From positions 124,001-188,000 of the forward strand of contig NZ_FQXT01000003.1 of NCBI RefSeq assembly GCF_900130045.1: DNA of 64,000 nucleotides, given 5' to 3'. Shown one piece after another: positions 1-64,000 of this stretch (its first letter is position 1; the number at the start of each line of letters is the position of its first letter). The notes under the pieces are model-generated. The model had not been told where the DNA came from. It ran no database searches and worked only from the letters and a program-made list of their open reading frames with translations. The DNA is from Leeuwenhoekiella palythoae. Its GTDB lineage: Bacteria > Bacteroidota > Bacteroidia > Flavobacteriales > Flavobacteriaceae. Position numbers and translations under genes: made by a program.

Positions 1-159
1 CTTCATTACAAATTCTAGACTTGGTTTATTTCTACCGGAAATAATATGAGAGATCGAAGAGCGCCCCACATCAATAGCATCAGCAAATGAAGTAGCGTTC
101 AAATCGTACTCATCCATTATTTTCTGAAGCCTTTTAGTAAATAATTCGCTGTTTACCAT
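1..159 (-). CDS. XRE-family helix-turn-helix regulator, 5' part (runs off the window)
   Basis: Only the first 53 codons are inside the window, read on the minus strand from ATG at 157-159 to the window edge. The translation begins MVNSELFTKRLQKIMDEYDL and continues with ATSFADAIDVGRSSISHI and SGRNKPSLEFV, the typical five-helix XRE fold with its recognition helix around VGRSSISHII. It is a DNA-binding repressor or activator of the lambda-Cro type. The upstream region, shared with the M14 peptidase gene, holds six copies of one inverted repeat, one of them over the start codon, so autoregulation is likely (inference). The C-terminal part is not visible, so a fused sensor domain cannot be excluded. 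Confidence 0.85.
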   Translation of the reverse strand, partial: MVNSELFTKRLQKIMDEYDLNATSFADAIDVGRSSISHIISGRNKPSLEFVMK

Positions 160-233
160 TGTAAATTATATAGTAACTAAATTACATTACAAATGTAAAT
201 AATATGGATACAATTGTAAAATTACATTTGTGA
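153..233. promoter_or_regulatory. Operator cluster for the XRE regulator (four copies of TTACAwwTGTrA)
   Basis: Inverted repeats of the form TTACA-nn-TGTAA lie at 153-164 (TTACCATTGTAA, over the XRE start codon), 187-198 (TTACAAATGTAA, perfect), 208-219 (ATACAATTGTAA) and 222-233 (TTACATTTGTGA). Read on the minus strand, the 187-198 copy contains TACATTTG, a match to the Bacteroidota -7 box TAnnTTTG, placed about 30 bp ahead of the XRE start. The sites are seen directly; binding by the XRE protein is inferred. Confidence 0.7.
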
Positions 234-400
234 ACAGACGTATTTTGAATTGAAGCTTTAGCTTAAAAAGAACAATCTAAATAACTGTAAAAAAGATTAT
301 TATTATAATTAAAAGTGCTCTTTGGAATTATTCCTTTTGTGTTGGTTATTAGAAAAACATCTTGTTTATTGATGTGAACAAATGAGATGTAACTTTTCGT

Positions 401-436
401 TTACATTTGTAACATCTCGAATGTTTACATTTGTGA
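401..436. promoter_or_regulatory. Two further operators overlapping the M14 peptidase promoter
   Basis: TTACATTTGTAA at 401-412 and TTACATTTGTGA at 425-436 match the operators next to the XRE gene. The second contains TACATTTG (426-433), a -7 box match, leaving a leader of roughly 10-15 nt before the ATG at 452. A repressor on this site would cover the promoter. The stretch between the two clusters (234-400) is AT-rich and shows nothing else I can name. Confidence 0.65.
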
Positions 437-451
437 CTTATTTAAATACTT

Positions 452-1627
452 ATGAATTATACCACTTTATGTGATTGGCATAAGCTTCATCACGAGAAAG
501 CCTTGTTCGGCCGTTACATTACAACTTCACATATACAACCGCTAATTGATCAACTTCCAGAACTGTTTCAAGTAAAAAGTTTGGGTTATTCTGTTGAGAA
601 GCGTCTGATACAATCGGTGACTTTTGGTACCGGTCCTATTCAGATCTTAGGTTGGTCTCAAATGCATGGGAATGAAAGCACCACAACCAAAGCTTTATTT
701 GACCTTTTTAGGTGGTTTGCTACACATCAGGATCAAACTGAAGTTAAGCACCTTTTAAATGCGTGCACGTTTACTATGATCCCATTGCTCAATCCTGACG
801 GCGCTGAGGCATATACTCGTGTTAATGCCAATCAGGTAGATTTAAATAGAGATGCGCAGAACTTAACACAGCCTGAGAGTAGCATTCTTAAAGAGGCTTA
901 TACTTCGATCAAACCTGATTATTGTCTTAATTTACACGGACAGCGCACCATATTTGGTGTAGGAAGTCCGGCCAAGAGCGCTATAGTATCCTTTTTATCA
1001 CCATCTCAGGATGAATTGCGCACCGTGACGGCATCTAGAAAAATAGGAATGTCTGTTATAAGTGATCTCAATGAAATGCTTCAGCAATTTATTCCGGGAA
1101 GTGTGGGGCGTTATGATGATGGATTTAATCTTAACTGTGTGGGGGATACCTTGCAGCAATTAAATATACCTACCATCTTGTTTGAAGCTGGTCATTTTCC
1201 CGGAGATTACGAGCGGGAGCAGACCAGATGTTTTATGTTTTTATCATTAATTCGCGTTTTTGAGTCGGTTTTATTGCTCAAATCTGAAGAAATAGGGGAC
1301 TCAAATTCGTATTTCGCTATTCCGGAGAACAAAAAGTGCTACTTTGATTGCATAATTCGCAATGTGAATATTCCCCAAATTGGAGTAACCGATATGGCTA
1401 TTCAATATGAAGAAACTTTAAAGAATGGTACCTTGTATTTTGTACCTAAAATAGCCCAGATCGCTGATTTAGATGATTTTGTGGGGCATAAGGAGTTGAA
1501 TTTTCATCAAAAAGAAATTCAAATTCCAGAAGGAATGCAACTAGAAGTAGGGACAAATCTTGAGAATCTTCAAGCAAATAGTAATTTACCTACAACGTTT
1601 TCGGTAAAAAGCAACAATTTATTATGA
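452..1627 (+). CDS. M14-family zinc carboxypeptidase
   Basis: A 391-residue protein without signal peptide, so probably cytoplasmic. The M14 zinc site is visible as His72 and Glu75 in the MHGNES motif and His162 in LNLHGQR; Glu245 in LFEAGHF is the likely catalytic base. The substrate-pocket motif NPDG (115-118) and the DLNRD stretch (130-134) are also typical. The family removes C-terminal residues from peptides or related amides; the substrate here is unknown. The gene follows the operator array of the divergent XRE gene and precedes an Lrp/AsnC regulator on the same strand, which suggests a role in peptide or amino-acid use that is under tight control. The start is fixed by the -7 box at 426-433. 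Confidence 0.9.
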   Translation: MNYTTLCDWHKLHHEKALFGRYITTSHIQPLIDQLPELFQVKSLGYSVEKRLIQSVTFGTGPIQILGWSQMHGNESTTTKALFDLFRWFATHQDQTEVKHLLNACTFTMIPLLNPDGAEAYTRVNANQVDLNRDAQNLTQPESSILKEAYTSIKPDYCLNLHGQRTIFGVGSPAKSAIVSFLSPSQDELRTVTASRKIGMSVISDLNEMLQQFIPGSVGRYDDGFNLNCVGDTLQQLNIPTILFEAGHFPGDYEREQTRCFMFLSLIRVFESVLLLKSEEIGDSNSYFAIPENKKCYFDCIIRNVNIPQIGVTDMAIQYEETLKNGTLYFVPKIAQIADLDDFVGHKELNFHQKEIQIPEGMQLEVGTNLENLQANSNLPTTFSVKSNNLL

Positions 1628-1647
1628 ATTATTCAGTGATTTTATAT

Positions 1648-1655
1648 TATTTTTG
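1648..1655 (+). promoter_or_regulatory. Probable -7 box for the Lrp/AsnC gene
   Basis: TATTTTTG matches TAnnTTTG and lies 27 bp ahead of the ATG at 1683. No clear TTG -33 element is seen at the usual distance, so this is tentative. Confidence 0.35.
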
Positions 1656-1682
1656 ATTTATATATAATTTAATTACTTAATA

Positions 1683-2162
1683 ATGGCAAAATTCAAATTA
1701 GACGAGGTTGATCATCAAATCTTAGATATGCTGATTGAGAATACCCGAACTCCTTTTACAGATATAGCAAAGAAGTTGTTGATATCTGCAGGTACTGTTC
1801 ACGTACGTGTAAAAAAGATGGAAGAAGCAGGTATTATTGTGGGGTCATCCTTAACGCTTGACTATGCAAAACTTGGCTATTCTTTCATTGCTTACGTAGG
1901 TATTTATATAAATAAGACCAGTCAAACCACATTTGTTTTGGAGCGTATTAACCAAATTCCTTATGTTACGGTAGCGCACGTAACTACAGGCAAGTTTAAT
2001 ATTTTCTGTAAGGTACGTGCGAAGAATACAGAGCACGCTAAAAATATTATCTTTATGTTAGATGATATTGAAGGGGTGTACCGTACTGAAACAATGATTT
2101 CTCTTGATGAAAGCATTAACGATAAGAAACGTTTAATGCATAGTATTTTTCAAGATTTGTAA
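1683..2162 (+). CDS. Lrp/AsnC-family transcriptional regulator
   Basis: A 159-residue protein of normal family length. Residues 5-60 form the winged helix-turn-helix (DHQILDMLIENTRTPFTDIA, then GTVHVRVKKMEEAGII). Residues 70-150 form the RAM ligand-binding and oligomerisation domain (IAYVGIYI, then TGKFNIFCKV). The family senses amino acids or other small effectors and forms octamers or larger assemblies. It follows the M14 carboxypeptidase by 55 bp and is closed by a terminator at 2191-2224. A control role over peptide or amino-acid genes is plausible, but the target is not shown by the sequence. Confidence 0.9.
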   Translation: MAKFKLDEVDHQILDMLIENTRTPFTDIAKKLLISAGTVHVRVKKMEEAGIIVGSSLTLDYAKLGYSFIAYVGIYINKTSQTTFVLERINQIPYVTVAHVTTGKFNIFCKVRAKNTEHAKNIIFMLDDIEGVYRTETMISLDESINDKKRLMHSIFQDL

Positions 2163-2190
2163 AGTAAACCAAAGCATATTTTTATAATAT

Positions 2191-2224
2191 ACCCTTTGGC
2201 TTTGTTGACAAAGGGTTTTTTTAT
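2191..2224 (+). terminator. Rho-independent terminator after the Lrp/AsnC gene
   Basis: The stem ACCCTTTG (2191-2198) pairs with CAAAGGGT (2209-2216) over a 10-nt loop and is followed by an eight-T run. Confidence 0.8.
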
Positions 2225-2242
2225 TCTAAAACCAGACTATTT

Positions 2243-4828
2243 ATGTCCAGACAACCAAAATTAGAACGCTTTAATAACCTGGTAAAATCCAAATATCAGG
2301 TCTATAACAGCTTGTTCATGACCTTACCATTCCACGGAATAACCGATACCGGAGTGCTTTTGCCACTTTTTGATCGTATTTGTACCCGTGGTTATGATAA
2401 GCATTACAACCCAGAAAAAATCGTTAATTACTTCTTTGATAAGTATCAACGTGATGTCTCTGAAGAGGAGCGCTATGACTTGCTCTTTAGATTTATTCAA
2501 TATATAGAGCGTCAGGTGGTACTCTTTGATGCAATCGAAGATGCAGCCTATCGTACCGTAAATAATATGGACGGGCGCGGAACTCTTCGTAACATTAAAG
2601 AAGAGGCAGAAGCGCAATCAAAAACCGAAGAGCTTAAAGCCTATCTTCAGGATTTTAAAATAAGACCTGTTCTTACAGCACACCCTACACAATTTTATCC
2701 GGGAGCTGTATTGGGGATCATTAATGACTTGAGTAAAGCCATTAATGAAAACAATGTTGAGATGATTAAGAAGTTGTTGTCTCAATTAGGTAAAACACCA
2801 TTTTTTAAGAAAGAAAAACCTACGCCATACGATGAAGCAGTAAGTTTAATCTGGTATCTTGAGAATGTATTTTACAAGGCCTCAAGCCATATTTACAATT
2901 ACGTACGTCAGAATGTTTTTAAAGGAGAAGCTTTTGATAACGAAGTAATCGACTTAGGATTCTGGCCTGGAGGTGACCGTGACGGAAACCCATTTGTAAC
3001 TACCGAAATCACCTTAAAGGTTGCTGCACGTTTACGTAACACCATTATTAAGAACTACTATCGCGATATACGCAGTCTTCGCCGCCGCATCACTTTTGTA
3101 GGAACCGAAGAACCGCTTGCAGATTTAGAAAAACGGCTATATGAGAGTATTTTCCTTCCGGGAGACGAGGTTACTGTGTCCCTTGAAGAATTAGAAACTA
3201 CCCTGCTTCGTATACGTAAAATCGTAGTTGAGCGCCACGAAAGCTTATTCCTAGAAGAAATTGATGATATTCTGAATAAAGTAAAAATGTTTGGTTATCA
3301 CTTTGCTGTGCTAGACATTCGTCAGGATAGTCGTGTGCATATGCACGTTATGGAAGAGATCGTAAAGCAATGTGCTAAGGATAACTTGGGTATTTTCCCA
3401 GATAATTATCTTGAACTTTCAGAAGAAGAACAAATTAAAGTACTTCAGGATGTAAAAGGTTCTGTTGATCCTTCAACCCTGCAAGATGATATTGCTCGTA
3501 AAACTTTAGAAAGTATTTATGCGATGCAAGATATTCAGAAGCAAAACGGCGAGCGTAGTTGTAATCGTTACATTATTAGTAACAACCAGACCGGGCTCAA
3601 TGTAATGCAGGCGTTCTCTATGATACATCTTACCGGTTGGGAAGATCCTACTGTTGACATTGTGCCTTTATTTGAGACGGTTCCTGATTTAAAAATCGCT
3701 AAAGAAGTTATGCGTGGCTTGTACACCAATCCGGCTTATGCTGCGCATTTGAAAAAGCGTAATATGAAGCAAACCATTATGCTAGGCTTTAGTGATGGTA
3801 CTAAAGATGGAGGATACCTAATGGCGAACTGGAGTATTTTTAAAGCGAAAGAAGAGCTTACGCAGGTTTCGAGGGAATTTGGAATTAAAGTAATTTTCTT
3901 TGATGGTAGAGGTGGACCACCAGCACGTGGTGGTGGTAAAACGCACCAGTTCTACGCTTCTTTAGGAGATACAATTGAAGATGAAGAAATTCAGGTTACT
4001 GTTCAAGGGCAGACCATTAGTTCAAACTTTGGTACGCCAGACTCTTGCCAGTACAACTTAGAGCAGTTGTTAAGTTCAGGGATCTTTAACGGAGTCTTTT
4101 CTCAAAAAACAAAAGCATTCCCGGATGAAGATCGTAAGACGATGGAAGAGCTTGCAGAAATCAGCTACAAAGCATATTCTGACTTCAAAGCGCACCCTAA
4201 ATTCTTAGGATATTTAGAGCGTATGAGTACTTTGAAATTCTATGCGAAGACTAACATTGGTAGCCGTCCTAGTAAGCGTGGCGGAAGCGATAAACTGGAT
4301 TTCTCTGATCTACGTGCGATTCCCTTTGTAGGATCTTGGTCACAATTGAAGCAAAACGTTCCCGGATTTTTTGGTGTAGGTACTGCAATCGAAAAATTAG
4401 AGGAGCGTGGTGAGTTTGATCGCGTGCAATCATTATACAACAATAGCATGTTCTTTAGAACTTTACTAGAAAACAGTATGATGAGTTTGACCAAATCATT
4501 CTTCGCACTTACGGCTTATATGAAAGATGATCCTGAGTTTGGAGCATTCTGGGAGCTTATTTATGAAGAATATGAGCGTAGTAAACGCGTATTGCTAAAA
4601 GTTACCGGTTACAGCGAACTTATGGAAGATGAGCAGGCAGGTAAGGCTTCAATTCAAGAACGGGAGCGTATCGTATTGCCATTGTTGACCATTCAGCAAT
4701 TTGCATTGAAGAAAATTCAAGAAATGCAACGCGAAGAAAATCCGGATGAGAAAAAGCTAGAAATGTTTGAGAAAATGGTGACGCGCTCTTTATTCGGAAA
4801 TATTAATGCGAGTCGTAATTCAGCATAA
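2243..4828 (+). CDS. ppc: Phosphoenolpyruvate carboxylase
   Basis: This 861-residue enzyme carboxylates PEP to oxaloacetate to refill the TCA cycle. Catalytic His147 lies in LTAHPTQ, the GGDRDGNP motif is at 243-250, GRGG and RGGG motifs are at about 555-564, the STPDSCQ-like stretch is near 594, and RAIPFVGSWSQLKQ is near 692. Length is slightly below the 880-930 usual for proteobacterial enzymes, as expected for the Bacteroidota branch. The residue before GRGG is Asp554 where the E. coli enzyme has a His (FHGRGG), and the C-terminus is SRNSA instead of the usual RNTG; see findings. The stop codon overlaps the next start (TAATG), so translation is coupled to the DinB-like gene. Confidence 0.95.
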   Translation: MSRQPKLERFNNLVKSKYQVYNSLFMTLPFHGITDTGVLLPLFDRICTRGYDKHYNPEKIVNYFFDKYQRDVSEEERYDLLFRFIQYIERQVVLFDAIEDAAYRTVNNMDGRGTLRNIKEEAEAQSKTEELKAYLQDFKIRPVLTAHPTQFYPGAVLGIINDLSKAINENNVEMIKKLLSQLGKTPFFKKEKPTPYDEAVSLIWYLENVFYKASSHIYNYVRQNVFKGEAFDNEVIDLGFWPGGDRDGNPFVTTEITLKVAARLRNTIIKNYYRDIRSLRRRITFVGTEEPLADLEKRLYESIFLPGDEVTVSLEELETTLLRIRKIVVERHESLFLEEIDDILNKVKMFGYHFAVLDIRQDSRVHMHVMEEIVKQCAKDNLGIFPDNYLELSEEEQIKVLQDVKGSVDPSTLQDDIARKTLESIYAMQDIQKQNGERSCNRYIISNNQTGLNVMQAFSMIHLTGWEDPTVDIVPLFETVPDLKIAKEVMRGLYTNPAYAAHLKKRNMKQTIMLGFSDGTKDGGYLMANWSIFKAKEELTQVSREFGIKVIFFDGRGGPPARGGGKTHQFYASLGDTIEDEEIQVTVQGQTISSNFGTPDSCQYNLEQLLSSGIFNGVFSQKTKAFPDEDRKTMEELAEISYKAYSDFKAHPKFLGYLERMSTLKFYAKTNIGSRPSKRGGSDKLDFSDLRAIPFVGSWSQLKQNVPGFFGVGTAIEKLEERGEFDRVQSLYNNSMFFRTLLENSMMSLTKSFFALTAYMKDDPEFGAFWELIYEEYERSKRVLLKVTGYSELMEDEQAGKASIQERERIVLPLLTIQQFALKKIQEMQREENPDEKKLEMFEKMVTRSLFGNINASRNSA

Positions 4829-5352
4829 TGGCTAAAGTTATAGATCTTGATCATAGTGAGTTTAACGCGTTCTACAAGAATTATGTAGAACTCGTTAAAC
4901 CTGATCAATTATTGTTAGATGCTTTGATTGAAGGGAAGGAAAAAAACATAGCTTTTTATGATGATATCCCTGAAGATAAATGGTCGTATGCCTACCAATA
5001 TGGAAAATGGACCATTTTAGAAGTATTGCAACACGTAATTGATACCGAGCGTATTTTTTGTTACCGCGCATTGCGAATAGGTAGGGGAGATCGTACGCCG
5101 CTACCGGGATTTGAGCAAGATGATTATATAACGCCATCTCGAGCAAACCAAAGACAAATGCACGAATTACTAGATGAGTATGCACTCGTAAGAGATTGTA
5201 CGATTAGTTTGTTTAAGCATTTTGATGAAGAAGCTTTGGCTTTTAAAGGAACAGCCAGCGATGCCACGTTGACCACTAGAGCTGCAGGCTTTATAATTTG
5301 CGGGCACGAGATTCATCATGCTAATGTAATTCAATCTAAATATCTCATATAA
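4828..5352 (+). CDS. DinB-like four-helix-bundle protein
   Basis: A 174-residue protein of the DinB/YfiT superfamily. The metal-site histidines expected in this fold are visible: His51-type residue in EVLQHVIDTERIF and the pair in GHEIHHANVI near residue 160. The superfamily includes thiol-dependent S-transferases and proteins of unknown function, so no reaction can be assigned. It is translationally coupled to ppc (stop and start share an A) and closed by a strong terminator, so the two genes form one transcript; the pairing with ppc may be simple genome packing. Confidence 0.85.
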   Translation: MAKVIDLDHSEFNAFYKNYVELVKPDQLLLDALIEGKEKNIAFYDDIPEDKWSYAYQYGKWTILEVLQHVIDTERIFCYRALRIGRGDRTPLPGFEQDDYITPSRANQRQMHELLDEYALVRDCTISLFKHFDEEALAFKGTASDATLTTRAAGFIICGHEIHHANVIQSKYLI

Positions 5353-5376
5353 GAGATCCAAGACTTGGAAAAACTT

Positions 5377-5413
5377 AAAAAGGCTGCAATTTTAAAATTG
5401 CAGCCTTTTTTTA
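5377..5413 (+). terminator. Rho-independent terminator after the ppc operon
   Basis: A perfect 13-bp inverted repeat starting AGGCTGCAATTTT (5381-5393) is followed directly by its complement (5394-5406) and a T run. Confidence 0.85.
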
Positions 5414-5431
5414 GTTAACTTAACCTTTATT

Positions 5432-5851
5432 ATGAATTTTAAAAGTAGAAAAGATCCCTTATTTTTCAGCATTCTGCTCGTGCTGATCACCCTTTTTGTG
5501 TTAATTGGTGTGTTTTCAGATTCGGGTAGTGCAACGGGTTGGTATTGGTATCTGTTAGGTATAACGCCAACTTCTTTACTTTTTATTTGGTTTTATTTTG
5601 GCACTTCCTATTCTTTGTCAGCTTCTTTGTTAAAATATAAATCGGGTCCATTAACCGGTTCTATTCCCTTAAAAGATATTCGAGAGATCATTAGAGATAA
5701 AACCCTATGGGTAGGGCGTAAGCCTGCAACCGCAAGAAAGGGGCTTATCATTAAGTACAATCTCTATGATGAAATTTATATAAGTCCGCAAAATAATGAC
5801 GATTTCATCAAAACCATTTTAAGTCTCAACGCTGATATAAAAATCATATAA
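5432..5851 (+). CDS. Small membrane protein with bacterial PH domain
   Basis: A 139-residue protein with two N-terminal transmembrane helices (about 11-30 and 37-57) followed by a compact beta-rich domain that reads GPLTGSIPLKDIREIIRDKT and RKGLIIKYNLYDEIYISP. This order is typical of the bPH_4-type (DUF1200) PH-domain proteins. The function of the family is not established. It starts an operon with the GH43 lipoprotein (3-bp gap) and the pyrophosphatase lipoprotein. Confidence 0.75.
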   Translation: MNFKSRKDPLFFSILLVLITLFVLIGVFSDSGSATGWYWYLLGITPTSLLFIWFYFGTSYSLSASLLKYKSGPLTGSIPLKDIREIIRDKTLWVGRKPATARKGLIIKYNLYDEIYISPQNNDDFIKTILSLNADIKII

Positions 5852-5854
5852 TTA

Positions 5855-6946
5855 ATGACCACAAAACTTTATCTGCCGTTTGCTCTTCTGCTTATGGTGT
5901 TGACCGCTTGCAAAAATAATGCGACTTACAATAGAACAGACGAAACCGCTGAATCTGTAGCAGACTCCACTGCAACGCAGGCCTATTTGCTTACCTATTT
6001 TAAAGATGATACGCATAGCTTGCATATGGCATTTAGTACAGACGGATATTCTTTTACAGATATCAATGAAGGAAATCCCATAGTTGCAGGCGATACCATT
6101 GCAAGTCAAAAAGGAATTCGGGACCCGCATATTTCACGTGGGCCTGATGGCGCTTTTTATGTGGTGATGACTGATCTGCATCTTTTTGCGAAAGATCTAG
6201 GGTATAGAGATACCACCTGGGAGCGTCCTATTGAAGACTATGATTGGGGAAATAATAGAGGATTTGTAATGATGAAATCTTTTGATTTAATTCATTGGAC
6301 GCACAGTAATTTTCTGTTTAATGAGAACTTTGAAGGTTTTGATGAAATAGGCTGCGCTTGGGCCCCTCAAAGTATTTATGATCCTGATGAAGGAAAAATG
6401 ATGGTTTATTACACGATGCGTATGGAGCACGGCTTGACCAAACTCTATTATTCGTATGCGAATGAAGATTTTACTGCTTTAGAAACTCAGCCGAAGCAAC
6501 TCTTTGAATATCCTGATGCCTCTATTCAGGTATTAGATGCTGATATCACTAAAATGCCTGACGGTAGATTTTGTATGATGTATGTCGCTCATGAAAATCC
6601 TATAGGGATAAAAATGGCCTTTTCAGATACGATCAATTCCGGGTATATTTATGATCCTGAGTGGATTGATATGGAACCGGGTTCGTGCGAGGCGCCTAAT
6701 GTATGGCAGCGCATAGGCACTGATTCCTTTGTGTTGATGTACGATATTTACAGTATCAATCCGCATAATTTTGGATTTGTAGAAACCACCGACTTTAAAA
6801 ATTTTGAAGATATAGGGCATTTCAACGAGGGGAAAATGAAAACTACTAATTTTAGTTCGCCCAAACACGGAGCTGTAATTCAACTAACCAAGACAGAAGC
6901 GCAAAAGCTTGCCGAGTATTACCAGTATGATTTAAAATTTGACTGA
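5855..6946 (+). CDS. GH43-family glycoside hydrolase, lipoprotein
   Basis: A 363-residue protein with a lipoprotein signal ending in LLMVLTAC (Cys19), so it is anchored in an outer or inner membrane facing outward. The five-bladed propeller signatures of GH43 are present: Asp90 in GIRDPHISRGPDG, a middle Asp in ADITKMPDGRFCMMY, and Glu279 in SCEAPNVW as the likely general acid. GH43 enzymes cleave arabinose or xylose linkages in hemicellulose and pectin; the exact substrate cannot be read. The stop overlaps the next start (TGATG), coupling it to the pyrophosphatase lipoprotein. No SusC/SusD pair is nearby, so this is not a classical polysaccharide utilisation locus. Confidence 0.85.
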   Translation: MTTKLYLPFALLLMVLTACKNNATYNRTDETAESVADSTATQAYLLTYFKDDTHSLHMAFSTDGYSFTDINEGNPIVAGDTIASQKGIRDPHISRGPDGAFYVVMTDLHLFAKDLGYRDTTWERPIEDYDWGNNRGFVMMKSFDLIHWTHSNFLFNENFEGFDEIGCAWAPQSIYDPDEGKMMVYYTMRMEHGLTKLYYSYANEDFTALETQPKQLFEYPDASIQVLDADITKMPDGRFCMMYVAHENPIGIKMAFSDTINSGYIYDPEWIDMEPGSCEAPNVWQRIGTDSFVLMYDIYSINPHNFGFVETTDFKNFEDIGHFNEGKMKTTNFSSPKHGAVIQLTKTEAQKLAEYYQYDLKFD

Positions 6947-7560
6947 TGATCATTAGATTAACCTGTATAGTATTCGCACTAGTTGCCATATTTTCCTGTA
7001 AGACTTCTACTGAAGAAAACCTGCTTACCGATTATCCTGCAATTGCCGAAGATGGAAGTGTAAATGCGGTTATAGAAATTCCGGCAGGCACAGAACAGAA
7101 ATGGGAAGTCAATAAAACCTCAGGAATCATAGAATGGGAGCAGGTTGACGGTACCGGTCGAATCGTAAATTATATAGGTTATCCCGGTAATTATGGTTTT
7201 ATCCCGCAAACACTGCTTGCTGAGAAAGATGGAGGAGATGGTGATCCCCTTGATATTCTTGTTTTGGGCAGTCCTGTAAATCGCGGAAGCGTTATTAAAT
7301 GTAAGATCATTGGCGTTTTATACCTTCAGGATCGCGGAGAGCAAGACGATAAGTTGATCGCTGTGGCCAAAGATTCACCTTTTTATCAATTAGACTCATT
7401 AGAAGATCTTGAGGCCACGTATAATGGAGTCGCTGATATCATAAGGCTTTGGTTCAGCAATTATAAAGGACCGTCTAAAATGGTTCCCAAAGGTTTCGGA
7501 GATCATGATGCTGCACAACAGGTGCTTGAAGCTGCCGTTACGGGTTATCAAAATAAATAA
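6946..7560 (+). CDS. Family I inorganic pyrophosphatase with lipoprotein signal
   Basis: A 204-residue protein. The catalytic core is clear: EIPAGTEQKWEVNK (44-57), the YPGNYGFIP stretch (79-87), and the DGDPLDIL signature (98-105) with its metal-binding aspartates. Unlike the usual cytoplasmic enzyme it begins with a signal peptide ending in LVAIFSC (Cys18), so the mature protein should be a lipoprotein outside the inner membrane. It hydrolyses PPi to phosphate; here the role would be periplasmic or surface phosphate scavenging (inference). It is translationally coupled to the GH43 gene upstream. Confidence 0.9.
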   Translation: MIIRLTCIVFALVAIFSCKTSTEENLLTDYPAIAEDGSVNAVIEIPAGTEQKWEVNKTSGIIEWEQVDGTGRIVNYIGYPGNYGFIPQTLLAEKDGGDGDPLDILVLGSPVNRGSVIKCKIIGVLYLQDRGEQDDKLIAVAKDSPFYQLDSLEDLEATYNGVADIIRLWFSNYKGPSKMVPKGFGDHDAAQQVLEAAVTGYQNK

Positions 7561-7579
7561 GCCACCATTAACGGTGGCT
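7553..7579 (-). terminator. Terminator of the kdsC operon (overlaps the pyrophosphatase stop)
   Basis: The stem AGCCACC (7560-7566) pairs with GGTGGCT (7573-7579). On the minus strand it is followed by TATTTATTTT. It may serve both convergent genes, though the plus-strand T run is weak. Confidence 0.6.
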
Positions 7580-7608
7580 CAGAATTTTGGTAGTAGTTTA
7601 AATTTTAT

Positions 7609-8145
7609 CTAGTGCTGTTTTAAACCTGCGTCAAAATAATTCATCCAGTTGTCCTGCACTTTAAGAACTTGCTCAATCACATCTCTTACGCAGCCTTTTC
7701 CGCCTTTTTTGTGAGAAACATATTTAGCAACCTCTTTAATTTCTTTTACAGCATCTTGTGGACAGGTGGGCAGCCCAACTTCTTTCATCACAGGATAATC
7801 AGGAATATCGTCACCCATATACAACACATTTTCAGGCTTGATGTTTTTTTCTTCAATGTATTTGGTGAACTGCTTCATCTTAGTGTGTGCGCCTAAATGA
7901 ATGTCAGTCACACCTAGTGCTGCAAGTCTATTACGAACCCCTTCATTGGTTCCGCCACTGATAATGCAGATATTATAACCGTTATCTAAAGCACATTTGA
8001 TTGCATACCCATCTTTAACGTTCATCGTTCTAAACATTTCGCCTTCCGTATTGATTATTAATGATCCGTCGGTCATCACACCATCTACGTCAAAAATAAA
8101 GGTTGTGATGTCTCTTAAGTATTCTTTATAGCTTTTATCGCTCAT
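7609..8145 (-). CDS. kdsC: KdsC-like HAD phosphatase (KDO 8-phosphate phosphatase)
   Basis: A 178-residue HAD-superfamily C0-type phosphatase. Motif I is FDVDGVMTDG with Asp19 and Asp21, motif II is the ISGG stretch, and the metal site is in YMGDDIPDYPVM. The GGKGCVRDVIE segment near the C-terminus is typical of KdsC. The enzyme makes KDO for lipopolysaccharide by removing phosphate from KDO 8-phosphate. The start overlaps the end of the DUF2520 gene by 11 bp, an arrangement often seen in Flavobacteriia. Other HAD substrates cannot be ruled out. Confidence 0.85.
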   Translation of the reverse strand: MSDKSYKEYLRDITTFIFDVDGVMTDGSLIINTEGEMFRTMNVKDGYAIKCALDNGYNICIISGGTNEGVRNRLAALGVTDIHLGAHTKMKQFTKYIEEKNIKPENVLYMGDDIPDYPVMKEVGLPTCPQDAVKEIKEVAKYVSHKKGGKGCVRDVIEQVLKVQDNWMNYFDAGLKQH

Positions 8146-8908
8146 AATAGTTTTGTATTGCCTTGGTTAATGTGGAATATAATTCTTGTTGCTCAGAAGT
8201 CTTTAAAGCCTCAAGCTGCTTTTGAATGGTTTGCGTATCGTGGCGCTTTGCCGGTCCGGTCTGGCTGTTTTCGGGACCATTTAAAAATGCTTTCTCCAGC
8301 GTTTCTTCTAATAGCGGTTTTAACAGCTCAAAAGAAACTTGATGCTGATTACAAAGTTGCGCTGCTTCGGTTAAAATATGATTGGTAAAATTATTGCTGA
8401 AAACTGCCGCTAGATGTATTGAAGCACGGTCCTTAGAATTCATCTGATGAACAGGTGCATTCAAGCTACCCAAAAGCTTTTCAAGCAATGCATAATCCTC
8501 TTGATGATTAGCTTCAAGTAAAAACGGTATTTTTCTATAATTCAGATCTTTACGCTTAGAAAATGTCTGTAAAGGATAACATACGCCAATGCGGGTTTTA
8601 GGAGCTAAAACATCCATTGCAGTACTCCCGGAAGTATGTACCAAAAGACCATTAGTGTATTGCAATTTTTCGGCGATTTCCCCAATAGCATTATCACTTA
8701 CAGCCAAAATAATTAGATCTGAATGGAAGGTATCGCTTACTTGGGTGCTTACTTCCGCAAAGGCTTTAAAGTCGGTTAATTGCGTTGTGGATCTTCCGGC
8801 AATAAACTGCAGCTTAGCGCTTTGAGACGTGCTCAAGGCTTTTGCGAGATGAAAAGCCACATTACCGGTACCAATTATTGAAACTGAAATCACGCTCCAA
8901 AAATACAT
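8135..8908 (-). CDS. Rossmann-like / DUF2520 protein
   Basis: An NAD(P)-type Rossmann domain (SIIGTGNVAFHLAKAL at the N-terminus, then IILAVSDNAIGEIAEKL) is followed by a helical DUF2520 domain (SIHLAAVFSNNFTNHI, then ALETLEKAFLNGPENSQTGP). The architecture resembles the 6-phosphogluconate/ketopantoate reductase group, but no substrate is known. An ATG at 8932 would add eight unusual residues, and a GTG at 8893 is also possible, so the start is uncertain by up to 13 codons. It is the first gene of a two-gene unit with kdsC. Confidence 0.8.
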   Translation of the reverse strand: MYFWSVISVSIIGTGNVAFHLAKALSTSQSAKLQFIAGRSTTQLTDFKAFAEVSTQVSDTFHSDLIILAVSDNAIGEIAEKLQYTNGLLVHTSGSTAMDVLAPKTRIGVCYPLQTFSKRKDLNYRKIPFLLEANHQEDYALLEKLLGSLNAPVHQMNSKDRASIHLAAVFSNNFTNHILTEAAQLCNQHQVSFELLKPLLEETLEKAFLNGPENSQTGPAKRHDTQTIQKQLEALKTSEQQELYSTLTKAIQNYYER

Positions 8909-8971
8909 AAAAACGGCAAAAACACTAGACAATAGCTGGCGTTAAAGCTTTATTAATGCTCTTTTGTTTCG

Positions 8972-8979
8972 TATCTTCG
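8972..8979 (+). promoter_or_regulatory. Probable -7 box for ccsBA
   Basis: TATCTTCG is a common variant of the TAnnTTTG box. It lies 26 bp ahead of the ATG at 9006 and would exclude the TTG at 8964 as a start, since that codon is upstream of transcription. No clear -33 TTG was found. Confidence 0.45.
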
Positions 8980-9005
8980 CGCCATCAAAAAATTGCACAT
9001 TTATC

Positions 9006-12000
9006 ATGCAAAAACGTATTGCAGATTTTCTGTTTTCTACCCGCTTAATGGCCGTTTTATTTATTGTTTATGCTGTAGCGATGGCAACCGGAACCATCCT
9101 TGACGCAGGCCAAGAAACTTCACCAACCCCATATACTCGCGAACTGGTCTATGAAGCCTGGTGGTTTGAATTAATTCACATTTTATTTATAGTCAACTTT
9201 GTTGGTAATATTTGGAAATTCAGGCTGTGGCGTAAAGAAAAATGGTCAACGCTGGTATTTCACGCCGCCTTTATTCTAATCATTTTTGGTGCAGCCTGGA
9301 CGCGGTATATTGGTTTTGAAGGGGTGATGCCAATTCGTGAGGGGGAAACTCAGAATACGTTTTTAAGTGAAAAAACATACCTCAATGTCTTTATTGACGG
9401 GGAACGCGACGGTGCTCCTATGCGAAGAAAACTCGAGCCGAAGCGTCTGAATTTATCTACACGTTTAGATAACAGCTTTGACTGGGAAACCGATTTTGAC
9501 GGAAAACCGGTAACTATTTCTTTTTCAAAATTCATAGATGGGGCAGAAGAAGGCCTTATCGAAACTACTGATGGAAAAGCCCAATTGAAAATCGTTGAAG
9601 CCGGAGATGGACAGCGACACGAGCATTATCTTGAAGAAGGGCAAGTGGCGAGTATTCACAATATGCTTTTTGCGCTAAATCAACCTACAGAGGGTGCGAT
9701 CAATATTGGTTATGATGGTGAGAATTATACGATTGATACGCCTTTTGAAGGAAGCACGCGGGTAATGGCAACGCAAACCGATTATGCAGTTGCTAAAGAC
9801 AGTGTGCAAGAGCTTAAACTACGCGCACTGTATCAATTGGGCGGGATGCAGTTTGTGATTCCTGATCCCGTGATCAAAGGAACAAACGGGATTGTTGAAG
9901 CTTTTCCAAAGCAAAAAGGTCAGGCAGATGCGCTTTTTGTAACCGTGACTACACCAGATGGTCAGGAAACTGTAGGCCTGTTAGGAGGAAAAGGTTATAA
10001 CAACGAGATGGTATCTACAGATATTGGTGATCTTAAATTTCATATGGCCTATGGAAGCTTAGCTCAGGAACTTCCGTTTTCAATAAAGCTGAATGATTTT
10101 ATCGCTGAGCGCTATCCCGGAACGACCAATGTGTACTCTTCTTATGAGAGCGAGATCACAGTAATTAACGGTCCGCAGGACACTTTTGACTATGATATTT
10201 ATATGAATCACGTACTGGATCACAAGGGCTATCGCTTTTTTCAAGCGAGTTTTGATCCTGACGAACTGGGTACTGTTCTTTCGGTAAATCACGATATGGT
10301 AGGAACTTGGATCACGTACATTGGGTATTTTTTATTGTATCTAGGTCTAATGATCATTCTTTTTGATAAAGGAAGTCGTTTTGGCGATCTCAAAATGCGT
10401 TTAGATAAAGTAAAGTCTAAAAAGGCTAAACTTAGTGTTATTGCTGCTGTGATCGCTTTCAGCGGAACGGCCTTACACGCGCAGGAACAAGAAGTGGTCG
10501 TTGAAAATGGAAACACTAAGGTGGTTGAAGAGCAACCGGAGGATTTTATTCCGGGGACGGCTGCAATTGCTGAAGAAACGCAGCACACTGTGCCTACAGC
10601 GCAGCAGATCGACTCGGTTTTGATGGCCAATAAAGTACCTGCGGAAGAAGCTGCAAAGTTTGGTAAATTGGTAATTCAGGATGATGGCGGGCGTATGATG
10701 CCTGTGAATACTTTTTCCAGCAAACTTCTAAGAAAACTCAGCCGAAGCGACAAGTATCAAGGACTTACAGCAGATCAGGTTTTTCTATCTATGGTTGAAA
10801 CTCCATTTTTCTGGTATAATGTAGATCTTATTTATCTAAAACCGGCTAACGATAGTTTACGTGGAATAATCGGTGTTCCTAAAGATCAGAAGTATGTGAG
10901 TGCTTTGGATTTTATAGATAATATGGGGCGCAACAAACTTGATCCTTATATAACCGCGGCTTATCAGGCGGAAGTTAAAAACAGTTTTGACAAAGATTTT
11001 ATTGACATTGCAGAACGTTTAGGTCTCCTCAATCGCGCAGTAAGTGGAGAAATTCTTAAAATCTTTCCGCTGGTAAATGACGAGAATAACAAATGGGTTT
11101 CTTACCCAGAACTTAATGAGTCTGGTTTTAAAGGGATGGACTCATTATACACCAAACAGATTTTACCGCTTTATTTTTCCGCTTTGCGAGAAGGCAATGA
11201 GAGCGGGGATTTTTCAAAAGCTGATACGTTTTTGAAGAGCATAAAGAGTTTCCAAGAAAAATACGGAAGTGCTGTTATTCCTTCTCAGAATAAAGTGGAT
11301 GCCGAAGTTTTCTATAACAAACACGACATTTTTACCAAGTTGTATTGGATGTATTTATTGGCCAGTGTAGTCATGTTTGTTTTTGTGATCATTCGTATTT
11401 TTAAAGACAACCGCTTTATTAAAACTATGGTACGTCTTAGCGGTTTGGCTGTAGGCATCTTGTTTGCCTTACACACTGCCGGACTTATCTGGCGCTGGTA
11501 TATTTCGGGGCACGCGCCTTGGAGTGACGCTTATGAATCGATCCTATACGTAGGTTGGGCTACAATGTTCTTTGGATTGGCTTTCGGTAGAAAGAGTTCG
11601 CTTACCATTGCGAGTACGGCTTTTGTTGCCGGTTTTATTCTTTGGGGAGCGAGTATGAACTGGTTGAACCCTGCGATCTCTAACCTGCAACCGGTACTTG
11701 ATAGTTACTGGTTGATGATTCACGTAGCGGTGATCGTTGCGAGTTATGGCCCGTTTACGTTAGGAATGATTTTAGGAATTGTTTCGTTGCTCTTGATGCT
11801 TTTGACTAACTCAAAGAATAAGAAGCGTATGGAGCTAAATATTAAAGAACTTACCATTATTAATGAGATGGCTCTAACCGTTGGTCTTGTCATGCTAACC
11901 ATAGGAAACTTCTTAGGTGGCCAATGGGCTAACGAAAGTTGGGGACGTTATTGGGGATGGGATCCTAAAGAAACTTGGGCACTGATCAGTATTATGGTGT

Positions 12001-12248
12001 ACGCCTTTGTAATCCATATGCGCTTAGTTCCTGGTCTTCGAGGAAGATGGTTTTTCAACTTAATGGCCGTCTTAGCTTACGGAAGTATTTTGATGACCTA
12101 TTTTGGCGTGAATTTCTGGCTATCAGGATTACACAGTTATGCTAGTGGTGACAACATCTTAAACCTGAATAAGGCTATTTGTATTTTTGCAGGAGTGATC
12201 GTTTTTGCACTTCTGGCATATCCTAAATACAAGAAGTTTTACAAATAA
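9006..12248 (+). CDS. ccsBA: Cytochrome c biogenesis protein CcsBA (ResB-CcsA fusion)
   Basis: A fused system II cytochrome c synthetase of 1080 residues. The ResB half has four transmembrane helices, the first near residues 13-31 and the others near 50-70, 85-105 and about 420-445, around a large periplasmic domain. The CcsA half begins near 790, with the conserved HTAGLIWRWYISGHAPW segment and the haem-handling WWD-type motif NESWGRYWGWDPKETW near 985. The complex exports haem and attaches it to CxxCH motifs of c-type cytochromes. The ATG at 9006 (MQKRIADFLFSTR) is chosen over the TTG at 8964 because the promoter box overlaps the extension. It is convergent with fumC and shares its terminator. 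Confidence 0.93.
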   Translation: MQKRIADFLFSTRLMAVLFIVYAVAMATGTILDAGQETSPTPYTRELVYEAWWFELIHILFIVNFVGNIWKFRLWRKEKWSTLVFHAAFILIIFGAAWTRYIGFEGVMPIREGETQNTFLSEKTYLNVFIDGERDGAPMRRKLEPKRLNLSTRLDNSFDWETDFDGKPVTISFSKFIDGAEEGLIETTDGKAQLKIVEAGDGQRHEHYLEEGQVASIHNMLFALNQPTEGAINIGYDGENYTIDTPFEGSTRVMATQTDYAVAKDSVQELKLRALYQLGGMQFVIPDPVIKGTNGIVEAFPKQKGQADALFVTVTTPDGQETVGLLGGKGYNNEMVSTDIGDLKFHMAYGSLAQELPFSIKLNDFIAERYPGTTNVYSSYESEITVINGPQDTFDYDIYMNHVLDHKGYRFFQASFDPDELGTVLSVNHDMVGTWITYIGYFLLYLGLMIILFDKGSRFGDLKMRLDKVKSKKAKLSVIAAVIAFSGTALHAQEQEVVVENGNTKVVEEQPEDFIPGTAAIAEETQHTVPTAQQIDSVLMANKVPAEEAAKFGKLVIQDDGGRMMPVNTFSSKLLRKLSRSDKYQGLTADQVFLSMVETPFFWYNVDLIYLKPANDSLRGIIGVPKDQKYVSALDFIDNMGRNKLDPYITAAYQAEVKNSFDKDFIDIAERLGLLNRAVSGEILKIFPLVNDENNKWVSYPELNESGFKGMDSLYTKQILPLYFSALREGNESGDFSKADTFLKSIKSFQEKYGSAVIPSQNKVDAEVFYNKHDIFTKLYWMYLLASVVMFVFVIIRIFKDNRFIKTMVRLSGLAVGILFALHTAGLIWRWYISGHAPWSDAYESILYVGWATMFFGLAFGRKSSLTIASTAFVAGFILWGASMNWLNPAISNLQPVLDSYWLMIHVAVIVASYGPFTLGMILGIVSLLLMLLTNSKNKKRMELNIKELTIINEMALTVGLVMLTIGNFLGGQWANESWGRYWGWDPKETWALISIMVYAFVIHMRLVPGLRGRWFFNLMAVLAYGSILMTYFGVNFWLSGLHSYASGDNILNLNKAICIFAGVIVFALLAYPKYKKFYK

Positions 12249-12266
12249 GAATTTACCGAATAAGCA

Positions 12267-12304
12267 TAAAAAAAGGAAGCATTGCAAAATGCTTCCTTTT
12301 TTAG
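12267..12304. terminator. Bidirectional terminator between ccsBA and fumC
   Basis: AAAAGGAAGCATT (12271-12283) pairs perfectly with AATGCTTCCTTTT (12288-12300) over a 4-nt loop. A-runs and T-runs flank both sides, so it can stop both convergent transcripts. Confidence 0.85.
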
Positions 12305-12321
12305 TTTTATAAACTTTGTGA

Positions 12322-13716
12322 CTAGAGTTCGCCTACCATATCTTCAGGTTTTACCCACTCGTCAAATTCTTCGGGAGTGACGTAACCAAGATTAACAGCT
12401 TCTTCACGCAATGTAGTACCGTTCTCGTGTGCAGTATTTGCAATTTCAGCAGCTTTATAATAACCTATTTTGGTATTTAAAGCGGTAACCAGCATCAGCG
12501 AGTTTTCAAGCATTGTTTTGATACGCGGATGATTCGGTTCAATTCCGGCAGCACAATGCTCTTCAAATGAAGCGCATGCATCTCCTATAAGTTGCGCACT
12601 ATGTAAAAAGTTGGCAGCCATCACCGGTTTAAATACGTTAAGTTCGTACTGTCCTTGCATTCCGCCTACAGCAATTGCCATATCATTACCAACTACCTGA
12701 GCACAAACCATTGTTAGTGCTTCACATTGTGTAGGATTTACTTTCCCTGGCATAATAGAAGATCCCGGTTCATTTGCCGGAATGATAATCTCACCAATTC
12801 CTGAGCGTGGTCCGCTGGCAAGCAAACGAATATCATTTGCGATTTTATTGAGGGAAACGGCAAGTTGTTTCAAAGCACCGTGAGACTCCACAATAGCATC
12901 GTGGGCTGCAAGCGCTTCAAACTTATTATCTGCAGTTTTAAAAGGCTGTTCTGTGAATTTAGCAATATAATCCGCTACTAATTTTGCATAACCTTTTGGC
13001 GTGTTTAAACCTGTTCCTACAGCAGTTCCGCCAAGGGCAAGTTCAGACAAATGGTCCAAAGTGTGCTCAAGAGCTTTAATACCGTGGTCTAATTGAGAAA
13101 CGTATCCCGAAAATTCCTGACCTAAGGTTAGGGGTGTAGCGTCCATTAAATGGGTACGACCAATTTTTACCACTTCGCGGAAATCATCTGATTTCTTTTT
13201 AAGCGTATTTCTTAGTTTGATCACTCCCGGAAGAGTAACTTCCATTACCTTTTTATAGGCTGCGATATGCATCCCGGTAGGGAAGGTATCATTAGAAGAT
13301 TGTGATTTATTCACATCATCATTAGGCTGAAGGGTTTTATCGCCCTCACCTAATTTTTTTCCGGCAAGAATATGAGCGCGGTTGGCGATCACCTCGTTCA
13401 CATTCATATTACTTTGAGTCCCCGAACCGGTTTGCCAGATGACTAACGGAAACTGATCGTCGTGTTTTCCTTCTAAAATCTCATCACAAACCTGAGCGAT
13501 AAGATCGCGTTTTTCTTCAGCTAGAACACCTAATTCGTGATTGGTGTAAGCTGCAGCTTTCTTCAGATAAGCAAAACCGTAAACGATCTCTAAAGGCATC
13601 GAAGCGGGATTACCAATTTTAAAATTGTTGCGGGAACGTTCTGTTTGCGCACCCCAGATTTTATCTGCCGGAACCTTAACTTCGCCCAGCGTATCTTTTT
13701 CTATTCTATAATCCAT
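12322..13716 (-). CDS. fumC: Class II fumarate hydratase
   Basis: A 464-residue fumarase C, the usual length, interconverting fumarate and malate in the TCA cycle without a metal cofactor. The superfamily signature [15 protein letters not shown] is near residue 320, and the substrate-site segments [11 protein letters not shown] (about 98-108) and TGMHIAAY with SSNDTFP are intact, as is [10 protein letters not shown]. It stands alone on the minus strand. A TACTTTTG -7 box lies 23 bp upstream of the start. Confidence 0.96.
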
Positions 13717-13738
13717 TTTGGTTATTTTAGTAGTTCTA

Positions 13739-13746
13739 CAAAAGTA
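13739..13746 (-). promoter_or_regulatory. -7 box of the fumC promoter
   Basis: The minus strand reads TACTTTTG, a full match to TAnnTTTG, and leaves a leader of about 15-20 nt before the ATG at 13716. The -33 region has no clear TTG. Confidence 0.5.
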
Positions 13747-13811
13747 AAGGTTTGCGTATAATTACTATCGATTGCAGCTGTTATAAATATGTTTATAACT
13801 TCAAATTTCTG

Positions 13812-13843
13812 TTGTGTATTTTAAACAAGAATACTTAAATTTG
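13812..13843 (+). promoter_or_regulatory. Promoter of the small membrane protein gene
   Basis: TTG at 13812-13814, a 21-bp gap and TAAATTTG at 13836-13843 form a good Bacteroidota promoter. It lies downstream of a possible ATG at 13814 and so sets the real start at 13865. Confidence 0.6.
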
Positions 13844-13864
13844 CAACCAGACAAAAACCATATT

Positions 13865-14035
13865 ATGTTTGAATTTGATCAATACTTAGGCTTCTTAGCA
13901 TTTTTAACCATCGCAACCATGGGATTTTGGTTAATGATATTTTTAGTATCTATTCTACCTTATTGGATTGGTGGAGCGTTTGTAGAGCGAATGAAAGAAA
14001 TTCGTGAGAAGAAAAAATTAGAACGCGGAAATTAA
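13865..14035 (+). CDS. Small single-pass membrane protein
   Basis: A 56-residue protein starting MFEFDQYLGFLAFLTIATMG. It has one or two hydrophobic helices (about 8-42, LAFLTIATMG then MIFLVSILPYWIGG) followed by a charged cytoplasmic tail (ERMKEIREKKKLERGN). An in-frame ATG at 13814 would add 17 residues but lies upstream of the promoter -7 box, so the shorter form is preferred. Such tails are often seen in small helper subunits of membrane complexes, but no family is recognised. Confidence 0.65.
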   Translation: MFEFDQYLGFLAFLTIATMGFWLMIFLVSILPYWIGGAFVERMKEIREKKKLERGN

Positions 14036-14062
14036 TAAGTATTACTCGATATAATTTTAAGT

Positions 14063-14096
14063 AAAAAACCTGCTTCAATCTGAAGCAGGTTTTTTT
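14063..14096 (+). terminator. Terminator after the small membrane protein gene
   Basis: AACCTGCTTCA pairs with TGAAGCAGGTT over a 3-nt loop, followed by a T run (14091-14096). Confidence 0.85.
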
Positions 14097-14120
14097 ATGC
14101 ATTTATTTTTCTTTGCTATA

Positions 14121-14155
14121 AAAAAAACAAAGCCATTTCTTGCGAAATGGCTTTG
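14121..14155 (-). terminator. Terminator of the outer-membrane receptor gene
   Basis: CAAAGCCATTTC (14128-14139) pairs with GAAATGGCTTTG (14144-14155) over a 4-nt loop. On the minus strand a run of seven or more T follows. Confidence 0.85.
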
Positions 14156-14183
14156 CGTCATTGAAGGGAAATGAAAGGGTATT

Positions 14184-16694
14184 TTAACTTTGGTAATCTC
14201 CCTCGTTGTCATCGTCATTGACAGGAGATTTTCTATTGTTTTGTCTATCATTCTTACGCTGGTTGAAGCGATACACAAATGATAAGTTGATTTGTCTTTG
14301 TCTCCACTGAAACTGACTGTCTCTGGTAAAAAGATCGTTAGTCGTTATTTGACTACGCTTTCTTCCGTTAAACAAATCGCTTACGTTCATAGAGATGGTC
14401 GCTTTTTCATCAAATAAATCTTTACTCAACGCCATATCTACAGAAAGGATGCCGTCTGTATCGGACTGCGCGTTTTGAGCAGCACCACGGTAGAATGCAT
14501 TGGTTTGCCAATCTATACTCCAAGGAAGTGAAACTTTGGAGCTAAAGCGTGCAAAATAGCTGGTGTTTTTAGCGCTATAGTCTACATCATTAAAGAATCC
14601 TTCAGTATTAAACTGGAAGAAGTTAAAGCTACCGTTAAGACGTAACCATTTCGCCGGATTGTATAAAAGTCCTAATTCAGCACCAATACGCTCGTTGCTT
14701 GATAGGTTTACCGGAATACTTCTAATTACCGTATTACCATTAGTGTTTGAACCTTGTCCTTGAAGCTCAATGATTTCTTCAACCACCTCAAAAGATTCTG
14801 TTTCTCTCTGAAAATATACAGATGAAGTCAAGGTTAACTTGTCCCAGCGCTTTAAATAACCTAAGTCATAAGCATTTGCAAAAGCCGGTTGTAAATTAGG
14901 ATTCCCTTGAAATACGTTGTTACGGCTGCTTCTATCCGGGAACGGATTTAAGAACCAACCTCTTGGTCTGTTGATACGACGGTTATAACCTAATGTAATA
15001 TTCTCACGTTCGTTAAGTTCGTAGGTAACATTTAAAGTAGGGAAGAGGCCTAGATAATTATTGTCAAAATCAGTGTTGATCTCAAAGCCATAGATATCTT
15101 GCAATTCAGCTTCGGTTAAAGCAGAACCGATCTTACCTTTCAATTGAGTATTTTCTAAACGTAAACCGGCAAGAACAGAGAAGTCTCCAAACTTGCTTCC
15201 TAATTGCGTATACACCGCATTTACATTTTCAGTATAATCAAAAACGTTCGTCAAAGTATCATTTTGAACAAAATTGTTTGAGTTTGCAATTTGCTCTTGG
15301 TTTACGCGGTAATCTGTGATTTCGTTTTCAAAATTTCCGCGGTATCCTGCTTCAAACTGCGCACCTTCACCAAAAGGAAGCACATAATCTGCTTGAATTA
15401 AATACTCATCTTGCTTCTCAATACTCAATAAACGCTCTGCAATTATAGGGTCTGTATTTTCAGAATCAAAAGTGATATCCTCATTTATGAGCGTGTTTTG
15501 CGTTTGATCACTAGTAGCATACTGTAAATCTGCTGTCAACTGATGCCCCTCGTCATTAAAACGGTTGATGTAGTTTAAAGAGAATTGATAGCGATCATCT
15601 TTTTCTTTCTGACGTTCTATACGTGAGGTTTCTAAAACACGTGAAGAATTATTAAAACTCTGGGTAAGGTTTGTAGTTTCATCTACGTCATTTCCGTTTC
15701 TATAGAAAACAGTACCGGTGATTGAAGATTGATCGTCTAAATAATATTCCAAACCTAAATTGGTATTGAATCCACGGTTTAAGCGCTGAATGTCGCGATC
15801 TTCAATGATACGCTCGTAAGTAGGCGTGATCTCGTCTGTGGTATTGTAGCGGGTGTCAAAATATCCATTTCCCGGAGAACTTGAATATCTGTAACCTGTA
15901 GTATTAAAAATGTTGAATTTTTCGGTGCGCAGGTTCAAGTTGGCAGAAATACTAGCCAAATCAGGATTTCCTAAACTACCGTTGATCGAACCGTTAAATC
16001 CAAGTGTTTTTTCTTTACGTAAAATAATGTTCAAGATTCCCGCAGTACCTTCAGCATCGTAACGTGCAGAAGGAGAAGTGATCACTTCAACGCGTTCAAT
16101 AGCATCTGCCGGAAGTTGTCTAAGCACATCGGTAGAACCATAACCCGCAATTGCCGAAGGTTTACCGTTGATCAAGATACGTACGTTTTCATTACCACGT
16201 AAACTGATGCTTCCTTCTACATCAACAGATACTGAAGGAACGTTGTTAAGAGCGTCACTCACTGTACCACCGGCGGTAGTAAGGTCCTTACCAATATTGT
16301 AGATCTTTTTGTCTAAACGAATGTCTACTGTAGTGGTTTCTGCAACTACAGTAACTTCATCTAAGTCTGAAGCAGCAAATTCTAATTGAACGGTCCCTAA
16401 ATTAAGGTCGCCATTTATAGTTTTGTTTAAAATAATGGGCTGAAAAGAGATGTACTCGATTTTAATGGTGTAGCTCCCTTGCGGAACTTCAACACGAAAA
16501 TTACCGTCCATATCGGTAATTCCTCCTTCAACATCTTGAGCGTCATTGGCATCGGTAACTGTTACCGTTGCATATTCTAAAGGGATACCGGCATCTTTAT
16601 CTGTTACAGTACCGGTAATGGCATAGTTAGTAGATTGAGAAAAGCCCAATGCGGTACAGAAACACATTAGGGCAAATAGAAATTTGTTTTTCAT
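14184..16694 (-). CDS. TonB-dependent-receptor-like outer-membrane beta-barrel protein
   Basis: An 836-residue protein with a signal peptide (MKNKFLFALMCFCTALGFSQ). Residues about 25-105 form a carboxypeptidase-regulatory-like (CarboxypepD_reg) beta-sandwich, about 120-225 form a plug (SDALNNVPSVSVDVEGSISL, RGNENVRILINGKPSAI), and the rest is a large barrel of the OMP_b-brl_3 type. The family is found throughout Bacteroidota; its cargo is mostly unknown, and no SusD partner lies beside it. It stands alone between two terminators, so the substrate cannot be guessed from neighbours. Confidence 0.88.
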   Translation of the reverse strand: MKNKFLFALMCFCTALGFSQSTNYAITGTVTDKDAGIPLEYATVTVTDANDAQDVEGGITDMDGNFRVEVPQGSYTIKIEYISFQPIILNKTINGDLNLGTVQLEFAASDLDEVTVVAETTTVDIRLDKKIYNIGKDLTTAGGTVSDALNNVPSVSVDVEGSISLRGNENVRILINGKPSAIAGYGSTDVLRQLPADAIERVEVITSPSARYDAEGTAGILNIILRKEKTLGFNGSINGSLGNPDLASISANLNLRTEKFNIFNTTGYRYSSSPGNGYFDTRYNTTDEITPTYERIIEDRDIQRLNRGFNTNLGLEYYLDDQSSITGTVFYRNGNDVDETTNLTQSFNNSSRVLETSRIERQKEKDDRYQFSLNYINRFNDEGHQLTADLQYATSDQTQNTLINEDITFDSENTDPIIAERLLSIEKQDEYLIQADYVLPFGEGAQFEAGYRGNFENEITDYRVNQEQIANSNNFVQNDTLTNVFDYTENVNAVYTQLGSKFGDFSVLAGLRLENTQLKGKIGSALTEAELQDIYGFEINTDFDNNYLGLFPTLNVTYELNERENITLGYNRRINRPRGWFLNPFPDRSSRNNVFQGNPNLQPAFANAYDLGYLKRWDKLTLTSSVYFQRETESFEVVEEIIELQGQGSNTNGNTVIRSIPVNLSSNERIGAELGLLYNPAKWLRLNGSFNFFQFNTEGFFNDVDYSAKNTSYFARFSSKVSLPWSIDWQTNAFYRGAAQNAQSDTDGILSVDMALSKDLFDEKATISMNVSDLFNGRKRSQITTNDLFTRDSQFQWRQRQINLSFVYRFNQRKNDRQNNRKSPVNDDDNEGDYQS

Positions 16695-16780
16695 AGTCGT
16701 TTTAAGGTTTCGGTTGTTAGACTATGAGAACAAATAAGGTTTAATCGAAGCGGGTTAAAATATTGTTAAAGTAAAACGAT

Positions 16781-17125
16781 TTATCTTAACAGCTTCTTAA
16801 TGTCTTCCGGAGGTCTTCCTAAAACCGCCTGATTATCAAGAATTACGATAGGTCTCTCTATTAATTTAGGGTGATCTACCATTGCTTGAATAATTTCTTC
16901 ATCAGTCAATTCTTTTCCTTTAAACTGATCTTTCCAGATGGCTTCATTCTTGCGCACCAGAGCAATAGGTTCAATTTTTAGTTTACCAATTATCGCGGCA
17001 AGCTCGATGTAGGAGGGAGGCGTATCTAGATATTTAACAATGTCAAATTCTTTTCCTGATTCTTCAAGAATGGCGAGTCCTTCTCGACTTTTTCTACAAC
17101 GTGGATTATGATATATTTTAAGCAT
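16781..17125 (-). CDS. arsC: ArsC-family arsenate reductase
   Basis: A 114-residue thioredoxin-fold protein of the glutaredoxin-linked ArsC type. The catalytic Cys10 is in YHNPRCRKSREGL, and the substrate-binding stretch RPIVILDNQAVLGRPPE (about residues 91-107) is intact. The family reduces arsenate to arsenite, though relatives such as Spx and YffB have other roles. It starts 2 bp after prfB ends, so the two are co-transcribed; no arsenite pump or ArsR is nearby, so the in vivo role may not be arsenic resistance. Confidence 0.85.
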   Translation of the reverse strand: MLKIYHNPRCRKSREGLAILEESGKEFDIVKYLDTPPSYIELAAIIGKLKIEPIALVRKNEAIWKDQFKGKELTDEEIIQAMVDHPKLIERPIVILDNQAVLGRPPEDIKKLLR

Positions 17126-17127
17126 AA

Positions 17128-18234
17128 TTATAATTCGTTACTGGTTTCTTTTTGACCGGTCATCATCAAATAGGCTTTTAAGAAGCTATCAATATCGCCA
17201 TCTAGAACGGCATCGGTGTTTCCGGTTTCTTCTCCGGTACGTACATCCTTAATAAGTTTGTATGGGTGTAAGACATAGTTGCGTATTTGCGATCCCCACT
17301 CAATGCTTTTCTTCTCAGCTTCAATTTCATCACGCGCCGCCTGGCGTTTTTTCAGTTCGATTTCATACAACTGCGATTTCAGCATTTGCATAGCTTTCTC
17401 GCGGTTTTCAAGCTGTGATCGCGTTTCACTATTGTGAATCACGATTCCGGTAGGGTGATGCGTCAAAATGGCTTTAGTTTCAACTTTATTTACATTTTGC
17501 CCTCCGGCACCTGAAGATCGTGCGAAATCCCAGCTGATATCCGCCGGATTGATATCAATCTCAATACTGTCATCGGCTAAGGGATACACATATACCGAAG
17601 CAAATGAAGTATGTCTTTTAGCATTACTATCAAAGGGTGAAATACGTACCAAACGGTGTACACCATTTTCACTTTTTAACCAGCCAAAAGCATAAGCACC
17701 ATCAATCTCTAAAGTAACGGTTTTGATTCCGGCGACATCACCTTCCTGATAATTGAGTTCTTTAACTTTAAAGCCGTTTTTTTCACTCCACATTAGGTAC
17801 ATACGCATCAGCATAGAAGCCCAATCACAACTTTCGGTGCCGCCGGCACCCGCGGTGATTTGTAACACAGCGCTCAAATCATCTCCCTCATCAGAGAGCA
17901 TATTTTTGAACTCCATATCCTCAATAAGTTTTACTGCTTTATCGTATTGTTTTACAACATCTTCTTCAGAGGCTTCACCTTCTTTGTGAAACTCGAGCAT
18001 TACCTCAAGATCTTCGGTAAGCGCTATGGCTTGTTCGTAATTCTTAACCCAATTCTTTTTTTCGCGAAGCGTACGCATAAACTGCTCCGCTTCCTTAGGG
18101 TCATTCCAAAAATTAGGATCAAAAGTTTTCTCTTCTTCGTTCTGTATTTCTACTCGTTTCTGATCTATTCCCAAGTGAATTTTAAGCGCGTCAAGGCGCT
18201 GCACAAGATCTTTGATCTGATCGCTCGTTATCAT
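17128..18234 (-). CDS. prfB: Peptide chain release factor 2
   Basis: A 368-residue RF2, which frees finished proteins at UGA and UAA. The GGQ catalytic motif (GAGGQNVNK) is at about 244-246, and the SPF anticodon-like tripeptide is in RISPFDSNAKRHTS. In many bacteria RF2 synthesis needs a +1 frameshift at an in-frame UGA near codon 26; here the reading frame is unbroken through that point (LKIHLGIDQKRVEIQ, with TTGGGAATAGAT at the site), so this autoregulation is absent. It is followed within 2 bp by arsC. Confidence 0.96.
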   Translation of the reverse strand: MITSDQIKDLVQRLDALKIHLGIDQKRVEIQNEEEKTFDPNFWNDPKEAEQFMRTLREKKNWVKNYEQAIALTEDLEVMLEFHKEGEASEEDVVKQYDKAVKLIEDMEFKNMLSDEGDDLSAVLQITAGAGGTESCDWASMLMRMYLMWSEKNGFKVKELNYQEGDVAGIKTVTLEIDGAYAFGWLKSENGVHRLVRISPFDSNAKRHTSFASVYVYPLADDSIEIDINPADISWDFARSSGAGGQNVNKVETKAILTHHPTGIVIHNSETRSQLENREKAMQMLKSQLYEIELKKRQAARDEIEAEKKSIEWGSQIRNYVLHPYKLIKDVRTGEETGNTDAVLDGDIDSFLKAYLMMTGQKETSNEL

Positions 18235-18282
18235 GCTAAACCGTTTGGTTGAAAGTTACTATTTTCTAATGAAAGCGTGGCT

Positions 18283-19281
18283 TTACAGCTCAGAACTATC
18301 TAACGGATTTTGCTGTTGTCTAAGTTGTTGTTGCTGTTGATATTGCTGCTGTTGCCATTGGGATTGAAAGGCTAACTGCTGTGCAAAAGGTAATGGTTCT
18401 GAAACCTCAAAATCCATAAAAACATCAGGTTCGCTCTCTTCACGTGCCTGAACTTCTACGACATAATTGGTTTCATTCTTTTCAGAATTGCTGTAAATAA
18501 TCCCTTTGATCGGGGCGCAATCAGCGTAGTCTCTTCCGTGTGCGACTTTAATGTGATTTTCTAACGCTATTAAATTATTTGCAGGATCAAAACCTAACCA
18601 ACCTTTTTCAGGAATATAGCATTCTGCCCAAGCGTGCATTTGCGAGTCACCTTTATAGCCATTGCCTTGATGTAAATAACCCGAAGTGTATCGTGCAGGA
18701 ATCTGATGCAAGCGTGCAATGGTTAAGAACAAATGGGTGAAATCCTGACAAACTCCGGCGCCTTGCGCTAAAAATTCAGATGGAGTAATGGTAACATCGG
18801 TAACCCGGGTTTTAAACTCAAAATTCTTGTAGATCCACGCATTGAGCTCATTAAGATTATCAAAAATAGAATGTGAATCTGAAAATTTGAAGGGTAGCGC
18901 CTCTCTATTTAATGTGGTTAAAGAAGTTTCTCCTAAGAAACGTTCATATTCTATTTTAAAATCAAGACTGTTTAAAAGTTGGGTATGAACAGGGTTTACC
19001 ACACTGTCTAACGCAGAAAACGGATTACTGTGTTTTTTGCTAATAATGTAATTCGCTTCAAAGCTAATACGCTCTACCGCTTTTTTAAGATGAACACGAC
19101 AAATGGGAAAACCAAAGGTGTTTGTAGAAGCATCAACTGCAGCGTTGATTGAATTTGAAAACTTTGAAAGACGTACGCGTTGTGTTTCATTCTCTTCCGG
19201 GCGAAGTAAAAACTGCCAGAAAGCCTCGTCAACCGGAGCGTCGTATGTGTTGACGGCTTTGTATTTAATTGTATATTCCAA
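18283..19281 (-). CDS. Transglutaminase-like cysteine protease-fold protein
   Basis: A 332-residue protein with an N-terminal Bact_transglu_N beta domain (about 1-100) and a transglutaminase-like core. The Cys-His-Asp triad is visible: Cys178 in GAGVCQDFTH, His216 in SQMHAWAECY and Asp232 in LGFDPANN. The tail is a short, glutamine-rich stretch (about 303-325). No signal peptide is present. It is the last gene of the ATP-grasp / alpha-E / transglutaminase operon, a grouping described by Iyer and colleagues (2009) in comparative genomics and proposed to make and process a peptide-like product. Confidence 0.88.
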   Translation of the reverse strand: MEYTIKYKAVNTYDAPVDEAFWQFLLRPEENETQRVRLSKFSNSINAAVDASTNTFGFPICRVHLKKAVERISFEANYIISKKHSNPFSALDSVVNPVHTQLLNSLDFKIEYERFLGETSLTTLNREALPFKFSDSHSIFDNLNELNAWIYKNFEFKTRVTDVTITPSEFLAQGAGVCQDFTHLFLTIARLHQIPARYTSGYLHQGNGYKGDSQMHAWAECYIPEKGWLGFDPANNLIALENHIKVAHGRDYADCAPIKGIIYSNSEKNETNYVVEVQAREESEPDVFMDFEVSEPLPFAQQLAFQSQWQQQQYQQQQQLRQQQNPLDSSEL

Positions 19282-19338
19282 GGTATAGGGGGTTTAACTA
19301 AGCAAAAATAGCACTAAAAACCCGTATTTTTTTATTTA

Positions 19339-20283
19339 TCAATAATTGAAGTACTCTTTTTCGATCTTTTTTGCAATCTCTATTAGGGTGTCTTGAATCT
19401 CTTCTATAAAACTCTCTACATTGCCTTCAATAGTATCTACGGTCCTGTAGCGATATTGAGCATGAGTTTTTCCGATTAAAAAAGCTGCAGTGTCTTTACC
19501 CGGATATTTATCTTCATTTAACACACTAATGTGGTTTTTTACCTGTACTAAACTATTCATTACGGAACGAGGACATTCCGGATTAAGGATTAAAAACTCT
19601 AAAGTGCTTAAACTGGTAGGTGTTTTTTTATAATGCCTGCGCATCATATCATAGGCTTCAATACACTTTAAAAGCGTTGTCCATTCATAACTTTTACTGA
19701 ATTTTTTGTCATAGCCTCCCTGCGCATTGAGTGCGTCATAATATTTTGCTTGAATTATGCGTACTACTTGAGTTGCCCGTTCAATATTCACACCTAACAT
19801 GATGATCGCATAAACTTCATCGTGCAGCAGTGTGCCTCGTATTTTTGCACGGATTATAGAGGTAGATTCGGCTACTTGAGTAGTAAAGTCAAAAAGTCCT
19901 TTGGTTACAAAATAATCGCTGTCATAACTTAAGACAAAGTGATAAAACTTATTAATAGACTCATACAATTCGGTAGAGATCAGATCACGAGCTCCGTTTG
20001 CATTTTCTCGAGCGTATTTAATGCTGTTTAAAATAGAGAACGGCTGCTCTGAACTCATTCCTATATCATAAAAAACATTTTGTTCGGTAAGTTCGTACTC
20101 TTCATCCACAGGACCGTTCGCCATAAAAAGTAAAGAGTGTAACACGTGATCACGTGATTGCGATTTTTCGTTAGGAGCATCTAAAGATGAAAAATAATTT
20201 ACGTTGAGATATCGTGCAAGATGTTCGGCGCGCTCGATATAACGGCCCATCCAGAATAAATTATTTGCTACGCGTGCAAGCAT
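19339..20283 (-). CDS. Alpha-E domain protein
   Basis: A 314-residue, all-helical protein of the Alpha-E (DUF403) family, opening with MLARVANNLFWMGRYIERAE and ending in a helix-rich tail (IEEIQDTLIEIAKKIEKEY). The family has no known enzymatic activity; the conserved N-terminal R-x-A-x-x-x-[FY]-W-x-x-R-Y-[IL]-E-R motif is clear here. It nearly always lies next to circularly permuted ATP-grasp and transglutaminase genes, as it does here (38 bp downstream of the ATP-grasp gene), so it is likely to be a scaffold or substrate-binding partner of the ligase. Confidence 0.9.
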   Translation of the reverse strand: MLARVANNLFWMGRYIERAEHLARYLNVNYFSSLDAPNEKSQSRDHVLHSLLFMANGPVDEEYELTEQNVFYDIGMSSEQPFSILNSIKYARENANGARDLISTELYESINKFYHFVLSYDSDYFVTKGLFDFTTQVAESTSIIRAKIRGTLLHDEVYAIIMLGVNIERATQVVRIIQAKYYDALNAQGGYDKKFSKSYEWTTLLKCIEAYDMMRRHYKKTPTSLSTLEFLILNPECPRSVMNSLVQVKNHISVLNEDKYPGKDTAAFLIGKTHAQYRYRTVDTIEGNVESFIEEIQDTLIEIAKKIEKEYFNY

Positions 20284-20321
20284 ATTTAGGTTCTTTTAGT
20301 GAAGTTAGGAGTTAGAGTTTG

Positions 20322-21785
20322 TTATTTTTTGAGCACCCAAGTGTCTTTTGAGCCTCCGCCTTGCGAACTGTTAACTATAAGGTTTCCTTTTTTAAGGGCA
20401 ACACGGGTAAGCCCTCCTTTAAGTACAAATTCTTTGTCTGCTCCTAAAAGGCAGAACGTTCTCAAGTCAACGTGTCTGGATTCAAAAGATTCACTTTCTT
20501 CTATATACGTGGCGTGAACCGAAAGACTCATTATTGGCTGTGCGATGTATTTTCGTGGACTCGCTTGAATGGTTTTCTTTACTTTCTCAATTTCTTCCTT
20601 GGTAAGTCGGTTTCCTATAGAAATCCCGTAACCGCCAGCTTCGTCTACCGGTTTAATAACAAGTTTGTCAACATTTTCAAGCACATATTTAAGTTCGTCA
20701 GGTCTGCTACAATGGTAGGTATGCACATTGTTAAGAATAGGCTCTTCGCCTAAATAATATTTGATGATTTCAGGCATATAGGTGTAAACAGCTTTATCAT
20801 CTGCAAAACCGGTTCCGGGAGCGTTCACTAAACATACATTACCCTTCTTATAAGCAGAAAATAATCCCGGAACACCCAATGCCGAATCCGGTCTAAACTC
20901 TAAAGGATCCAAAAACGCATCGTCAATTCTACGGTAGATCACATCTACACGTTCTGGACCTTTAATGGTTTGCATATACACAAAATCATTTTCTACAAAA
21001 AGATCACGGCCTTCTACGAGTTCAACTCCCATGGATTTTGCGAGATACGAATGCTCGTAGTATGCCGAATTATAGACCCCTGGGGTAATCACCACACAAT
21101 TGGGTTCGTCTACGCCCCGTGGTTTTACTGACTCCATGATTTCAAGTAAATTCTGTGCATAATCTGTTACGGTATGCGCATTGTAATGATTAAAAACACC
21201 AAATAACGCTCGCTTTAAAGCTGTTCGATTACAAATAACATAGCTCACTCCAGACGGGCATCTAATGTTGTCTTCCAATACATAGTATTTGCCGTCAGCG
21301 TGTTTGATGAGATCAGTACCCGATATATGATTGTAAATCCCACCCGGTGGATCAATACCTATCATTTGTTGCAAATAATTTGCCGAGGAGGTAATCAAAT
21401 CCAACGGAATAATTCCTTGTTTTATGATCTTCTTGTCGTGGTAAATGTCCCAAATGAAGTGATTGAGCGCCTTACTGCGTTGCAACACGCCACGTTCAAT
21501 GGTTTCCCATTCTTTATGATCAATGATCCTTGGAAAAAGGTCAAAAGGAAAGATCTTTTCTTTAGCCTCCTGATCAGTATACACTTGAAAAGTAATGCCC
21601 TGATTGAAAAAAGAGGCTTTGGCTTTGTCATTCAGTTTTGCGAAATCTTGACTGGAGTGACCGCTGTATAAATCGAATAGGGTTTGATAAACCTCTTTCA
21701 CATTACCTTTCTCATCAAAGATCTCGTCAAAAAACTTGGGATCTTTGTCATAAGAAGAGAAAATTGTTTGTTGGGTTGTAGACAT
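20322..21785 (-). CDS. Circularly permuted ATP-grasp type 2 protein
   Basis: A 487-residue protein of the CP_ATPgrasp_2 family. Recognisable segments are LEDNIRCPSGVSYVICNR (about 169-187), the metal-linked VYRRIDDAFLDPLEF, LVNAPGTGFADDKAVYTYMP, and the nucleotide-binding VIKPVDEAGGYGISIGN. The family is expected to join a carboxylate to an amine at the cost of ATP, and may build a glutamate- or peptide-like product; the substrate is unknown. It is the first gene of the three-gene operon and is transcribed away from the metalloprotease gene. Confidence 0.9.
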   Translation of the reverse strand: MSTTQQTIFSSYDKDPKFFDEIFDEKGNVKEVYQTLFDLYSGHSSQDFAKLNDKAKASFFNQGITFQVYTDQEAKEKIFPFDLFPRIIDHKEWETIERGVLQRSKALNHFIWDIYHDKKIIKQGIIPLDLITSSANYLQQMIGIDPPGGIYNHISGTDLIKHADGKYYVLEDNIRCPSGVSYVICNRTALKRALFGVFNHYNAHTVTDYAQNLLEIMESVKPRGVDEPNCVVITPGVYNSAYYEHSYLAKSMGVELVEGRDLFVENDFVYMQTIKGPERVDVIYRRIDDAFLDPLEFRPDSALGVPGLFSAYKKGNVCLVNAPGTGFADDKAVYTYMPEIIKYYLGEEPILNNVHTYHCSRPDELKYVLENVDKLVIKPVDEAGGYGISIGNRLTKEEIEKVKKTIQASPRKYIAQPIMSLSVHATYIEESESFESRHVDLRTFCLLGADKEFVLKGGLTRVALKKGNLIVNSSQGGGSKDTWVLKK

Positions 21786-21972
21786 TGGTGATTAGTTTTA
21801 GACAAATTATGAATTTACTTACTAAATGGGTATAATTAATTCTTAATTATTCAGCTTAATACTGCGTTATCTTCAGTATTATTAATGAATTTTTTAAATC
21901 TTTAAATTTTTTACACTTGCTTTCCAACTTCCTCTTATTTTGACTAACTAGCTTTATCTAAAACACAAATTC

Positions 21973-24375
21973 ATGACCAAAAAAATTACGATTGTTCTCA
22001 TGCTTGTTTTCGCTGTGGGATCGGCTCAGTTCTTAGAGCAGAAAAAAGATCTAAAAACCACTGAAGGTTTTTTTGATTTTCATTACAACGAGAAGGAAGA
22101 CGAACTCTATCTTGAAGTTGATAACGTTGACCAAGAATTCATCTATGTACATGCGTTAAAAAGTGGTTTAGGTTCTAATGACATTGGCTTAGATCGAGGC
22201 CAGTTGGGAGGAACCGCAATTGTAAAATTTATCAAAGCCGGAAATAAACTGCTTCTGGTTCAGCCTAATCAGGACTACAGGGCAATTACCGATAATGCTG
22301 CAGAAAAAGCATCGGTAGAAGAAGCTTTTGCAAAATCTGTACTTTATGGGTTTGAGATCAAAGAAACAAAAGGCAGCGCTTACATTATTGATTTGACTCC
22401 TTTTTTGCTTGAAGATGCACACGGTGTGGCGAGAAGGCTTAAAGCAAACCGTGAGGGCTCGTATAAAGTAGATATGTCCAGAAGTGCTTTGGCTTTAACA
22501 AATACAAAATCTTTCTCCAAAAATACAGAGTTTGAAGCTTTAATCACCTTTACAGGAACTCCTGAAGGTCGAAACTTGGGTTCTGTGGCTCCTGATGCTT
22601 CCTCGGTTTCTGTAGTACAGCACCATTCATTTGTAGCTCTTCCGGAAGACGGATACCAAGTGCGCGCGTTTGACCCGAGATCAGGTGCGATCCACCGCAG
22701 TTACATGGATTATTCGGCACCGGTACAGGAAGATATGACCAAGCGTTTTATCATTAGGCATAGACTCGAAAAGAAAAATCCTGAATTGGCAGTTAGCGAG
22801 GCGGTTGAACCTATCGTTTACTATTTAGATCCCGGAACGCCGGAACCCATTCGCTCTGCGCTTTTAGAAGGTGCGCGCTGGTGGAATCAAGCTTATGAAA
22901 GCATAGGATATAAAGACGCCTTTCAGGTAAAAATGCTTCCGGAAGATGCAGATCCACTAGATTTAAGATATAATCTGATTCAGTGGGTACATCGCAGCAC
23001 AAGAGGATGGAGTTATGGCGCAAGTGTTGTTGACCCGCGTACCGGTGAAATACTAAAAGGTCACGTAAGTTTAGGAAGTTTACGTATTCGACAAGATTTT
23101 ATGATCGCTCAGGCTTTAATGAATGCACCTTTTGAATCTTCTGATGATAACTACGAACCTATGCTAGAAATGGCGCTTGCACGTATACGTCAGTTATCAG
23201 CGCATGAGGTAGGGCATACGTTAGGCTTTGCACACAATTTTGCAGCCAGCGTGGCTGATCGCGCATCGGTGATGGATTATCCGCATCCTACAATTCGTTT
23301 AAAAAATGGAAATATCGATTTTAGCGATGCTTATGCCGTTGGGATTGGTACTTGGGATAAAGTTACAGTTGCATATAGTTATGGTGATGTACCTAAAGGA
23401 ATGACCGAATCTTGGTATCTCAACGATATACTTGAAAAAGCCGAAGCGCAAGGCTTGCGTTTTATCACTGATAGTGACGCCCGTGCTGCAACAGGAGCGC
23501 ATCCTGATGCACATTTGTGGGATAATGGCGCTAATGCCGCTCAGGAATTAGAAGATGTTCTAGCGCTTCGCGAAAAGGCGATCGAGAATTTTTCTTTAGC
23601 CAATATTAAAACAGGTGAAGCTTTAAGCACGCTTGAAGATGTTTTTGTCCCTTTATATTTCTACCACCGCTATCAAGCCGAAGCTGCAACAAAGAGTATT
23701 GGCGGGCAGCGTTATACCTATGCGGTTAAAGGCGATGAGCAACAAGAGATTGTTACACCGCTAAGCGCTAAAGAACAACAACAAGCGCTTGATGCTGTTC
23801 TAAAAACCTTAGATGCTCAGTATTTAGCTATTCCGAAAGATAAATTGGCTATGTTTCCGCCACGTGCTTTTGGGTATCGCAGAACGCGAGAAAGTTTTAA
23901 AGGCAACACTGGGATCACCTTTGATCCGTTAGCTGCTCCAGAGACCGCTGCAGATATGACAGTAGCATTTCTTTTGAATCCTGAGCGCGCCAATCGTATC
24001 GTTGCGCAACACGCTTGGGATGATAAATTACCTTCTTTTGAGTCGGTATTAGATGCACTTATGGAACAAACCTTGTACAAAAAAACTAAAGATACCTATG
24101 CGGCTGAAGTTCAGCGCACCATCAATTACAGGGTATTGGAGCATCTTAAAAAACTTTCGGTAACTAAGGATGCAATTCCACAAGTTAAGGCTGCAACGTT
24201 CGCAAAATTCTTAGATTTGAGTTCTAAACTGGCAATGTCTAAAGATGCTAATGATCGTTTTATCGCGCTTGAATTGGGTAGATTTATGGAAGACCCTGAA
24301 GAATACGAGACGATCCCTGCACCTCAAATCCCTGATGGTTCGCCCATAGGAAGTTTTCAATGCCTTAACCATTAA
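21973..24375 (+). CDS. Secreted zinc-dependent metalloprotease (DUF5117/DUF4953 type)
   Basis: An 800-residue protein with an N-terminal signal peptide (MTKKITIVLMLVFAVGSAQF). The metzincin motif HEVGHTLGFAH gives zinc ligands His411, His415 and His421 with catalytic Glu412, and the Met-turn follows in SVMDYP. The DUF5117-like beta-rich part precedes it (about 40-330), and a DUF4953-like region surrounds and follows the catalytic site. The protein probably acts in the periplasm or outside the cell. Only 3 bp separate it from the FabZ-like gene, so it is the first gene of the acyl-chain operon; why a protease leads that operon is unclear. Confidence 0.9.
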   Translation: MTKKITIVLMLVFAVGSAQFLEQKKDLKTTEGFFDFHYNEKEDELYLEVDNVDQEFIYVHALKSGLGSNDIGLDRGQLGGTAIVKFIKAGNKLLLVQPNQDYRAITDNAAEKASVEEAFAKSVLYGFEIKETKGSAYIIDLTPFLLEDAHGVARRLKANREGSYKVDMSRSALALTNTKSFSKNTEFEALITFTGTPEGRNLGSVAPDASSVSVVQHHSFVALPEDGYQVRAFDPRSGAIHRSYMDYSAPVQEDMTKRFIIRHRLEKKNPELAVSEAVEPIVYYLDPGTPEPIRSALLEGARWWNQAYESIGYKDAFQVKMLPEDADPLDLRYNLIQWVHRSTRGWSYGASVVDPRTGEILKGHVSLGSLRIRQDFMIAQALMNAPFESSDDNYEPMLEMALARIRQLSAHEVGHTLGFAHNFAASVADRASVMDYPHPTIRLKNGNIDFSDAYAVGIGTWDKVTVAYSYGDVPKGMTESWYLNDILEKAEAQGLRFITDSDARAATGAHPDAHLWDNGANAAQELEDVLALREKAIENFSLANIKTGEALSTLEDVFVPLYFYHRYQAEAATKSIGGQRYTYAVKGDEQQEIVTPLSAKEQQQALDAVLKTLDAQYLAIPKDKLAMFPPRAFGYRRTRESFKGNTGITFDPLAAPETAADMTVAFLLNPERANRIVAQHAWDDKLPSFESVLDALMEQTLYKKTKDTYAAEVQRTINYRVLEHLKKLSVTKDAIPQVKAATFAKFLDLSSKLAMSKDANDRFIALELGRFMEDPEEYETIPAPQIPDGSPIGSFQCLNH

Positions 24376-24378
24376 TTT

Positions 24379-24828
24379 GTGACTAAAGAAGAAATTGTTT
24401 CCAAACTGCCGTATGCTGATCCGTTTTTATTCGTAGATCAGATCACCGAAGTATCTCAAAAACACATCAAAGGGCATTATACTTTTGATGAAACCAGTGA
24501 TTTCTACAGAGGCCATTTTGTGAATTTTCCGGTTACCCCCGGAGTGATTCTTTTAGAGTGTATGATGCAAATAGGTCTTGTGAGTTTAGGCATTTATCTC
24601 CTGCGCGATAAAAGTTTTGATCTCAGAGGTAATTCTACAGTGGCAATGGTAGAAAATGAAGCGCGTTTTTACAAGCCTGTATTTCCTAATGAAAAAGTAA
24701 CGGTTGTGTCTGATCTAGAATATTTTAGGTTTCATAAGTTAAAGTCAAAAGTTAAGATGCTAAATGCAGATAACGAACTTGTTTGTAGCGGAATTTTCTC
24801 CGGAATTTTAAAGCCCGGCGATGAGTAA
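24379..24828 (+). CDS. FabZ-like 3-hydroxyacyl-ACP dehydratase
   Basis: A 149-residue hotdog-fold protein with GTG start (VTKEEIVSKLPYADPFLFVD). The active-site pair is His46 in YRGHFVNFPVTPG and Glu60 in VILLECMMQIG, the FabZ/FabA pattern with a slightly changed HFxxFPVTPG. It would dehydrate a 3-hydroxyacyl chain on a carrier protein. It overlaps the ketosynthase gene by 8 bp and follows the metalloprotease by 3 bp. It is more likely specialised than the cell's main FabZ, because it sits with a dedicated ketosynthase and carrier protein. Confidence 0.85.
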   Translation: MTKEEIVSKLPYADPFLFVDQITEVSQKHIKGHYTFDETSDFYRGHFVNFPVTPGVILLECMMQIGLVSLGIYLLRDKSFDLRGNSTVAMVENEARFYKPVFPNEKVTVVSDLEYFRFHKLKSKVKMLNADNELVCSGIFSGILKPGDE

Positions 24829-26089
24829 ACAAAGAGTAGTTATTACGGGGCTGGGAGTCTGCGCTCCTAACGGAGTAGGCGTTCCTGCTTTTAAGGAAGC
24901 GCTTGAAACCGGAAAAAGCGGAATTCGATTTTACAGCGAACTCGAGAAGCTTAAATTTTCTTGTCAAATAGGAGGGATGCCGCTAATTTCAGAGGCGGTT
25001 AAAACAAAATACTTTACACCTTTACAACTGCGCAATTTTAATTCCGCAGGGATTTTATATGGCGTGGTTGCAGGAGTTGAAGCCTGGCAAGATGCGCAGC
25101 TTCCTACAGATGAGGAACAATGTGATTTTGACAGCGGAACCGTATTTGGTGTTGGTTCTCTGGGTGTTGATAAATATCGGGAAAGCATTTATAAAATTGA
25201 CGAAGGAAATACCCGAAGGTTAGGTAGTACCAGCGTGCAACAAACGATGAGTAGTGGCGTAAGTGCCTATCTTGGCGGAATGTTAGGTTTGGGCAATTTG
25301 GTGACTACAAATTCTTCGGCGTGTACTACGGGAACTGAAGCTATTTTGATGGCCTACGAGCGCATCAAAGCCGGAAAAGCTAAACGGATGCTTGCAGGAA
25401 GCACTAGCGATGGCGGCCCTTATGTTTGGGGAGGTTTTGATGCTTTGCGTATTTTGCCTTCCAAGTATAACGATAAACCTACGCAAGCATCACGACCACT
25501 GGCAGGCGATGCGGCAGGATTTGTTCCCGGTTGTGGTGCAGGCGCCTTAGTACTTGAAAGTTTAGAAAGTGCGCAACAAAGAGGCGCAAAAATCTATGCT
25601 GAAATTTTAGGCGGAAGCAGCAACAGCGGTGGGCAGCGTAATGAAGGTTCGATGACTGCTCCAAATCCTATTGCTGTTAAGCGTTGTATTGAAGATGCAG
25701 TGGTGGATGCACAGATCAGCACAGCACAGATTGAAGTGATCAATGGGCACCTTACCGCAACTTCAAAAGATGGATTAGAGATCAAGAATTGGAGCGAAGC
25801 CTTAAAACGCTCTGGAGTTGACTTTCCGTACATCAATTCATTAAAGGGAATGACCGGCCATTGTCTGGCAGCTTCCGGGAGTATAGAGTGTGTCGCTTCG
25901 GTATTAGAATTAAAACATCAATTTTTATTTCCTAATATCAATTTACATACGGTTCACGATGAAGTACTTGAGCATATTTCAGAAAGCAAAATTCCAAGGG
26001 TAAAAACCGCTTTAAAATTTAATTATCTGGCAAAAGCTAGTTTTGGTTTTGGCGATGTCAACTGTTGTCTTATTTTTAAAACTTTTTAA
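24821..26089 (+). CDS. Beta-ketoacyl synthase (KAS I/II-like)
   Basis: A 422-residue condensing enzyme with the full Cys-His-His triad: Cys168 in NSSACTTGTEA, His310 in INGHLTATSKDG and His347 in MTGHCLAASGS, plus Lys342 in SLKGMTGH. The usual HGTxT around the first His is changed to GHLTAT. It extends acyl chains on a carrier protein. Overlap with the dehydratase gene and the carrier-protein gene 27 bp downstream make a compact set; no ketoreductase, acyltransferase or thioesterase is present, so these steps would come from the main fatty-acid system. Confidence 0.9.
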   Translation: MSKQRVVITGLGVCAPNGVGVPAFKEALETGKSGIRFYSELEKLKFSCQIGGMPLISEAVKTKYFTPLQLRNFNSAGILYGVVAGVEAWQDAQLPTDEEQCDFDSGTVFGVGSLGVDKYRESIYKIDEGNTRRLGSTSVQQTMSSGVSAYLGGMLGLGNLVTTNSSACTTGTEAILMAYERIKAGKAKRMLAGSTSDGGPYVWGGFDALRILPSKYNDKPTQASRPLAGDAAGFVPGCGAGALVLESLESAQQRGAKIYAEILGGSSNSGGQRNEGSMTAPNPIAVKRCIEDAVVDAQISTAQIEVINGHLTATSKDGLEIKNWSEALKRSGVDFPYINSLKGMTGHCLAASGSIECVASVLELKHQFLFPNINLHTVHDEVLEHISESKIPRVKTALKFNYLAKASFGFGDVNCCLIFKTF

Positions 26090-26116
26090 ACCATAAAATT
26101 AGAAGAACTTGTACTT

Positions 26117-26368
26117 ATGAGTCAGGATATATACCCGCAACTTAAAGAGATCATTAAGCCTTATTTACCCGAAGATGTCAATCCTGACGCAATCTCCCAC
26201 GAGAGTCATCTTGTGACCGATCTCAACATTAATTCTACACACTTGGTAGATATTGTGCTTGATGTAGAAGATGCTTTTGATATTACTATTGAAGATGACG
26301 AACTTGATAAAATGGAGACCGTAAAGGCTTCTATCGCATTGATCGAACAAAAGTTAGCTGCGCGTTAA
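26117..26368 (+). CDS. Acyl carrier protein
   Basis: An 83-residue, acidic, four-helix carrier protein. The phosphopantetheine serine is Ser40 in LNINSTHLVDIVLDVED, where the usual DSL is NST. Hydrophobic and acidic residues around helix II (VDIVLDVEDAFDITIEDDEL) match the family. It would carry the chain for the neighbouring dehydratase and ketosynthase. The altered DSL suggests a dedicated carrier distinct from the housekeeping AcpP. Confidence 0.88.
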   Translation: MSQDIYPQLKEIIKPYLPEDVNPDAISHESHLVTDLNINSTHLVDIVLDVEDAFDITIEDDELDKMETVKASIALIEQKLAAR

Positions 26369-26449
26369 ACGCAGTCACAAAGCGTTAAGAGTTTTTAAAA
26401 GTTGAGGCACAATCGGTATATGTGTAGTATATTTCTTTAAAAAATTATT

Positions 26450-27046
26450 ATGCAAGAAATTACCAAAATTACACCTACAGCTTTTGAAATTATGGACGAG
26501 ATCAAAACACGTTGGAGTCCGCGAGTGTTTGACGATGTTCCTTTAAGCATTTCTGAAGTTAAACAATTGCTTGAAGCCGGTAGATGGGCCAGCAGCAGCT
26601 ATAATCAGCAGCCTTGGCGTATCATCTATGGTATTAAAGGGGATAAAGTTTATGATCAAATTTTAGATTGTCTGATTCCGTTTAATCAGGATTGGGCTAA
26701 AAACGCACAGGCACTGCTGGTAACGGCGTATAAGAAGACCAACTTTGATGGCGATCCTTATTTTCACGCTCCGCACGATTTAGGGTTGTTTATGGGCAAT
26801 TTGGTGATTCAAGCGAATCATAACGGCATTGCAGCGCATCATATGGGCGGAATTGATCAAGAAAAAGCGCATAAAACATTTGAGTTTACTGATGATTTTG
26901 AGGTAGCTACAGCAGTTGCTTTAGGTCATTACGGCGGAAACCCTGATCGTCTGCCCGAAGAATTACAAGAACAAGAGGTAGACCCAAAACGTGAGCGTAT
27001 GGCTATCAACGAATTTGCATTCAACGGAAATTTTAAATCAAAATAA
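26450..27046 (+). CDS. Nitroreductase-family flavoprotein
   Basis: A 198-residue, FMN-dependent oxidoreductase. The FMN-binding segments are visible: TRWSPRVFDD at about 22-31, AGRWASSSYNQQPWRI at about 46-61, and ALGHYGG at about 162-168. The family reduces nitro-compounds, quinones or flavins with NAD(P)H; the substrate is open. It lies 81 bp after the acyl carrier protein gene, with a weak promoter-like TTG (26402-26404) and TATATTTC (26428-26435), so it probably has its own transcript. The next small gene starts 3 bp after it. Confidence 0.88.
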   Translation: MQEITKITPTAFEIMDEIKTRWSPRVFDDVPLSISEVKQLLEAGRWASSSYNQQPWRIIYGIKGDKVYDQILDCLIPFNQDWAKNAQALLVTAYKKTNFDGDPYFHAPHDLGLFMGNLVIQANHNGIAAHHMGGIDQEKAHKTFEFTDDFEVATAVALGHYGGNPDRLPEELQEQEVDPKRERMAINEFAFNGNFKSK

Positions 27047-27049
27047 GAT

Positions 27050-27409
27050 ATGAAACAATTTACAGTAGTGCTTGCCTTTTTGCTTTGTGCAGTGGTAGGG
27101 CAAGCCCAAGTTCAGTATTTGAAAGACAAACCGGCATATATTGAAAAACAAGCCGATTCCCTTACGCAGATTTATTCTAAGAAATTAGGATTAACTCCAA
27201 AGCAAGATTTACTTTTTAAAACCAATATTGGAGATTACTTGGTTCTGCGAGAGGAAGTAGAAAAGAAATACAAAGGAACCGAAAAACTCAATGAGTTATA
27301 TAAAGTGAGTAAAAAAGAAAGTGGTTCTATGAGTGAGGTACTTACCGAACAGCAGTTTGAATTGTATGAAAAGATCAAATCAAGCATTCAGCCTATCGCC
27401 AGGCTTTAA
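27050..27409 (+). CDS. Small secreted helical protein of unknown function
   Basis: A 119-residue protein with a clear signal peptide (MKQFTVVLAFLLCAVVGQAQ). The mature part is charged and helical, with LGLTPKQDLLF and LTEQQFELYEKIK segments that resemble the LTxxQ motif of Spy/CpxP-like periplasmic proteins. It lies 3 bp after the nitroreductase and before a strong terminator. A chaperone-like role in the periplasm is only a guess. Confidence 0.7.
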   Translation: MKQFTVVLAFLLCAVVGQAQVQYLKDKPAYIEKQADSLTQIYSKKLGLTPKQDLLFKTNIGDYLVLREEVEKKYKGTEKLNELYKVSKKESGSMSEVLTEQQFELYEKIKSSIQPIARL

Positions 27410-27477
27410 TCGATAAGCCATTACTTAAAAACTTTGTAAAGTTATCTAAGCTAGATTGCTAAGTACATTGAGTTCAT

Positions 27478-27510
27478 AAAAAAACCGCGATGTTACAATC
27501 GCGGTTTTTT
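27478..27510. terminator. Bidirectional terminator
   Basis: AAAACCGCGAT pairs with ATCGCGGTTTT over a 6-nt loop (27491-27496), flanked by A and T runs. It serves the nitroreductase unit and the convergent ArsC-like gene. Confidence 0.85.
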
Positions 27511-27565
27511 TAATGGCATCTTTTAAAGATTGAATCTTCTCAAGTTTGCCAAAATGTTTCAACAT

Positions 27566-28048
27566 CTAGTTGTGATCACCTTTATCGGGTTTATCAATAA
27601 AATGTTCTTTTTTAGTTGTACTGCTTATAGTTGGCTCATCGTACATCATTTTTTTATCAAGACCGGCGCTGTCCACACCAAGAAATTCTTGCGCTTGGGT
27701 TGGATTAGTGACCTGTTTTACTTCATCTTTATGAATGATGATAGGATGTGCAAAAAGTTCCGGGCGATTTTTGATGATGTTGATATAATCATTCTCATCA
27801 TAATCAGCCGTTTTCAATTCGTCATCATCGCTTACATCTTCAAAGCTCAGCAGATCTTTGATGGGTTTATTAAGTTCGTCTGCCAATTCAGCCCATTGGG
27901 TTCCTGTAAGTGGAGTTTTGGCTATATCTATCGTTTGTAACTCTTTGTCTTTTACAGCCGAAATATGCCCATACGTACGTTCTCCCGTGCGGGTAGTACT
28001 GCTATAAATAAGCGTTACTTGATTTTCATCTCTTGCAATTGATTTCAT
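27566..28048 (-). CDS. ArsC-like thioredoxin-fold protein lacking the catalytic cysteine
   Basis: A 160-residue protein whose core (TLIYSSTTRTGERTYGHI, then TIDIAKTPLTGTQWAELADEL and FAHPIIIHKDEVKQVTNPT) follows the ArsC/Spx fold. The segment that should read HNPxCxxS is YSSTTRTGERTY, and the protein has no cysteine at all, so it cannot act as an arsenate reductase. The C-terminus is a charged, probably disordered tail (about 125-160). It lies 14 bp downstream of the HPF/RaiA gene, in the same operon, so a role tied to stationary phase is possible (inference). Confidence 0.75.
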   Translation of the reverse strand: MKSIARDENQVTLIYSSTTRTGERTYGHISAVKDKELQTIDIAKTPLTGTQWAELADELNKPIKDLLSFEDVSDDDELKTADYDENDYINIIKNRPELFAHPIIIHKDEVKQVTNPTQAQEFLGVDSAGLDKKMMYDEPTISSTTKKEHFIDKPDKGDHN

Positions 28049-28062
28049 CGTTTTGGTTGATC

Positions 28063-28368
28063 TTAATGGTGAGACTTCATTTTGTCCTTGCGCTTTTTCA
28101 ATTGAATATTCAATTCACGCGTAGCTTCTTTCACCGATTCGTGAAAACTCTTTGAACTATGATCTGCAAAGAGTCGTGGACCCGGAGCGCTCAAACGAAT
28201 TCCGGCAATTTTACCGGTTTCATCGCTCGATGTATTTTCGATCTTAAAAAAGATATCGGCGCGTACTATGAAGTCATATTTATTAGCCAGTTTATCTAAC
28301 TGCTCTTTGGTAAACTCTTCTAATGCTGCACTTGCTGCAACATCATGATATTCAAAATTATAGTTCAT
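28063..28368 (-). CDS. HPF/RaiA-family ribosome-associated protein
   Basis: A 101-residue protein with the beta-alpha-beta-beta-beta-alpha pattern of ribosome hibernation factors: EYHDVAASAALEEFTKEQLD, then VRADIFFKIE, and a basic C-terminal helix FHESVKEATRELNIQLKKRK. The family binds the 30S decoding site and silences or protects ribosomes under stress. It is the first gene of an operon with the cysteine-free ArsC-like protein and has a well-formed promoter at 28396-28425. Confidence 0.85.
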   Translation of the reverse strand: MNYNFEYHDVAASAALEEFTKEQLDKLANKYDFIVRADIFFKIENTSSDETGKIAGIRLSAPGPRLFADHSSKSFHESVKEATRELNIQLKKRKDKMKSHH

Positions 28369-28395
28369 ATATAGGTGTATTTTAAAGTATTACCT

Positions 28396-28425
28396 TAAAG
28401 TTAAGTAAAGCCAATGCCTCATCAA
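28396..28425 (-). promoter_or_regulatory. Promoter of the HPF/RaiA operon
   Basis: On the minus strand TTG (28423-28425), a 19-bp gap and TAACTTTA (28396-28403) fit the Bacteroidota promoter, with one change in the -7 box. It lies about 28 bp upstream of the ATG. The 9-bp inverted repeat TATAGGTGT / ACACCTATA at 28370-28378 and 28446-28454 flanks it, perhaps by chance. Confidence 0.55.
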
Positions 28426-28473
28426 TGCATTTTAGGCTTTCTTTGACACCTATACGTTAATGTGTTTTAAATT

Positions 28474-29460
28474 TTAAGGAAGTTCTTCAGCCTTTGCGGT
28501 ATTGGCTTCGGGGTCCTGGCCGCCTTTCAGATAAATAGAAGCTAAGATTCCGCCTACTAATGAAACGACGATCACTCCTAGAGATAACCACTCCGGTATT
28601 TCAATTATATGCGAAAAGATCATCTTTAGACCTACAAAAGCCAAGATCACCACGAGACTATAATGTATGTATCTAAACTTCTGAAGCATTCTTGAAATCA
28701 AGAAATACATGGATCTTAACCCTAGGATCGCAAGAATATTGGAGGTAAATACCAGAAACGGATCTGCTGTAATGGCCAATATCGCTGGGATGCTGTCAAG
28801 AGCAAAAAGAATATCGGTAAGTTCGATCACGATCAAAGCAAGAAAAAGGGGAGTGGCTGCCTTTTTTCCTTGATCAATGATAAAAAAGTCGTGCCCTTCC
28901 ATTTTAGTAGTAACCGGGAATAATTTTTTCACCCCTTTATAAACCGCAGAATCTTGAGGATCATAATCATCATCGTCGTTAGATTTCAACATTCTGTATG
29001 CTGTGATGAGTAAGAAACCTCCAAAAACGTAAATGATCCATTCAAATTTATTGATGAGCGCCACACCAAATACGATCATTAGAGCTCTAAAGATAATAGC
29101 GCCAAGAATCCCCCAAAATAACACGCGATGTTGATATTTAGGTGGAATTTTAAAAGAGGAAAAGATCACAGCGATCACAAACACATTATCAATACTTAAA
29201 GAAAGTTCGATTAAGTAGCCTGTGATGTATTTTAAAACTGCGGTGTTTGCAGTAATGTTGGTTGGGTTCTCGATCAATTCTGCGTTGAAAAGCCAGTAAA
29301 TCACACCACTAAACGCCATTGCAATACTAAACCAGACCGCCGTCCAAATACCGGCTTCTTTACTTTTGATCACGTGATCGTGTTTATTAAAAACACCTAG
29401 GTCAAGTGCGAGACAAACTAATATAAAAGCGATAAAAATTCCCCAGACGAGCATATACAA
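28474..29460 (-). CDS. TerC/Alx-family metal-handling membrane protein
   Basis: A 328-residue protein with about nine transmembrane helices. The TerC signatures are visible: acidic intramembrane residues in GYLIELSLSIDNVFVIAVIF (about 90-109) and VIELTDILFALDSIPAILAI (about 211-230), plus DPFLVFTSNILAILGLRSMYF. Family members export manganese or act in metal loading of secreted enzymes and tellurite resistance. I looked for the manganese yybP-ykoY riboswitch that precedes some relatives and did not see it. It is monocistronic. Confidence 0.9.
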   Translation of the reverse strand: MYMLVWGIFIAFILVCLALDLGVFNKHDHVIKSKEAGIWTAVWFSIAMAFSGVIYWLFNAELIENPTNITANTAVLKYITGYLIELSLSIDNVFVIAVIFSSFKIPPKYQHRVLFWGILGAIIFRALMIVFGVALINKFEWIIYVFGGFLLITAYRMLKSNDDDDYDPQDSAVYKGVKKLFPVTTKMEGHDFFIIDQGKKAATPLFLALIVIELTDILFALDSIPAILAITADPFLVFTSNILAILGLRSMYFLISRMLQKFRYIHYSLVVILAFVGLKMIFSHIIEIPEWLSLGVIVVSLVGGILASIYLKGGQDPEANTAKAEELP

Positions 29461-29571
29461 TTTTTGGTTAGACGGTGCTTAATACTATAATGCGTTATTC
29501 AAAATAGGCCGTAAAGTTAGCATAGTTTACAGGGCTTAAGCCGATTCTGGTTGTAAATTGCTGTTAAATAA

Positions 29572-29602
29572 TTGTAGCCCTTTTTGTTTCTGATTAACTT
29601 CT
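29572..29602 (+). promoter_or_regulatory. Likely promoter of the aconitase gene
   Basis: TTG at 29572-29574, a 20-bp gap and TAACTTCT at 29595-29602, ending 20 bp ahead of the start at 29623. The -7 box differs at two positions. A 10-bp palindrome GGCTTAAGCC lies upstream, at about 29533-29542, in the divergent region with terC. Confidence 0.4.
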
Positions 29603-29622
29603 AGGAAAACAAAAAAACTGCA

Positions 29623-31590
29623 ATGAAACCACTAAATGTTACTCAAAAATTAATCAACGATCATCTTATTGAAGGGAAGTTAGCACCCGGAGAAGAAATA
29701 GGTCTCAAAATAGATCAAGCGCTGCTTCAAGACGCTACCGGAACTTTGGTGCAACTTGAATTAGAGGCTATGAATCTCGATAAGGCTAAAACCGAAGTTG
29801 CCGTGCAATATGTGGATCACAACTTACTGCAAACCGACTTTAAAAATGCGGATGATCACGCGTTTCTGCATAGCGCTGCTCAAAAATTTGGTCTTTGGTT
29901 TTCACGCCCGGGGAATGGTGTGAGTCATCCCGTACATATGGAGCGTTTTGGGAAGCCCGGTAAAACGCTTGTAGGTAGTGATAGTCATAGTTGCGCTGCC
30001 GGTTCTTTAGGAATGCTCGCCATTGGTACCGGTGGATTAGATGTTGCTGCCGCAATTGCTGGTCAGCCTTATTTTGTAAAAATGCCTCAAGTGATGGGGG
30101 TGAAATTAACGGGAAAATTACCAGATTGGGTAAGTGCTAAAGATGTGATTTTAGAAATGTTACGCCGTCACGATGTAAAAGGAGGCGTGGGTAAAGTGAT
30201 TGAATATTATGGAGAAGGCCTAAAAGACCTCAGTGCGATGGATCGGCATGTGATTGCCAATATGGGAGCCGAATTAGGCGCCACCACTACTGTTTTTCCT
30301 AGTGATCAGGAAACCAAACGTTTTTTAAAATCTCAAGGTAGAGAAGAAGATTGGACCGAACTTATAGCCGATGAAGGCTGCTCTTACGATTTACATGATC
30401 ATATAGAACTTGATAAATTAGTACCACTCATCGCGCTGCCTACCAGTCCGGGGAATGTGGTTCCGGTGAGTGAAGTAGCCGGTAAATCTATTTCTCAGGT
30501 GGTGATCGGTTCTTCTGCAAATCCCGGACTTCGTGATTTCTGGATCGCAGGAGCTATCGTAAAAGGAAAATCAGTGAATCCTGATGTTTCGTTTGATGTG
30601 AACCCTACAAGTAGGCAGATCATTCAGAATATGATCGACACCAAAGCTTTTGCTAATCTGATAACCGCAGGTGCCCGTTTTCATCAGAGCGGTTGTATGG
30701 GGTGTATAGGAATGGGGCAAGCACCAGCAAGCGGAACGATTAGTTTGCGTACGATGCCGCGTAATTTCCCGGATCGTTCAGGAACTAAAGATGACCAAGT
30801 GCATTTGTGCAGTCCGGAAACCGCCGCAGCTTCCGCATTGACCGGAAAAATTACCGATCCTCGGGATATCGCTTCACTTTACGATATGAAATATCCCAAG
30901 TTTGAAGATCCAGAGTTGCACATTATCAATGAAGATATGTTGGTAGCTCCGGCTGAAGATGGAAGCAAAGTAACGCTTAAAAAAGGGCCTAACATCAAAT
31001 CTTTACCGCATATCGAAGCTTTACAAAGTGATTATGAAGTACCTGTGCTTTTAAAAATGCAGGATAATATTTCTACAGACGAAATTCTTAAGGCAGGGGC
31101 AGAAGTGCTTCCGTTTCGTTCTAATTTACCGGAAATCAGTAAGTACAGCTATACGGTTATTGACGAAACTTTTTACGATCGTGCAATGGCCACCAAAGAA
31201 AAAACAGGCGGACATATTGTGGTTGCCGGTGACAATTATGCACAGGGGAGTAGTAGAGAACATGCGGCTTTAGCACCAAAATATTTGGGTCAGGTTGCTG
31301 TCATCGCTAAAAGTTATGCACGAATCGCTTGGCAGAATCTGGTGAACTTCGGAATTCTTCCATTGGAGTTTGAAAATCCAGACGACTTAGATAAAATTGA
31401 ACAAGGAGATACCGTTATGCTGAAAAATCTACGACAACTCGTAGAGCAGCGAGAAACTATTGAAGTGCTTATTAAAAAAGAAACCGGGGAAGTTGCTATT
31501 CCAACAAAGCACAGTTTGAGCGATCGCCAAATACGCGTATTGCTCAAAGGTGGAATCATCAATGATTTTAAAGAAAAACTTTCCGCCTAA
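29623..31590 (+). CDS. Aconitate hydratase, Aquifex-type
   Basis: A 655-residue enzyme that isomerises citrate and isocitrate. It is much shorter than AcnA (about 890) and AcnB (about 865) and matches the Aquifex-type aconitase. Recognisable parts are LVGSDSHSCAAGSLGMLAIG, HQSGCMGCIGMGQAPASGT with Cys358 and Cys361, and the swivel-domain GDNYAQGSSREHAALAP. The first cluster cysteine, usually in GSCTN, is Ser298 here (GSSANPG), while an extra Cys396 sits in HLCSPETAA; see findings. It is the only aconitase in the window and is preceded by its own promoter. Confidence 0.88.
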   Translation: MKPLNVTQKLINDHLIEGKLAPGEEIGLKIDQALLQDATGTLVQLELEAMNLDKAKTEVAVQYVDHNLLQTDFKNADDHAFLHSAAQKFGLWFSRPGNGVSHPVHMERFGKPGKTLVGSDSHSCAAGSLGMLAIGTGGLDVAAAIAGQPYFVKMPQVMGVKLTGKLPDWVSAKDVILEMLRRHDVKGGVGKVIEYYGEGLKDLSAMDRHVIANMGAELGATTTVFPSDQETKRFLKSQGREEDWTELIADEGCSYDLHDHIELDKLVPLIALPTSPGNVVPVSEVAGKSISQVVIGSSANPGLRDFWIAGAIVKGKSVNPDVSFDVNPTSRQIIQNMIDTKAFANLITAGARFHQSGCMGCIGMGQAPASGTISLRTMPRNFPDRSGTKDDQVHLCSPETAAASALTGKITDPRDIASLYDMKYPKFEDPELHIINEDMLVAPAEDGSKVTLKKGPNIKSLPHIEALQSDYEVPVLLKMQDNISTDEILKAGAEVLPFRSNLPEISKYSYTVIDETFYDRAMATKEKTGGHIVVAGDNYAQGSSREHAALAPKYLGQVAVIAKSYARIAWQNLVNFGILPLEFENPDDLDKIEQGDTVMLKNLRQLVEQRETIEVLIKKETGEVAIPTKHSLSDRQIRVLLKGGIINDFKEKLSA

Positions 31591-31646
31591 ACGGTTCAAA
31601 ACCATTTTATAACAAAATTTAGGGACGAATGCTCAAATGCACTTGG

Positions 31647-31654
31647 TATTTTTG
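31647..31654 (+). promoter_or_regulatory. -7 box ahead of the nucleoside deaminase gene
   Basis: TATTTTTG matches TAnnTTTG and lies 23 bp ahead of the ATG at 31678. It sits in the loop of a GACGAATG / CATTCGTC inverted repeat (31624-31631, 31656-31663) that is followed by a T-rich stretch, possibly a weak terminator for the aconitase gene. Confidence 0.4.
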
Positions 31655-31677
31655 ACATTCGTCTCTTTTATATACAT

Positions 31678-32124
31678 ATGGAACAACAACTACATGAAAA
31701 CTTCTTAAGAAAAGCCATTCATTGGGCTAGGCAAGGAAAAGCCAGCAAAGGAGGAGGAGCCTTTGGAGCAGTCATCGTCAAAGATGGAATCATCATCGCA
31801 GAAGGTCATAATAGCGTAGGGGCCAGTACAGATTGTACCCAACACGCAGAACTAGCGATGATTCAACAAGCTTATGTAAAAATGCGAACTAAGAGTCTAA
31901 CAGGGTGTATTTTATATACCAGTTGTGAGCCGTGCTTAATGTGCCTAGGAGCCACGCGCTGGGCCGAACTTGATGCTGTTTATTATGGTGCATCTGCGAC
32001 AGATGCTAAAGAAGCCGGTTATATTTATAGCGATCTGTTTTACAATTCGCATAGCGGAAAGAGACATCAAGAATTTAAACTCAAGCAACTGCTACGCGAC
32101 GAAGCCGTAGCCGTATGGAATTAA
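31678..32124 (+). CDS. Nucleoside/cytosine-type deaminase
   Basis: A 148-residue zinc deaminase. The catalytic motif is HAELAMIQ (H-A-E, about residues 60-62), and the second zinc motif is TSCEPCLMCLGA (P-C-x-x-C). A glycine-rich N-terminal loop (GKASKGGGAFGAVIVKDG) marks the guanine/tRNA-deaminase branch, and the C-terminus resembles guanine deaminases less closely than the paralogue at 34.8 kb. The substrate (guanine, a cytosine analogue or another base) is not decided. It is 4 bp from the FNT gene, with which it is probably co-transcribed. Confidence 0.85.
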   Translation: MEQQLHENFLRKAIHWARQGKASKGGGAFGAVIVKDGIIIAEGHNSVGASTDCTQHAELAMIQQAYVKMRTKSLTGCILYTSCEPCLMCLGATRWAELDAVYYGASATDAKEAGYIYSDLFYNSHSGKRHQEFKLKQLLRDEAVAVWN

Positions 32125-32128
32125 TACT

Positions 32129-32974
32129 ATGAGCGAAGAAGAAGTAAAACAAGAAAACATAGACAAGGAACTTGAGAAATCTGAAGTTTCTGAAGATTCG
32201 CAGGCCAAAAGTCACGGCGAAATCCTCAAAGAGCAAATTTGTGAAGGAAAAAAAATATACACGCTAAGCACCAGCAGTGTTTTGGTAAGTTCGCTCACAG
32301 CAGGTTTAGAGCTGGGTTTCAGCTATATGATGCTGTGTAGTGTATTTTTCCATTTTTCAGATTCCTTTAGCGATTCAACCCTGTTTAAATTGATCGCGCT
32401 GGTGTATCCATTAGGATTCATTTTGGTTGTTTTAGGGCAGTCTATCTTATTTACAGAACAAACCTCTTTATTGACACTTCCGGTATTAAATCGAAAGCAC
32501 AGCTTAATGAGTTTACTACGTATTTGGGGACTTGTAATTTTTGGGAATTTACTAGGAGGGTGGTTGATCGCTTTGGTATTGATGTGGATCGGGCCACAAT
32601 TAGGAATTTTTGAGGTGGAAACTATGGTCAGCATTGGCGACCACGTAGCCCATTATACATTACCAGTCATCTTAGTCAGCGCAATACTTGCCGGCTGGAT
32701 GATGGGCTTGCTATCTTGGTTGGTGACTTCGTCTAAAGACACGGTAAGTCGCATCATCATTATCTTTCTGATCACTGCTACTATGGCTTTTGTAGGATTG
32801 CATCACAGTATAATTGGGAATATTGAAGTGTTTTGTGCTTACGTGTTGGGAGATGAGATCAGTCTGGGGCGTTATGTATGGGTACAATCTACTGCGCTGA
32901 TCGGTAATGCGATTGGAGGTGCATTTTTTGTAGCCTTGCTTAAATATCGCGCCTTTGTCAATAATGTGAATTAA
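32129..32974 (+). CDS. Formate/nitrite transporter (FNT) family channel
   Basis: A 281-residue membrane protein with a charged N-terminal extension (about 1-45) and six transmembrane helices. The family signatures are FTEQTSLLTLPVL (about 111-123) and GLHHSIIGNIEVF near 220, equivalent to the G-F-x-H-x-x-x-N motif. Relatives carry formate, nitrite, hydrosulfide or other small anions; this branch resembles YfdC-like members of unknown cargo. It follows the deaminase by 4 bp. Confidence 0.85.
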   Translation: MSEEEVKQENIDKELEKSEVSEDSQAKSHGEILKEQICEGKKIYTLSTSSVLVSSLTAGLELGFSYMMLCSVFFHFSDSFSDSTLFKLIALVYPLGFILVVLGQSILFTEQTSLLTLPVLNRKHSLMSLLRIWGLVIFGNLLGGWLIALVLMWIGPQLGIFEVETMVSIGDHVAHYTLPVILVSAILAGWMMGLLSWLVTSSKDTVSRIIIIFLITATMAFVGLHHSIIGNIEVFCAYVLGDEISLGRYVWVQSTALIGNAIGGAFFVALLKYRAFVNNVN

Positions 32975-33016
32975 GAAATGGAATCATTTTTGTTTCCATT
33001 ATGTAAAATAAAATCT

Positions 33017-33574
33017 ATGAAAAATTTAGTTGTAATAGTACTGGCATTTGGAGTATTGGGTTGCTCTGGAAGTAAAATAGCGGCAGATAGCAATACTGAA
33101 CTGAATCAATGGATTGAATCTGGGACTTATGCAATTGAATCACAATGGGCGTCACCAATGCCAACATCGGCGTTTATGGCCGTAGCCAATTCAAATATTT
33201 TAGGACCGGGAAATAACGCAAACCGCATCAATTTAATCGGAAACCCTAATCATTTACGTGTGTACAATGATAGTATCGATGTGCACCTGCCATTTTTTGG
33301 GGAACGCTTTATGGGCGGAGGATACAACCAGAATGGTTCGGGAATTGAGTTTAAAGCACCTATAAAGAATTATACCGTAAGCGTAGCAAAGGGATATTAC
33401 CGCGTTAAATTTTCCGCAGCCGATCGCACCGAAAGCTATAACATCGTTTTAAATCTGTATCCTAATCAGACCGCTAACATTGCGGTAAACAGTAGTCAGC
33501 GTGCAGCGATTCAGTATCAAGGGCGTATTGAAGCCTATGATCCTGATAAAACTGAAACTGAAAGTGAAAAGTAA
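33017..33574 (+). CDS. DUF4251 lipoprotein
   Basis: A 185-residue protein starting MKNLVVIVLAFGVLGCSGSK, with a clear lipobox (VLGC). An ATG at 32978 would add 13 residues (MESFLFPLCKIKS) that would disrupt the signal, so the later start is chosen. The mature part has the DUF4251 pattern: a Y-x-V-x-F-x-A-x-D-R-x-E-x-Y-x-I beta stretch (YYRVKFSAADRTESYNIVL) and a terminal IQYQGRIEAYDP. Function is unknown; the family is confined mostly to Bacteroidota. Its stop codon abuts that of the convergent 59-residue gene with no base between. Confidence 0.8.
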   Translation: MKNLVVIVLAFGVLGCSGSKIAADSNTELNQWIESGTYAIESQWASPMPTSAFMAVANSNILGPGNNANRINLIGNPNHLRVYNDSIDVHLPFFGERFMGGGYNQNGSGIEFKAPIKNYTVSVAKGYYRVKFSAADRTESYNIVLNLYPNQTANIAVNSSQRAAIQYQGRIEAYDPDKTETESEK

Positions 33575-33754
33575 TTAGCGCTTCTTCAATACAAAAGGAA
33601 CTAAAAGCGCAGCCATCGCAGCAATGACAATTCCGCCAATAGCACCTAATTTTAGTGAATTGAATACATTGTGTGTATCTAAATAGTAGAATCCAAACAC
33701 AAAAGCTGTCACAATAATAAAGGTGATTATAAAAATCTTTGGTCGTTGTTTCAT
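33575..33754 (-). CDS. Small two-helix membrane protein
   Basis: A 59-residue protein beginning MKQRPKIFIITFIIVTAFVF. It has two predicted transmembrane helices (about 6-25 and 34-54) and a basic end (VPFVLKKR). An upstream in-frame ATG at 33796 would add residues (MSLCCISSNLKKKV) with no supporting promoter. Stop codons of this gene and the DUF4251 gene touch, so the genes are convergent with zero spacing. No family recognised. Confidence 0.6.
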   Translation of the reverse strand: MKQRPKIFIITFIIVTAFVFGFYYLDTHNVFNSLKLGAIGGIVIAAMAALLVPFVLKKR

Positions 33755-34070
33755 GACTTTTTTCTTTAAGTTACTAGATATGCAGCAAAGGCTCAAGAGT
33801 TGTGTTAGTCAAACTTAAAAACTAAGAAGAATATAACACTTGTAGGGAACAGGTGTTAATTTTATAACACACAGAGATAGATAATGGGATTCGTGTCGAA
33901 AATATTCTATTTTACATAATGTAAATTATAATACAAAAGTAAACTATTTAAGAATATGCCACATTCAAATAAAATAGCCGCTTTGGGTTACAGCGTATAA
34001 ATCGCTTATTCTATACAATGGTCCGGAAATTTTAAAATACGCGATTCTCAGGGATTGAAAAATTAAAAGC
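33755..34070. other. Gene-poor stretch
   Basis: AT-rich DNA with no reading frame of note. It holds a hairpin-like repeat AACACTTGT / ACAGGTGTT at 33835-33843 and 33849-33857, and several A/T tracts that could be promoters for the small membrane protein gene. Nothing else is recognised. Confidence 0.5.
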
Positions 34071-34607
34071 TCAGTTAAGTTTAAATGACTTTATTATAGT
34101 TTCTAGTTCACATAATTCTTTCTTTCCATAACGGTTACTAGAAACTCCAAGACTTAATGTATAGATCAAATCATTTTTTGGATTTTCAACAGTGACGTAC
34201 AGTACCTTTAAAGGAATTGTATCAACTTGTTCCTTTACTAAATTCTATATTGATTTCTTGTTGAACATCATTGTAGTTCCAGACTCAATAACATCAAACT
34301 TACGTTCGATATCTTGCTGTTGTTCGTCAAGCGTCTGCTTAGGCTGAGAATTTTTCATTTCTACGATTCCAAAAAATTTAAAAGCATCCTTCTCAAATAC
34401 TGCTGCATTAAGGCCGTTTTCTATAATTACGGGATTCCAATCTTTATTAGGTAAAGTAACTGAATATCGATTTCCACTCCCCTTTAAAACTAATCCTTTA
34501 GTTAAATCTGTTTTTTTACACGTACAGTCTTTCATAAACTCTGACTTTTCAGTTGTCAAAATCATAGAAAGTAAACCTTTTAGAAAAAGTAAAATTTTAT
34601 AATTCAT
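34071..34607 (-). pseudogene. Secreted or membrane-linked protein gene broken by an amber codon
   Basis: The minus strand gives a 120-residue open frame from ATG at 34607 (MNYKILLFLKGLLSMILTTE) to TAG at 34245-34247. The same frame continues past the TAG for 57 codons of protein-like sequence (NLVKEQVDTIPLKVLYVTVE, then NPKNDLIYTLSLGVSSN) to a TGA at 34071-34073, and the two parts join into one plausible beta-rich protein. I read this as a 178-codon gene with one nonsense mutation. The start overlaps the upstream 66-residue gene by 4 bp, as in an operon. Family not recognised; readthrough or a sequencing error are alternatives. Confidence 0.65.
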
Positions 34608-34804
34608 TGTCCTTTTTTATCAGCCTTTTTTAAACTATACCAAGTTGTCAAAGTCATAAAACCACCAAAAATCAAAAAATTAATTACAAATTTCCAAAGA
34701 CTGAACTCCTGCCCATCATAATAGTCAAATGCGGCCATAATTGCAGCGTAGACCCCTCCTCCTACGCACCCACCTATTAAAAGCGATTTCAGTCTTGATT
34801 TCAT
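34604..34804 (-). CDS. Small membrane protein
   Basis: A 66-residue protein with two hydrophobic helices (about 6-26, LLIGGCVGGGVYAAIMAAF, and 38-57, FVINFLIFGGFMTLTTWYSL) and basic ends. It starts 1 bp after the guanine deaminase gene ends and overlaps the broken gene by 4 bp, so these three genes form one transcription unit. No family recognised and no clear job. Confidence 0.65.
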   Translation of the reverse strand: MKSRLKSLLIGGCVGGGVYAAIMAAFDYYDGQEFSLWKFVINFLIFGGFMTLTTWYSLKKADKKGQ

Positions 34805-34805
34805 T

Positions 34806-35276
34806 TTAATACTCGGTTTTATCTTCTTTTACTGCCCATTCCTGAAAAGGTTTGATCGCAACTTCGGGAGCCAACTGTTCAAAGGGAATGCTTCGATCAG
34901 CGTAAGGTAGTTTCAATTCTTCGTAGATAAAATCATCGTCAAAGCCTATGTGTGCTGCATCGGTTTTGGTGCTTCCGTAGTACACCTTTTCAGGTCGTGC
35001 CCAGTAGATCGCACCTAAACACATTGGGCAAGGCTCACAGGAGGTATAAATCGTACAGCCTTCTAATTGAAACGAACCTAAGTTTTTACACGCATCGCGA
35101 ATGGCCGTGACTTCGGCGTGCGCCGTAGGATCATTGGTAGACGTGACTTTGTTGTTGCCTTTGCCAATGATCTTTCCGTCTTTGACGATCACACAGCCAA
35201 AAGGTCCGCCCTCATTGTTTTGCATTCCTTTAAGCGCCGCGGTTACGGCTTCTTGCATATAATGTTTATGATCCAT
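34806..35276 (-). CDS. guaD: Guanine deaminase
   Basis: A 156-residue zinc deaminase, the same length as Bacillus subtilis GuaD and very similar in pattern. HAEVTAIRDACKNLG carries the catalytic H-A-E, TSCEPCPMCLGAIYWARP the zinc cysteines, and the C-terminal GFDDDFIYEEL with the WAVKEDKTEY end matches the swapped tail that closes the active site in GuaD. It converts guanine to xanthine for purine salvage. The paralogue at 31.7 kb differs at the C-terminus, so the two deaminases probably act on different bases. Confidence 0.9.
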   Translation of the reverse strand: MDHKHYMQEAVTAALKGMQNNEGGPFGCVIVKDGKIIGKGNNKVTSTNDPTAHAEVTAIRDACKNLGSFQLEGCTIYTSCEPCPMCLGAIYWARPEKVYYGSTKTDAAHIGFDDDFIYEELKLPYADRSIPFEQLAPEVAIKPFQEWAVKEDKTEY

Positions 35277-35322
35277 TATTATCGTTGTTTTGGGTAAAGA
35301 TAAATTTTAGAAGATAGATTAA

Positions 35323-35405
35323 AGATAAGAGAACAAAGAGAAAAGACAGGGATTGAGATACAAAATGGGAAAAACAAAATACGAAGTGATTAGTTTGTAG
35401 TTGGC
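35323..35405. repeat. Direct repeat, copy 1 (83 bp)
   Basis: Aligned by hand with 35712-35794 without gaps and with nine mismatches. The best-kept part is GACAGGGATTGAGATAC followed by AAAAACAAAATACGAA. Confidence 0.75.
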
Positions 35406-35711
35406 GGTCACAGTTGGCATTGCGCGTTACTTGTTTTATTTCAGATATAAAGATAGGCAGGTACTGATTTTGAATAAACTAGAACTTCTATTTGTATTTC
35501 TTTTTTGCATCGCCCAAAAAAGAAACAAAAAAGTCTAGGCTTACAGAAGCTTCTCTAAATTTTATGTTCACTTCGCTGCATGCACTTAACTCGGCCGCAA
35601 GCCTCAAACAGAACCGCCTGCTACCCTACGCTCACTGCAAATTTAACAAGAAGCTTCTGATAGGCCGCTGCAGACGTTCTAAGAGACTTTAGATTCCAGA
35701 ATTGAGATGTT

Positions 35712-35794
35712 AGATAAGAGAATAAATGGAAATGACAGGGATTGAGATACGAAATCGGAAAAACAAAATACGAAATGATTAGTTAGCAGTTGGC
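35712..35794. repeat. Direct repeat, copy 2 (83 bp)
   Basis: Partner of 35323-35405, offset by 389 bp. Ends inside a GTTGGC tract that also recurs in copy 1. Confidence 0.75.
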
Positions 35795-35850
35795 AGATGA
35801 CCAGGCTATGCTTGTTTTACTACACATCTAAAAGTACGCTGGGATGCCTT

Positions 35851-36450
35851 TTAATAGTACATTCTAAAATCTAATACTTTACAAGCTGTAAAGTGCTTTT
35901 GATGAAGCTCTTCTACCACATTAAAAATATCATCATCTTCATTAAATAAATTAAAGAACACTTTATCCAGATTGGCACTACTCACTCCGCTAAAGGCATT
36001 GCCATAGCCCGAAACTGCTCTGGCATTGGTGATATCCAAAAAATACTGGGCTTCCTCTTCATCAAGGTCTAGAACTTTAGCATTAGAAAAGTGAACGATT
36101 TTTCCTCTTAATTTTCCTTCAAAAAGCTCTGCGATCTCCTGAAAACTGTAGTTGTACCCATTTAGAGAAATGCTATTGGCAGCACCGGTCATTACGAGGT
36201 AAATGATTTCGTATTCCTTGAAATAATGATCGTCCATAATCAGCGTGTTTAAACTCGTCTCCAGACCTTCAATGGTATCGCAGGTTTGATAAATACTGGC
36301 CACACCAAATTGAAGCGCCAACTCTTCCAGACTTTTTTGCACTTCTGTAAGTGCGTCAACCGCTACATCTTCAACCCCTTCTAAACAATAGATAAATTTA
36401 TCAGGATCCAGGTCATAGTTTTGGGGTACTTGGGTTCTTTTTTCCAGCAT
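35851..36450 (-). CDS. DUF6642-like protein of caspase/CHAT-like fold, probably inactive
   Basis: A 199-residue cytoplasmic protein. The pattern FIYCLEGV, then EIIYLVMTGAANSISLN, then FQEIAELFEGKLRGKIVHFS and ARAVSGYG recalls DUF6642-type proteins, in which LxFHG and FGSC supply a His-Cys pair like that of caspases. Here those positions read LVMTG (Thr88) and HFSNA (Ala124), so the pair is lost if my alignment from memory is right. The C-terminus ends in EELHQKHFTACKVLDFRMYY. It is monocistronic with a TAACTTTG -7 box at 36475-36482. The family call is moderate. Confidence 0.6.
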   Translation of the reverse strand: MLEKRTQVPQNYDLDPDKFIYCLEGVEDVAVDALTEVQKSLEELALQFGVASIYQTCDTIEGLETSLNTLIMDDHYFKEYEIIYLVMTGAANSISLNGYNYSFQEIAELFEGKLRGKIVHFSNAKVLDLDEEEAQYFLDITNARAVSGYGNAFSGVSSANLDKVFFNLFNEDDDIFNVVEELHQKHFTACKVLDFRMYY

Positions 36451-36474
36451 TTTTAAGTTTCATAGCATTTCATA

Positions 36475-36482
36475 CAAAGTTA
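36475..36482 (-). promoter_or_regulatory. -7 box ahead of the DUF6642-like gene
   Basis: The minus strand reads TAACTTTG, a full match to TAnnTTTG, 25 bp upstream of the ATG at 36450. No clear -33 TTG. Confidence 0.45.
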
Positions 36483-36627
36483 GCATTTAAAGTTCCCTTT
36501 TGCATAATAGGAAGATATACCGACGGCTATTTAAAACAAATTTTATTTTCTATTGGTGTAAGCTCCTACGTGCTAGCGGAATAAATTAAAGCATTTCAGT
36601 TTGTGAATATCTCAGCTTAGATTGTGC

Positions 36628-36657
36628 TTGTTTGGCCTTGTAAAACGGTTATTTTTG
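36628..36657 (+). promoter_or_regulatory. Promoter of the DUF4494 gene
   Basis: TTG (36628-36630), a 19-bp gap and TATTTTTG (36650-36657) match the consensus well and leave a leader of about 15 nt before the ATG at 36677. Confidence 0.65.
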
Positions 36658-36676
36658 GCGTCCAAAAATTTGATTT

Positions 36677-37228
36677 ATGAGCGTAATCTGGTACGAATGC
36701 AAAGTGAAATATCCTAAACTTGATGAAGTTTCAGGGACTAAAAAATTAAAAACAGAACCGTTCTTGGTAGACGCAGTATCGTATACCGAAGCCGAAAAGC
36801 GCATTACCGAAGAAATGCAGTTATACCTGAGTGACGGCGAAGGGATTTTGATCACCAACATCAAAGTGGCGAATTATGCTGAGATACACCCTTTTGAAAA
36901 TGCAGATCGCTGGTTTAAAGCTAAGATCTCTTTGATCGCTTTTGACGAAGAAAGCGGAAAGGAACGTAAAACTAACGAGTATCTACTGGTTCAAGCCAAT
37001 GACGTAAAAGAGGCTTACGAAAATACGATGCACGCGATGAAAGACACGATGGGCGAATTTAGTATCCCATCTATTGCAGAGTCTCCTATTGTTGATGTAT
37101 TCCCATATTTTACCGGTGAGGAGGAAAATTCAGAGCGGCTGGAAGAATTTCTTAGACTCAAAGAATCTGTTCCTGCCGACAATGCCGAAGATGAAGCTTT
37201 AGCGATGGAAGATTCATTAACAGCTTAG
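36677..37228 (+). CDS. DUF4494 protein
   Basis: A 183-residue protein that opens MSVIWYECKVKYPKLDEVSG and contains VDAVSYTEAEKRITEEM, the pattern of DUF4494. The family is restricted to Bacteroidota, and its function is unknown. The C-terminal third is acidic (EENSERLEEFLRL, then NAEDEALAMEDSL) and probably flexible. It is transcribed alone, from a good promoter to a strong terminator. Confidence 0.85.
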   Translation: MSVIWYECKVKYPKLDEVSGTKKLKTEPFLVDAVSYTEAEKRITEEMQLYLSDGEGILITNIKVANYAEIHPFENADRWFKAKISLIAFDEESGKERKTNEYLLVQANDVKEAYENTMHAMKDTMGEFSIPSIAESPIVDVFPYFTGEEENSERLEEFLRLKESVPADNAEDEALAMEDSLTA

Positions 37229-37232
37229 CCCA

Positions 37233-37270
37233 TAAAAAAAGCGTTGATACTTAAGATCAACGCTTTTTTA
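37233..37270. terminator. Bidirectional terminator
   Basis: GCGTTGAT (37241-37248) pairs with ATCAACGC (37256-37263), extended by A and T runs on either side. It serves DUF4494 and the convergent phosphatase gene. Confidence 0.85.
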
Positions 37271-37326
37271 TGTTGGCCTTCCCGGGAAATATTATCACTA
37301 AGGCATTTTATTTTAGATGTTTTTCC

Positions 37327-37896
37327 TTATTGACCAGCGGCCAGTTCACTAGTTTTTATATCCAAAGCCGTCCTAAAGTATTGTGTATCTAAATCGTTTA
37401 TCAGATCAATAACATTAGGATACCAGTCTTCGTGATAACCCAAGGCTTCAATGCGTAATTCTTCAATGGCGCGGGCTTTGCTCCAACCTTCAAAAACAAT
37501 ACGATATGCTGCGCTGATGGCTCCGGTGCGATCGCTACCATGCCAGCAATGAATGAGTACCGGTTTTTCGGCATTTTTAATCGCAGTCAAGGCAGTCAGC
37601 AACTCTTCTTCTGTGAGTTCGCCTGCTCTTAATGGCATCCAAACCAGCTCCATATCTGTATCTCTGGCTTTTCGATCGTCTTTCCAAAGCCTTCTAAAAT
37701 TGAGAACGGTTTTGATTCCGAGTTTATCAAGTTCGCCAAATCCTTTTCTGCTGGGTTGCTCTGAGCGGTATAAAGAATCGCTTACTTGGTATAAATTATC
37801 GAGATATTGACATTCAACTTCAGAACAAAAATCTTGAGCCATAATTGACAAAGTGCATAAAAAACTTAATATAAGTATTAACGTGGACTTCATCAT
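37327..37896 (-). CDS. Secreted dual-specificity/tyrosine phosphatase-like protein
   Basis: A 189-residue protein with an N-terminal signal peptide (LILILSFLCTLSIMAQ). The catalytic loop is HCWHGSDRTG with Cys117 and Arg123, the CX5R signature of the cysteine phosphatase family, and the upstream acid loop is near RAGELTEEELL. The order resembles DSP-fold enzymes such as plant and fungal PFA-type phosphatases and PTP-like phytases. Being exported, it is more likely to act on phosphorylated metabolites or phytate-like substrates than on cell signals. MM at the start leaves the exact first codon open. Confidence 0.8.
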   Translation of the reverse strand: MMKSTLILILSFLCTLSIMAQDFCSEVECQYLDNLYQVSDSLYRSEQPSRKGFGELDKLGIKTVLNFRRLWKDDRKARDTDMELVWMPLRAGELTEEELLTALTAIKNAEKPVLIHCWHGSDRTGAISAAYRIVFEGWSKARAIEELRIEALGYHEDWYPNVIDLINDLDTQYFRTALDIKTSELAAGQ

Positions 37897-38012
37897 GTTA
37901 CTTTTTAATTTTCAAGTTAACGTCGTTCAAATACTAACGTATAATTACATTTATAGTATTCAGAAATTGTACCAAGTACAACTTATTTCGCTGTTTTTGC
38001 TATTTTGGAAGC

Positions 38013-39029
38013 TTAAAATAGGATGACATTCTTACCAATGCTTTTGCCGCTTTCCTGCAATTTATGCGCTTCTTTCAAGTTGGCTACCGTAAAACCATTG
38101 AAGGTTGTAGTGAGTGTAGATTGTATGGTTCCCTCCTCTAAAAGCTCTGCGAGATGATTTAGAATATTGTGCTGGCGTTGCATATCTGCAGTTTCATACA
38201 TAGAGCGTGTATACATCAATTCCCACGAAAAAGTCACGCTTTTATTCTTCAATAGATTCAAGTTTAAAGGATCACTACTGCCGGTAATACTTACAATATG
38301 CCCCTGAGGTTTGATCAATTCAGCAGCGGTTTCCCAATAGCTTTTAAGATCAACACAATCAAAAATAAAATCTACCTGCTCAATACCCTTTGCTGCCAGT
38401 TCGTCTTTGAGATCATAGTGGTTGACCACACTATCGGCGCCCATTTGTTTACACCATTCCACAGTTTCCTTACGTGATGCGGTTGCGATCACCGTGAGAT
38501 CAGTAAGTTTTTTTGCAAGTTGAATGGCTATAGATCCAACACCTCCGGCTCCGGCAAGAATAAGTAGTATTCTGCCCTTGTCTGTAGCCGGATTGTATTT
38601 AAACCGATCGAAAATAGTTTCATAGGCAGTCAAACTCGTTAATGGAATCGCTGTAGCTTCGGCAATACTTAAATTCCTTGGTTTGCGCCCCACGATACGT
38701 TCGTCAACCAGTTGGTATTCGGCATTACTTCCGCTTCGCGTTAGATCACCAGCATAAAAAACTGCATCTCCCACGTTAAAAAGAGAGACCTCCTCTCCTA
38801 CTGCTTCAACAATTCCTACTGCATCCCAACCTATAATTTTAGGACTATCCAAAACTTGGTCTTTTACAGCATTCTGCCGAATCTTATAATCTACCGGATT
38901 GACAGAATTTGCCTGAACTTTTATCAGTAGATCTCGCCCTTCGGGCTTTGGGATTTCAGTTTCAAAAGCAATAAAGCTTTCTTCTTCGTTTATAGGTAAT
39001 GATTGTTTAAATCCAATCGCTTTCATCAA
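38013..39029 (-). CDS. Zinc-type alcohol dehydrogenase-like quinone oxidoreductase (MDR)
   Basis: A 338-residue medium-chain reductase. The GroES-like N-terminal domain is followed by the nucleotide-binding loop LLILAGAGGVGSIAIQLAKK (about 155-174). The structural-zinc cysteines of true alcohol dehydrogenases are missing, as in the quinone oxidoreductase branch. It probably uses NADPH to reduce quinones or enones. It is preceded on the minus strand, 75 bp away, by the flavodoxin-reductase-like gene, which may share its transcript. Confidence 0.88.
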   Translation of the reverse strand: MMKAIGFKQSLPINEEESFIAFETEIPKPEGRDLLIKVQANSVNPVDYKIRQNAVKDQVLDSPKIIGWDAVGIVEAVGEEVSLFNVGDAVFYAGDLTRSGSNAEYQLVDERIVGRKPRNLSIAEATAIPLTSLTAYETIFDRFKYNPATDKGRILLILAGAGGVGSIAIQLAKKLTDLTVIATASRKETVEWCKQMGADSVVNHYDLKDELAAKGIEQVDFIFDCVDLKSYWETAAELIKPQGHIVSITGSSDPLNLNLLKNKSVTFSWELMYTRSMYETADMQRQHNILNHLAELLEEGTIQSTLTTTFNGFTVANLKEAHKLQESGKSIGKNVILF

Positions 39030-39104
39030 ATTGTATTTTTAGTTTATTGGCATCGCCAAAGCGTTTAATTTTCCTAGGCTAGCCCCGAATTTAATCGGGT
39101 AGAA

Positions 39105-39779
39105 TTACTCCATAGCTTCTTGAACGATTCGTTCTTCTGTAACGCCCATTTTTTTAAGATCCTTAATTACGGATTCCATCATGGGTGGCGGTCCGCAGAC
39201 ATAGAATTTTTTTAACGTGGTGCTGTTGATGTTCTTATTTAAAAAGGCTTTATCAATGTGCCCGTATGCATAGTCTGTATCTTCTTGTTCAGAAAGAATA
39301 TTGATAAAATCCTCTTCTAAAAGGGCCTCGAGTTCCGGAGCGTAGATGATGTCTTCTTCTTTTTTATTGGCAAAGATGAGTTTGTTCCCGTTGACTTTTC
39401 CTTCTTGTTCTAATTTTTTAAAAATGGACAAAAATGGTGTGATCCCGGCGCCACCGGCAATAAATACTCCGGTTCCTTGATAAGATATTGCTCCCCAAGC
39501 CTCATCGATGATGAGTTCGTCTCCATTTTTAAGTTTACCTAAGCGTTGGGTAACTCCGTTATGGTCAGGATAGGTTTTAATAGTAAACTGTAAAACATCT
39601 TCTTCGGGTAAATTTGTGAATGTAAAGGGTCTTTTTTTCTCTTTCCATTTAGCTTTATTGATGGCTACTTCTGTAGCTTGTCCTGGTGTGAAATCAAATC
39701 CTTGGGGTTTTTCAGTCTCAATATGCAATACATCGTGGTTAATAAAATGAATTTCATTGATTTTTACGGTATAACTCAT
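39105..39779 (-). CDS. FNR-like FAD-dependent oxidoreductase
   Basis: A 224-residue ferredoxin-NADP reductase-like protein. The FAD-binding RPFTFTNLP (about 55-63) and the NAD(P)-binding GVFIAGGAGITPFLSIFKKL (about 104-123) and YVCGPPPMMESVI (about 194-206) segments are intact. No ferredoxin domain is fused, so the electron partner is separate. The role may be flavodoxin or ferredoxin reduction, or nitric-oxide-type reductase chemistry. Confidence 0.88.
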   Translation of the reverse strand: MSYTVKINEIHFINHDVLHIETEKPQGFDFTPGQATEVAINKAKWKEKKRPFTFTNLPEEDVLQFTIKTYPDHNGVTQRLGKLKNGDELIIDEAWGAISYQGTGVFIAGGAGITPFLSIFKKLEQEGKVNGNKLIFANKKEEDIIYAPELEALLEEDFINILSEQEDTDYAYGHIDKAFLNKNINSTTLKKFYVCGPPPMMESVIKDLKKMGVTEERIVQEAME

Positions 39780-39892
39780 AATTTAAATTGGTTAATTCTT
39801 TTAAAGTTAAGAAGACTGTAGCGGCTTGTATACCAAGGTTTTCTTAAGGTTGGCGTTAATGTTTTGTTAGGAATCATAGTTTTGAAAACAAA

Positions 39893-39930
39893 AAAGAAAG
39901 GTTGAACGCTTTAATAGCATTCAACCTTCT
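39893..39930 (-). terminator. Terminator of the MORN-like gene
   Basis: AGGTTGAA pairs with TTCAACCT, with one mismatched position in the extended stem. On the minus strand it is followed by a T-rich run (TTTCTTTTTTG). Confidence 0.7.
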
Positions 39931-39956
39931 TATCGGCATTCTTAAGGTTTTACAAA

Positions 39957-40703
39957 CTAATACCGTTCCACCAATTGATTGTCTTTAAACAACGCTCCAA
40001 CAAAATTATTCTGTTTCATATTTACGAGAATGTATTGTCCGTCTGCTTTTGGACCTACCGAAATATAAGCGGCTTCGTTTGCTCCATTATCGGTCATTGT
40101 AATACTGAATTTAAAATATGGCGTATGTTGTTCGGTCTCTAATGGTGGCATAAAAAAGTCTGATGTCTTGGTCTCGATGTGCATCATCTCACCATAGGTA
40201 AATCTTCCGTTTTCAAACTTTCCCGAAATAATAGTGTTGTTTTGGAAATAGATCCCGTAATCGTCAATACAATCCCCAGAAATACACGTAGCATCTGCAA
40301 TATCCTGAGGCGTGAAGGTTTTACGACTAAGCACTTGCCCCTGATCGTAGCTGATCAATTCTCTTGAAAACCCTTGTGAAGAGCGCACCTCTCTGATGTG
40401 ATCTCCTATTTTAATTCCTTTTTCAAACAGGCCTGAGGTTCGTCCTTCCCCCTCATCGTATACGGTAAATCCGTCTGGTTTACCCTCTTTAAAGTTGGAA
40501 TAATAATAATCACTGGTTTTATTCTGGCTATAGCCTACACCGTTATACAATCCATTTTTATAGAAACCGTGGTATACATCGCCGGTTTCTTTATTGTAAT
40601 AAAAGCCGTAACCGTTTTGGCAATCACCTTTAGAACATGGCGTTTCTTGTGCAAAACTTACTGCGCACAGAAAAAATAAACTGCTTAAAATAAGTGTTTT
40701 CAT
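39957..40703 (-). CDS. Secreted protein with MORN-like repeats
   Basis: A 248-residue protein with a signal peptide ending SFAQ. Two similar Cys-rich segments, CSKGDCQNGYGFYY and CISGDCIDDYGIYF, start two units, and the part between shows MORN-like beta hairpins (GDVYHGFYKNGLYNGVGYSQ, then FKEGKPDGFTVYDEGEG). MORN-type repeats often serve as protein-binding or membrane scaffolds. The gene has a TAGCTTTA -7 box and the shared 16-bp motif upstream, the same arrangement as the CHAT gene. Function unknown. Confidence 0.7.
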   Translation of the reverse strand: MKTLILSSLFFLCAVSFAQETPCSKGDCQNGYGFYYNKETGDVYHGFYKNGLYNGVGYSQNKTSDYYYSNFKEGKPDGFTVYDEGEGRTSGLFEKGIKIGDHIREVRSSQGFSRELISYDQGQVLSRKTFTPQDIADATCISGDCIDDYGIYFQNNTIISGKFENGRFTYGEMMHIETKTSDFFMPPLETEQHTPYFKFSITMTDNGANEAAYISVGPKADGQYILVNMKQNNFVGALFKDNQLVERY

Positions 40704-40757
40704 AATTGAGGTTTTTTAATCAGTAATCGAGATTGAAAGTATTTGATTTTTACAGCT

Positions 40758-40807
40758 TAAAGCTATAAAGGATGCCGGCACTCTTCAATACGGCAGTTGC
40801 CCTATTT
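40758..40807 (-). promoter_or_regulatory. Promoter and shared 16-bp motif of the MORN-like gene
   Basis: On the minus strand AAATAGGGCAACTGCC (40792-40807) lies 26 bp upstream of the -7 box TAGCTTTA (40758-40765). The motif overlaps the stop codon of the CHAT gene. The start codon follows 54 bp from the -7 box. It is one of three copies in the window. Confidence 0.65.
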
Positions 40808-43675
40808 ACCAGTGTAGATGAACGGTGCCCAGTATTGCGGACTCGACAGGTCTACATATTTATTGTAAGAACCTTTAATAAATTCGCGTTTGACTTCAGT
40901 GCTGGCGGTGAGATAGTCTTTATTTTCCTGAAAAATCTTGTAATAAAGACTTTTGGTATAAACACTAGTCCCGTAGTCATTAACAGACCAAAGTGTGGTT
41001 AAAGTAGCATTAGCTCCCGCCATTAACATAGCCTGATTAAGACCTTGAACCCCATCTCCCGGAACCAATTTCCCCAAACCGGTCTGGCAGGCACTGAGAA
41101 ACATAAAGTCGGTATCAATATCAAGTTGGGCCATTTCCTTTACGGTGAGCATTCCGTCCTCCCCATCTTTTGGATAACTAAACACCGAAAATGCGATCCC
41201 GCTAAGGTCAAAAACAAATGGATGTGTTACCGCATGACTTGATAAATGAATGCTTCGGTAGTGGTGCAATGCTCCTTCCCTACTCATTTTTTTAAATTCG
41301 TTTTCGGTCATTTGAGTATCCAAACGCAAATCGGTTTTTGGCACCAATTCTTTTATCGCAAGCACTTCATCTTTTGCGCCTTTCAGGTATTTCATGGCTT
41401 CGCTAGAAAAGGTTGCAAATGCATAATCTAAAGGTTCGTTTTTCTGTAACGATTCTTCCACGTCAAGCTCTAAGCGTTTAATATCTGCAGCCGATTCTAA
41501 ATCACGCCCGGGATTGGCCCGCTTTTGATATTTAGCATCGCCAAAGGCAAGCACATTCTTCTCATAATTGGTTTTAGGTCGCTTGCGCAATGTAATAAGT
41601 GTACTGCCGGCAGGAACATAGCCTATTTCATAATCTTCTACGAGATAACGCCCTTTATTGTTTTTAAAACTTTCAAAAGGCAGAAAATGCAACACACCAT
41701 CTGCCGCAATGTAAATACGTTTTTTACCTTTAAACCAAGGTTCTATGCGGCTCATCATATCGATGAAAAAAGAGTTAGCAATATAATCTCTATAGGCCGT
41801 ATCCGTATATTCTTCACGTACCTCACCGCCTTCGTTAGGGTTTAAAAAATTGCGATACAGTTCTGCCAAAAGCACAAAATCACCCTTCTTGTATTGATTA
41901 AATCCTGCTTCATCCAGATTGCGGTATACCGTATATTTTGGTTGACGTAATTCGCGTTGCGCCATAGCCTTCTCGATGGCTCCAATTTCTGTATTACGAT
42001 CTACATAAACCCGCATTAAAGCTCCTATGGTATTTATATATCTATAATTTATGTCGTTCTTGGTAATCACCGCAGCCATATAAACACCTTCATTGACATT
42101 ACCGCGCATCACATCAACATAATAAACCAAGGCCTCGTCAGCTTTTAGGCCATGCTGAATTTCACTAAGGCTTAGCGTAGGAATTTCATCTTGTGACGCG
42201 AGTAATCCATTAGCTTTTAACTCCTCCATTACAGAGAATATTTTTTCTTTCTGATTACTCTCAAAAAGGCAAGCGATCAGGTTTCCTCCTATTTTAGTAA
42301 AAAGATCAAGCTGCGCAGTACGTTGTGATCCTGTTGTTTCGCTGACTTTCGGCTTTTGACGTTTGAAAGCTTTTTCATAAAAAGGAACTGCTTCAGCATA
42401 TTTTTTCTTCATTCCCAACTGCAAACCATAATCATACAATTCAATAATATCTGTGGAATTAATATTGGTTTCAATGGCTACTGAGTTATCCTTATAAAAT
42501 TTTAGGGATTGAAGATTGCTAAGCAGGGTTTTACCAAATTGAGGATGCTCTTCATAACCGTTTTGTTTCATATAGTTTACACCAGCTTCTGCATACTGAA
42601 GTCCTTTCTCTTTATCCCCGCCATAGGTCAAGGCCCTCGAAAGATTATAATACCCCATCATTTTAACATCGGGATTTGTCACCTTGTTCATAAAATTCTG
42701 AGCACCTTCTGCCAGCTTATACGCCTCTTTATAGCGCTCTAATTGCACTAATGAAAACAGCTGATTGTTTAAAGCTAGCATCAAGGTCGAATTGGAATAG
42801 GTGAATTGCGGTAGCTCATTACGCATAATGACTGCAAGAGTGATATTCTCCTCATAATTTCTATTTACCTCATTGATTTTTGAAAGAATATCGTAGAGCT
42901 TAAATTTCATCATCGGAGCAGTTTTAGGATTTGAAAACTGCAGTTTAAGCTCCGGAATTAATACGTGTGCTTGTTGCCAATTATTCCAAAATGTAATCAA
43001 AGCAAGGGTTTCTAAGGCTACATTGTAATAACTTACCGGAAAGTTACCAGCGTCCATTTGCTGTTTTACAGGTTCTAATACTTTCAAATAATGCTCTGGA
43101 CCTTTTTGAATAATATCCTTTGGAGAAGCGCTGTATATAGGATTAAACTTTTCCCAAAAAACCATCATATTCTTTGAAGCCTCAGCTTTATAAACATCGA
43201 GCATACGTTGCGCTTGTTGTACTTGTGAAGTCGTAAACGTTTTTTTATAATAATTAACCGCCCCTTCTAAGTACGTTACAGATCTTTTGAAATCCTCCGG
43301 CGGATGCGGATAAAAACTGTATTCCCAAAGCAGTTGCTTAGCTCGTGGTAGATCTTTGGCAAAAAAAGCATAAGCAATAGCAGATTGCGCCAAACGATCG
43401 TAAATAGGTTCCATATCATAGGCCGTCTGAATGAGTTGTGCTCCTATAATCGGTTCTTGAGACAAAGCAGCTCTCGAGATCCCTACTTCAAAATAGAGGT
43501 CTGTATTAGTATAAAAAGCATCTAGCAACTTGAAGCCTACATTAAAGGCCTCCTTGTTATTGCCCGCCTTTTTTAAGGCTGTAAATTTGGTGTAATTTTG
43601 ATTCTTATTGATGTCGTAAGGTCCTTGCGCCCATAATGAAGAGCTAAAGACGAGCAATAAAACTAATATTCTCAT
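40802..43675 (-). CDS. TPR-CHAT protein (caspase-like protease)
   Basis: A 957-residue protein with a signal peptide (MRILVLLLVFSSSLWAQ), so it is exported. About 30-480 are tetratricopeptide-like helices (KEKGLQYAEAGVNYMKQNGY and similar); the last 300 residues form a CHAT domain. The catalytic His is His814 in LSSHAV and the catalytic Cys is Cys863 in FLSACQTGLG, and a WSVNDYGT segment follows. CHAT proteases of the caspase clan cut proteins when their TPR part senses a partner, as in type III-E CRISPR systems and gasdermin defence, but this one is exported and has no gasdermin or CRISPR gene beside it. It carries the shared upstream motif. Confidence 0.88.
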   Translation of the reverse strand: MRILVLLLVFSSSLWAQGPYDINKNQNYTKFTALKKAGNNKEAFNVGFKLLDAFYTNTDLYFEVGISRAALSQEPIIGAQLIQTAYDMEPIYDRLAQSAIAYAFFAKDLPRAKQLLWEYSFYPHPPEDFKRSVTYLEGAVNYYKKTFTTSQVQQAQRMLDVYKAEASKNMMVFWEKFNPIYSASPKDIIQKGPEHYLKVLEPVKQQMDAGNFPVSYYNVALETLALITFWNNWQQAHVLIPELKLQFSNPKTAPMMKFKLYDILSKINEVNRNYEENITLAVIMRNELPQFTYSNSTLMLALNNQLFSLVQLERYKEAYKLAEGAQNFMNKVTNPDVKMMGYYNLSRALTYGGDKEKGLQYAEAGVNYMKQNGYEEHPQFGKTLLSNLQSLKFYKDNSVAIETNINSTDIIELYDYGLQLGMKKKYAEAVPFYEKAFKRQKPKVSETTGSQRTAQLDLFTKIGGNLIACLFESNQKEKIFSVMEELKANGLLASQDEIPTLSLSEIQHGLKADEALVYYVDVMRGNVNEGVYMAAVITKNDINYRYINTIGALMRVYVDRNTEIGAIEKAMAQRELRQPKYTVYRNLDEAGFNQYKKGDFVLLAELYRNFLNPNEGGEVREEYTDTAYRDYIANSFFIDMMSRIEPWFKGKKRIYIAADGVLHFLPFESFKNNKGRYLVEDYEIGYVPAGSTLITLRKRPKTNYEKNVLAFGDAKYQKRANPGRDLESAADIKRLELDVEESLQKNEPLDYAFATFSSEAMKYLKGAKDEVLAIKELVPKTDLRLDTQMTENEFKKMSREGALHHYRSIHLSSHAVTHPFVFDLSGIAFSVFSYPKDGEDGMLTVKEMAQLDIDTDFMFLSACQTGLGKLVPGDGVQGLNQAMLMAGANATLTTLWSVNDYGTSVYTKSLYYKIFQENKDYLTASTEVKREFIKGSYNKYVDLSSPQYWAPFIYTGK

Positions 43676-43695
43676 AGATCGCAGTTTTTACGATC

Positions 43696-43746
43696 TAAAA
43701 ATAGGATTGGATTCTATGAGCAATCAATACGGCAATTGCCCTATTT
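43696..43746 (-). promoter_or_regulatory. Promoter and shared 16-bp motif of the CHAT gene
   Basis: On the minus strand AAATAGGGCAATTGCC (43731-43746) lies 27 bp upstream of the -7 box TATTTTTA (43696-43703), with the ATG 20 bp further on. The motif overlaps the stop codon of the MsrA gene. It contains the 10-bp palindrome GGCAATTGCC. Confidence 0.65.
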
Positions 43747-44232
43747 GAGACGATTACTATATTGTTTTAAGAGAAACTGAAGTTTTGGAGCAATATAGCG
43801 TTCACAAAATGGCTTCTCCGGATTGCTTCGGTAATAATCGTGCAGGCTCTCTCGCGAAGCTTGAAAACGCTGGAAAGGCAAAATTTGAGTAATTAAGGAT
43901 TGTTCAAATTCATTTTGTAACTGCGTAAGAATGTGCTGTACCTCTCGTTTTTGTTCTTCGGTAAAACAATAAACCGCAGAACGGTATTTAGACCGAAAAC
44001 TATGATTTGAAGTGCTTTTATGCGTGTGCAAGTGAATCTCAATAAGAATCTCTAAAGAAATAATTTGTGGATTAAAATGAATGATCACGCCTTCTGAAAA
44101 TTCTTCAAAAGGTGGGTCTGAAGCAACATATCCTTGTTCTACTTTCTCAACTCCTTTTAAGGCTTGGAAGACTGCTTCGGTACACCAATGGCAACCGCCA
44201 CCTACAGCTATTTTTTCTAATGAATTAGTCAA
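43741..44232 (-). CDS. msrA: Peptide methionine sulfoxide reductase A
   Basis: A 163-residue MsrA that reduces the S form of methionine sulfoxide. The active-site Cys14 sits in VGGGCHWCTEAVFQAL, where the usual GCFWC has His in place of Phe. The GYVASDP and KYRSAVYCFTEEQ segments (equivalent to QYRSxI) are present, but the usual TGHAEVV and HDPTT stretches are degenerate, so this is a divergent member. It is the last gene of the SelO operon and overlaps the 84-residue gene by 8 bp, a link that makes sense because SelO modifies redox proteins under oxidative stress. Confidence 0.85.
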   Translation of the reverse strand: MTNSLEKIAVGGGCHWCTEAVFQALKGVEKVEQGYVASDPPFEEFSEGVIIHFNPQIISLEILIEIHLHTHKSTSNHSFRSKYRSAVYCFTEEQKREVQHILTQLQNEFEQSLITQILPFQRFQASRESLHDYYRSNPEKPFCERYIAPKLQFLLKQYSNRLK

Positions 44233-44479
44233 TAATTCTTACTTCTTTTAAAAACGTAATCACTTTTAATTCCGGCATTTCGCAAGGTTTCAGCAATTCA
44301 CCCATTTTAGTCTCGTAATAATTAAGGCTAATGAAATCAGTTCCTCCCAACTCTTTTGCGTAAATCTTTGTGCTTTTACCTTCGTTGAAATCGGTACGGG
44401 TTATACTGTACTTCCGGTTGTTATAAAATCCTTCGGAATATCCCTCGGGAATGCGTGATATTGTGGATTTAAGTTTCAT
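44225..44479 (-). CDS. Small conserved protein of the SelO-MsrA operon
   Basis: An 84-residue protein starting MKLKSTISRIPEGYSEGFYN. It is beta-rich with no known motif; the GGTDFISLNYYET and LLKPCEMPE stretches look conserved. A start four codons earlier (44491) is possible, but the ATG at 44479 shares a base with the SelO stop (TAATG), which argues for coupling. It also overlaps the msrA gene. A role in oxidative-stress repair is inferred from context only. Confidence 0.7.
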   Translation of the reverse strand: MKLKSTISRIPEGYSEGFYNNRKYSITRTDFNEGKSTKIYAKELGGTDFISLNYYETKMGELLKPCEMPELKVITFLKEVRIID

Positions 44480-46041
44480 TACGAACTGCACGAAAGCATA
44501 GAACAGCCTACCTTATCTCTCGCCCATTCGGGACGCTTGGCATACCATTTTTCGTATTCTGGTTGGTCATCATAGGGTTTTTTTAGTAGTTGATACAATT
44601 CGTCGATCAAGCTATAATCTCCTTTATCAGCGGCGTCAATCGCCAGCTGCGCCATATAATTGCGCAACACGTATTTAGGATTGGTCGCATTCATTGCTTT
44701 CTTACGCGCTTCATCGCTTTGTTGATCTTGCTGCAAACGTGTTGAATAGGCTTGAAACCACTGCTTCCACTGGTTTTGTATTTTTTCTGAAATCTCTTCA
44801 GTAGTATAAAAAGCTTCCGAAATCAATGTCAATCCATCAACTGAAGCATCCTTTTTAAAATCTGCCAGTTTTCTAAAGAAAATGGTCATATCAGTTTCTG
44901 TTGCTTGAAGACATTCCTCGAGATCTGCTATAAGTTGCAGATCACTTTCCTCAGGCGCCTCAAGACCCAATTTGTCCGCCATCATTTGAAAAGATCTCTT
45001 AGCATAGTCTTCTTTGTACCGATCTAAAATTTCTTCAAAACCGTCTGCCTCCTCAACAAGTGGATAAAGCGCATTGGCCAATTGATATAAATTCCATAAG
45101 CCAATATTAGGTTGGTTTCCGTAGCGATAACGCTTGTGTTGTCTGTCGGTCGTATTGGGCGTCCAGCCCCATTCAAAACCTTCTAACCAACCGTAAGGTC
45201 CGTAATCTATGGTAAGGCCGAGAATTGACATATTATCGGTATTCATAACGCCGTGTACAAAGCCCACCCGCTGCCAATGAATGATCATCTCAAGCGTGCG
45301 CTCTGAAACTTCAGCAAAGAACTTTAAGTAGTTTTCTTTAGAAGAAGCATCCAACTCTGGAAAGTAGTTTTCAATGGTAAAGATTACCAATTTTTGCAAT
45401 CCCGCAATATCATTGCGCGAAGTAAAAATCTGATAATTCCCAAACCGAAGAAAAGAAGGCGCCACCCGACAGACAACAGCTCCTTTTTCATACGCCGGAT
45501 TACCATCGTACATTACATCACGTAAAACCGAATCTCCCGTCAATGCTAAAGACAACGCACGCGTAGTTGGGATTCCCAAATGATGCATCGCTTCACTCAT
45601 TAAATATTCACGAATACTTGAGCGTAAAACTGCTAGGCCATCAGCAGAGCGTGAATAAGGCGTCTCCCCTGCTCCTTTGAGCTGCAATGCCCAATGCTTA
45701 TTATCGTTATCGATCTCAAATAGATTGATCGCACGACCATCTCCCAATTGTCCTGCCCAATGTCCAAATTGATGGCCGCCATACAACATAGCGTACGGAT
45801 GCGTATCCGGTAAAACCGCATTTCCTGTAAAGACTTCTAAGAATTCCTTGCTTTCAGCCTCTTCTTCTGATATTCCTAAAGCATTCAACATTTCATCAGA
45901 AACGTGCAGTAGTTGCGGCGCTGCAGTTTCCTTAGGAGATACAAAAGAGTAATAACCCTGCATAACCTGTCTTCTTGAGTTTTCAAAATTAGGATCTGCC
46001 GGAAGCGCTTCTGTAAAAAGGTTATTGATGTTAAATTGCAT
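44479..46041 (-). CDS. selO: SelO-type protein adenylyltransferase
   Basis: A 520-residue pseudokinase-fold enzyme that transfers AMP from ATP to target proteins and has known links to oxidative stress. Visible landmarks are GGHQFGHWAGQLGDGRAI (near 105-120), the QLKGAGETPYSRSADG nucleotide loop, and the HGVMNTDNMSILGLTIDYGP stretch with the metal-binding Asn and Asp. It ends in SCSS, with Cys518 in the place where eukaryotic SelO has selenocysteine three residues from the end. The family was first called YdiU/UPF0061. It heads an operon with a small protein and MsrA. Confidence 0.92.
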   Translation of the reverse strand: MQFNINNLFTEALPADPNFENSRRQVMQGYYSFVSPKETAAPQLLHVSDEMLNALGISEEEAESKEFLEVFTGNAVLPDTHPYAMLYGGHQFGHWAGQLGDGRAINLFEIDNDNKHWALQLKGAGETPYSRSADGLAVLRSSIREYLMSEAMHHLGIPTTRALSLALTGDSVLRDVMYDGNPAYEKGAVVCRVAPSFLRFGNYQIFTSRNDIAGLQKLVIFTIENYFPELDASSKENYLKFFAEVSERTLEMIIHWQRVGFVHGVMNTDNMSILGLTIDYGPYGWLEGFEWGWTPNTTDRQHKRYRYGNQPNIGLWNLYQLANALYPLVEEADGFEEILDRYKEDYAKRSFQMMADKLGLEAPEESDLQLIADLEECLQATETDMTIFFRKLADFKKDASVDGLTLISEAFYTTEEISEKIQNQWKQWFQAYSTRLQQDQQSDEARKKAMNATNPKYVLRNYMAQLAIDAADKGDYSLIDELYQLLKKPYDDQPEYEKWYAKRPEWARDKVGCSMLSCSS

Positions 46042-46113
46042 AAATCAGAATTTGTAGGATATTGGTTTGGTCGGTTTATTTAATGAAACTTATCAAATAG
46101 TATCCTAAATACA

Positions 46114-46146
46114 AAAGTCCGATCACAAACCTTGTGATCGGACTTT
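46114..46146 (-). terminator. Terminator of the Hcp-like gene
   Basis: A perfect 15-bp stem starting AAAGTCCGATCACAA (46114-46128) pairs with 46132-46146 over a 3-nt loop. The minus-strand T run is short. Confidence 0.7.
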
Positions 46147-46168
46147 AAAAAACATGAAATTATGGCTG

Positions 46169-46702
46169 TTAACTCCCTGTGCGCAGTGCATACTCAAATT
46201 CGACTTCTTCTTCTAACCTTCCGTTGTTATTGAATTGTTTATACAAACTGTTTATTTTTTCAAAAGACAAGGTCCAATATTCTTGAGGTTTTGAATCCTT
46301 TTCATTTGCTTCCATCTTAAATGATGTGATCCTAACATTGTCTAACTCGTAAATAAGATAGTCGTTGATTCCGCCAGATGAATTTGTAGAAAAGGTTAGA
46401 ATTACATTACGCAGCGTTTTATTTCTTGCCAGAAAATCAAGCATCGTATTGCTCGCAAGGTCGGTATTCTTGCCAATGCTAATCCCTGAAAATGACGTGC
46501 GGGCGCGGGTTCTTCCTGACAAAGCAGCATCGGGAATACTAACTTCCCATGAAACTTGAGTTAACTCAATCTCCTCTTCGTGTCCTTGCTGTTGAGATTC
46601 TCCTTCAATATCCGGAAGTTTAAGATACATACTTGTTTGTGCATTCATTGTGGCAAACCCCAATAAAACCATTAAAATTAAAGTGATGATCGTACGTGCC
46701 AT
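46169..46702 (-). CDS. Hcp-like protein with a Sec signal peptide
   Basis: A 177-residue protein. After a signal peptide (MARTIITLILMVLLGFATMN, cleaved near AQ) it follows the Hcp beta-barrel pattern of type VI tube proteins: MYLKLPDIEGESQQQGHEEE, then IELTQVSWEVS, the FSGISIGKNTD loop, and a C-terminal YWTLSFEKINSLYKQF with VEFEYALRTG. ATGs at 46729 and 46726 would start earlier, but the -7 box TAATTTTG at 46727-46734 overlaps them, so 46702 is chosen. No type VI genes (VgrG, TssB, TssC) are in the window. Whether it forms a tube outside the cell is unknown. Confidence 0.75.
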   Translation of the reverse strand: MARTIITLILMVLLGFATMNAQTSMYLKLPDIEGESQQQGHEEEIELTQVSWEVSIPDAALSGRTRARTSFSGISIGKNTDLASNTMLDFLARNKTLRNVILTFSTNSSGGINDYLIYELDNVRITSFKMEANEKDSKPQEYWTLSFEKINSLYKQFNNNGRLEEEVEFEYALRTGS

Positions 46703-46726
46703 AAGTCGTTCGGTTTTTGATTTCAT

Positions 46727-46776
46727 CAAAATTAGCGGGAACGTAATTGAATTTAAGCAGGGGAATAACCCTATTT
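46727..46776 (-). promoter_or_regulatory. Promoter and shared 16-bp motif of the Hcp-like gene
   Basis: On the minus strand AAATAGGGTTATTCCC (46761-46776) lies 26 bp upstream of TAATTTTG (46727-46734). A longer imperfect hairpin (GGGGAATA, then TATTCCC) extends around it to 46791. Confidence 0.65.
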
Positions 46777-46858
46777 CTGGGGGCTATTCCCTTATATTTT
46801 CAGTTTTTACACATCCTTAGCATTTACTATTAAACTTATATTAAAGTGCTTAAGCAAA

Positions 46859-46889
46859 TTGATAATGGAATAACCTTTGACTACTTTAG
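46859..46889 (+). promoter_or_regulatory. Likely promoter of the YtxH-like gene
   Basis: TTG at 46859-46861, a 20-bp gap and TACTTTAG at 46882-46889, one change from TAnnTTTG. It leaves a 25-nt leader to the ATG at 46915. Confidence 0.45.
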
Positions 46890-46914
46890 AGGTATAAACT
46901 ATAAAAGAAAAATT

Positions 46915-47178
46915 ATGACAACTAGAAATCAAAATGCAGGAATAGCAGCAGCGCTTTTAGGATTAGCAGGTGGACTTTTTGCTTGGTGGAGATATAACAA
47001 CGCAACTCCAGAAGAGAAAGCGCGCTTAAAAAATAAAGTAAATGAGTTGGGTACTAAATTAAAAGATACCTATACTGAAGTTGAAGATACCGTATCTGAC
47101 AACGTTGCTACCCTTAAAAACAAGCTGGCTAAAGAGCAACAAAATGCAGCAGATCAAGCTGAAAAAATTGCAAGCTAA
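46915..47178 (+). CDS. YtxH-like single-pass protein
   Basis: An 87-residue protein starting MTTRNQNAGIAAALLGLAGG. One hydrophobic helix (about 9-27, GIAAALLGLAGGLFAWWRY) is followed by a long amphipathic, lysine- and glutamate-rich helix. The layout is that of YtxH-like general stress proteins, often found with CsbD in Bacteroidota. A longer frame from 46846 would add residues that lie upstream of the promoter. It is transcribed alone and closed by a strong terminator. Confidence 0.7.
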   Translation: MTTRNQNAGIAAALLGLAGGLFAWWRYNNATPEEKARLKNKVNELGTKLKDTYTEVEDTVSDNVATLKNKLAKEQQNAADQAEKIAS

Positions 47179-47202
47179 ACCAAAAACGATATCCCCTAAA
47201 TT

Positions 47203-47232
47203 AAAGAGCGACAAGTTTGTCGCTCTTTTTTT
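47203..47232 (+). terminator. Terminator after the YtxH-like gene
   Basis: AAAGAGCGACAA (47203-47214) pairs with TTGTCGCTCTTT (47217-47228), followed by T residues. Confidence 0.85.
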
Positions 47233-47295
47233 ATATCCAAGATTTTCCTTTTTATAGTATTTTTAAGAAGAACTTAATCTTACAAGCTACTGCCT

Positions 47296-50200
47296 ATGCG
47301 CTATAACTTTACCTCATTCTTACTCATTTTCTCCATTGCTTTTTGTGCTGCTCAAGATGTAAATACCTATTTCAAACCTTTAAAATACCGCAGTATAGGT
47401 CCGTTTAGAGGCGGTCGAAGCAACTCGGTTTCCGGAGTTGTTGGCGATCCCTTAACCTATTATATGGGTACTACCGGTGGCGGACTTTGGAAAACGGCAG
47501 ACGCCGGGCAACACTGGGAAAATATCTCCGATGGATATTTCAAAACCGGTTCTGTGGGGGCGGTCGCGGTTTCAGAATCTAATCCTAATATTATTTATGT
47601 AGGTATGGGTGAACACGCCATTAGAGGGGTGATGACGACCTATGGCGACGGGGTTTATAAATCTACAGACGCGGGAAAAACCTGGACGCATCTAGATCTT
47701 GAGAACACGCAACAGATCGCCCGAATTGTTATACATCCACAAAATCCTGATGTAGTGTATGTGGCTGCTCAAGGCGCTATGCAAGAAGCCACTCCTGAGC
47801 GTGGAGTTTACAAATCTACAGATGGCGGTGCTTCTTGGGAACAGGTTCTTTTTGTAGATAAAAAGACCGGAAGTACCGAGCTTTCTATGGATATGAACAA
47901 TCCTAATGTTTTATATACCGCAATGTGGCAGCATCAACGTACTCCCTGGAAGATGATCAGCGGCGGAGCAGGAAGTGGATTGTACAAATCTACAGACGCC
48001 GGAAAAACCTGGAAAGTTCTAAAAGAAGGTCTACCCGAAGAAATGGGGAAAATGGCGATTGCGGTAAGTAGAGCAAATCCCGATAAAGTTTATGCCTTGA
48101 TTGAAAGTGATAGTGAAAAAGATTTAGGCGGACTGTTTGTCTCTGACAATGCCGGTGCCTCTTGGAAAATGATAAGCGGTGATAACAGATTGACCCAACG
48201 TGCCTGGTATTACACTGAAGTTTTTACCGACCCTAACAACGAGCAGACCGTTTACGTGCTGAGTGCTCCTGCCCTACGCTCTACAGATGGCGGCGCAACC
48301 TGGGAAACACTTTCAGGAACGCACGGGGATTATCACGATTTATGGATCAATCCGGCGAATTCTAAAAATATGGTGATTGGTAATGATGGCGGGGCGGCGA
48401 TCTCTTTCAATTATGGAGCTTCTTGGTCTTCTCAGGATATTATGCCTACGGCACAATTTTACCGCATTAGCACAGATAATTTGTTTCCGTATAATATTTA
48501 TGGAGGTCAGCAGGATAATACTTCAGTAAAAATAGCAAGCCTTTCCTTAGGCAGCGGAAGCATTGGTCGGCAGGATTGGACATCTTCCGCCGGAGGCGAA
48601 AGTGCATTTTTAGCTTTTGATAAAGACGAGCCTAGATACGTATATGGCGGAAGCTATCTGGGTACGATTGAAGTGCTCGATATGCAGACCAAAATGAGTA
48701 CCAAAGTAATGGCGGCGCCCATTCAGTATCTAGGGAAAGCGGCGCGAGATATGAAATATCTTTTCAATTGGAATGCGCCTATTATCTATTCTCAACACGA
48801 GCCCAATACTGTTTTTCACGGCGCCCAAATGGTTTTAAAAACTACAGATCAAGGAAGAACCTGGACGGAATTCTCCCCAGATCTTACGCGTAATATTGAT
48901 GAAAAACAAGGCAAAGGCGGTGGCCCGTATACGGTTGAGGCAGTAGGTGCCGAAAACTACGGAACCCTAAGCTACATTATTGAATCGCAGCACGAAAAAG
49001 GAGTATTTTATACCGGAAGTGATGACGGTTTAGTTCATCTAACTCGCGACAATGGCGCTTCTTGGCAAAACATCACACCCAAAGGACTTGAGGAAACCTT
49101 GATCAACGCTATTGAGGTTTCTCCGCACGATCCGGGAACCGTATTTATCGCCACAACACGCTATAAATTCAACGATTACACTCCGGCGCTATATAAATCT
49201 ACGGATTACGGAAAAACCTGGAAATCCATAAACAATGGAATTCCATACGGCGCTTACACGCGCGTGGTTCGCGAAGATCAGGATCAAGAAGGCTTGTTAT
49301 ATGCTGGTACTGAACAAGGTGTTTATGTTTCTTGGGATGCCGGCGCTTCTTGGGAATCTTTGCAGCTCAACTTACCCATCACACCAATAACTGATTTAAA
49401 AGTGCATCAAGGTGATCTCATCGTGGCTACTTCGGGGCGCTCCTTCTGGATACTTGATGATCTTAAATTATTGCAGCAATATTCAGCAAATGCAGATCAA
49501 TTTCAATTATTTGAGCCGAAAAATGCTATCTATGGAAGTTGGTATTCTGCTTTAAACGGTAGCGATCCGGACTTTGACGGGACTTCAACATTTGAAGGTG
49601 TGAACCCGGCTAATGGAAGCGAGATCTACTATAATTTGCCCAAACTGAAGGATTCCATAGCAATTGAACTAACGATTAAAACCCAAGACGGGACCTTGAT
49701 CAATTCCTTTTCGTCAAACGCAGATGAGAATTTCAGCGCATATGCCGGCGGACCGTCGCCTACCCCAACACTTTCGGTTGATCAAGGTCTAAACCGTTTT
49801 GTTTGGGACGGCAGATATCCTGAGCTTCCCGGAGTCCCGGGCGTGTATATTGAAGCAAGTTATGCAGGGCATAAAGTAGCGCCTGGAACGTATACCTTAA
49901 CGCTGACGTACGGCAGGGAAAGTCAAAGCACCACTGCAACAATTCTTCCTAATCCTAATCTAGATATTGATGCTACTGATTTTGAAGCGTATCACGAACT
50001 CATGAACGTGATGGAGCAACGCGTGACAGCGATGCATACACTCGTGAACCAACTTAAAACTGCCGAAGAAGAAATCGCAAGCTTATTACCAAAATTAAAA
50101 GCTAAGAATGCAACGGCCTTAGTAGAACAAGGAGAAGCTTTGATCAACGATTTAAACGCTTGGGATTCTAAAATGGTTCAGCGCAAATCTAAAGCTTATG

Positions 50201-50433
50201 ATGATGTTGAGAATTTTGAAAATAAATTTTCAGCAAATTATATGTTTGTAATGAATCAGACTGATAGTGATATTCCGCGGGTAAATGCTTCAAATAAAGC
50301 TGAATTTGATCGTATGAACCAAGAATGGGAATCTCTAAAAGTCGAAGGATTAAACCTTCTTGAGACAAGAATACCAAACTATAACGCCGCCCTGTGGAAA
50401 GCAGGTATAGGAGCTATACCCACTGCAGAATAA
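47296..50433 (+). CDS. Secreted VPS10/BNR-repeat propeller protein (glycosyl hydrolase-like)
   Basis: A 1045-residue protein with a signal peptide ([12 protein letters not shown]). It holds two beta-propellers built from Asp-box (BNR) repeats: [66 protein letters not shown] and [11 protein letters not shown] among others. The C-terminal part (about 780-1040) has a Fn3-like piece and a helical bundle ([19 protein letters not shown]). Such proteins are often labelled glycosyl hydrolase or sortilin-like, but no catalytic residues can be named, so a binding or sensing role is equally possible. It is monocistronic. Confidence 0.85.
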
Positions 50434-50458
50434 TCATTCAAAGAGCAATTAAACATAG

Positions 50459-50496
50459 AAAGGAATTTCCACTTATCAGGAAATTCCTTTTTTTTG
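50459..50496 (+). terminator. Terminator after the VPS10/BNR gene
   Basis: AGGAATTTCC pairs with GGAAATTCCT over an 8-nt loop, followed by a T run (50488-50495). Confidence 0.8.
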
Positions 50497-50576
50497 GCAC
50501 CGTCAAAGGCTTTAAAATTTGTTTCTATTTGTGCCTTTGAGCTTGCTTATAAGTCGTTCTTAACTATATTCGTTAT

Positions 50577-51479
50577 ATGAGAATCTATATTCTGAGCGGT
50601 TTGCTCTTCTTCAGTATTCAAATAAACTTTGCTCAGGACTACATTGATTTGGCGAATCTCTCGTATTCCCTAACGCCACAAAATCAATTTGAATCGAGCA
50701 ATGCTCAAACTCAGGTTGAAGAATTGGAATTTCAGTTTACGTTTCCGCAGGTTTTAGATGAAAAAAATACGTTGATCGCTAATGTTATGCTTGAATCTAA
50801 TGCCTTGCGCTTAGACCCGTCTTTAGCCGATAGAACTACGCTGGCATCCTTAGGTTTAGCGCTAGGATTCAATCATAGGTATTCTGAAAAGTTAGCAATA
50901 ACCTATTTGGTCATACCTAAAATCGCATCAGATTTAAAACAGATCACCGGTCAAGGTTTTCAATTAGGCGGTTTGGCGTTGGCTACGCTAAAAAAGAATG
51001 AAAACCTCAATTATAAATTTGGTTTATATGCCAACACCGAAGAATTCGGACTGTTTCTAGTGCCTTATGTGGGGTTTTATTATTTGAGTCCGTCTAAACG
51101 TTTTGAAGCCTATATCACCACGATCAACGGCGACATCAATTATATGCTCACAGAAAAAATTAATATAGGTGGTGACGTCAATGGTCTTACGTCAAGCTAT
51201 GCGCTTGATGATCCTTATTTTGGAAGTTCGCCTGAATACTTTGCTAAAAACACCACTGAATTTTTTGCGTATGTACGCTACCCTGTTGCTAAAAATCTCT
51301 TCTTAAAAGCCAAAGCCGGATACAGCATTACACGCACCTATAAAGTATTTGAACAAAGCGATAAAGTAGATTTAGGTTTGAGTTTATTTTTCTTAGGCGA
51401 TGATAGAAATTTACTCAATACCCCATTGCAAAAAGGAGCGTTATTCAAATTAGAATTGCTCTATAGGTTTCCTCTATAA
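50577..51479 (+). CDS. DUF6268-like outer-membrane beta-barrel protein
   Basis: A 300-residue protein with a signal peptide (LLFFSIQINFAQ) and alternating hydrophobic strands with aromatic girdles, ending in LLYRFPL, a barrel-type C-terminus. The pattern fits DUF6268 outer-membrane proteins; function unknown. A promoter-like TTG (50543-50545), 19 bp, TATATTCG (50565-50572) lies so close to the ATG at 50577 that it would give an almost leaderless transcript, so the start or promoter may be wrong. Its last codons lie in the terminator of the convergent bglX gene. Confidence 0.75.
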   Translation: MRIYILSGLLFFSIQINFAQDYIDLANLSYSLTPQNQFESSNAQTQVEELEFQFTFPQVLDEKNTLIANVMLESNALRLDPSLADRTTLASLGLALGFNHRYSEKLAITYLVIPKIASDLKQITGQGFQLGGLALATLKKNENLNYKFGLYANTEEFGLFLVPYVGFYYLSPSKRFEAYITTINGDINYMLTEKINIGGDVNGLTSSYALDDPYFGSSPEYFAKNTTEFFAYVRYPVAKNLFLKAKAGYSITRTYKVFEQSDKVDLGLSLFFLGDDRNLLNTPLQKGALFKLELLYRFPL

Positions 51480-51509
51480 AAAAAGAGGCTGCCTTTTTAG
51501 GCAGCCTCT
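51477..51509 (-). terminator. Terminator of the GH3 gene
   Basis: AGAGGCTGCC (51484-51493) pairs with GGCAGCCTCT (51500-51509). On the minus strand a run of T follows; it overlaps the stop codon of the DUF6268 gene. Confidence 0.8.
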
Positions 51510-51532
51510 ACATAAGTTTAAGTTCTGTAAGT

Positions 51533-53848
51533 TTAGTTTTTTGATAACGTATTTAAAGCATTCTGGGGTACCAACAACGCTTCGGTTTCTCTTACCGTGG
51601 TTGCTTCAATCTCTAGTGTTGCTTTAAGTTTTGAACTGGCGATATTGTCAGCAATAGACAAGGTGTAAGTTCCTCCATCCAGAATCCAAGCGTGTTTCTT
51701 ATCATCATAAGAAGCTAGCGATTCCGGATTGATTTCAAGTGTGATCGTTTCAGAAGCTCCCGGTTCTAGTAGTGCTGTTTTTGCAAAGGCCTTAAGCTCT
51801 TTTGAGGGCTTTTCTAAAGTACCTTCAGGAGCACTCACATAAAGTTGAGCAATTTCTTTTCCGGCTACGCTTCCAGTATTTTTTACAATGAACGAAACGC
51901 TAATCGTAGCTCCTGATTCAACCTGAAGATCACTGTATTCAAAAGTCGTGTAAGACATTCCGTAACCAAATGGATAAGAAACCGGTACCTCAAACGTATC
52001 AAAATAGCGGTAGCCTACATAAATTCCTTCTTCATAGATTTCTTCTGAAGGAATACCTTGCAACGGATTGGCAGGTTTTTCGGCATTTGGATCTAATGGA
52101 ATTCCCGGGAAATTCTTGCTAGAAGGATTATCGTCTAAAGCAATAGGAAAAGTTACCGGTAATTTCCCAGACGGATTTGCTTTCCCTAGCAATAGATCAG
52201 TAATTGCGTTACCCGCTTCTTGGCCTGGCTGCCAGATCAACAAAATAGCATCAGCAAGTGCTTTCCAAGAGTTTGTTTCGGTCACCCCTCCTACATTTAG
52301 TAGCACAACTAGGGGTTTACCTTCGGCAGCAAAGGCCTTATTTAAATCAGAAATTAATTCTAACTCTGTCGCCGTCAATTCAAAATCTCCTGCTTCAATA
52401 CGGTCCTGGAACTCTCCGCTGGTGCGGCCTAGCGTAAAAATCGCAACGTCATTAGCTTTTGCTGCACGTGCCAATTCTGCTTCAGTCCACGTTTTTTCAG
52501 GTACAAGTTCGTCTTTTAAAAAGAACATTGCCTTCGGTGGAATTTTGGCTCGTTCTTCTTTCATATATACCTCATAAATAGAGGTTAGCTCCTGATCTAA
52601 ATGTACATTAGCGTTTTTAAGTCCTTCAAATACCGAAACGCTGTAGGCTTTATTAACATCACCACTACCGGTTCCGCCGGCAATCGTTTCGTAAGATGCA
52701 GAACCGTATAGTGCAATTTTAGCGTCGCTTTTAAGGGGCAAAACTTTATTTTCATTTTTCAATAAGACCATTCCTTCTAGCGCAGCATTTCTGGCCACCA
52801 TTTTGTGACCTTCAAGATCTGTAACTCCTGACGGCTCATAGCCCTTACACGAGAATGTTTTTTTATACGCATTAAGTGTCGCAGTGAGGTTTCGGTCTAA
52901 AATAGACTCCTCCAAAGTACCGTTACTGATGGCTTCTTTTATCGCATTAAACTGTACTTCTGTTCCCGGCATAAGCAGGTCATTTCCGGCGCGCATTTGC
53001 GCTACTGCATCAAGCCCCGCAAACCAGTCGGTCATAACAAATCCTTCGTAGCCCCATTCTTTACGAAGTAAATCGGTTAACAATTCACTATTTTCAGAAG
53101 CGTAAGTTCCATTGATCTTGTTGTATGAAGACATAATCGCCCAAGGTTCGCTTTTATCGATAGCGAGTTTAAATCCACGTAAATAGATCTCGCGAAGTGC
53201 ACGCTCACTCACCACAGTATTGAGTGCAGTTCTATTGGTTTCAGAATTATTTGCCACAAAATGCTTGATGGTAGCCCCTAGGCCTTCCGCTTGAACGCCA
53301 TTAACAAAGCCGGCGGTGATCTCGCCAGCTAGAATTGGATCTTCAGAATAATATTCAAAATTTCTTCCGCCCAGCGGATTTCTATGAATATTGAGCGCTG
53401 GAGCTAATAAAAAATCTACTCCATAATCACGCCCTTCAATACCAAAAGCCTGGCCAATTTGTTGGGCTAATTCAATATTCCAGCTTGAAGAAAGACTACT
53501 GGCCGTAGGAAATGCGGTCGCATAAAAGGTCTTTCCCGGTGCTTGCGGCCGTACAGTATCTATGCGGATACCCGCCGGCCCGTCTGCAAATACAATAGGT
53601 GGAAGATTTATTTTTGAAATAGGATAACTTGTACCTGCTGCACCGGCAACTTCAGATTTTGTGGAGCCTACTACCGCTTGTGGAGCTTCAGCACCTGCCG
53701 GAATTCCCGGAATGTCCATCCCTGTACCAATGGATAAGTAAATTTTCTCATCAACCGAAAGTTGATCTATCAGTTTTTGAGTATCCTCTTGAGCAACTCC
53801 GGAGAACACCGCTAAAAGCATAATTAAAATAAAGATTTTTGCATTCAT
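51533..53848 (-). CDS. bglX: GH3-family beta-glucosidase
   Basis: A 771-residue secreted enzyme (signal MNAKIFILIMLLAVFSGVAQ). GH3 N-terminal barrel is about 25-330 with nucleophile Asp274 in GFVMTDWFAG, the KHF (195-197) and NPLGGRNFEYYSEDP (157-171) segments. The GH3 C-terminal domain is about 360-590, and a Fn3-like domain follows (about 640-750). It releases terminal glucose or xylose from beta-linked oligosaccharides. A perfect FNR box lies 53-66 bp upstream of its start, next to a Crp/Fnr-type gene, and a 13-bp hairpin is in the leader, suggesting control by that regulator. Confidence 0.92.
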   Translation of the reverse strand: MNAKIFILIMLLAVFSGVAQEDTQKLIDQLSVDEKIYLSIGTGMDIPGIPAGAEAPQAVVGSTKSEVAGAAGTSYPISKINLPPIVFADGPAGIRIDTVRPQAPGKTFYATAFPTASSLSSSWNIELAQQIGQAFGIEGRDYGVDFLLAPALNIHRNPLGGRNFEYYSEDPILAGEITAGFVNGVQAEGLGATIKHFVANNSETNRTALNTVVSERALREIYLRGFKLAIDKSEPWAIMSSYNKINGTYASENSELLTDLLRKEWGYEGFVMTDWFAGLDAVAQMRAGNDLLMPGTEVQFNAIKEAISNGTLEESILDRNLTATLNAYKKTFSCKGYEPSGVTDLEGHKMVARNAALEGMVLLKNENKVLPLKSDAKIALYGSASYETIAGGTGSGDVNKAYSVSVFEGLKNANVHLDQELTSIYEVYMKEERAKIPPKAMFFLKDELVPEKTWTEAELARAAKANDVAIFTLGRTSGEFQDRIEAGDFELTATELELISDLNKAFAAEGKPLVVLLNVGGVTETNSWKALADAILLIWQPGQEAGNAITDLLLGKANPSGKLPVTFPIALDDNPSSKNFPGIPLDPNAEKPANPLQGIPSEEIYEEGIYVGYRYFDTFEVPVSYPFGYGMSYTTFEYSDLQVESGATISVSFIVKNTGSVAGKEIAQLYVSAPEGTLEKPSKELKAFAKTALLEPGASETITLEINPESLASYDDKKHAWILDGGTYTLSIADNIASSKLKATLEIEATTVRETEALLVPQNALNTLSKN

Positions 53849-53857
53849 TGTTTTGGT

Positions 53858-53888
53858 TTTGATTATTCAATAAAATTGAATAATCAAA
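53858..53888 (-). promoter_or_regulatory. 13-bp inverted repeat in the bglX leader
   Basis: TTTGATTATTCAA (53858-53870) is perfectly repeated in inverse at 53876-53888 over a 5-nt loop, ending 10 bp before the bglX start. It could be an operator or a leader hairpin that affects translation. Confidence 0.6.
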
Positions 53889-53900
53889 CAACGAAAACCT

Positions 53901-53914
53901 TTGATATTTATCAA
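53901..53914. promoter_or_regulatory. FNR/CRP-type box upstream of bglX
   Basis: TTGATATTTATCAA matches the FNR consensus TTGAT-N4-ATCAA exactly. Its centre lies about 60 bp upstream of the bglX start codon. Confidence 0.65.
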
Positions 53915-54032
53915 ATAAACAGAAAATTCTTAAAATTTTGCGAGTACTATGGTTTAAATACGTAAACCTATAAGGATTAAGCAGACAAATCTTAAATAGT
54001 TTCTCATGGCTCTATGTGTTGAAGTAGCGGCA

Positions 54033-54061
54033 ATAAAAAAGCAGTTCTAAACGAACTGCTT
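54033..54061 (-). terminator. Terminator downstream of the Crp/Fnr gene
   Basis: AAGCAGTTC (54039-54047) pairs with GAACTGCTT (54053-54061) over a 5-nt loop. On the minus strand TTTTTTATTG follows. It ends either the Crp/Fnr transcript or a separate small RNA. Confidence 0.75.
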
Positions 54062-54209
54062 CTTACAATAAACAATTAGGTCTAGGGGACACCTAATTAT
54101 AAAATTTAAAAATGAAGTGTACATTGGGGTGAAAAAGCCTCCTACATTCTTAACCAAAAAAAATCTCAATTATGAGCTGCAAATATCAACTCTCTGATTA
54201 AGAATTGGT

Positions 54210-54223
54210 TTGACATTTATCAA
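54210..54223. promoter_or_regulatory. Second FNR/CRP-type box
   Basis: TTGACATTTATCAA differs from the FNR consensus at one base and shares 18 of 19 bases with the region of the bglX site. It is just downstream of the Crp/Fnr stop codon. Confidence 0.55.
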
Positions 54224-54255
54224 ATAATGAGTCGATTAGCAATTTTCCAGATTAA

Positions 54256-54822
54256 TTACAATTGTCCGCGGATTCTACTGAGTGTTTCTTGCGTTATTCC
54301 TAAAAACGAAGCAATGTACGCTAAGGGTACTTTTTGTATGATGTTGGGTTTTGTTTCCAGTAAATGTACGTATCTATCTTTGGCACTTTCAAAGAGCACG
54401 TGCTCCATACGGCGTTGAGAGAAAACCAGAGATTCGGCAAACATTTTAATCGCCAGTTGGCTTAGGTCACTTTGTATTTTACTCAGTTCCATATAGGCAT
54501 CGCGATGTAAAAAGATCACTGTTGAATCTTCTAAAGTTTGAATCATCAACTTACTTGGAGTTTGATGAAAATAGCTTTCTATAGAAAAGCAAAATTCTTT
54601 ACTGGCAGCAAACCACTCGGTGATTTCTTTTCCGTTTTTATAATAAAACTGCCGTGCAAATCCGCTGTGTAGAAAGTAAATATGATTACACACACTCCCC
54701 TCTTGTAAGATAAAATCTCCTTTAGGGATATCTTTAATTGTTATCTGAGATTCTATGAGCGCTCTCGCCTCTTCTTGTAACGGACTAAAAGCATCGAGAA
54801 TTTCTAAATAAGCGTCTATCAT
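54256..54822 (-). CDS. Crp/Fnr-family transcriptional regulator
   Basis: A 188-residue protein with a cyclic-nucleotide-binding-like beta-roll (about 20-115, ILQEGSVCNHIYFLHSGFAR), a dimer helix, and a C-terminal HTH that ends PLAYIASFLGITQETLSRIRGQL. The recognition helix ETLSR has the Glu, Ser and Arg that contact TTGAT in FNR. It has no N-terminal cysteine cluster for oxygen sensing, so its signal is unknown. It is 400 bp from bglX, and two FNR boxes lie between the two genes. The region upstream of it is free of such a box. Confidence 0.88.
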   Translation of the reverse strand: MIDAYLEILDAFSPLQEEARALIESQITIKDIPKGDFILQEGSVCNHIYFLHSGFARQFYYKNGKEITEWFAASKEFCFSIESYFHQTPSKLMIQTLEDSTVIFLHRDAYMELSKIQSDLSQLAIKMFAESLVFSQRRMEHVLFESAKDRYVHLLETKPNIIQKVPLAYIASFLGITQETLSRIRGQL

Positions 54823-54877
54823 AAATACAAAGTTACAGCAAGGAAATATACAAATAGTCGAAATATAACGATGTAAT

Positions 54878-54918
54878 TAAGTCGCTGGTTTTCGTATATC
54901 CAGAAAACCAGCGACTTA
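54878..54918 (-). terminator. Terminator of the SDR gene
   Basis: TAAGTCGCTGGTTTTC (54878-54893) pairs perfectly over 16 bp with 54903-54918, 9-nt loop. On the minus strand the T tract is short, so it may also work as an RNA-stabilising hairpin. Confidence 0.65.
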
Positions 54919-54947
54919 GATTCATTTATAGAAAAATCAACTTGTAC

Positions 54948-56498
54948 TTACCAATCAATAGGAAAATAATCTTTTAAGAATTTCCCGCTCCAGTGTTTAC
55001 CTGTATTGATCCCATCAAATAAAGGATCAACCACCCGGGCTGCACCGTCGACAATGTCAAGAGGTGGCTGAAAATCATGTTCTTCAACCTTTTTTTGCGC
55101 TAAGGCAACAGGATCTTCATCAGTAACCCAACCGGTATCTACTGCATTAATATAAATCCCATCTTTTGCGAGACTTCCGGCTGCGGTATGTGTGAGCATA
55201 TTGAGTGCAGCTTTGGCCATATTGGTATGCGGGTGCCGATCTTCTTTAAAAAAGCGATGAAATTTACCCTCCATCGCCGAAACATTAATAATATGCTTTT
55301 GACCCGTAAGCTCTTGCTTCATTAATTCTGAAAGACGGTTGCAAAGCACGAAAGGTGCAACAGAATTAACGAGTTGCACCTCCAGCATTTCGGTGGTTTC
55401 GATTTCTCCTAATTTCAAACGCCAGCTGTTTGTTTTACGTAAATCTACCTGCTGAAGATCTGCGTCTAGTTTTCCTTCAGGAAATACTTCAGCAGCTTGT
55501 AGTGAATTATCAAAACTATACGGGATCTGCGATAATTTTGCCGAAGCTCTAATCCCAATTCCCGGCTCTGGTCCGTGCCAGGTCACCGGCATATTTTTAG
55601 TACCACTAGCAGAAGTGCTTAAGGACTTCAATTCGTCTAAACAGCCTATGTGGTCAGACAATAAAGTTTTTACCACTTGCGGAAGTTCGCTTAGAGCAGT
55701 CTCTTCCTTAGCCATTAGATGCTGATAAAACCCGGCCGGTCTGCGTACGGTTTGCGCAGCGTTATTGATCAAAATATCCAGACGCTCATAGCGCTGCTCA
55801 ATATAATTGCAAAAGATTTCCACACTGGGAATATGCCGCAAATCAAGACCGTGAATTTTTAAGCGGTTGGCCCATATGTGGTAATCCTCTTCTTTTGAAA
55901 ATCGATATGCAGAATCTACCGGAAAACGGGTCGTGGCGATTACGGTAGCTCCTGCACGCAGTAACATCAAAGTAATGTGGTATCCAATTTTTAACCGTGA
56001 ACCGGTAATAATCGCCACCTGTCCTGTAAGGTCTGCAGTCTGAAAGCGCTTTGCGTAATTAAAATCACCACAGCTCGTACACATCGTATCATAAAAGTGG
56101 TGCAGTTTAGTAAACTCTGTTTTACACACATAACAATTACGCGCAGTTTGTAACTCAGGTGTTTCTAGCTTTTCAAGTTCTGCGGCCTGAAGTAATTTTG
56201 GCGCGGTAAATACCGAAGCTTCACGGGCACTGCGTATTCCTGTCACTTTTCTGGCCGCTCGATCTTTAGCGGCTTGTTTACGCTTCTGCGCTTTTTTAGC
56301 GTCTTTTTTTCGTCTTGAAAATTCATCACGATCAGGTCGAGATAATCTTCCGGAAGCTTTTAAGATAGCGATTCGATCTTCACGATCTAATTCAAATAAA
56401 AGATTAGTATCAGTATTAAACTGTTCTAAAACACGTAAACAAGTTTGTAAATCTTCTTGAGAGATCTCCCTGTTCACCGTGGATTCTGATGCATTCAT
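54948..56498 (-). CDS. Large SDR-family protein with zinc-ribbon-like insert
   Basis: A 516-residue protein. The N-terminal 100 residues are helical and basic ([14 protein letters not shown]). A CxxC...CxxC pair follows (Cys122, Cys125, Cys140, Cys143) like a zinc ribbon. The Rossmann domain starts near 160 ([14 protein letters not shown]) and continues with NNAAQT, Ser407 in NVSAMEG and Lys429. The usual catalytic Tyr, four residues before Lys429, is Thr425 in [10 protein letters not shown], so normal SDR chemistry may be lost. No signal peptide. Function unknown; relatives of this long form are found in eukaryotes (from memory). Confidence 0.75.
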
Positions 56499-56677
56499 GA
56501 ATAAAAATTAATGGGCGAAAATTAGAGTAAAAATTAATGCTGTAACCTTATCACTCGCTATATTTTTAGGTTTAATTATTATTTAACGAGGCATTTAAAA
56601 AGACTTCTTTAACTTTAACATTTTGGCACCTTCCCGCCAACTGTAAATCTTTTAAAATCAAGCATAAATTCTAATCT

Positions 56678-59600
56678 ATGGCCATCACTCCATTTATTGA
56701 CGATCAACAAAACTGGTATAAAGACGCGATAATTTATGAACTGCACATCAAAGCTTTTTTTGATAGTAATGGCGATGGAATAGGTGATTTTGAAGGCTTG
56801 TTGCAAAAGTTAGACTATCTGGAAGATCTGGGCGTAACGGCCATCTGGCTGCTGCCATTTTACCCTTCGCCCCTGCGTGATGATGGCTACGACATTGCAG
56901 ATTATTACAGCATCAACCCGTCCTACGGCGAGATCGAGGATTTTAAACGGTTTATTGAAGAAGCACACAAACGCGGACTTAAAGTAATTACCGAGTTGGT
57001 GATCAATCATACTTCAGACCAGCACGAGTGGTTTCAACGGGCGCGTAAAGCTCCGGCGGGATCCAAATACCGAGATTATTATGTATGGACCGACGATGTA
57101 GAAAAGTACAAGGATGCCCGAATTATTTTTACAGATACAGAACCTTCTAATTGGACGTGGGATGCCGAAGCAGGCGCCTATTATTGGCATCGTTTTTTCT
57201 CTCATCAACCCGATTTGAATTTTGACAACCCTGATGTTCAGCAAGAAGTCTTTAATATTATGGACTACTGGTGCGAGTTGGGCGTTGATGGATTTCGGCT
57301 TGATGCGGTTCCTTATCTTTTTGAGCGCGACGGAACCAATTGCGAAAACCTGCCGGAAACACACGTTTTCCTAAAAAAACTACGGGCACACATCGACTCA
57401 AAATACGATCATAAATTACTTCTCGCCGAAGCAAATATGTGGCCGGAAGATTCTGCAGCCTATTTTGGTGATGGCGATGAGTGTCATATGAATTACCACT
57501 TTCCTATAATGCCACGTATGTTTATGGCGGTCAAGATGGAAGATCGTTACCCTATAATGGATATTATAGATCAAACTCCTGATATTCCCGAATCCTGCCA
57601 ATGGGCGATCTTTTTGAGAAATCACGACGAACTCACGCTCGAAATGGTGACAGACGAGGAGCGTGATTATATGTATAAAGTTTATTCTAAAGATCCTAAG
57701 GCAAAAATTAATGTGGGCATCAGGCGTAGACTCGCTCCCCTACTCGATAACAATCGCAATAAAATTGAGCTGATGAATGTGCTGTTGTTCTCGCTTCCGG
57801 GAACACCGGTGCTGTATTACGGTGATGAGATAGGTATGGGAGACAACTTTTATTTAGGAGATCGCGATGGCGTGCGTACCCCAATGCAATGGACCGCCGA
57901 CCGAAACGCCGGTTTCTCGATGGCTAATCCACAAAAGTTATATTTACCAACAATTATAGACCCGCAATACCGGTCAGAATCGGTGAATGTAGAAGCCCAG
58001 CAAATGAATCCGTCTTCCTTGCTCTGGTGGATGAAGCGCGTGATGCATATGCGCAAAAGTTTTAAAGCTTTCGGGCGTGGAGATATTCAATTTTTATCGC
58101 CTTCTAATGCCAAAATTCTTGCTTTTACGCGTACCTATGAAGATGAAACTATTTTAGTTCTAGCCAATCTTTCGCGCTTCTCGCAGGCAGTTGAATTAGA
58201 ATTGGAAGATTATATCGATTATATTCCTGTAGAAGTTTTCAGTCATAATAAATTCCCCAGAATAATGAATCGGCCTTATTTATTTACGCTGGCACCACAC
58301 GGGTATTATTGGTTCGCATTGACGCATCGTGCGAGCGAAGCACAAGACGGTCCCTTGCCCCAAGTGAAGACTTCTTCTTGGGAAAGCTTGTTTGACGCTA
58401 AAAGTGTAAAGCTGCTAGAACGTAAAATCTTGCCGGCGTACTTTAAAAGCAAATATTGGTTTGGTGATGCGAACAGAATCATTCAGTCGATGCACGTTAC
58501 CAATATGCTCGACCTTTCTGACAGCACTGTTTTGGTCAAGAATTTGATCGTGGAAGTTAACTTTAATGAAGGGCTTCCTGAAATCTATCAATTGCCAGTT
58601 TCCTTTATTGCCAACAGTCAGGAAAGTCTAATTGAAGCCATTCCGCATAAAGGAATTTTAGCCGAAATACAATTAGAAGATCGTGCCGGGTTACTCGTAG
58701 ATGCGGTGTATGTAGCACCTTTTAGAGCGCAATTGTTCTATGGTTTGCAGGAAGGAAAAACGCTTAAATTCGGTAAAGAAAAACTTACGTTTAACCGCGG
58801 AAAAATCACTCCCGATGAGAAAATCAAGGATGTGAATTCCCGTATTATCGAATCGAAGCAGAGCAACACATCGATTATTTATGATCATCGTTACTTTTTA
58901 AAACTGTATCGCCGCCTGGATAATACCATCAACCCTGATGCAGAGCTTGCGCAGTACCTTACCGAAACGGTAAAATTTGCGAATACACCTGATTACATGG
59001 GGAAACTCGTGTATCATACCGAAAAACGCAACGAAGCGGTTTTGGGGATGATGCAAGATCTCGTGACCAATGTGGGTACGGGTTGGGTAAATGCAAAAGA
59101 TGCTGCCCACAGGTATATGGAGCGTATAGAGACACAAGCGCAGGAACTTCAGCCGGATTATGACAAGACGCTACGTACACAGCCTTTAGTTTTTGAAGCC
59201 TTACACGAACCTGAAAGCGAACTTATAGAAAGTTTATTTCCTGAACGTATAAGTTTATTAGGACGCCGCAGTGCCGAAATGCATCTGGCTCTTGCCAGCC
59301 ATAAAGAGCTTAGCGGTTTTGAACACGAAGCATTCTCTTTGCACTATCAGCGTTCTTTGTATTCTTCGTTGCAGCGCGTGACTCGCGAAGCGTTTGAGAA
59401 TCTACGCCGTTCTATACCCAGTTTGCCGACAACGATTCAAGCGGAAGCTGAAGCTGTTTTACAGCGTAAAAATGAAGTACTGGCGTGTTTTAAACGTGTT
59501 TTTAAACATAAGATCAATACGGTGAAGATCAGAACGCACGGCGATTTTCAATTGGGACAATTGTTATGGACAGGAAAAGATTTTGTAATCATTAATTTTG

Positions 59601-59992
59601 AAGGTGAACCTTCGCGTCCGTTTAGTGAGCGTCGTATTCTGCGCTCGGGCTTGCGTGATGTTGCGGCGATGATTCGCTCATTTCATTATGCAGCTTACAG
59701 TCCGTTGATGCAGCAAAATTATGCCGAAGAATATCGCGAGGAACATTTAGAGCAATGGGCAGAAGCTTGGTATTATTATGTGTCTCGTTTTTATCTGGAC
59801 GGGTACAAATCTACACTTCAAGATACCGACTTGATTCCGGATAATGATCGGGATTATAGCGTGCTTCTGGATACTTTTCTATTGGAAATAGCCGTGGGCG
59901 AACTCAATAGCGAACTTAACCACAGACCGTTATTTGCTTTAGTTGCGCTGCGCGGAATTCAAGCTGTTCTTGACGGTATTTCAACGGAATAA
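56678..59992 (+). CDS. treS: Trehalose synthase / maltokinase fusion
   Basis: A 1104-residue fusion. The N-terminal GH13 domain (about 1-560) isomerises maltose and trehalose; its catalytic residues are in DGFRLDAVPY (nucleophile Asp), LLAEANMW (acid) and LRNHDELTLE. The C-terminal part (about 590-1104) is a maltokinase that would make maltose 1-phosphate for the GlgE route. In that half the motif HGDxHLGQ reads HGDFQLGQ (His954, Gln958), and the DFEGEP motif reads NFEGEP (Asn973), so kinase activity is in doubt. GlgE and GlgB are not in the window. The gene is followed by a DUF1801 gene 5 bp away. Confidence 0.92.
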   Translation: MAITPFIDDQQNWYKDAIIYELHIKAFFDSNGDGIGDFEGLLQKLDYLEDLGVTAIWLLPFYPSPLRDDGYDIADYYSINPSYGEIEDFKRFIEEAHKRGLKVITELVINHTSDQHEWFQRARKAPAGSKYRDYYVWTDDVEKYKDARIIFTDTEPSNWTWDAEAGAYYWHRFFSHQPDLNFDNPDVQQEVFNIMDYWCELGVDGFRLDAVPYLFERDGTNCENLPETHVFLKKLRAHIDSKYDHKLLLAEANMWPEDSAAYFGDGDECHMNYHFPIMPRMFMAVKMEDRYPIMDIIDQTPDIPESCQWAIFLRNHDELTLEMVTDEERDYMYKVYSKDPKAKINVGIRRRLAPLLDNNRNKIELMNVLLFSLPGTPVLYYGDEIGMGDNFYLGDRDGVRTPMQWTADRNAGFSMANPQKLYLPTIIDPQYRSESVNVEAQQMNPSSLLWWMKRVMHMRKSFKAFGRGDIQFLSPSNAKILAFTRTYEDETILVLANLSRFSQAVELELEDYIDYIPVEVFSHNKFPRIMNRPYLFTLAPHGYYWFALTHRASEAQDGPLPQVKTSSWESLFDAKSVKLLERKILPAYFKSKYWFGDANRIIQSMHVTNMLDLSDSTVLVKNLIVEVNFNEGLPEIYQLPVSFIANSQESLIEAIPHKGILAEIQLEDRAGLLVDAVYVAPFRAQLFYGLQEGKTLKFGKEKLTFNRGKITPDEKIKDVNSRIIESKQSNTSIIYDHRYFLKLYRRLDNTINPDAELAQYLTETVKFANTPDYMGKLVYHTEKRNEAVLGMMQDLVTNVGTGWVNAKDAAHRYMERIETQAQELQPDYDKTLRTQPLVFEALHEPESELIESLFPERISLLGRRSAEMHLALASHKELSGFEHEAFSLHYQRSLYSSLQRVTREAFENLRRSIPSLPTTIQAEAEAVLQRKNEVLACFKRVFKHKINTVKIRTHGDFQLGQLLWTGKDFVIINFEGEPSRPFSERRILRSGLRDVAAMIRSFHYAAYSPLMQQNYAEEYREEHLEQWAEAWYYYVSRFYLDGYKSTLQDTDLIPDNDRDYSVLLDTFLLEIAVGELNSELNHRPLFALVALRGIQAVLDGISTE

Positions 59993-59997
59993 TTCAA

Positions 59998-60633
59998 ATG
60001 GATTCAAAATCTGACATGTTTTTCAAGCAAGCCACCAAGTGGAAAGAAGAATTGGCGTATTTGAGAAGTTTAGTGCTGGATTCAGAATTGTGTGAAACCT
60101 TTAAATGGCGCAATCCCTGCTATACTTATAAAAATACTAATGTATTAATCCTTAGAAGTTTTAAAGACTATTGCGCTATCAGCTTTTTTAAAGGCGTACT
60201 GATCGACGATACTTATAATTTACTTGAAGCACCGGGTGCTAATTCACAATCTGTTAGATTATTACAATTTTATTCGGTAGATGAAATAGTCAAGAAAAAA
60301 CAGTGTATCCAAGATTATGTTCAGCAAGCTATTTCTATAGAAGCTTCCGGTCAGAAAGTAGTTTTAAAGAAAACAGAAGCATTTGATTTTCCTGACGAAC
60401 TTCAGCAAAAATTTAAAGAAGACCTCCCTTTTGAAAAGGCGTTTAAGGCATTAACTCCCGGCAGACAGCGTGGTTACTTATTATTTTTCGGCGGAGCAAA
60501 ACAAGCCAAAACACGCATAGGGCGTATTGAAAAATATACCTCCCGAATTCTATCTGGAAAAGGTATCAACGACTGCACCTGTGGTTTATCAAAACGGCTT
60601 CCCTCCTGCGATGGTTCGCATAAATACCTGTAA
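59998..60633 (+). CDS. DUF1801/YdeI-type protein with C-terminal CDGSH motif
   Basis: A 211-residue protein. Residues 1-110 follow the DUF1801 pattern (WKEELAYLRSLVLDSELCET, then FKWRNPCYTYKNTNVLIL), and the middle is YdeI-like (FEKAFKALTPGRQRGYLLFF, then TRIGRIEKYTSRIL). The last 19 residues form CTCGLSKRLPSCDGSH, a full CDGSH iron-sulfur motif with Cys193, Cys195, Cys204 and His208. It would bind one [2Fe-2S] cluster. It is co-transcribed with treS (5-bp gap). The link with trehalose metabolism is not obvious. Confidence 0.8.
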   Translation: MDSKSDMFFKQATKWKEELAYLRSLVLDSELCETFKWRNPCYTYKNTNVLILRSFKDYCAISFFKGVLIDDTYNLLEAPGANSQSVRLLQFYSVDEIVKKKQCIQDYVQQAISIEASGQKVVLKKTEAFDFPDELQQKFKEDLPFEKAFKALTPGRQRGYLLFFGGAKQAKTRIGRIEKYTSRILSGKGINDCTCGLSKRLPSCDGSHKYL

Positions 60634-60653
60634 TCGCATTGCGATGTGATTTT

Positions 60654-60682
60654 TTGGATAATATTAGATCATTATAGCTTTG
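60654..60682 (+). promoter_or_regulatory. Promoter of the GH29 gene
   Basis: TTG (60654-60656), 18 bp, then TAGCTTTG (60675-60682), a full match. It overlaps an in-frame TTG at 60680 and therefore shows that the real start lies further downstream, at 60725. Confidence 0.65.
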
Positions 60683-60724
60683 GTAATTCTTCTAATTTTA
60701 AAGTTTCGATCTAAATACATTCCA

Positions 60725-61819
60725 TTGAAAACATTTTATTTTCTACTCTTCCTCGCTTTCTTAATCTCGTGTAACACTGAAAACAAACCTATTGTGCCCA
60801 TTCCGTCAAACGCTCCTAATCAGGCTCAGCTTAAACAGATCGCGCGGCAGTATGGGATGTTTATTCATTTTAGCATCAATACATTTAATGATATTCCATG
60901 GTCAGACGGGTCGCTGCCTGCCTCTTCTTATAATCCTACAACCGTAGATGCCGAACAATGGGTAAAAACAGCAAAAGATGCAGGGATGAATTATATCATT
61001 CTTATTTCTAAACATCACGATGGTTTTTGTTTGTGGGACAGCGCGTACACTGATTATGATGTTGCTAGTAGCGGAAATGGCACCAACGTGATCGAAGAAG
61101 TCGCCAAAGCTTGTAAAAAATTTGATATTGAATTAGGCTTGTATTATTCTCTTTGGGATCGAAAGGAAAACGGCAATGCTTACATCAATGGCGAGAATAC
61201 CGTGCCATATACCTATGTTAAAGATTCTGTAGCAGATCAAAAATACAATCGTTTTATGATCAATCAATTAAATGAATTGATTGATATTACCCAACCCTAT
61301 ACCGACGTTGTTGAATTTTGGTTTGATGGCGGTTGGACCAAAGAGCATAACAGATGGCCTCTGAACGATATTTATCAAACCATAAAATCAAGAGTTCCCG
61401 AATGTCAAATAGGTGTCAACTGGAGTATAGGATTACCTGAGAATATAGATTATCACGCGGTGTACCCCGAGGATCAAAAAGAAGGCTATCCTATTAGATA
61501 TTTTCCGAGTGATTTTAGATTAGGGGACCCTATGCTTCCAGCCAATCCTGACCCTAAACTGTTTACACACAAGGGTAAAACCTACTATATGCCTTGGGAA
61601 TCTACCGTTTGTCTCAGTGAGCGGTGGTTTTATAACACCACAGATTCTACCTATAAAAGCATTGCGCAGCTCACTGATTTATACCAAAAAGCTACGGCAC
61701 AAAACAACATTCTAATCTTAAACGCACCGCCCAATCGGGAAGGAAAAATTAGAGCAAAAGACCAAGAAATTCTGCTAGAATTAAAAGGACAGATTGATAG
61801 TTTAGAAGGGTCTTTATAA
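60725..61819 (+). CDS. GH29-family alpha-L-fucosidase, lipoprotein
   Basis: A 364-residue protein from a TTG start (MKTFYFLLFLAFLISCNTEN), with a lipobox at Cys17. A longer frame from 60680 is excluded by the promoter that overlaps it. The barrel has KHHDGFCLWDS (about 95-105) and the nucleophile Asp in VVEFWFDGGW. It removes terminal alpha-L-fucose from glycans such as fucoidan or host glycans. The family usually has a C-terminal beta domain; this one ends after the barrel, a short form. It stands alone. Confidence 0.85.
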   Translation: MKTFYFLLFLAFLISCNTENKPIVPIPSNAPNQAQLKQIARQYGMFIHFSINTFNDIPWSDGSLPASSYNPTTVDAEQWVKTAKDAGMNYIILISKHHDGFCLWDSAYTDYDVASSGNGTNVIEEVAKACKKFDIELGLYYSLWDRKENGNAYINGENTVPYTYVKDSVADQKYNRFMINQLNELIDITQPYTDVVEFWFDGGWTKEHNRWPLNDIYQTIKSRVPECQIGVNWSIGLPENIDYHAVYPEDQKEGYPIRYFPSDFRLGDPMLPANPDPKLFTHKGKTYYMPWESTVCLSERWFYNTTDSTYKSIAQLTDLYQKATAQNNILILNAPPNREGKIRAKDQEILLELKGQIDSLEGSL

Positions 61820-61902
61820 TTCAAGGTTTTTAATCCTGCTATTCCGTATATAAAATTCTCTCAAATTAAGTACTTTTCAGACTTCATTTAAGAGGTTTAC
61901 AA

Positions 61903-63786
61903 ATGGTTTTTGCACAGCGTTTAAGTTTTGTTCTTGTTTTCTTTTTTACACTCGTCACTTCGGCGCAGACTGATAGTACCACCACAGTTGTGGATTCTGT
62001 TCCGGCTGTCACAACCGGTGATGATTTTGTAAAAAAACTCGCCGAATTAGAAAAACAGCGTTTTGCAGATTCAATACGCCGTGCCGATCTCGAAGCACGC
62101 TTAGATGCAGTGAGCTCTACAAACAACAGAGAGCGTACGCAATTAGAAGCTCAACTCAAGCAGTTTGAAACCAAAGAAAGTGAACTTCTAGAAAAAAAAC
62201 GTCTTCAAATAGAAAGCCTCAAAAAAACTACCAGAGGTTTTCCGGTTGCAGGTTTTGAAGATGATACGTTGTTCTTAATCTATAATCGATTAGGAAGTTT
62301 TTCGGCACAAGAGCGCGCCAATGCGATCAGTTCGCGTATCAAGCGTCTCACCGAGACTTTAGAATTCTTCTCTGATTCGCTCAAAGTGAATGAAAATGAA
62401 GCTACCGTTGATGTAATTTATGGCAATCAAACCATCGCCAGTGTTACTGAAGTGGATGCCTTGTGGTTTGAAACCACGCCGCTGGCATTAGCCACCTCGT
62501 ACAAGGAGATCATTGCCGATGCAGTGACCGTTTACAAGGAAGAACACAGCCTGATCAATTTACTGAAAAGCATCGGTATGGCCCTGCTGGTGATCATCGT
62601 GATGGGATTGATCATCAAATACGTGTTGCGTTTATTCAGATGGACGGCTTTAAAAATTCAACGTCAAAAACATAAACGCCTCAAAGCGGTTACCGTTAAA
62701 AACTATACACTTTTAGATACCGAGCGTCAAGTACATGTATTACTCTTGATCAATCGCATATTAAAATGGGTTACGGTACTGCTGGCCATTTATATCGCGT
62801 TACCGCTCATTTTTGGCTTTTTCCCACAAACAGAAGCCTTTGCACATGAACTGTTAGGATACATTATCAATCCCATTAAAGGGATTTTTCTTGCCATCTG
62901 GAATTATCTACCAAACATCTTTGCGATCGTTGTCATCATTGTGGTATTTAGGCTATTGCTGAAATTTTTAAATTTTTTAAAAGTTGAGATCGCAGAAGGC
63001 CGCCTGACCTTTAACGGGTTTTACCCTGATTGGGCCAACCCAACCTATCAATTGGTACGTGTGCTAGTGATCGCTTTTGCCTTTGTGGTGATTTTCCCGT
63101 ATTTACCTGGAAGCGAATCTCCCGTTTTTCAAGGGATCTCAGTGTTTTTAGGTTTCCTTTTTACCTTTGGTTCTGCGGGGTCACTTTCTAACGTGATCGC
63201 AGGATTAGTACTTACCTATATGCGCTTGTTTAAAATAGGTGATCGGGTGAAAATTGGTGAAATCGTAGGCGATGTGATCGAAAAATCTTCTTTGGTGACT
63301 CGAGTACGGACTCCCAAAAACGAGATCATTTCTATTCCTAATTCTACGGTGATGAGCAGTCATACCATCAATTACAGCAGTGATGCGCCAGAAAAAGGGT
63401 TAATCATTCATACCACCGTGACTATCGGTTATGATATTCCGTGGAAGGTGATGCACCAGACGCTTATTGATGCTGCATTACGCACCGATCTGGTTTTAAA
63501 AGATCCGCAACCCTTTGTGTTGCAAACCAGTTTAGAGGATTTTTATGTGGCCTACCAGATCAATGCCTATGTACGCGAAGCCAATAAACAAGCTTCCATC
63601 TACTCTAACCTGCATCAAAATATTCAAGATGTATGTAATGAAAACGGTATAGAGATTCTTTCGCCGCATTACCGTGCTGCCCGCGATGGCAATCAGAGCA
63701 CGATTCCATCTGATTATTTACCTAAAGATTATGTGGCTCCGAGTTTTAATGTGAAAACGCAAAGCGATTCTAAAAAGTCTGAATAA
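61903..63786 (+). CDS. MscS-family mechanosensitive channel
   Basis: A 627-residue protein with a signal peptide (LSFVLVFFFTLVTSAQ), a periplasmic coiled-coil region (about 40-150, with RERTQLEAQLKQFETKESEL), and five or more transmembrane helices (about 210-430). The MscS core is clear: the pore helix GSAGSLSNVIAGLVLTYMRL (about 425-444), the beta domain IGDRVKIGEIVGDVIEKS, and FYVAYQINAYVREANKQ. It opens under membrane tension to release solutes in osmotic downshock. The long periplasmic N-terminus places it with the larger MscK/YnaI-like group. It is monocistronic. Confidence 0.9.
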   Translation: MVFAQRLSFVLVFFFTLVTSAQTDSTTTVVDSVPAVTTGDDFVKKLAELEKQRFADSIRRADLEARLDAVSSTNNRERTQLEAQLKQFETKESELLEKKRLQIESLKKTTRGFPVAGFEDDTLFLIYNRLGSFSAQERANAISSRIKRLTETLEFFSDSLKVNENEATVDVIYGNQTIASVTEVDALWFETTPLALATSYKEIIADAVTVYKEEHSLINLLKSIGMALLVIIVMGLIIKYVLRLFRWTALKIQRQKHKRLKAVTVKNYTLLDTERQVHVLLLINRILKWVTVLLAIYIALPLIFGFFPQTEAFAHELLGYIINPIKGIFLAIWNYLPNIFAIVVIIVVFRLLLKFLNFLKVEIAEGRLTFNGFYPDWANPTYQLVRVLVIAFAFVVIFPYLPGSESPVFQGISVFLGFLFTFGSAGSLSNVIAGLVLTYMRLFKIGDRVKIGEIVGDVIEKSSLVTRVRTPKNEIISIPNSTVMSSHTINYSSDAPEKGLIIHTTVTIGYDIPWKVMHQTLIDAALRTDLVLKDPQPFVLQTSLEDFYVAYQINAYVREANKQASIYSNLHQNIQDVCNENGIEILSPHYRAARDGNQSTIPSDYLPKDYVAPSFNVKTQSDSKKSE

Positions 63787-63817
63787 CTTAACAAGGGTTT
63801 TAAGTTAGATTCTCGTT

Positions 63818-64000
63818 TTAAGAATGTAGCTCTTTGTAGGTAGATGGGCTCTCCCCTACTTGATTTTTAAAGAATCGAGAAAAACTGCTTAACGAGTTAA
63901 ATCCTAATTGAAACCCTATTTCTTGTATGGTAGCTTCACTACGAATCAAAAGCCGTTTAGCTTCGGTGATTTGACGCTGTTGAATTATTTGTTTCGCCGT
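63818..64000 (-). CDS. AraC-family regulator, 3' end (runs off the window)
   Basis: The last 60 codons of a minus-strand gene lie inside the window, ending at TAA (63818-63820). The translation TEAKRLLIRSEATIQEIGFQ then LGFNSLSSFSRFFKNQVGES and PSTYKELH is the second half of an AraC-type DNA-binding domain. The recognition helix includes SSFSRFFK. The N-terminal sensor part lies outside, so the signal and targets are unknown. Confidence 0.85.
   Translation of the reverse strand, partial: TAKQIIQQRQITEAKRLLIRSEATIQEIGFQLGFNSLSSFSRFFKNQVGESPSTYKELHS

Follow-up and report, generated by a model that had tools for sequence, protein, structure and literature searches.

The window analysed here, a 64,000-nucleotide stretch of the Leeuwenhoekiella palythoae genome, carries three minus-strand genes that a preliminary description had joined into a regulon through a shared 16-bp motif. 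They encode an exported 248-aa MORN-repeat protein (39957..40703), an exported TPR-CHAT protein of 957 aa (40802..43675) and an exported Hcp-family protein (listed open reading frame 46169..46729). Pfam supports the proposed identities of the CHAT protein, a predicted protease (PF12770, 1e-43), and of Hcp (PF05638), and the former has a histidine motif, HLSSHA, at 810 and a cysteine motif, SACQTG, at 861, which we take to be those expected of a CHAT domain. The MORN assignment came by fold search only: Pfam returned no match for the 248-aa protein, and its AlphaFold model (pLDDT 87.4) had Morn1 proteins as top PDB matches (best E 9.2e-9), with a global TM of only 0.35/0.42. A Gilvibacter homologue with 27% identity does match Pfam MORN. 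By eye, the N-termini of the MORN and CHAT proteins resemble signal peptides.

All three 16-mers were found where they had been described (minus strand, 40792-40807, 43731-43746 and 46761-46776), an agreement that is circular because the pattern was derived from these same sites. At up to three mismatches, the motif as first written had eight matches in the window, within chance (mean 5.74; 22 of 100 shuffles reached eight). The whole-genome search suggested at the time yielded one further exact match (C7:31689), and a one-mismatch match (C8:103663) fell within a coding sequence. At two mismatches, 23 forward and 23 reverse matches compared with 13 and 14 in a reversed control, so over half of them are possibly noise, and we used a palindrome instead. 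The MORN and CHAT sites are indeed copies of one 16-bp palindromic element, TASGGCA-WW-TGCCSTA, whereas the Hcp site is a different one. Upstream of MORN, the predicted operator TAGGGCAACTGCCGTA (40789..40804, minus strand; one mismatch) is followed after 23 bp by the −7 box TAGCTTTA (40758..40765, minus strand); upstream of CHAT, TAGGGCAATTGCCGTA (43728..43743, minus strand; no mismatch) precedes the −7 box TATTTTTA (43696..43703, minus strand) by 24 bp. Direct reading of the sequence bore out the reported stop-codon overlap, the TAG that opens the palindrome being the stop of CHAT at the MORN site and of MsrA at the CHAT site.

Searching the genome with ATASGGCAWWTGCCSTAT returned two perfect and three one-mismatch sites, against none in the reversed control at the same level; at three mismatches, there were 29 matches versus 15 in that control. 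The five good copies (18-mer, at most one mismatch) precede MORN, CHAT and, on contig C7, the genes for an exported PQQ propeller, a DUF6252 lipoprotein and a NarL/LuxR-type response regulator (RR). Scored as TAnnTTTG at 5/6 or better, a −7 box accompanies every copy, at +23 from the palindrome in four of the five and at +24 for CHAT; the background rate of the box at that spacing is 1.9%. A two-mismatch palindrome at C8:575147 was rejected, as it lacks a −7 box and falls inside a gene judged GNAT-like by inspection.

RR (G000:C7:24809-25456) combines a receiver domain (PF00072, 1.3e-22) with a C-terminal GerE helix-turn-helix (PF00196, 5.4e-18). Its residues D10, D56, T84 and K106, presumably those of the phosphorylation site, are invariant in 17 aligned sequences. 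Encoded nearby on C7 is a TPR histidine kinase (HisKA_3, 2.6e-11) with a FimS-like layout, comprising a TPR-like region (73-334), a hydrophobic segment (341-359) and an H-box histidine at about 403. With an N-terminal export signal recognised by eye, the predicted topology runs from export signal through TPR block and transmembrane segment to a cytoplasmic kinase. The pairing recurs widely: an HK-like gene is among the seven open reading frames upstream of RR in 74 of 77 named loci.

The palindrome also recurs in the promoter of RR itself. Among 40 RR orthologues, 24 have it there at up to three mismatches (shuffle mean 0.29; in-CDS control 0/40) and 13 at up to one (shuffles 0). Among the 16 site-less loci, 10 have an open frame terminating no more than 60 bp from RR, compared with one of the 24 site-bearing loci; the remaining six site-less loci are not accounted for in this way. 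In G004, G005 and G002, RR comes after NrtR, a NUDIX-winged helix protein, and lacks the palindrome. Across 78 named loci, the −7 box sits at exactly +23 in 79 of the 93 sites that have a downstream gene, a rigid spacing seen in about 20 named genera. Operator bases covary with the type of recognition helix in RR. The 30 named loci with a PST helix hold 51 sites (0.1 in shuffles); the 33 with an xGT helix hold far fewer (8). By a crude rule for export, 58 of 71 non-RR targets in named loci look exported, versus 543 of 1266 genes. Leeuwenhoekiella, Flagellimonas and Roseivirga share an exported target family (356/336/323 aa) that has the site in each of them. The regulon members encode mainly exported proteins. 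The second MORN copy of G004 lacks the palindrome. In the wider family, CHAT, at E 1e-100 with at most three candidates per genome scored, was found in only 1 of 249 genomes, our own.

Within the genus, the 18-mer at up to one mismatch occurs in all ten RR-bearing genomes, the same ten that have DUF6252, and in none of the three without RR. A set of 60 relatives gave a site in 12 of 15 RR-positive (the exceptions, at one mismatch, being G017, G021 and G027) versus 3 of 45 RR-negative genomes, although P values for such counts are overstated because the genomes are related. In a 249-genome test, the shorter 16-mer at up to one mismatch was absent from 17 of 62 RR-positive genomes and present at least once in 79 of 187 RR-negative ones, so the 16-mer lacks specificity when taken by itself.

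From its presence in the promoter of RR and before other exported-protein genes in many relatives, together with the +23 spacing and the co-occurrence with RR in the genus, we infer that the palindrome is very probably the operator of an autoregulated two-component system formed by RR and its kinase. It most likely serves an activator, with its centre near −42, and RR is a strong candidate for the regulator, which the preliminary description had left unnamed. In full, we propose, with a probability of roughly 0.85, that RR, once phosphorylated by the TPR-HisKA_3 kinase encoded close by, binds TASGGCA-WW-TGCCSTA as a dimer. The dimer would lie at about −42, just upstream of the −33 region, and switch on promoters of the TAnnTTTG (sigma-ABfr) type. 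Its targets here would be MORN, CHAT, the PQQ-propeller protein, the DUF6252 lipoprotein and, by positive autoregulation, RR itself, whereas Hcp would not be among them and would answer to a distinct, though related, regulator. The genome, genus and family data uphold the earlier ideas of an activator-like site position and of a regulon defined by a shared site with mainly exported products; its members are not the three window genes, since Hcp has a different operator and PQQ, DUF6252 and RR, on another contig, belong instead.

The Hcp site TAGGGTTATTCCCCTG (46758..46773, minus strand) has the same position relative to its −7 box TAATTTTG (46727..46734, minus strand; 23 bp after the site) as the other two, in line with the constant distance proposed originally. 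This box covers the first codons of the listed reading frame, which makes the ATG at 46702 the probable true start. The site fits the palindrome at best with four mismatches, and lacks the GGCA/TGCC core; of the six Hcp relatives within the genus, three share its own version. It could be a weaker RR site, as the preliminary description would have it: the −7 box lies at +23 in four of seven Hcp loci (our genome, G011, G003 and G010), TAGGG is shared with the other sites, and all seven Hcp-bearing genomes of the genus have RR. We nevertheless judge RR control of Hcp unlikely. These four sites are four to five mismatches from the palindrome and none has the CA..TG core, a feature that PST-type RR loci retain in 38-39 of their 40 half-sites; moreover, the Hcp loci of G004, G005 and G002 have neither site nor box at that place, although their Hcp proteins are no more diverged than those of G003 and G010. 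The Hcp site is therefore probably not part of the palindrome regulon, and Hcp is probably controlled by a sister regulator. In our genome, the site matches only at Hcp without mismatches and at two other places with one, fewer than in the reversed control (five and seven), so no Hcp regulon was found there.

That RR blocks rather than activates transcription, with the palindrome as a repressor operator, is distinctly improbable. Position by itself does not decide the matter, but the geometry seen here in about 20 named genera, centred near −42 and with a −7 box at a tightly fixed distance, is what one expects where an activator touches RNA polymerase. In the system of closest layout, the regulator FimR is likewise an activator (PMC1974823). 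Slightly less probable still is that the palindrome belongs to another LuxR/NarL-type protein, of which RR would be one target among others, co-inherited with the rest. RR-like candidates are numerous in the genome (51 at first look), the RR-negative genomes with a 16-mer would fit such a protein, and both sites of G049 have a −7 box at +23 although its nearest RR is only 46% identical. Against this, sites cluster around RR in named loci and occur in its own promoter, RR and palindrome are missing together from three genus members, the recognition helix covaries with operator bases, and none of 11 sites read in RR-negative genomes has a −7 box at +22 to +24. The gene for NrtR lies between those for kinase and RR here and is adjacent in most Leeuwenhoekiella loci read, but NrtR is nearly excluded as regulator by gene content: it is found close to RR in just one of 77 named loci, a set where the palindrome is common.

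The proposed RR–kinase system resembles FimS–FimR of Porphyromonas gingivalis, a Bacteroidota two-component system in which a sensor kinase with TPRs in its periplasmic part (PMC11053733) is paired with a response regulator that activates an exported-protein gene by direct promoter binding (PMC1974823). The kinase gives a weak match to the NCBIfam FimS model, far short of its threshold (79.7 bits, cut-off 600), and hence is not a FimS orthologue by that cut-off; it scores higher with UhpB (97.6 bits, cut-off 408). None of the targets scanned was recognisable as a fimbrial gene, and the available parts of the FimS–FimR papers hold no description of a FimR operator. As in NarX/Q–NarL/P, LiaSR and UhpBA, a HisKA_3 kinase is paired with a GerE response regulator. 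The best NCBIfam match of RR is NarL (127.8 bits, cut-off 250), the nitrate regulator, of which it is not an orthologue by cut-off. Two inverted 7-bp half-sites 2 bp apart recall the 7-2-7 layout of NarL operators; operator sequence and targets differ from those of NarX/Q–NarL/P and other HisKA_3–GerE systems. PM2 of Bacteroides thetaiotaomicron is likewise nearly palindromic and located upstream of transcription starts, but is described as a second kind of promoter motif, its elements lying at −10 and −30 (PMC7366714, as far as available), unlike a palindrome followed by a canonical TAnnTTTG box.

The DUF6252 protein gave nothing at E 0.001 in a fold search (best LpqH, 4.2e-3, unused). Its nearest NCBIfam family is Riean_0653, a Riemerella protein involved in haemolysis though itself no haemolysin (PMC7881567, in the part available); at 48.6 bits (cut-off 57), it is too remote to be a clue to function. 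As to any signal, a tentative possibility, which we hold to be more doubtful than not, is envelope surveillance: the periplasmic TPRs of the kinase might bind peptide or misfolded exported protein, and self-amplifying RR might induce a changeable repertoire of exported repeat proteins and cysteine proteases, with sensor and operator conserved and surface effectors changing fast from Flavobacteriia to Cytophagia. The cysteine proteases in question are CHAT in Leeuwenhoekiella and a papain-like C1 protein in G024.

A literature search over titles and abstract starts, with subscription journals mostly outside its scope, found no description of this operator or regulon. To our knowledge, few binding sites have been described for stand-alone response regulators of Flavobacteriaceae. 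In this case, site, promoter geometry, probable regulator and target list emerge side by side from about 20 named genera, and exported proteins of unknown function (DUF6252, MORN, CHAT and the 356/336/323-aa family) gain a regulatory context.

A shared 16-mer had led the preliminary description to place three minus-strand genes for exported proteins (a MORN-repeat protein, a CHAT protease and an Hcp-like protein) in one regulon, and all three copies were indeed recovered in the window. Because the pattern had been written from these very sites, their exact matches carry no proof; at three mismatches the window held 8 matches against 5.74 expected, and the whole genome (4.03 Mb, 14 contigs) has one more exact copy, on contig C7. 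Joint comparison of the sites revealed a palindrome, TASGGCA-WW-TGCCSTA, of which the original motif is the first 13 of 16 bases. Searching the whole genome with ATASGGCAWWTGCCSTAT returned two perfect and three one-mismatch sites, as opposed to none for its reversed control at ≤1 mismatch; at three mismatches the counts were 29 and 15. These five operators, each within one mismatch of the palindrome, precede MORN (window 40789-40804) and CHAT (window 43728-43743) and, on C7, the genes for an exported PQQ-propeller protein (31685-31702), a DUF6252 lipoprotein (32371-32388) and a NarL/LuxR-type response regulator, RR (25634-25651). For both MORN and CHAT, the preceding gene terminates at the TAG of the operator, an overlap already noted.

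A TAnnTTTG -7 box (≥5 of 6 positions) starts 23 bp past the 16-bp palindrome (+23) in all five promoters (24 bp for CHAT), against a chance rate at such spacing of 1.9% on the window's plus strand. Inspection of 10 of the 24 weaker sites of this genome, on both strands, found a box at +23/+24 in none and at +22 in one. In many sites a TTG adjoins the palindrome, at the place expected for the -33 element of sigma-ABfr promoters, whose -7 and -33 consensus is described in PMC7366714. Together with this TTG, the rigid spacing and a centre near -42, some 31 bp before the -7 box, argue for an activator that would touch RNA polymerase. The TTG argument is weak, since Flavobacterium johnsoniae, according to the same paper, yielded no -33 motif.

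Hcp, proposed as a co-member, fell outside this set. Its promoters in our genome, G011, G003 and G010 (four of the seven Hcp loci in the genus) have in common a TAGGG-N6-CCCTG-like site with a -7 box at +23 (AGGG-N6-CCCT at constant distance to the box; window 46727-46773 including the box, and loci L151, L152 and L156), and all four lack the CA..TG core. Neither this site nor a box at +23 was present in the Hcp loci of G004, G005 and G002, whose proteins are no more diverged than those of G003 and G010; internal stops occur in the Hcp genes of G010 and G004. No second copy of the Hcp site stood out in our genome. The common site suggests a sister regulon with a different GerE regulator, and control of Hcp by such a sister regulator with the same promoter architecture would be the simplest reading. 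With MORN, CHAT and the C7 sites in and Hcp out, the three-gene grouping gives way to a real but wider regulon.

RR is a receiver-GerE protein; NarL sites have a 7-2-7 layout. Two genes upstream of RR, with NrtR between, lies a TPR-HisKA_3 histidine kinase comprising an export-signal-like N-terminus, TPRs, a single hydrophobic segment and an H-box. This layout is that of P. gingivalis FimS (PMC11053733); FimR, the regulator paired with FimS, activates a fimbrial gene (PMC1974823). Within 250 bp upstream of RR, the palindrome occurred at ≤3 mismatches in 24 of 40 loci (dinucleotide shuffles: mean 0.29, maximum 2) and at ≤1 mismatch in 13 (shuffles: 0), as opposed to 0/40 in the first 250 bp inside the gene; several of these loci come from close relatives and one from a relative 46% identical. 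Where the palindrome was missing, 10 of 16 loci had an open frame of ≥120 codons ending ≤60 bp from RR, compared with 1 of 24 where it was present, so RR may there be transcribed from a promoter further upstream.

Within Leeuwenhoekiella, the genus to which the window belongs, RR was found in 10 of 13 genomes, each with one to six palindromes, and none of the three genomes without RR had a palindrome. A laxer search for RR in these three returned only 33-35% identical relatives in two and no relative in the third (81% complete). DUF6252 is distributed exactly as the 10 RR-bearing genomes. MORN occurs as six copies in five of the 13 genomes, five copies having the palindrome, as do the CHAT genes adjoining MORN in those five genomes. 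At the PQQ position, G003, G006, G010, G002 and G001 have an exported 355-356 aa protein under the same operator. G004 has a second MORN-CHAT set (L090:6600-10272) with the CHAT frame in pieces, the first of which keeps the operator, and a MORN copy without one.

Among 60 wider relatives, sites were present in 12 of 15 genomes with RR and 3 of 45 without (Fisher 1.2e-7), or 11/14 versus 4/46 if G049, whose RR is only 46% identical and whose two sites are distant from it, is not counted as RR-bearing. Across 249 genomes, a shorter 16-mer gave a weaker contrast (at least one site: 45/62 with RR, 79/187 without; at least three: 21/62 and 17/187); a looser RR search of all 17 of the latter found a best relative 46% identical. 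Because sites turn up in many genomes without RR, isolated 16-mers are common by chance, and promoter geometry is the mark of the real ones. No box at +22 to +24 was seen on either strand for 11 sites of seven RR-lacking genomes (four from G013, three of these in one repeated block). In RR-bearing genomes, 37 of 42 sites with ≤1 mismatch had one on one strand (20 loci from our genome, nine other genus members, G024 and G017), and both G049 sites have the box too, ahead of exported-looking proteins. The three repeated-block palindromes of G013 (L112:4283, L113:4639, L114:4476) lie within ACTAGTGGATATACGGCATTTGCCGCATAAC, one adjoining an ORF that by eye resembles a tyrosine recombinase; they may represent a recombination site of a mobile element or of integron-like type.

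A contig search yielded at least 79 named RR loci among the best 80 matches listed, 78 of which were counted and grouped by residue type in the RR recognition helix. Among these listed matches, sites with ≤1 mismatch numbered 51 in 30 PST-helix loci (shuffles: 0.1), 8 in 33 xGT-helix loci (0.2) and 6 in 15 others (0.0). At ≤2 mismatches, again among the matches listed, 93 of 102 sites had a gene of ≥75 aa starting 30-230 bp downstream, the box lying exactly at +23 in 79 of the 93. Targets of these 93 were DUF6252 (22), RR (22), small proteins like that preceding the kinase (6), the kinase (4), PQQ (3), MORN (2) and others (34). A crude export-signal rule was passed by 58 of 71 non-RR targets, compared with 543 of the 1266 genes ≥100 aa long in the same listed loci, and the seven ORFs preceding RR included a kinase-like gene in 74 of 77 listed loci. 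With sites selected solely for symmetry, outer TA and box, the third half-site position was C in 24/24 for xGT helices and C, G or A (18, 14 and 8 of 40) for PST helices. This is what a specificity change would look like; the two helix types may simply be clades.

Exported proteins of 356 aa in Leeuwenhoekiella (L102:5800-6870), 336 aa in Flagellimonas (L214:6923-7933) and 323 aa in Roseivirga (L215:5997-6968) are related to one another, with identities of 33%, 33% and 51% in alignments of 164-325 residues. Each follows a palindrome with a box at +23, placing family and operator in three lineages and two classes, Roseivirga belonging to Cytophagia. The Roseivirga site ahead of the 323-aa gene has two mismatches, two further sites there one; the 356-aa and 323-aa members had no Pfam match. 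In G024, the operator precedes an exported-looking papain-family (C1) and DUF4384 protein (L093:4351-5916), another cysteine protease family under the same operator.

The kind of system is already known; for the operator and target list, we found no description in the literature searched. Taken together, the sequence comparisons make RR a strong candidate for the regulator of a real regulon, broader than first proposed and without Hcp, whose effectors vary by genus: Leeuwenhoekiella has CHAT and MORN, and G024 has a papain-family protein.
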